Below are positions 1 through 15,337 of a stretch of DNA of 15,337 bases, in pieces. The notes under the pieces are model-generated. The model was not told the DNA's origin and did no database searches. It was given only the letters and a program-made list of their open reading frames with translations. The DNA lies in contig JAISXN010000157.1 of assembly GCA_031270525.1 (NCBI GenBank), positions 1 to 15,337 of the forward strand. Reading direction: 5' to 3'. Position numbers and translations under genes: made by a program. Numbering within the stretch: the stretch's first letter is position 1; every line of letters starts with the position of its first letter. This stretch comes from Candidatus Symbiothrix sp. Its GTDB lineage: Bacteria > Bacteroidota > Bacteroidia > Bacteroidales > Azobacteroidaceae.

Positions 1-320
1 CCTTTGGATTTCGGCATAGATTATGGACGTTTGGCAACTTTAACCGAAAATTATGTTTCCGGCGATATAAAACTGATTGTGGACGAGGCTTCACGCAAAA
101 CCATTCGTGACAAAAAGAAACGTATTTCAATGAATACGTTGGAGTCCATAATTGCTCATCAAAGGCCAACTATTTCCATACATGATATTTCGCCCCACAG
201 AAAAAGCTGTTCTTGATCCGATTGTCATAGAACAACACCCCGATCCTATAATATCAGGCATTGAAGCGGAATTTGCAGGTAAAGTACAAAAAGTAGAAGA
301 ATCAGGTTTTGATATTCAAA
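1..320 (+). pseudogene. C-terminal remnant of an AAA+ ATPase, frameshifted
   Basis: The gene enters from the left edge of the window. Frame 1 encodes a typical AAA+ C-terminal lid segment: 'DYGRLATLTENYVSGDIKLI' followed by VDEASR and then a stretch like the family's 'ISMNTLESII..QRPTIS'. In CDC48/FtsH-type AAA proteins this helical lid follows the Walker/sensor domain, which would lie outside the window. Frame 1 stops at 214-216, but frame 2 continues sensibly (TEKAVLDPIVIEQ...). Removing one C from the C4 run at 193-196 joins the two frames, so the break is a one-base insertion or a base-calling error. Homology probably ends near 320, where IS630-derived sequence starts, so the original C-terminus may be lost. 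The substrate cannot be told from this piece. It lies on the same strand as the tubulin-like and actin-like genes downstream and may once have belonged with them; that is inference. Confidence 0.6.
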
Positions 321-846
321 AATATTGCTGTCCGCTAAACTTAAAAACCGCACAAAACACCTCTCCGAGATGCCGATAAAACGGTATTTCGGATTTGTTT
401 TTGAAAAAGTAAGCCCCCCTATTCAAAATTGATAGCAAATTGGACGATTTTAGGTGGCGATTTCGCGTGTTCTTCGGAGATATACTATCTTGGACATAAA
501 CATCGTTATCATATAGCTGAAAATTCAGGGCTGACAGTGTATCCGATTCCCGGTTGTTTTCGTGATTTTTAGTCTTAGACAAGGCGTTGTCAACAGCCGT
601 TTTGAACTCCGCAAAAGTATCACTGTATTTGCAATTTAAACACTCTTTCTTTGTCCGGTTCCATAATCGTTCCATGATATTCAAACAGGGGCTGTATGAC
701 GGCAAAAACAACAACGCAATATGCAGTTTCCCGGCATATTGCGCAACTAAATTACATCTTTGATATTTTGCACTGTCTAAAATAATGCTTACATTTTTAT
801 CTGTATATATTTTGCCTGTCTGTTCTAATAATTCACAAATACTCAA
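316..846 (-). pseudogene. IS630-family transposase, C-terminal half (truncated)
   Basis: The reverse-strand frame contains the second half of an IS630/Tc1-mariner-type DDE transposase: 'SIILDSAKYQRC' (second catalytic D), then 'FLPSYSPCLNIMERLWN', matching the family signature 'LPPYSPDLNPIERLW' with the final D/E position, then 'F..FKTAVDNAL' and 'ALNFQLYDND'. The N-terminal helix-turn-helix region and first catalytic Asp are absent. The frame instead runs straight into an rfbB fragment at about 846. Downstream of 'NFQLYDND' the frame stays open to a TGA at 316-318, but that tail is probably non-coding element end; TGTCCGCTAAACTTAAAA near 328 would suit a terminal repeat. The opposite end is missing, so no pair of inverted repeats can be confirmed. 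It cannot be an active element. Confidence 0.75.
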
Positions 847-972
847 AGTATAATTCGGGTAATTCTCTATATCTTTCAAATTCTCCAGGATTACCGGCGC
901 AGGTCAGTTTGTCCAAATTAAATACATAATGAGAACCAATAAATTCTGCCCCCTGTGATTAGTATTTTTCAT
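847..972 (-). pseudogene. rfbB: rfbB 5' remnant (dTDP-glucose 4,6-dehydratase), degenerate
   Basis: The first ~40 codons resemble the start of RfbB, which makes dTDP-4-keto-6-deoxyglucose for surface polysaccharide (dTDP-rhamnose) synthesis. From the ATG at 972-970 the strand reads MKNT-ITG, then after a small deletion 'AEFIGSH' (the Rossmann nucleotide-binding loop, normally GGAGFIGSH), then 'VFNLDKLTCAGNP' (normally INLDKLTYAGN), then in another frame 'NLKDIENYPNYT'. About 13 residues between GSH and the NLDKLTYAGN strand are missing, there are at least two frame changes, and everything after NYT (about position 847) is replaced by IS630 transposase sequence. The start lies 9 bp after the stop of the SIMPL gene and is preceded by AGGATG, so the two were probably one operon. 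This fragment cannot encode an enzyme. Confidence 0.72.
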
Positions 973-981
973 CCTAAAAGA

Positions 982-1719
982 TTATTTTGTTTCAAAGTTT
1001 AAGCGAACAGTAATACTTGCCGTCTTTTCTTTTGATTTGGTATTAAGAGCGCCTCCCCATGAATAATTTTCATTGGAGTTTTGTCCTGTAATTTGGAATA
1101 TACCCAGATTGGCATACAACAATTTACCCAGACGAGCTTTTGCACTGTTAGCAATCTTTTCTGCTCGAGTCCGTCCGTCTGTAGTGGCGTCTTCCACCAA
1201 TTCTAATTTCAGGTCGGAAAGTTTTGTATAGAAAAAATCAGGAGCATCACTCGTTAATTCTACTCCCATATCTATTAACTCGGAAACTTCACGGGATATT
1301 TTTTCTATCTTATCTATATCCTGTGATGAAATACTGACATCCTGACTTAACTTATAACCTGCAAATATACGGTTGTAACTTCCTTTGTCATTATAGAAAT
1401 CATCGTATACTTTCTGAATTTGCACAGAACTAAACACGACCTCTTCTTCTTTGATACCTTTTTTCAAGAGATATTCTTTCACCATTATTTCGTCTGCCTT
1501 CAGTTGCTTAAAGGCTTCTTTCATCTCCTTTTTTTGTTTGGAAAAAGAACCGTTCCAGACAATCAAGTCGGCAGTGAAATTTCTTTCCGCCTTTCCCGTA
1601 ACTTCTATTTTATTGGTTATTTTTCCTCGCGTTGAATAAGCATTGCCTATTATGATTGCCGAAATAATAGTTGCGAATGAGATAATTGTAATTAGAATTA
1701 TTTTTTCCGAATGTTTCAT
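982..1719 (-). CDS. SIMPL-domain (DUF541) protein, membrane-anchored, periplasmic
   Basis: A 245-residue protein starting at ATG 1719. Residues ~7-25 (IILITIISFATIISAIIIG) form one hydrophobic segment, either an uncleaved signal anchor or a signal peptide, so the rest should lie in the periplasm. The body fits the SIMPL/DUF541 family (COG2859): 'IEVTGKAERNFTADLIVWNG' near residues 38-57, the helical 'KAFKQLKADEIMVKEYLLKKGI' type region with 'FSSVQIQKVYD', a central 'GYKLSQDVSISSQDIDKI' strand, and the C-terminal 'ATTDGRTRAEKIANSAKARLG' followed by a closing strand 'ASITVRLNFETK'. Length is normal for the family. The molecular role is not established; relatives are periplasmic or outer-membrane proteins linked with stress. 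It has a promoter box 25 bp upstream and is followed by the rfbB remnant, so it is now effectively monocistronic. Confidence 0.85.
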   Translation of the reverse strand: MKHSEKIILITIISFATIISAIIIGNAYSTRGKITNKIEVTGKAERNFTADLIVWNGSFSKQKKEMKEAFKQLKADEIMVKEYLLKKGIKEEEVVFSSVQIQKVYDDFYNDKGSYNRIFAGYKLSQDVSISSQDIDKIEKISREVSELIDMGVELTSDAPDFFYTKLSDLKLELVEDATTDGRTRAEKIANSAKARLGKLLYANLGIFQITGQNSNENYSWGGALNTKSKEKTASITVRLNFETK

Positions 1720-1744
1720 TGTTTTTTACTTTTTTAATTGGCTG

Positions 1745-1752
1745 CAAAGATA
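1745..1752 (-). promoter_or_regulatory. Bacteroidota -7 promoter box for the SIMPL gene
   Basis: On the reverse strand this reads TATCTTTG, a perfect match to the Bacteroidota primary sigma factor -7 element TAnnTTTG, followed by CAGCC. It ends 25 bp before the ATG at 1719 and would give a 5' leader of about 20 nt. The -33 TTTG element is not clear; the region ~20 bp upstream only offers TTATTC. No competing box was seen between 1720 and 1890. Confidence 0.6.
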
Positions 1753-1894
1753 CGATTTTATTTTTGAATAACGGAAGATGAAGGATAAAAGATGAAAGAT
1801 AAAGCGCAGTTGTATTCGGAAGATAACATGTCTCATTTTCTGCTTTTCCTGACTTCGAAATGCGTCACCCTAAAAATTACTCCAAAAATTTTGG

Positions 1895-2188
1895 TCAAAC
1901 AACCGAGCAATTGATTTGTGTTTTCCCGATTCCACTTATCTTCAGAATGCGTTCCGGCTCCTTATAAACTTTATATGCTACAAAACAAATGCAAACGTGC
2001 ACTTCAATACGTTTTTCGGTAAAAATGACAACCTTGACGTCGTTTTCCAATTCAAGAAATTTATTGTAACCCCGTTTGTTGATGTTCTCTTTTGTAATTG
2101 TCCGCTTCTGTAAGCAGCGACCACCTCTTTTGTCAACCACAACAACACTTGTGCTTCCTGACCTGTTTTTCTTTTTGCGTACAAACAT
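1895..2188 (-). pseudogene. IS1634-type transposase remnant with internal deletion
   Basis: A short reverse frame joins the two ends of an IS1634/IS4-like DDE transposase. The N-terminal start 'MFVRKKKNRSGSTSVVVVDK' (ATG at 2188) matches the usual 'MFVRxKKNxSGxxSVQIIDK', and from about 2011 to 1940 it reads 'KRIEVHVCICFVAYKVYKE' plus ERILK, which is the typical C-terminal 'ERIEAHICICFVAYKVYKELER'. A full protein would be roughly 500-600 residues; here about 35 residues separate the two motifs, so the catalytic core is gone. The element could not move by itself. Its N-terminal end abuts and overlaps the broken 5' end of the tubulin-like gene. The heptamer TGCGTCA at 1861 recurs inverted at 2188-2194, a possible but unproven trace of element ends. 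Confidence 0.7.
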
Positions 2189-3453
2189 GACGCAAATGAT
2201 TTTGGGTAAAACCGACAACAAAACTATTTCTATTCTCTTTTCCGACTGTATTTATTCCATTCACGGCTCTGACAATGCTGTGGGCTTGCTTCAAGACGAA
2301 AAAAATTTAACAAAAGACGCTTTTCTCTCGAAATGGAAAAATGACAAAGTGCCGCTTGCCACTACTATTGTAAAAATGAAATCGAGATTTGACGGCAAAT
2401 ACTATCCCTTTACCGGCGATCACAACGGCTATACCATCACGGGCGACCGCATTTTTATCATTTCTTCCATTTTTGGTGGAACAGGTGCGAGCGGTTTTCC
2501 GCTGTTAAGAAAATTGTTGCACAAAGATAGAAATATTGCCAATGGAGAATGGGGACCTATAAAAAATGCACCCATTGGGGCAATTACGGTTTTGCCGTAT
2601 TACAATGTAACAAGTGCAGACGACAACGATAACAGTTCGGTAACCGCGCAAGATTGGAACGACAAAGCAAAGGCGGCGTTGGATTACTACATTAGCGAAC
2701 AAAACCATTTAGACACGCTTTATTACATTGGTGACACCAAGCCAACCACTTACCCGCATTGCAAGGGCGGTGTAAATCAAACCGACCCTGCCCACATTGT
2801 AGAAATGGCGGCGGCGTTGTCTGTCGTTGATTTTGCAAAGAAAGCCACAAACGATTTCGCAATTACCAACAATGGCGATAATCACGCTACTACCTACAAA
2901 GAATTTGGCATAAATAAAGAAACGCAGGTCGATTTTTCAATGCTGTATCAGGAAACTCAAAACACTATTGTCGAGCCGCTTTCCCGCTTTTTGCTGTTCT
3001 CTAAATATATGGACTACAATGCTGTTGCCGATAACAATCCAAAGCAGGTAAAAAATTACGGACACAATCTCTAAAAAAGACGGTAATAATCATTACGATA
3101 CCACAGGCATAAAACAATCTTATGCCATTCGCAAGGGTTTTGATGCAGCTTTTCGCACAAACGAATTGCAGGCATTAGAAACGATTCAGAAAAGTTATGT
3201 GGATTGGTTAATAGAATTAGAAGCACAAACTCGAAGTTTCAGTCCGTTCAACCTTGCCGTATCAAGAGCAGACGAGTTTGTAAAAACTTTGCAGTTGTGG
3301 AATGGTGCATTGTTCAATAGAAATTGGGAACGGGTAACAAAAATTCTCAACGACACTCATAGTAGCATTGATGAAGCACTTACAAAATCGCAGAAATTTC
3401 TATTGCTTTTCTCAAAAGTTACAGAAAAATTATTAACCCTTAAAATTCATTAA
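2187..3453 (+). pseudogene. Tubulin-like protein, 5'-truncated and frameshifted
   Basis: This resembles the bacterial tubulin-like family (Pfam Tubulin_2 type), not FtsZ. The GTPase signature loop is clear at 2475-2495: 'IFIISSIFGGTGASGFPLL' (tubulin GGGTGSG-like motif T4). It is followed by 'IGAITVLPYY', 'LDTLYYIGD', 'GGVNQTDPAHIVEMAAALSV' and a C-terminal helical part 'VDWLIELEAQTRSFSPFNLA'. The frame holding the GTPase loop stops at 3072-3074; coding resumes in the next frame at about 3061 (DTISKKDGNNHYDTTGIKQS) and ends at 3453. Deleting one A from the A6 run just before 3055 gives an uninterrupted '...NPKQVKITDTISKKDG...'. The N-terminal ~100 residues, including the first nucleotide-binding glycine loop, are absent: sequence upstream of about 2190 is transposase remnant. 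The ATG at 2187 is nominal. Only 4 bp separate it from the actin-like gene, so the two formed an operon. GTP binding by this copy is unlikely. Confidence 0.72.
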
Positions 3454-3457
3454 AATT

Positions 3458-5749
3458 ATGTCACATATTTTTAGATTAAATACGGAATTACAAAACGGTC
3501 AAGGCACTTTGCCGCCTACCATACAAGATTGGGGAAACACGAATGCGATGGGTTACACGCCCACCGAAATTGCTCAAATTCCGCCGTCAAATCCAAACTC
3601 TACCAACGAGCCAACTTCTATTCCTTCGCCCTTTGCGCGTTTGGCTCTGACAAAAACGGCATTTAAGGAAGTCGCTGAAAAAGGTGCAAATGCTTTGATG
3701 GCGTACCGGCAAATTGTTTCCAACAGTTTAGATGTTGCCGAGATATTCTTCAATTTCAGCACACTTAAAAACCACGCAGGGCTTGAAATTATAAAATGGG
3801 CGTACAATCCTGACTTACAAAATATTCGGAGCAGTATTCTTAAATCTACTTTGGAACTGTTTTTCGATGGCGATGCGCAATCATTAAATTTGAGTAACAC
3901 GACAACTTTTTATTTCATTCGCCACCGCGATACAGGAAAAATAATCGGCGGTACTTCGCCCCGCACACTGTTTTTTAGTGCGTCAAATGTAAAACGGCGC
4001 AGAGGTGGCATTGTTGAACCCGAATTTATCAAAACAGACGGTACCCTCTTTGTGAAAAATGAAATTACAAACGATGAGGCGCAATACGGAAAAATGGAAT
4101 TGAGCAACAATCATTATGCTTTCAGTGAGATAAAACCATTATCGGAACGCGATATTAAATTTCAGGATTACTTGCACACTTGGGTAAAAACGAATAATAT
4201 CGTTGTACTTGAACTTTCAGCATATTTGCGAAGTCAAATTGTTGCGGCTCAAACTGCGCATTTCAACGCTTTGCCTGCCATTTTGAATGCCTACACACGA
4301 ATACAATGGCTCACAGATGACGACTTTTTGGAAAAACATTTGATTACATTACCCGAACTCGACTGCAAAAACTTTGTTACAGGTTCTTACGATAACAATA
4401 ATAAAAAGAATGGCACATGCTTGTTGCCACTTACCGAAGAATTTTTCAAGTATTTCAAAGTCGAAGATTTGCAAAGAAAAGATTTTTTTGAAATACGAAA
4501 ATCGGGAGATGTGTATGAGGTAATACTGCGTATTCAAGTAAAAAAAGGAACAGTAGAATTTAGCAAGAAATACAAAACCTTTGCAACCGACGAAAGCAAG
4601 GGCGAGGGATATGTAAAAAGTGGCAAACTCGAAAACTTTGCTCTTTTCCCAAATGTAAAATTCAACGAAGATAAAGATGTTTTTTACAGATTTATTTTGT
4701 TTAAACAAAACTTATTGCAAGCCGAAGCAAAATTTTTCAATGGTTCTGAACCTGCTGCAATTGAAGAAGTAAGGACAGTTAATCGCGGCGAAGATGCCGA
4801 CTTTAGCAAATACGAAACATATTTGTTGGAAAAGCACAATTTCGACAGAATACAAATTGGTTGCGACGACAATTCGCTCAAAGGTTTTATCGTTCCGCTA
4901 TTGCCTGAAAAACAGGCAAATATGGAATTTACTTTTGCAGTTGATTTTGGCACTACCAACACGCATATTGAATATTGTTATGGTAGCAACGACAGCCGGA
5001 AACTTGACATTGCAGAAACCGACAAACAAATAGTATTTGCGCAGGCAGACGAGTTGAAAAGTATTGTTACCGACATAGATTTTATTCCCGAAACTACCGA
5101 CGAAAGAAATTGCGATTTCCCAATTCGTACAGCATTGTCGGTGAAAAAAGTGGTAGAAAAATGGCAATCGCATTTCAACGACAAAGTATTATCGTTGCCG
5201 CAGGCAGGAAAATTGAATAGTTTTTATCAAAAAATCAACGGCAGATTTACCGCTAATTCGTCTGATATTGGCGATATTGCTTCATTTTTCTTTTCAATTA
5301 TCGACAACGACATAAAAGATGTAAATGTAAATGATGCCAATTATCACACATTGTTACAAAGCGATAGAAATCTGAAAATTGTTTTTTATCTCTTTTATTC
5401 CGCCATTGTCTATCATACGGCGCAACTGATGAAAACCAAAGGTTTTGACGCTCCCGGAAACATTACTTTTAGCGGCAATGGTTCAAAGGTTGTCAATATA
5501 CTTACCGAAAATAAAAAACTTGAAGCGTTAGCAAAAACCATATTCAAAAAAGTATATGCTGCCGAAGTTTCGCTCGAACTGAAATACGAATCGTCAAAAC
5601 CGAAAGAAATTACCTGTCAAGGAGGTATTAGAGCAGTCGATTGGAACGTAGATACAACGATTACAATTCCAATCGGAGTGTTGCTGAATAATAAACCTGT
5701 TGAAATAATGATTGGCAACACTACGGCACGCGAAATAAATAGCATGTAA
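3458..5749 (+). CDS. Large protein with C-terminal actin/Hsp70-like (ASKHA) ATPase domain
   Basis: 763 residues starting at ATG 3458, with no good Shine-Dalgarno. Residues 1-490 match no family I can name; they contain a Pro/Asn-rich start, then 'SPFARLALTKTAFKEVAEKG' (about residue 52), helical stretches and a basic 'NVKRRRGGIVEPEF' patch. From residue ~492 an ASKHA fold begins: 'FAVDFGTTNTHIEY' (phosphate-1 loop, Asp496) and 'NITFSGNGSKVV' (adenosine loop, about residue 669), the arrangement of actin, MreB and DnaK-type ATPases. No signal peptide or membrane segment is seen, so it is probably cytoplasmic. After the adenosine loop only ~95 residues remain and the frame ends beside a repeat element at 5752, so the C-terminus may be shortened and its last residues (NTTAREINSM) non-native. 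It follows a tubulin-like gene by 4 bp, implying a joint function. The function is unknown; a polymer- or nucleotide-switched complex is inference. Confidence 0.75.
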   Translation: MSHIFRLNTELQNGQGTLPPTIQDWGNTNAMGYTPTEIAQIPPSNPNSTNEPTSIPSPFARLALTKTAFKEVAEKGANALMAYRQIVSNSLDVAEIFFNFSTLKNHAGLEIIKWAYNPDLQNIRSSILKSTLELFFDGDAQSLNLSNTTTFYFIRHRDTGKIIGGTSPRTLFFSASNVKRRRGGIVEPEFIKTDGTLFVKNEITNDEAQYGKMELSNNHYAFSEIKPLSERDIKFQDYLHTWVKTNNIVVLELSAYLRSQIVAAQTAHFNALPAILNAYTRIQWLTDDDFLEKHLITLPELDCKNFVTGSYDNNNKKNGTCLLPLTEEFFKYFKVEDLQRKDFFEIRKSGDVYEVILRIQVKKGTVEFSKKYKTFATDESKGEGYVKSGKLENFALFPNVKFNEDKDVFYRFILFKQNLLQAEAKFFNGSEPAAIEEVRTVNRGEDADFSKYETYLLEKHNFDRIQIGCDDNSLKGFIVPLLPEKQANMEFTFAVDFGTTNTHIEYCYGSNDSRKLDIAETDKQIVFAQADELKSIVTDIDFIPETTDERNCDFPIRTALSVKKVVEKWQSHFNDKVLSLPQAGKLNSFYQKINGRFTANSSDIGDIASFFFSIIDNDIKDVNVNDANYHTLLQSDRNLKIVFYLFYSAIVYHTAQLMKTKGFDAPGNITFSGNGSKVVNILTENKKLEALAKTIFKKVYAAEVSLELKYESSKPKEITCQGGIRAVDWNVDTTITIPIGVLLNNKPVEIMIGNTTAREINSM

Positions 5750-5751
5750 CG

Positions 5752-5788
5752 GTTCGATTTCATGTCCCGTAGGGTCATAATGTTGGTA
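5752..5788. repeat. Isolated copy of the GTTCGATTTCATGTCCC repeat unit
   Basis: A 37-bp unit (GTTCGATTTCATGTCCCGTA, then a hairpin half and AATGTTGGTA) nearly identical to 5825-5861. It differs by a T in place of A at 5775, which breaks one stem pair. It begins 2 bp after the stop codon of the actin-like gene and marks the start of the repeat-rich gap. Positions 5789-5824 between the two copies are an AT-rich run of 'ATTCAAAGATT'-like repeats. Confidence 0.75.
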
Positions 5789-5818
5789 TCAAAAATTCAA
5801 AGATTTAAAGATTCAAAA

Positions 5819-6056
5819 ATTCAAAGTTCGATTTCATGTCCCGTAGGGACATAATGTTGGTAGAAACAGATATCCTCCCCCTGATGTACCGTCCCGCAGG
5901 GACGGAATATGCCGGAAAATACCTGCATTCCGTCCCTGACGGGACGGGGGCGGGGTGTGAGGCACACATTTTCTACCAACATTGTGTCCCTGACGGGACA
6001 CCTGAAAACTGTTATAGCTTATTTATTTCGCATCCCTAAATTATTGAATCTTTGAA
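5819..6056. repeat. Left arm of a large inverted repeat made of REP-like hairpins
   Basis: Pairs with 6636-6821 in inverted orientation. Positions 5819-5843 match 6797-6821 exactly (25 bp), and 5891-6056 match 6636-6802 with only a few differences plus one indel in the G-run near 5945. The left arm carries an extra ~47 bp (5844-5890) absent on the right. The arm contains four short palindromes with a GTCCC/GGGAC core: 5836-5852 (ATGTCCC-GTA-GGGACAT), 5889-5905 (CCGTCCC-GCA-GGGACGG), 5930-5947 (CCGTCCC-TGAC-GGGACGG) and 5984-6001 (GTGTCCC-TGAC-GGGACAC), plus GTGTG-AGG-CACAC near 5956-5968. The outer pairs change together on both sides, which argues for selection on the hairpin shape. I see no protein-coding gene here. 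Confidence 0.88.
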
Positions 6057-6092
6057 TTATTGAATCTTTGAACTATTGAATCTTTGAACTAA
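6041..6092. repeat. AT-rich 16-bp direct repeats (TTGAATCTTTGAACTA)
   Basis: Three consecutive copies of a 16-bp unit, TTGAATCTTTGAA(T/C)TA, follow the left hairpin arm and partly overlap its inner end. The same unit, inverted, adjoins the right arm. Such AATCTTTGAA arrays are non-coding spacers; each contains TCTTTG, part of a Bacteroidota -7 box, but no proper promoter is formed. Confidence 0.8.
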
Positions 6093-6189
6093 GTACAGCA
6101 ACTCCTATTCGATGCGCATCCGGCTGAAACCCGACGTAAAAAGGCGGTTGTCGGCGGTAACAGCTGCACCGCTCAAACCGAAAACTGCC

Positions 6190-6378
6190 ATTTTGTCGCT
6201 AAAAGCGAGGACGTTGTCGCTAAAAGCGAGGACGTTGTCAGTAAAAGCGAGGACATTGTCAGTAAAAGCGAGGACGTTGTCAGTAAAAGCGAGGAAATCC
6301 CTGCTCGGAGCGAGGAATTTCTCACTCCGAGCGAGGACGTTGTCACAAAAAGCGAGGACGCCCCCGCTCGGAGCAAGG
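6190..6378. repeat. Nine tandem 21-bp units (ACGTTGTCAGTAAAAGCGAGG type)
   Basis: Nine head-to-tail 21-bp units start at 6190, 6211, 6232, 6253, 6274, 6295, 6316, 6337 and 6358. The best-conserved part is AGCGAGG at the unit end. Units 1-5 and 8 share TTGTC(A/G)(G/C)TAAAAGCGAGG; units 6, 7 and 9 vary as CTCGGAGCGAGG or CTCCGAGCGAGG, which introduces local palindromes. Because 21 is divisible by 3, both strands read as heptapeptide repeats (+ strand TLSxKAR from an ATG at 6112 to a stop at 6435; - strand SSLLxTT). The + frame has no ribosome site or homology I recognise and ends inside a terminator stem, so I treat the array as non-coding, with moderate doubt. It lies between the two palindrome arms. 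Confidence 0.88.
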
Positions 6379-6398
6379 AATGAGGCTCAGCGGGAAGT

Positions 6399-6448
6399 AA
6401 AATCCCCGCTCAGGTTGTCGAACTTGACTTTTTGAGCGGGGATTTTTT
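6399..6448 (+). terminator. Strong rho-independent-type terminator after the 21-bp array
   Basis: AAAATCCCCGCTCA at 6399-6412 is perfectly complementary to TGAGCGGGGATTTT at 6433-6446, with a 20-nt loop and a run of six T at 6443-6448. A 14-bp stem with a CCCCGC core and T-tract is the classic intrinsic terminator for + strand transcription; in the other direction the T-run is only four. No gene leads into it, so it implies either a non-coding transcript across 6100-6440 or read-through from the actin-like gene. Confidence 0.8.
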
Positions 6449-6456
6449 CTGTTCGG

Positions 6457-6577
6457 GTCGCGGTGGCGACGCTGCAAGCCGGCTATTCATCCTGTTTACG
6501 CTTCACCCCCGCTCGGCGCAGGATCTGCCTGCGTCGGGTTAAAAGCATGTCTCCGGACGCTCGCTGCGAGACTTAAT
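6457..6577. other. Non-coding GC-rich spacer
   Basis: This stretch separates the terminator from the right arm. It holds two small imperfect palindromes, CGCAGG-ATCTG-CCTGCG at about 6518-6534 and GTCTC...GAGAC at about 6549-6572. I see no open frame of note, RNA gene or promoter box in it. Confidence 0.5.
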
Positions 6578-6656
6578 GGTTCAAAGATTCAATAATTCAA
6601 AGATTTAATAATTCAATAATTCAAAGATTTAATAGTTCAAAGATTCAATAATTTAG
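6578..6656. repeat. AT-rich TTCAAAGATTCAATAA repeats, right side
   Basis: About five copies of TTCAAAGATT(C/T)AATAA occur here, the inverse of the 16-bp unit at 6041-6092. The inner end of the right arm lies within it (6636 onward). The copy number differs from the left side, as expected for slippage-prone tandem repeats. Confidence 0.8.
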
Positions 6657-6821
6657 GGATGCGAAATAAATAAGCTATAACAGTTTTCCGGTGTCCCGTC
6701 AGGGACACAATGTTGGTAGAAAATGTGTGCCTCACACCCCGCCCTCCGTCCCGTCAGGGACGGAATGCAGGTATTTTCCGGCATATTCCGTCCCTGCGGG
6801 ACATGAAATCGAACTTTGAAT
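6636..6821. repeat. Right arm of the large inverted repeat, REP-like hairpins
   Basis: Reverse complement of 5819-6056 minus the 47-bp extra segment. It contains palindromes at 6691-6708 (GTGTCCC-GTCA-GGGACAC), 6746-6763 (CCGTCCC-GTCA-GGGACGG) and 6790-6802 (GTCCC-TGC-GGGAC), and the CACAC half-palindrome near 6731. With the left arm it could extrude a cruciform of about 185 bp per arm with a ~580-bp loop, or two transcripts could form long duplex RNA. Confidence 0.88.
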
Positions 6822-6893
6822 TATTAAATTATTAAATTTTTGAATTATTTACCAACATTAATTCAAAAATTTAATAGTTCAAAGATTCAATTA
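6815..6893. repeat. AT-rich repeats and a partial REP-unit end
   Basis: TTTGAATTATTAAATTATTAAATTTTTGAATTATT followed by TACCAACATTA (the inverse of the AATGTTGGTA end of the left units, as at 5779-5788) and more TTCAAAGATTCAATT repeats. This mirrors 5779-5824 and suggests that the outermost left unit also has a worn counterpart here. It ends about 70 bp from the sprA stop codon. No T-rich terminator for sprA is evident; only two small GGCTGNNAGCC palindromes occur near 6897 and 6938. Confidence 0.65.
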
Positions 6894-6962
6894 AGGGGCT
6901 GACAGCCGACAACAGAGAAGTTAAGTGCCGTATTTTTGGCTGAGAGCCGTTAAAGAACCTGC

Positions 6963-9900
6963 TTACCGCATCAAACTAACCCTGACGCTTATCCCGAAAC
7001 TGGACTTAGATACCGGATAAGCTGTTGCCGAGACCAGAGGATTACTGATTTGTTTGTCAAAAAATGCCTGCAGAGTAATTAACCGGCTTAAATTGTAGTC
7101 GGCCGAAAGTTTAATCATGGTTTGCGTGTTCCCATTTGTGGCTTGCGTTAAGTTGTCTTGAATTTTGCGAATCAGGTTTTGCGTCATATTGTAGGAAATA
7201 TCGGCTTTTATGTTCAGTTCGTTGTTGAAATTGGGGCCGCCGGTTTTCCTGATTTTCAATATGCGGTTGAAATTTTCAAAGCGGTAGCCGGTACCGACTG
7301 TGAAAGTTTTCGTTTTCGATTCTACAATCTGGTAGGCGGAAACATTGAGGTTAATATTCCGGTTGGTATTGTATTTGAGTGAAATACTCATATTGTTTTG
7401 CAGCGTAGAGTTGATTCCCAGCAACGGATTGAATGCTTCGACGATGCTGACGGCCGTAATGTCGTAGGGCGAAGAAGGATACGGGCGGTTGCTCGTTACA
7501 TTTTGGATAAATCCGATGTCGTCGTCTTCCGTGCCGACCCAGCTGAGAAACGAATTGAAAGCGCCTACGCTGTAAACGCTCGTGTAGTTGTGTTCAATCG
7601 TGAAAGCCTTGAAGTGTTTGTTGATAACGGGGATTTGCAACAAGCCGTCGTAAGTGATTTTCCAGTTGGGCAACAGTTTTGTCAGGGAAGGGAAAGCCGA
7701 GAGGCCGGTCGATTTGGCATCCTGCCCGGTATAAGCCGCAATGAAAGCCGGAATCAACACATCGGTCGAATTAATATCCACATTGCCGTTTTGGGGATCG
7801 AAAGGCTGTCCGGCCAGCGGATCGCCTTGCAGGAAACCTGCGTCGGGATAAGTTGTCCGACTGTAAACTTGCCGCAGGCGATCGGCAATCATATCCCTAT
7901 TGTTGAGGAAGGCGTCGAACGCTTTGGAACGGTAGCCGTTGTCGGCGCTGCTCGATTCGAAAGCCGTACCTATGCTGATGGTGGTCATTTTGAAGTCGCC
8001 GGTAAATTTTTTAGGCATGGTATTTAAATCGTTTCCATACATGAAATAGGTTTGTTGCCTGTCCGACCTTGTCCGTGTAGCATTCAAAACGATGCGCAGC
8101 CCGACAACCGGCTCCAGGTTGGCCGTGAAAGTGAAAGTTCCCGTTTTGTTGAGCGTAGACGGGGTGATGTTGTTTTCAATCGCTTCGTTTTCCATCAGCC
8201 ATTTGTTCTTTTTCGCCTTTTCGATATAATTTTCGCCGGCCAGTCCGAAAGCAAAAGCCACACCGGGAGCGCTTCCGAACGGCGTGGAGCCTTGCCCGAA
8301 GAAATTGCCGACGGTTGGTTGGAAATTGGGAATCATCATGTCGGTTCCCTCGTTGTATGAAAAACCGATCGACCGCACCATCATCAGTCCCCGCGCCGCA
8401 TATTGCAGGGTTTTGTACCAGGTTTCGTCGTCGAGCGGCGGCAACTGGGAAATGACGATTTTCAGGTTTACCGAATCCTTGCCCTGTATGCGAATCGAAT
8501 TGTTATCGACGGTTTTGTATTTGACGGGGTATAACTTGCCGTTTTCGTCCCGCGCCGTGATTCGCAGGCGGCTGTTGTTCAATTGATGAGCGACTACGGC
8601 TGCCGAATCGGGCATAAGCGTAACCGAGCCTTCGTATTTTTTCTTTTTCTTTTCCGATTCGGTTTTTTTTGCGTCGCCGGTCGGGTTTGCATTGGTGTTG
8701 CCTGTTCTTCTTCCGGCGTTTCGGGACGGCAGGCCTTTCGAACCCGTAAATTTTTTGTTTGCGTCTGCCAGAAATTGGGACTTGTTATAGAGGCTCAACA
8801 AGTCGAACTGGATATTTTCGATGCCGATGGTGCGGTTGTTGTTGATAATATTTCCCATTTCTACATCCTCCGTTTCGCCGTCGCTTTCGGCAGTGAGCAG
8901 GGCGCCTTTTTCCCAGTTGTATCCGCTGTTGAACGTGAGCGAGCCTTTGATAAAATTGAGTGCGGGAATGAGGTTGAAAGGAAGCGCGTAAGTAGCCGAA
9001 AACGTTTGTTTGTACTCCATCGGTTCGCCCAAATCGCGGAGGTCTTTCCATACGGATTTTTTCTGTTTCAGGTATTCGTCATCCGGCGTGAGATTGTCTT
9101 CGGTTAGCTGTTTGAGCGTTTCTATCCGAGCGTTTGTTCCCGAATTGAACGACAGGTTCAGGTTTTTTGTCAAACTCCATTGGGCTTTCAACGAGCGGTT
9201 CCAGTAAAAATCGTCCCTGAACGAAGGCGGAATCATGTTTACGCCCGATTCGCCCAGATCCCGCAGTTGCACTTCGTAATAGTTTCGGGTTCTTTCCAGA
9301 TTAATATCCAGCGATTTCGGCAGGTAGCCGATTTCAATATTTTGCAGGAATCCTCCCCCGTTTGAGCGGGCAGATGCGGTTTTGGAGCGTGCCTGTCCTG
9401 CCGTTTTTTCCGTTTTTTCCGATTTGTTACTGCTGTTTTTTGCGAAAGGTTTCCATGCTTTGAACATCGGCGAGAAAGAATAATTCAGGTTCACCGCCTC
9501 TGCTATTGTTTGTTCGTATTGAGTGGTTGCGTCCTGCATATAATTTTCGACATGCGACCAGTCGAACGAGAAATTGGCGGGGTCGTAAGGCATCGGGCGT
9601 TTGCTTCGAATATCCGCCCTGACGTTGTTGAAAGAAATTGATTTGACTGTTTTCCTGTTTTGAGCGAAACTTTGAATCGAATCCCGTTCCGCCTGCGTTG
9701 CCGTTGCGTCCAGGGCGTCTTTCAGCAAAACGTCTTGATCCATGGGATTGTATTTCGGGCTGACAACGTCTTCCGTGTAAGAATAATAGAGCGGAAGGTT
9801 GATTTTGGCCTTTTCGGGGAAAAAGCGGCCGAGATCAATTTGCGAAGCGATGTTGTATTGATAAACGTCGTCGATGTTCCTGTCCATAATACCCTGGTCC

Positions 9901-12900
9901 AAACTGCCGAAACCCGCCGTTTCTTTCCGTCCCGAAAAACCGATCGAACCCATGTTTGAAAGTCCGACATACAGGTTGGCATTTCCCGCCCAGCCGCCGT
10001 CTTCATTGAAATCGGTCAATCGCAACTCGTTCACCCATACTTCGGCGGATTGGGTAGCGCGTGAATTGTTGCGGACGCCAATCATGATTACCTTGATATT
10101 GGAAATGGTCGGATTTCCTACAACGCTCACTTTATTCATCGGTTTTTCGGGGTCGAAGATGGAAAAAGGCGTGTAGTAAGTAACTGTCGAACCGGCTTTC
10201 CGTTTTTCCCTGTTCCTTTCCAGTTTGAGGTCGGTAAGCAGTTCAAAGGGGAAATCAATCATGTTTGATTCAGGCCAGACCGTTCTCCTTGATTCGGAGG
10301 TTTCGATGTAACGGTTCGGAGGCGTGAGTGTCAGCGGCACTTCATATTCGTAGTAATGGCTCTTATAGTCCGAACCCAGGCGGATGAATACGGATAATTC
10401 GTTGTCCTGCAAATCGGTCGGCAGGTCGATGAGTTTTTCGGCATGGACAAACATTTGCAAACGGCGGTATTGGCGCGTATCCAGTCCGGTTGATTTGTAG
10501 ATTGCGCGGGCGTCGCCTTGCGAAAGGTTGTTGATTCGGAGTGACATGGATTGTTCGTTTTGCTGGCGCAACTGGGTTTGTCCGGGATCTAAAATTCGGT
10601 TTACGCCGGGAGGCATAACATAATTGACCGGTTCCTTGCTGCCGCTTTCTTCGATATTTACCGTAGACATGCTGATGGTACCGCTTCCCGCGGGCGGCAA
10701 TTTCGGGTCGAACAAGTCTTTCTGATAGATACGCCATTGACCGTAATCAAACTGCAGCGTTCCGAAACGGAGGATGACGGAGTCGGAGAAATCAGTCAGA
10801 AACATGCGTACGAAACGTATTGTTTTGAAATCGGAGATGTTGCCGATTTTCCCTTCGTATTCGCTGATGGGAATTTTGAATTGATACCAGTTAACGGTCT
10901 CGCTTTTACCGTTTTTCAGATACGGTTTCACTTCCATTTTCTGTACGATGAAATTTTTGCCGACGACCATGCTGTCGGGGCGAATCGCTACCCTGTACTG
11001 GAAATACTTTTCGGTTTCGTTGAGGGTATTGTCCTGGTTAATGTCTTCCACGTCGGGGACAAGCCGTGCGGCGGTGCTGTAATTTTCGGGCGAAGTGGAA
11101 GCATCGGCCGAGTTGCCTTCCACGCCGTTGTAATGCTTGTATCTGTCGAGGATGGGCAATTGCCGCGCATCGTAATCGCTACCCCTGAAATAGTGGTAAT
11201 TGTCGCCTGCAGGGTCGTTGTATGGCGAAAAAGGGTTGTCTATCATGCTTTCCCTTGTTTCGGGGGAAAGTACGCGGTCTAACTCCGTCAGATAGTCGGC
11301 ATAAGTATTGAAAGTAAATTCTTGTTCGGTGGGCAGACCGTCAAGTCCGACATCTTGCCTTGCCCGTGCGCCGTCGGCATTTTCGAAAGCATATACTAAG
11401 GATTGCTGTTGCGGAACCAGCCCCCAGGCCGTTTTTGTGACTTTGGCAGAGTCGCCGTCTATGGGCATACCGTTTTCGAAGAATTTCTTTTCATCTTTCA
11501 GGATGTCTTCCGAGATTTCGCCCAGGTTGAAATACAGATCGCCGCCACGGGCATTTTCGTTTCCGATAAAAGGGTCTAAGAGCCAAAATTCGAGGGTTTC
11601 GATGTTGTTGGCTTCAAAATCGGTGTTTCCGCTTTCGATTCGGCGGGTGATGCCGCCCCATCGTTTTTCGGGTTCGCTCAGTGTTCCGTTGGGGTTCATA
11701 CCCAAAGCGTCCAGGTTATACGGTCCGCGTTCGCGGGGATAATAAGCGAGGTTGAGTATCGGGATGGTTGCGGATTCCCCGAAAGTCGGGTCTTTATCGG
11801 GATAAAGTTCGCTTTCCGGTATTTCCCGCACGTAGTGGTCGGAGAGTTGGTCCAAATCGTTTTTGATATGGGTTGGCGTCAGCGAAGATTTGCGGGTAAA
11901 TAAAGCGTCGATGTGATACCAGGCCAGCAACGAACGGTTTTTGCCGTAGTCTGTATTATTTGATTTTGCGGATTCTTCAAACATTGTCGGCGTTGAGGCT
12001 AAGCTCCATGCGTAAGGCGATCGCAGGTCGACGATCTGTTTGGCCTGTTCGAAATCGTCGATGTATGAATAATTTCCGCCGTATTTGCTTTTGTAATGTC
12101 CCGGAATCAGGCGGGCGTATTCGGCGGTGAGGGTAATTTGGGAAGGCTCGGTGAGTTCCAGCAAGGGTATTTTGTCCAGTACATTGGTCAGCCACTGCGA
12201 TTGCGTTGCGTAATTGACGTTGAAACCGAACAGGGTATTGTTGATGGATTCCTGTCCCGGTTCGGTTTTCATCGTAAGCGGCATTTCGCTCAGGTTCATG
12301 AGGGTTGTCCCGATGTTGAATTGTTTGTTTACGGCGTAATTCAGGTTCAGCCCCATCATGGTTTTCCGTTGCAAACCGAAAGCGGCCTGGTCTTCGGATG
12401 AAGTTTGGATATTTGCATTCTCATAAAGCGGGTTGATGATAGTAACCTGTCCTGTTGCGTAATTGACGGTATAGTCGACGTTCTCTTTCAACTGTACGCC
12501 ATTTGCGGAGACGGTAACCGATCCTTTGGTAATCATTCCGTCGAGATTGATGTTGGATGCGTTGGAGCCTTTGTATTCTCCTGTGAGGATAAATTTATTT
12601 TTTTCGGCCGTTTGCTGCGCAATGGTCAATGTTGAGTCGTACAATTCCTGAAATACGTATTTGTCGGCAATCCTGTCATCGCCAATCATTTTCCGCAGGT
12701 GGGAGCCGAAAGGCTCGATAACGGGGAAGATAATTTTTCCCTCGTCGGCTTTAACGGTAAGGCCGGGAACGAAGTCGAAGAATCCGTCGGGACTTGACTC
12801 GTTGCGGGAATTTAAGCGGTCTAATTTTACCACCCGAAGCAACAGATGATTGGCGATTGCGCCTTCGGTAATGTAATTCAAATAAGCGCCTGTTGTATCG

Positions 12901-14525
12901 TTTAAGTACTTAATGTTCAGACGGAAGTTGTCGGAAGTTAAACTTTGGTTGTATGTCGTGACGGCATAAACGTTTCTCATCATCAGTTTCCATGTCTTGG
13001 CGGATGGGGAAACAGTCGTTCCTTTGATGAGTTTGACGTACAGGTTACTTTGGCTGTCGTTGGGATTATCGGTCGAAAATTCGCCGACTTGATAAGTAAC
13101 ACCTTTATAGACATACGAATATGCAACCGCCAGCACTTCGTCCGATTGCAGGGGATAACGCAGGGAAATATACCCTAACTGCGGATTGAAAGTATATTCC
13201 GAAGGGTCCAGTTTGCGGGCGTTTTCGATTTTTTCGTAGTCCAAACCGTTTTCCAGATGTCCCGTCAAAACCTGATTTACCGTACTGACGTCACGCACTC
13301 CCGAATAATTGTTTACGATATTGTTATATAAATTATTAACCCCATTGTAAGGCACGGAATCGGAGCTTGTCGGGAACGTGAAATCGGGATTGCTGAAAAT
13401 GCGGTGTTCGGCAAGGTCGGTAAAAGCGACAATATTCCGCGCTTCACTGAAATCCGAACGCCGATTGGTTATCCACACTTCTATCTTGTCGATGCTTATC
13501 GGAGATTTGATATAAGGCAGGGTGCTCATTGCCTCGTCGTACCGATTGTAGAAATAATGCGCCAGGAAATAGTACCTGTTTTCGTCGTATTTATCTACGG
13601 CCACTTCAAAAGGCGTTGTCTGTACGTTCCCCTGGGTGGAGATGGAGCGTGATTGCGATTCCTGCTGGGAGAAAACGGCGTCGACGGTCAATTTTCCGAA
13701 TTGCAATTGGGTTTTGATGCCGAACAGAGCGGCGCCGCCCCTGATAAGGGAGTTGGTCGTGTTCATGCTCACATTGCCTGCTTCCAGCACTTTGACGATT
13801 TCGTCTTCTTTTCCGTTGTAACCCAATTTGAGTTTTTTCGTATCGAAATCGAAAGTAGATTCGGTATTATAATTCAAATCGAAATTGAGTTTGTCGCCTA
13901 CAGAGGCCTTGATGTCGGTTTGAATCTGAGTGTCGAAATCGAAAGCGGTGTGATTCCGTTGCCGCTCGGTCAGCGTGGGGTTTCCGGTCGAAGTATGGGT
14001 GAAACCCACTTTAGTGGTCAGGCTTCCGCTTGCGTTCAGGCGAACGCCGCCCGGGCCGAAAATTTTATCGGCAGGGCCGATATTTACATTGAAATCGAAA
14101 GCCGACAGGGCGTCTTTTTCCTTTTTCTGCGCCATGCTGTCAAATTCTGCCGTGTATTTGTTCCTGTAAAACAAATCCCTGCTTCGTTGCAGGCTGTATT
14201 TGTAATACTCTTCGGGCGTGAGCGTGAGCGGGGTTTCAATGTCTTCGTTTCCGATTTTTGTACGCAGTTCATACAGGTTTGTCAGCGGATTGTATTCAAA
14301 ATCGGATTTGAAGTTTTGCGGCATGGACAAATCAATGGGATAAACGTTTTTCACGTCCCTGTATTCTTCGGGGACTGTTTTTGCTATCGGAAAAATCGTA
14401 TTCGCCGTATCCGTACTTTGGGTTGCAGCTTTCGGCGGGGGGGCCTGCGGCGACGACAAGCCGGAAAAACCGCTTGCCGAAGCGAGAAATATAAGCGTAA
14501 ATATGTATTTTTTCCCGGATTCCAT
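6963..14525 (-). CDS. sprA: SprA/Sov, type IX secretion system outer-membrane translocon
   Basis: SprA (Sov in Porphyromonas) is the giant outer-membrane barrel through which type IX secretion substrates leave the cell; in gliding species it is also needed for motility. This protein is 2520 residues, close to family size (about 2400-2500). Residues ~1-25 look like a signal peptide with no lipobox. Family hallmarks follow in order: 'SLIRGGAALFGIKTQLQFGK' near 255-280, 'YIDDFEQAKQIVDLRSPYAW' near 815-835, and 'LLPNWKITYDGL' with 'FTIEHNYTSVYSVGAFNSFL' near the C-terminus. Aromatic-ended alternating strands occur throughout, and it ends 'FGISVRVSLMR'. A Lys-rich stretch (KKTESEKKKKKYEG, near 1955) interrupts the second half. 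The ATG at 14525 is chosen because it overlaps the ruvA stop as TGATG; a TTG one codon upstream is less likely. No frameshift or early stop is seen. Its presence implies PorV, Plug and PorK/L/M/N homologues elsewhere in the genome. Confidence 0.95.
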   Translation of the reverse strand: MESGKKYIFTLIFLASASGFSGLSSPQAPPPKAATQSTDTANTIFPIAKTVPEEYRDVKNVYPIDLSMPQNFKSDFEYNPLTNLYELRTKIGNEDIETPLTLTPEEYYKYSLQRSRDLFYRNKYTAEFDSMAQKKEKDALSAFDFNVNIGPADKIFGPGGVRLNASGSLTTKVGFTHTSTGNPTLTERQRNHTAFDFDTQIQTDIKASVGDKLNFDLNYNTESTFDFDTKKLKLGYNGKEDEIVKVLEAGNVSMNTTNSLIRGGAALFGIKTQLQFGKLTVDAVFSQQESQSRSISTQGNVQTTPFEVAVDKYDENRYYFLAHYFYNRYDEAMSTLPYIKSPISIDKIEVWITNRRSDFSEARNIVAFTDLAEHRIFSNPDFTFPTSSDSVPYNGVNNLYNNIVNNYSGVRDVSTVNQVLTGHLENGLDYEKIENARKLDPSEYTFNPQLGYISLRYPLQSDEVLAVAYSYVYKGVTYQVGEFSTDNPNDSQSNLYVKLIKGTTVSPSAKTWKLMMRNVYAVTTYNQSLTSDNFRLNIKYLNDTTGAYLNYITEGAIANHLLLRVVKLDRLNSRNESSPDGFFDFVPGLTVKADEGKIIFPVIEPFGSHLRKMIGDDRIADKYVFQELYDSTLTIAQQTAEKNKFILTGEYKGSNASNINLDGMITKGSVTVSANGVQLKENVDYTVNYATGQVTIINPLYENANIQTSSEDQAAFGLQRKTMMGLNLNYAVNKQFNIGTTLMNLSEMPLTMKTEPGQESINNTLFGFNVNYATQSQWLTNVLDKIPLLELTEPSQITLTAEYARLIPGHYKSKYGGNYSYIDDFEQAKQIVDLRSPYAWSLASTPTMFEESAKSNNTDYGKNRSLLAWYHIDALFTRKSSLTPTHIKNDLDQLSDHYVREIPESELYPDKDPTFGESATIPILNLAYYPRERGPYNLDALGMNPNGTLSEPEKRWGGITRRIESGNTDFEANNIETLEFWLLDPFIGNENARGGDLYFNLGEISEDILKDEKKFFENGMPIDGDSAKVTKTAWGLVPQQQSLVYAFENADGARARQDVGLDGLPTEQEFTFNTYADYLTELDRVLSPETRESMIDNPFSPYNDPAGDNYHYFRGSDYDARQLPILDRYKHYNGVEGNSADASTSPENYSTAARLVPDVEDINQDNTLNETEKYFQYRVAIRPDSMVVGKNFIVQKMEVKPYLKNGKSETVNWYQFKIPISEYEGKIGNISDFKTIRFVRMFLTDFSDSVILRFGTLQFDYGQWRIYQKDLFDPKLPPAGSGTISMSTVNIEESGSKEPVNYVMPPGVNRILDPGQTQLRQQNEQSMSLRINNLSQGDARAIYKSTGLDTRQYRRLQMFVHAEKLIDLPTDLQDNELSVFIRLGSDYKSHYYEYEVPLTLTPPNRYIETSESRRTVWPESNMIDFPFELLTDLKLERNREKRKAGSTVTYYTPFSIFDPEKPMNKVSVVGNPTISNIKVIMIGVRNNSRATQSAEVWVNELRLTDFNEDGGWAGNANLYVGLSNMGSIGFSGRKETAGFGSLDQGIMDRNIDDVYQYNIASQIDLGRFFPEKAKINLPLYYSYTEDVVSPKYNPMDQDVLLKDALDATATQAERDSIQSFAQNRKTVKSISFNNVRADIRSKRPMPYDPANFSFDWSHVENYMQDATTQYEQTIAEAVNLNYSFSPMFKAWKPFAKNSSNKSEKTEKTAGQARSKTASARSNGGGFLQNIEIGYLPKSLDINLERTRNYYEVQLRDLGESGVNMIPPSFRDDFYWNRSLKAQWSLTKNLNLSFNSGTNARIETLKQLTEDNLTPDDEYLKQKKSVWKDLRDLGEPMEYKQTFSATYALPFNLIPALNFIKGSLTFNSGYNWEKGALLTAESDGETEDVEMGNIINNNRTIGIENIQFDLLSLYNKSQFLADANKKFTGSKGLPSRNAGRRTGNTNANPTGDAKKTESEKKKKKYEGSVTLMPDSAAVVAHQLNNSRLRITARDENGKLYPVKYKTVDNNSIRIQGKDSVNLKIVISQLPPLDDETWYKTLQYAARGLMMVRSIGFSYNEGTDMMIPNFQPTVGNFFGQGSTPFGSAPGVAFAFGLAGENYIEKAKKNKWLMENEAIENNITPSTLNKTGTFTFTANLEPVVGLRIVLNATRTRSDRQQTYFMYGNDLNTMPKKFTGDFKMTTISIGTAFESSSADNGYRSKAFDAFLNNRDMIADRLRQVYSRTTYPDAGFLQGDPLAGQPFDPQNGNVDINSTDVLIPAFIAAYTGQDAKSTGLSAFPSLTKLLPNWKITYDGLLQIPVINKHFKAFTIEHNYTSVYSVGAFNSFLSWVGTEDDDIGFIQNVTSNRPYPSSPYDITAVSIVEAFNPLLGINSTLQNNMSISLKYNTNRNINLNVSAYQIVESKTKTFTVGTGYRFENFNRILKIRKTGGPNFNNELNIKADISYNMTQNLIRKIQDNLTQATNGNTQTMIKLSADYNLSRLITLQAFFDKQISNPLVSATAYPVSKSSFGISVRVSLMR

Positions 14526-15100
14526 CAAAGCATTTTCAGTGCAAGTTTAATAATCTCTTCTACTGTTGAAGACGGTTTGTCTGCATATATTTTACCGACT
14601 GCCTTTTGGGATGCCAATTGATTGAAGCCCAACATGACGAGCGCCGAAACGGCTTCCCGTGCGACTTCGCCCGAAACGGCGTCGGGGGAGGTTGTTCCGC
14701 TGATTTTCACTTTACCTTTCAGGTCGAGAATAATCCGCTCGGCGGTTTTGATTCCGACGCCTTTCACGGCTTTCAGCGCATTGGCGTTTCCCGATGCGAT
14801 AATTCCTTCGAGTTCGTAAACGGCAATGGATGAGAGTACCATCCGGGCGGTGTTGGCGCCGACTCCGGAAACCGAAATCAGGAGCAGGAAAAGTTCGCGT
14901 TCGCGTTTTTCCATGAAGCCGAACAGTTGGTGCGCATCTTCCCTGATGGCTTCGTAAACAAACAGTTTACAGGTTTTTAAGTTGCCGAGCGCACTGTAAG
15001 TATTCAACGAGATATGGGCAAGATAACCCACGCCTCCTGTTTCGATAACCACCGAAGCCGGCGTTAATTCGGCAATTTCTCCTTTAATATAATCTAACAT
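14525..15100 (-). CDS. ruvA: Holliday junction branch migration protein RuvA
   Basis: RuvA binds four-way DNA junctions as a tetramer and loads the RuvB helicase for branch migration in recombination and repair. The 191-residue product has domain I (OB fold, 'MLDYIKGEIAELTPASVVIE' to about 63, including GVGYLAHIS), domain II with two helix-hairpin-helix motifs ('SVSGVGANTARMVLS' at 76-90 and 'VKGVGIKTAERIILDLKGK' at 112-130), an acidic/Ser-Thr linker, and domain III ('EAVSALVMLGFNQLASQKAV' at 149-168) for RuvB contact. The frame is open upstream to 15241, but the family start is the ATG at 15100; the extra 47 codons are unrelated. No Shine-Dalgarno is visible, as is usual in this phylum. A possible but weak promoter lies upstream (TTTTG near 15240 and TATACTTC near 15220, reverse strand). 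It is coupled to sprA through a TGATG overlap. Confidence 0.96.
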   Translation of the reverse strand: MLDYIKGEIAELTPASVVIETGGVGYLAHISLNTYSALGNLKTCKLFVYEAIREDAHQLFGFMEKRERELFLLLISVSGVGANTARMVLSSIAVYELEGIIASGNANALKAVKGVGIKTAERIILDLKGKVKISGTTSPDAVSGEVAREAVSALVMLGFNQLASQKAVGKIYADKPSSTVEEIIKLALKML

Positions 15101-15248
15101 GCGGTAATTTTTTGAATTAGCCAATTGTATTGATAATAACGAAGAAAAAGTCAAAAGCGTATATTTACGGGATGGAACGTTAAGGAATTTCAAATTATTG
15201 CAGCCTTGCCGCGCGAAGTATAACCTAAAATCCGCAATCAAAATTATA

Positions 15249-15337
15249 TCTCTGTGTAACTCTGTGTCTTCTCTGAGATTCTCTGTGTAATTTCTAACAC
15301 AGAGTTACACGGAGAAGACACAGAGAACCACAGAGTT
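15249..15337. repeat. CTCTGTGT-type repeat cluster with inverted halves
   Basis: Repeats of CTCTGTGT(A/C) occur upstream of ruvA: GTGTAACTCTGTGT at 15254-15267 and its exact inverse ACACAGAGTTACAC at 15297-15310, with further 'CTCTGTGTAA' (15281-15290) and 'GACACAGAGAACCACAGAG' copies running to the window edge. The cluster probably continues beyond the window. It resembles dispersed intergenic repeats of Bacteroidota; I see no gene within it. Confidence 0.75.

Follow-up and report, generated by a model that had tools for sequence, protein, structure and literature searches.

A decayed tubulin-like and actin/Hsp70-like gene pair and its counterparts beside motor-like genes in other bacteria

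The window, by which we mean the whole stretch of DNA analysed, comprises 15,337 nucleotides from Candidatus Symbiothrix sp. (contig JAISXN010000157.1 of assembly GCA_031270525.1). Three open reading frames (ORFs) on its plus strand (2076/2187–3074, 3166–3453 and 3458–5749) contain the remains of a gene for a tubulin-like protein and, directly after it, of a gene for a protein of the ASKHA (actin/Hsp70-like) class. An earlier note, made from the letters of the window, had described paired tubulin-like and ASKHA genes here. Matches to profiles of the two families (A1 for the tubulin-like protein and A2 for the ASKHA protein) uphold the pairing itself, but the stretch taken for the start of the tubulin gene (about 2172–2441) belongs to another gene, and the copy is mosaic and broken (Table 1). 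Thus, the tubulin-like/ASKHA pair is genuine, but the copy in the window is a decayed, mosaic fossil.

Table 1. Remnants of the tubulin-like/ASKHA operon in the window
Feature	Position	Strand	Basis or detail
vWA-like lipoprotein gene remnant, joined in frame with the tubulin remnant	2172–2441	+	69% identical over 98 residues to the gene upstream in loci L030/L066
Tubulin-like remnant, part 1 (T4 loop GGTGASG at 2475–2495; T1 half missing)	2442–3071	+	profile A1
Tubulin-like remnant, part 2 (C-terminal piece, another frame)	3088–3450	+	profile A1
ASKHA piece 1 (N-terminal domain, P0003-like subfamily)	3458–4309	+	84% identity
ASKHA piece 2 (P0002-like subfamily; phosphate-1 loop at 4943)	4310–5149	+	78% identity
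ASKHA piece 3 (P0002-like; adenosine motif at 5471)	5150–5731	+	89% identity
Repeat-rich stretch 3′ of the truncated ASKHA gene	5752–6892		inverted arms

Profile A1 matched the window at 2439–3026 (E = 5.7e-67) and again, in another frame, at 3088–3447 (E = 4.4e-13), indicating a frameshift. The first part of the tubulin remnant, which is up to 51% identical to relatives, contains the GGTGASG loop that the earlier note had recognised; the T1 loop is missing because the tubulin part starts only at about residue 161–171 of relatives. The upstream portion, residues 33–127 of orfA, aligns over 98 positions with a lipoprotein encoded two genes upstream of the tubulin in two related loci, and 64 of the 72 matches of this remnant at E 0.01 were lipoprotein-family ORFs of the 80-locus set described below. 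The gap of 4 bp reported between the tubulin and ASKHA genes is also there, between the stop of the second ORF (3453) and the ASKHA start codon at 3458.

The ASKHA ORF was matched by profile A2 in three stretches, at 3458–4306 (E = 2.1e-80), 4286–5149 (E = 3.0e-87) and 5147–5809 (E = 1.3e-55). Its residues 1–285 correspond to residues 1–285 of one relative (P0003), whereas residues 275–564 and 565–758 correspond to residues 371–660 and 853–1046, respectively, of another (P0002; 1154 residues). Residues 661–852 of P0002, the stretch with the phosphate-2 loop, are skipped, about 108 residues are missing from the C terminus after the third piece, and both internal joins are in frame. Of the actin/Hsp70 loops claimed for this protein, the phosphate-1 (DFGTTN) and adenosine (SGNGS) motifs are kept, but the phosphate-2 motif, present in 72 of 73 relatives, was not found in the ORF. 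The repeat-rich stretch that follows has inverted arms at 5948–6088 and 6604–6744 (141 nt, 95%), among others; the three forward frames of 5747–6985 gave no match to the fetched operon proteins (blastp, E 1e-3), and no motor genes follow the ASKHA gene in the window. With the T1 and phosphate-2 loops lost and no motor genes following, the machine proposed below could not work from this copy. Pfam scans of the window pieces yielded only Tubulin_2 for the tubulin piece, below cut-off (E = 0.095), and no match for the ASKHA ORF, and no match in Pfam, NCBIfam or PADLOC scans of these pieces named the pair.

Intact counterparts of the operon occur in many other bacteria, as judged by sequence similarity. 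A search with the tubulin alignment returned at least 538 relatives, and in the best 80 loci by similarity, a set biased towards close relatives, the ASKHA gene is the next gene after the tubulin in 79 (median gap 5 bp). The two genes are likewise adjacent in all ten loci inspected from an order sample (a weak match in G147 was left out of the counts) and, in a phylum sample of 395 genomes, in all nine others that are ASKHA-positive. Left uncounted in the phylum sample were G478 and G576, in which the tubulin is followed by a large gene that has some ASKHA-like motifs but gives no ASKHA-profile match, and G680, where the tubulin is broken and an ASKHA gene is lacking. Natural fusions occur as well: all 22 of the long proteins checked carry both a tubulin and an ASKHA domain. 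This near-invariant adjacency, together with the fusions, supports the suggestion of the earlier note that one operon joins both NTPase superfamilies in a joint assembly. The neighbourhood of homologues had been named beforehand as the place where that suggestion could fail; the genes are kept together there, and the third genes that accompany them are vWA-like, small membrane and MotA/MotB-like. Distribution is patchy (13 genomes among 395 and 5 among 45, counting the window's own), and among the relatives are named strains in culture (Parabacteroides distasonis An897, Flavobacterium, Maribacter, Winogradskyella and Myroides). A search of genome contigs with a single ASKHA sequence confirmed no relative.

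The folds of both proteins are predicted here from profiles and motifs, the counts being taken on families filtered by length (73 ASKHA ORFs of 900–1400 residues, for example). The intact tubulin-like protein has about 480 residues and is predicted to be of the Tubulin_2/FtsZl1 kind. The T1 loop is present in 80 of 80 relatives and the T4 loop in 79, the window copy having T4 only; Pfam Tubulin and Tubulin_2 (PF13809) each matched 33 of 36 relatives at E 0.001 or better, and the tubulins P0121 and of locus L033 scored just under the curated cut-offs. The intact ASKHA-type protein has about 1,100 residues, and its phosphate-1, phosphate-2 and adenosine motifs were found in order in 72, 72 and 63 of 73 relatives, respectively, with a spacing of 211/143 as compared with 184/144 in one DnaK. 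By a crude hydropathy count, 30 of 80 tubulins and 44 of 73 ASKHA proteins may have a membrane segment.

In relatives the usual gene order is vWA-like lipoprotein, multi-pass small membrane protein, tubulin, ASKHA, a variable secreted protein with a hydrophobic N-terminus, MotA-like, MotB/ZorB-like and often a protease of the trypsin or aspartyl type (proteases were counted with small profiles). Among the 80 loci, 78 have the vWA-like gene, 79 the small membrane protein, 64 the MotA-like and 53 the MotB-like gene, and where at least 5 kb lies downstream a MotA- or MotB-like gene is present in 60 of 66 loci and absent in 6. The name vWA-like comes from an [ED]xSxS-like motif in the alignment, strict DxSxS being found there in 2 of 18; Pfam vWA did not match the two lipoproteins scanned. 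The MotA-like and MotB-like proteins are predicted to resemble an ion-driven membrane motor. Three or four membrane segments were counted in 61 of 62 MotA-like proteins and a single one in all 55 MotB-like proteins; the C-terminal part of the MotA-like protein is long. A GxxGT region is present in 52 of 62 MotA-like proteins, and a W-x-S-x-x-D motif with a conserved Asp in 51 of 55 MotB-like ones. Local hhalign matched the MotA-like profile to MotA_ExbB proteins (E = 4.1e-5, probability 70.1%; five controls 0.025 or worse), and Pfam placed the MotB-like protein of L033 weakly with OmpA (E = 0.033) and MotB_plug (E = 0.0033). At one relative locus TerD genes and an OmpA protein were seen, and at another TerY and TerC lie upstream.

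Tubulin-type and actin/Hsp70-type NTPases normally act in separate systems. Three kinds of known system come close to the operon described here. Operons of the FtsZl1 family (Tubulin_2, PF13809) contain vWA and OmpA proteins and a P-loop GTPase, and the available part of their description proposes only a membrane-remodelling role for these tubulins (Makarova and Koonin 2010, PMC2875224). Our operons share with them the divergent, Tubulin_2-matching tubulin, a putative vWA-like gene, an OmpA/MotB-like gene and the membrane proteins; unlike here, that part of PMC2875224 names no ASKHA partner, MotA/MotB pair or tubulin–ASKHA fusion. GTPase-centred (GAP1) conflict systems likewise have operons in which tubulin, HSP70-family and vWA proteins occur close to the membrane. 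There, tubulin and HSP70 belong to themes that do not overlap and that rest on TRAFAC GTPases and GAP1, the tubulin theme occurring in firmicutes and actinobacteria (Kaur et al. 2020, PMC7159879), whereas here the tubulin and ASKHA proteins are direct neighbours or fused, and accompanied by MotA/MotB-like genes. Pfam detected no P-loop GTPase of the FtsZl1 type in the L033 operon and no TRAFAC-clade or P-loop GTPase family at E 1 among its seven proteins, the one operon scanned.

Zorya, an anti-phage system with a ZorA/ZorB motor, is defined by ZorC plus ZorD, or ZorE, beside ZorAB. The MotB-like protein of L033 matched ZorB1 (E = 2.7e-12), and its MotA-like partner, with its long C-terminal part, matched LeoBC in PADLOC (E = 6.2e-8) better than ZorA (E = 0.028); ZorC, ZorD and ZorE were without a match at E 1 among the seven L033 proteins and two others. 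The GxxGT region and profile match of the MotA-like protein and the W-x-S-x-x-D motif of the MotB-like protein are shared with MotAB, ExbBD and TolQR motors, which differ in that the genes here are set in a tubulin/ASKHA operon. The terms 'tubulin' and 'FtsZ' are absent from the available part of a study of MotAB relatives (PMC12505986), and our literature searches found no paper describing the combination of a tubulin/ASKHA pair with motor-like genes.

Taken together, the operon probably encodes a machine that spans the envelope, is powered by ions and is switched jointly by the tubulin and ASKHA proteins. On the cytosolic side these two proteins would join in a single complex, its assembly switched by GTP/ATP state, and this complex may be tethered to the inner membrane by the small membrane protein together with the long C-terminal portion of the MotA-like subunit. 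The MotA/MotB-like channel would use an ion gradient to produce motion, with peptidoglycan as its anchor, and the lipoprotein and protease would sense or act outside. More specifically, and only tentatively, the tubulin-family GTPase and the actin/Hsp70-family ATPase, one polypeptide in some species, may together constitute a dual-nucleotide switch or co-assembly coupled to an ion motor across the envelope that resembles a flagellar stator, with either part driving the other. The role in partition or transport once considered for the pair found no support; the linked genes are motor-like or encode a lipoprotein and secreted proteases, and therefore indicate the cell envelope. That the pair is nearly always adjacent and sometimes fused, amid motor-like and envelope genes, makes direct cooperation a testable prediction, and the operon offers partners for FtsZl1-type tubulins in genomes that include those of the cultured strains.

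If the predicted machine is real, its likeliest use, a view that we hold weakly and at somewhat less than even confidence, may be accessory envelope surveillance against outside attack such as phage, in a layout like that of Zorya with a tubulin/ASKHA switch added. The operon may have a role in conflict. A defence-island setting was unsupported: of 21 genomes, one (G601) had an N6-methylase no more than 20 kb from the operon and two (G286 and G200) a tyrosine integrase nearby, these being raw counts from a set in which three genomes have the operon on contigs shorter than 10 kb, and homologues of three type I restriction–modification query proteins were found near the operon at 3 of 80 loci. 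This lack of a defence-island signal would suit a device for envelope upkeep or stress (Tol-Pal-like, or remodelling the membrane) whose tubulin/ASKHA assembly positions a motor to pull on envelope parts, as would the lipoprotein, the small membrane protein, the weakly OmpA-type MotB, the secreted proteases, the Ter genes at two loci and the remodelling role proposed for FtsZl1. The patchy occurrence of the operon is unlike that of a core envelope function, however, and ZorB is the relative by which the MotB-like protein is best named; we consider such an upkeep role rather doubtful.

The mosaic state of the window copy could also reflect assembly or binning, with reads of two diverged operon copies misjoined. 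The window comes from an assembly of 230 contigs that is 53% complete, a genome of the same genus (G193) holds two diverged copies, and the in-frame ASKHA joins would fit such an origin; the variety of damage occurring together (loss of the T1 half, frameshift, internal loss and C-terminal truncation beside a repeat-rich stretch) argues against it, and we judge an artefact unlikely. That the large partner is only a scaffold with convergent motifs, not an ASKHA-class NTPase, is very improbable: the copy in the window lacks phosphate-2 and the partner as a whole resembles ASKHA proteins weakly (DnaK profile by local hhalign, probability 16.7%, spanning the phosphate-2 region only), but in 61 of 73 relatives all three motifs are correctly ordered and spaced, and comparisons with Pfam, PDB (Hsc70, E = 0.013; MreB, E = 0.027) and the DnaK profile (E = 0.0015; five controls 0.23 or worse) all put the phosphate-2 region with ASKHA families.

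A phage origin of the operon was considered and set aside, the tubulin P0121 giving no match in phage records; three IMG/VR contigs do carry a relative, and the one inspected holds the operon from the vWA-like to the MotA-like gene.

The earlier note had placed a tubulin-like gene and an actin/Hsp70-like (ASKHA) gene in one operon, and comparison of relatives indicates that the two genes are indeed conserved together. We compared the 80 best, by similarity, of at least 538 loci found in named genomes (the 80-locus set): the ASKHA gene was the next gene after the tubulin gene in 79, with a median gap of 5 bp; at the single exception, L124, other ORFs lie between the two and the gap is 3,679 bp. 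An order-level sample gave ASKHA matches in 11 of 295 genomes, including the genome of the window itself. Nine of the others, all but the weak hit G147, supplied ten loci, and in every case (10/10) a tubulin gene lay directly upstream of the ASKHA gene. At phylum level, 13 of 395 sampled genomes matched the tubulin profile and 10 the ASKHA profile, again counting the genome of the window, and the two genes adjoin in 9/9 of the other ASKHA-positive genomes (eight as judged by sequence, G385 by coordinates only). Three genomes matched the tubulin profile only: one contains a broken tubulin gene and no ASKHA gene, and in the other two the next gene is large and carries some ASKHA-like motifs without matching the ASKHA profile. 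Both proteins also have matches outside the Bacteroidota, on three plasmids of Picosynechococcus and one of Synechococcus, the ASKHA match in Picosynechococcus PCC 7003 being in the gene directly after tubulin; Gloeothece matched the tubulin only, and a similar-sized gene comes next.

The pairwise identities of tubulin and ASKHA proteins are correlated (r 0.87; 73 loci of the 80-locus set), as shared descent alone would also make them. In the same set, the values were 0.72 for tubulin and the vWA-like lipoprotein of the operon (77 loci), 0.73 for ASKHA and the MotB-like protein (51 loci) and 0.70 for tubulin and the MotB-like protein (53 loci). A search with residues 1–170 of P0026 matched 23 proteins, and all of those besides P0026 (22/22) match both tubulin and ASKHA profiles, with the tubulin part N-terminal; 21 are 1,535–1,636 residues long, and one is shorter (1,197). 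Judged from sequence, such fusions are good evidence that tubulin and ASKHA cooperate directly. The joint assembly inferred in the earlier note thus draws support from near-invariant adjacency and from the 22 fusions, and the interpretation as a whole is partly supported.

Both family assignments rest on motifs together with profile matches. In the 80-locus set, the T1 loop is present in 80/80 and the T4 loop in 79/80 tubulins, and the three ASKHA motifs were found in 72, 72 and 63 of 73 relatives, at a median spacing of 211/143 as compared with 184/144 in one DnaK. The Pfam models Tubulin and Tubulin_2 each matched 33/36 tubulins at E 0.001, although P0121 and the L033 tubulin scored below the Pfam cut-offs, and the best PDB match was a tubulin/FtsZ GTPase (E 0.012). 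For ASKHA, the Pfam models were MreB, FtsA and Ppx (E 0.024–0.038), and the PDB matches were Hsc70 (E 0.013) and MreB (E 0.027). A DnaK profile compared with ASKHA gave E 0.0015 (probability 16.7%), whereas five control families gave at least 0.23; the profile support for ASKHA is weak but specific.

The pair is embedded among genes for putative envelope proteins. Across the 80-locus set we found a vWA-like gene in 78, a small membrane protein gene in 79, a MotA-like gene in 64 and a MotB-like gene in 53; where at least 5 kb extends beyond ASKHA, a MotA- or MotB-like gene is present at 60/66 loci and absent at 6/66. By a crude hydropathy count in this set, two or three segments are seen in 78/79 small membrane proteins, three to four in 61/62 MotA-like and one in 55/55 MotB-like proteins. 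The same count gave at least one segment in 30/80 tubulins and 44/73 ASKHA proteins, so that a cytosolic location for these two is an assumption. The MotB-like protein of L033 matched ZorB1 (E 2.7e-12), and its MotA-like protein matched LeoBC (E 6.2e-8) and ZorA (E 0.028); the MotA-like profile matched MotA_ExbB proteins with a probability of 70.1% and E 4.1e-5, as against E of at least 0.025 for five controls. The vWA name refers to an [ED]xSxS-like motif in the alignment, with a strict DxSxS at the site in 2/18, and Pfam vWA gave no match in the two lipoproteins scanned. Also in the 80-locus set, a lipobox-like motif occurs in 46/77 vWA-like proteins, a hydrophobic N-terminus in 68/72 of the genes right after ASKHA, protease families at 44/80 loci (trypsin-like 30, aspartyl 14) and Exo_endo_phos homologues at 5/80, counting the nuclease gene after the operon in L112 (19494–20318, +). 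At the distant relative L063 (990–11172, −), an OmpA protein gene and TerD genes (two by scan, a third similar by eye) lie downstream of a Tubulin_2-type gene, and in Myroides sp. N17-2 (L120, 456–5609, +) TerY and TerC genes lie upstream of the operon. Three viral-labelled contigs (L182, L183 and L184) bear tubulin relatives, L183 spanning vWA-like to MotA-like; these are possibly mislabelled or prophage-borne bacterial DNA.

These components suggest a model in which the small membrane protein and the MotA-like protein, through its long C-terminal part, would tether a tubulin/ASKHA complex to the inner membrane. The MotA/MotB-like unit would be driven by ions and fixed to peptidoglycan, and the lipoprotein and protease would lie outside the cytosol. 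The motor might be switched by nucleotide-dependent assembly, or might itself switch assembly. Analogy with the Zorya motor, and with conflict systems that contain tubulin or HSP70, suggests a role in defence, as does patchy occurrence (13/395 and 5/45 genomes). The envelope parts in the operon leave room for a role in envelope upkeep instead, as does the missing defence-island signal near it, with N6-methylase within 20 kb in 1/21 genomes and RM-like genes at 3/80 loci.

PMC2875224 reports operons in which FtsZl1 is accompanied by vWA, GTPase and OmpA proteins, and suggests a role in membrane remodelling; neither Hsp70 nor MotB is mentioned in the main text, and the unnamed linked families of its supplements could include the ASKHA family. 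The conserved operon looks like a new form of such FtsZl1/vWA-type operons, with a striking tubulin–ASKHA partnership and a motor-like pair. In the GTPase-centred conflict systems of PMC7159879, tubulin and HSP70 are presented in section 29 as non-overlapping themes, whereas here tubulin and ASKHA are direct neighbours or fused. Tubulin_2 proteins are treated as a sparse, divergent group in passages of PMC9871819, the abstract of PMC11890865 gives a 5:2 ZorA–ZorB complex, and passages of an article on MotAB relatives (PMC12505986) mention neither tubulin nor FtsZ; PMC12458937 had no bearing on the question. Literature searches covering mainly the main texts of open papers gave no recognised description of this tubulin/ASKHA/motor operon.

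The observation in the earlier note is partly right: the paired ORFs of the window are present where the note placed them, but all are gene remnants, and the window contains only a fossil of the system. Residues 33–127 of the first ORF match the lipoprotein encoded two genes upstream of tubulin in L030 and L066 (69% over 98 positions), which identifies its start, by sequence, as a piece of a different gene. The tubulin-like frame lacks the T1 half: it begins at about 2442, just ahead of the T4 loop. A frameshift between 3026 and 3088 splits the two tubulin pieces, whose profile matches are in different frames. The ASKHA ORF reads as a mosaic: residues 1–285 are 84% identical to P0003, and P0002, a 1154-residue Dysgonomonas capnocytophagoides protein, shares 78% identity with residues 275–564 and 89% with residues 565–758, its own residues 661–852 being skipped and its last 108 absent. 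Misassembly is a possible explanation, the window being one contig of a 230-contig, 53%-complete genome. In this incomplete genome the tubulin and ASKHA profiles found no second copy. The same-genus genome G193 has two diverged copies, and recombination with deletion is therefore a simple origin for the mosaic. Bacteria of the Candidatus Azobacteroides kind are termite-gut dwellers.

Features of the window around the broken operon
Feature	Position	Strand	Observation
IS630-type transposase fragment	316–879	−	NCBIfam transpos_IS630 E 1.7e-19; Pfam DDE_3 E 2.2e-13; upstream of the operon
Repeat-rich stretch, ~1.1 kb	5752–6892		After the truncated ASKHA gene; long imperfect inverted repeats (141-nt arms, 95%)
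21-bp tandem repeats	6112–6435	+	ORF reads them as repeated KARTLS-type units
2,521-residue ORF	6963–14528	−	Adjoins the RuvA gene
RuvA	14525–15241	−	Pfam match

The repeat-rich stretch also contains short direct repeats around palindromic GTCCCKNNRGGGAC-like units; its three forward frames did not match the fetched operon proteins, and the KARTLS-type ORF may be non-coding. The 2,521-residue ORF presumably encodes a protein resembling the gliding/type 9 secretion protein SprA.
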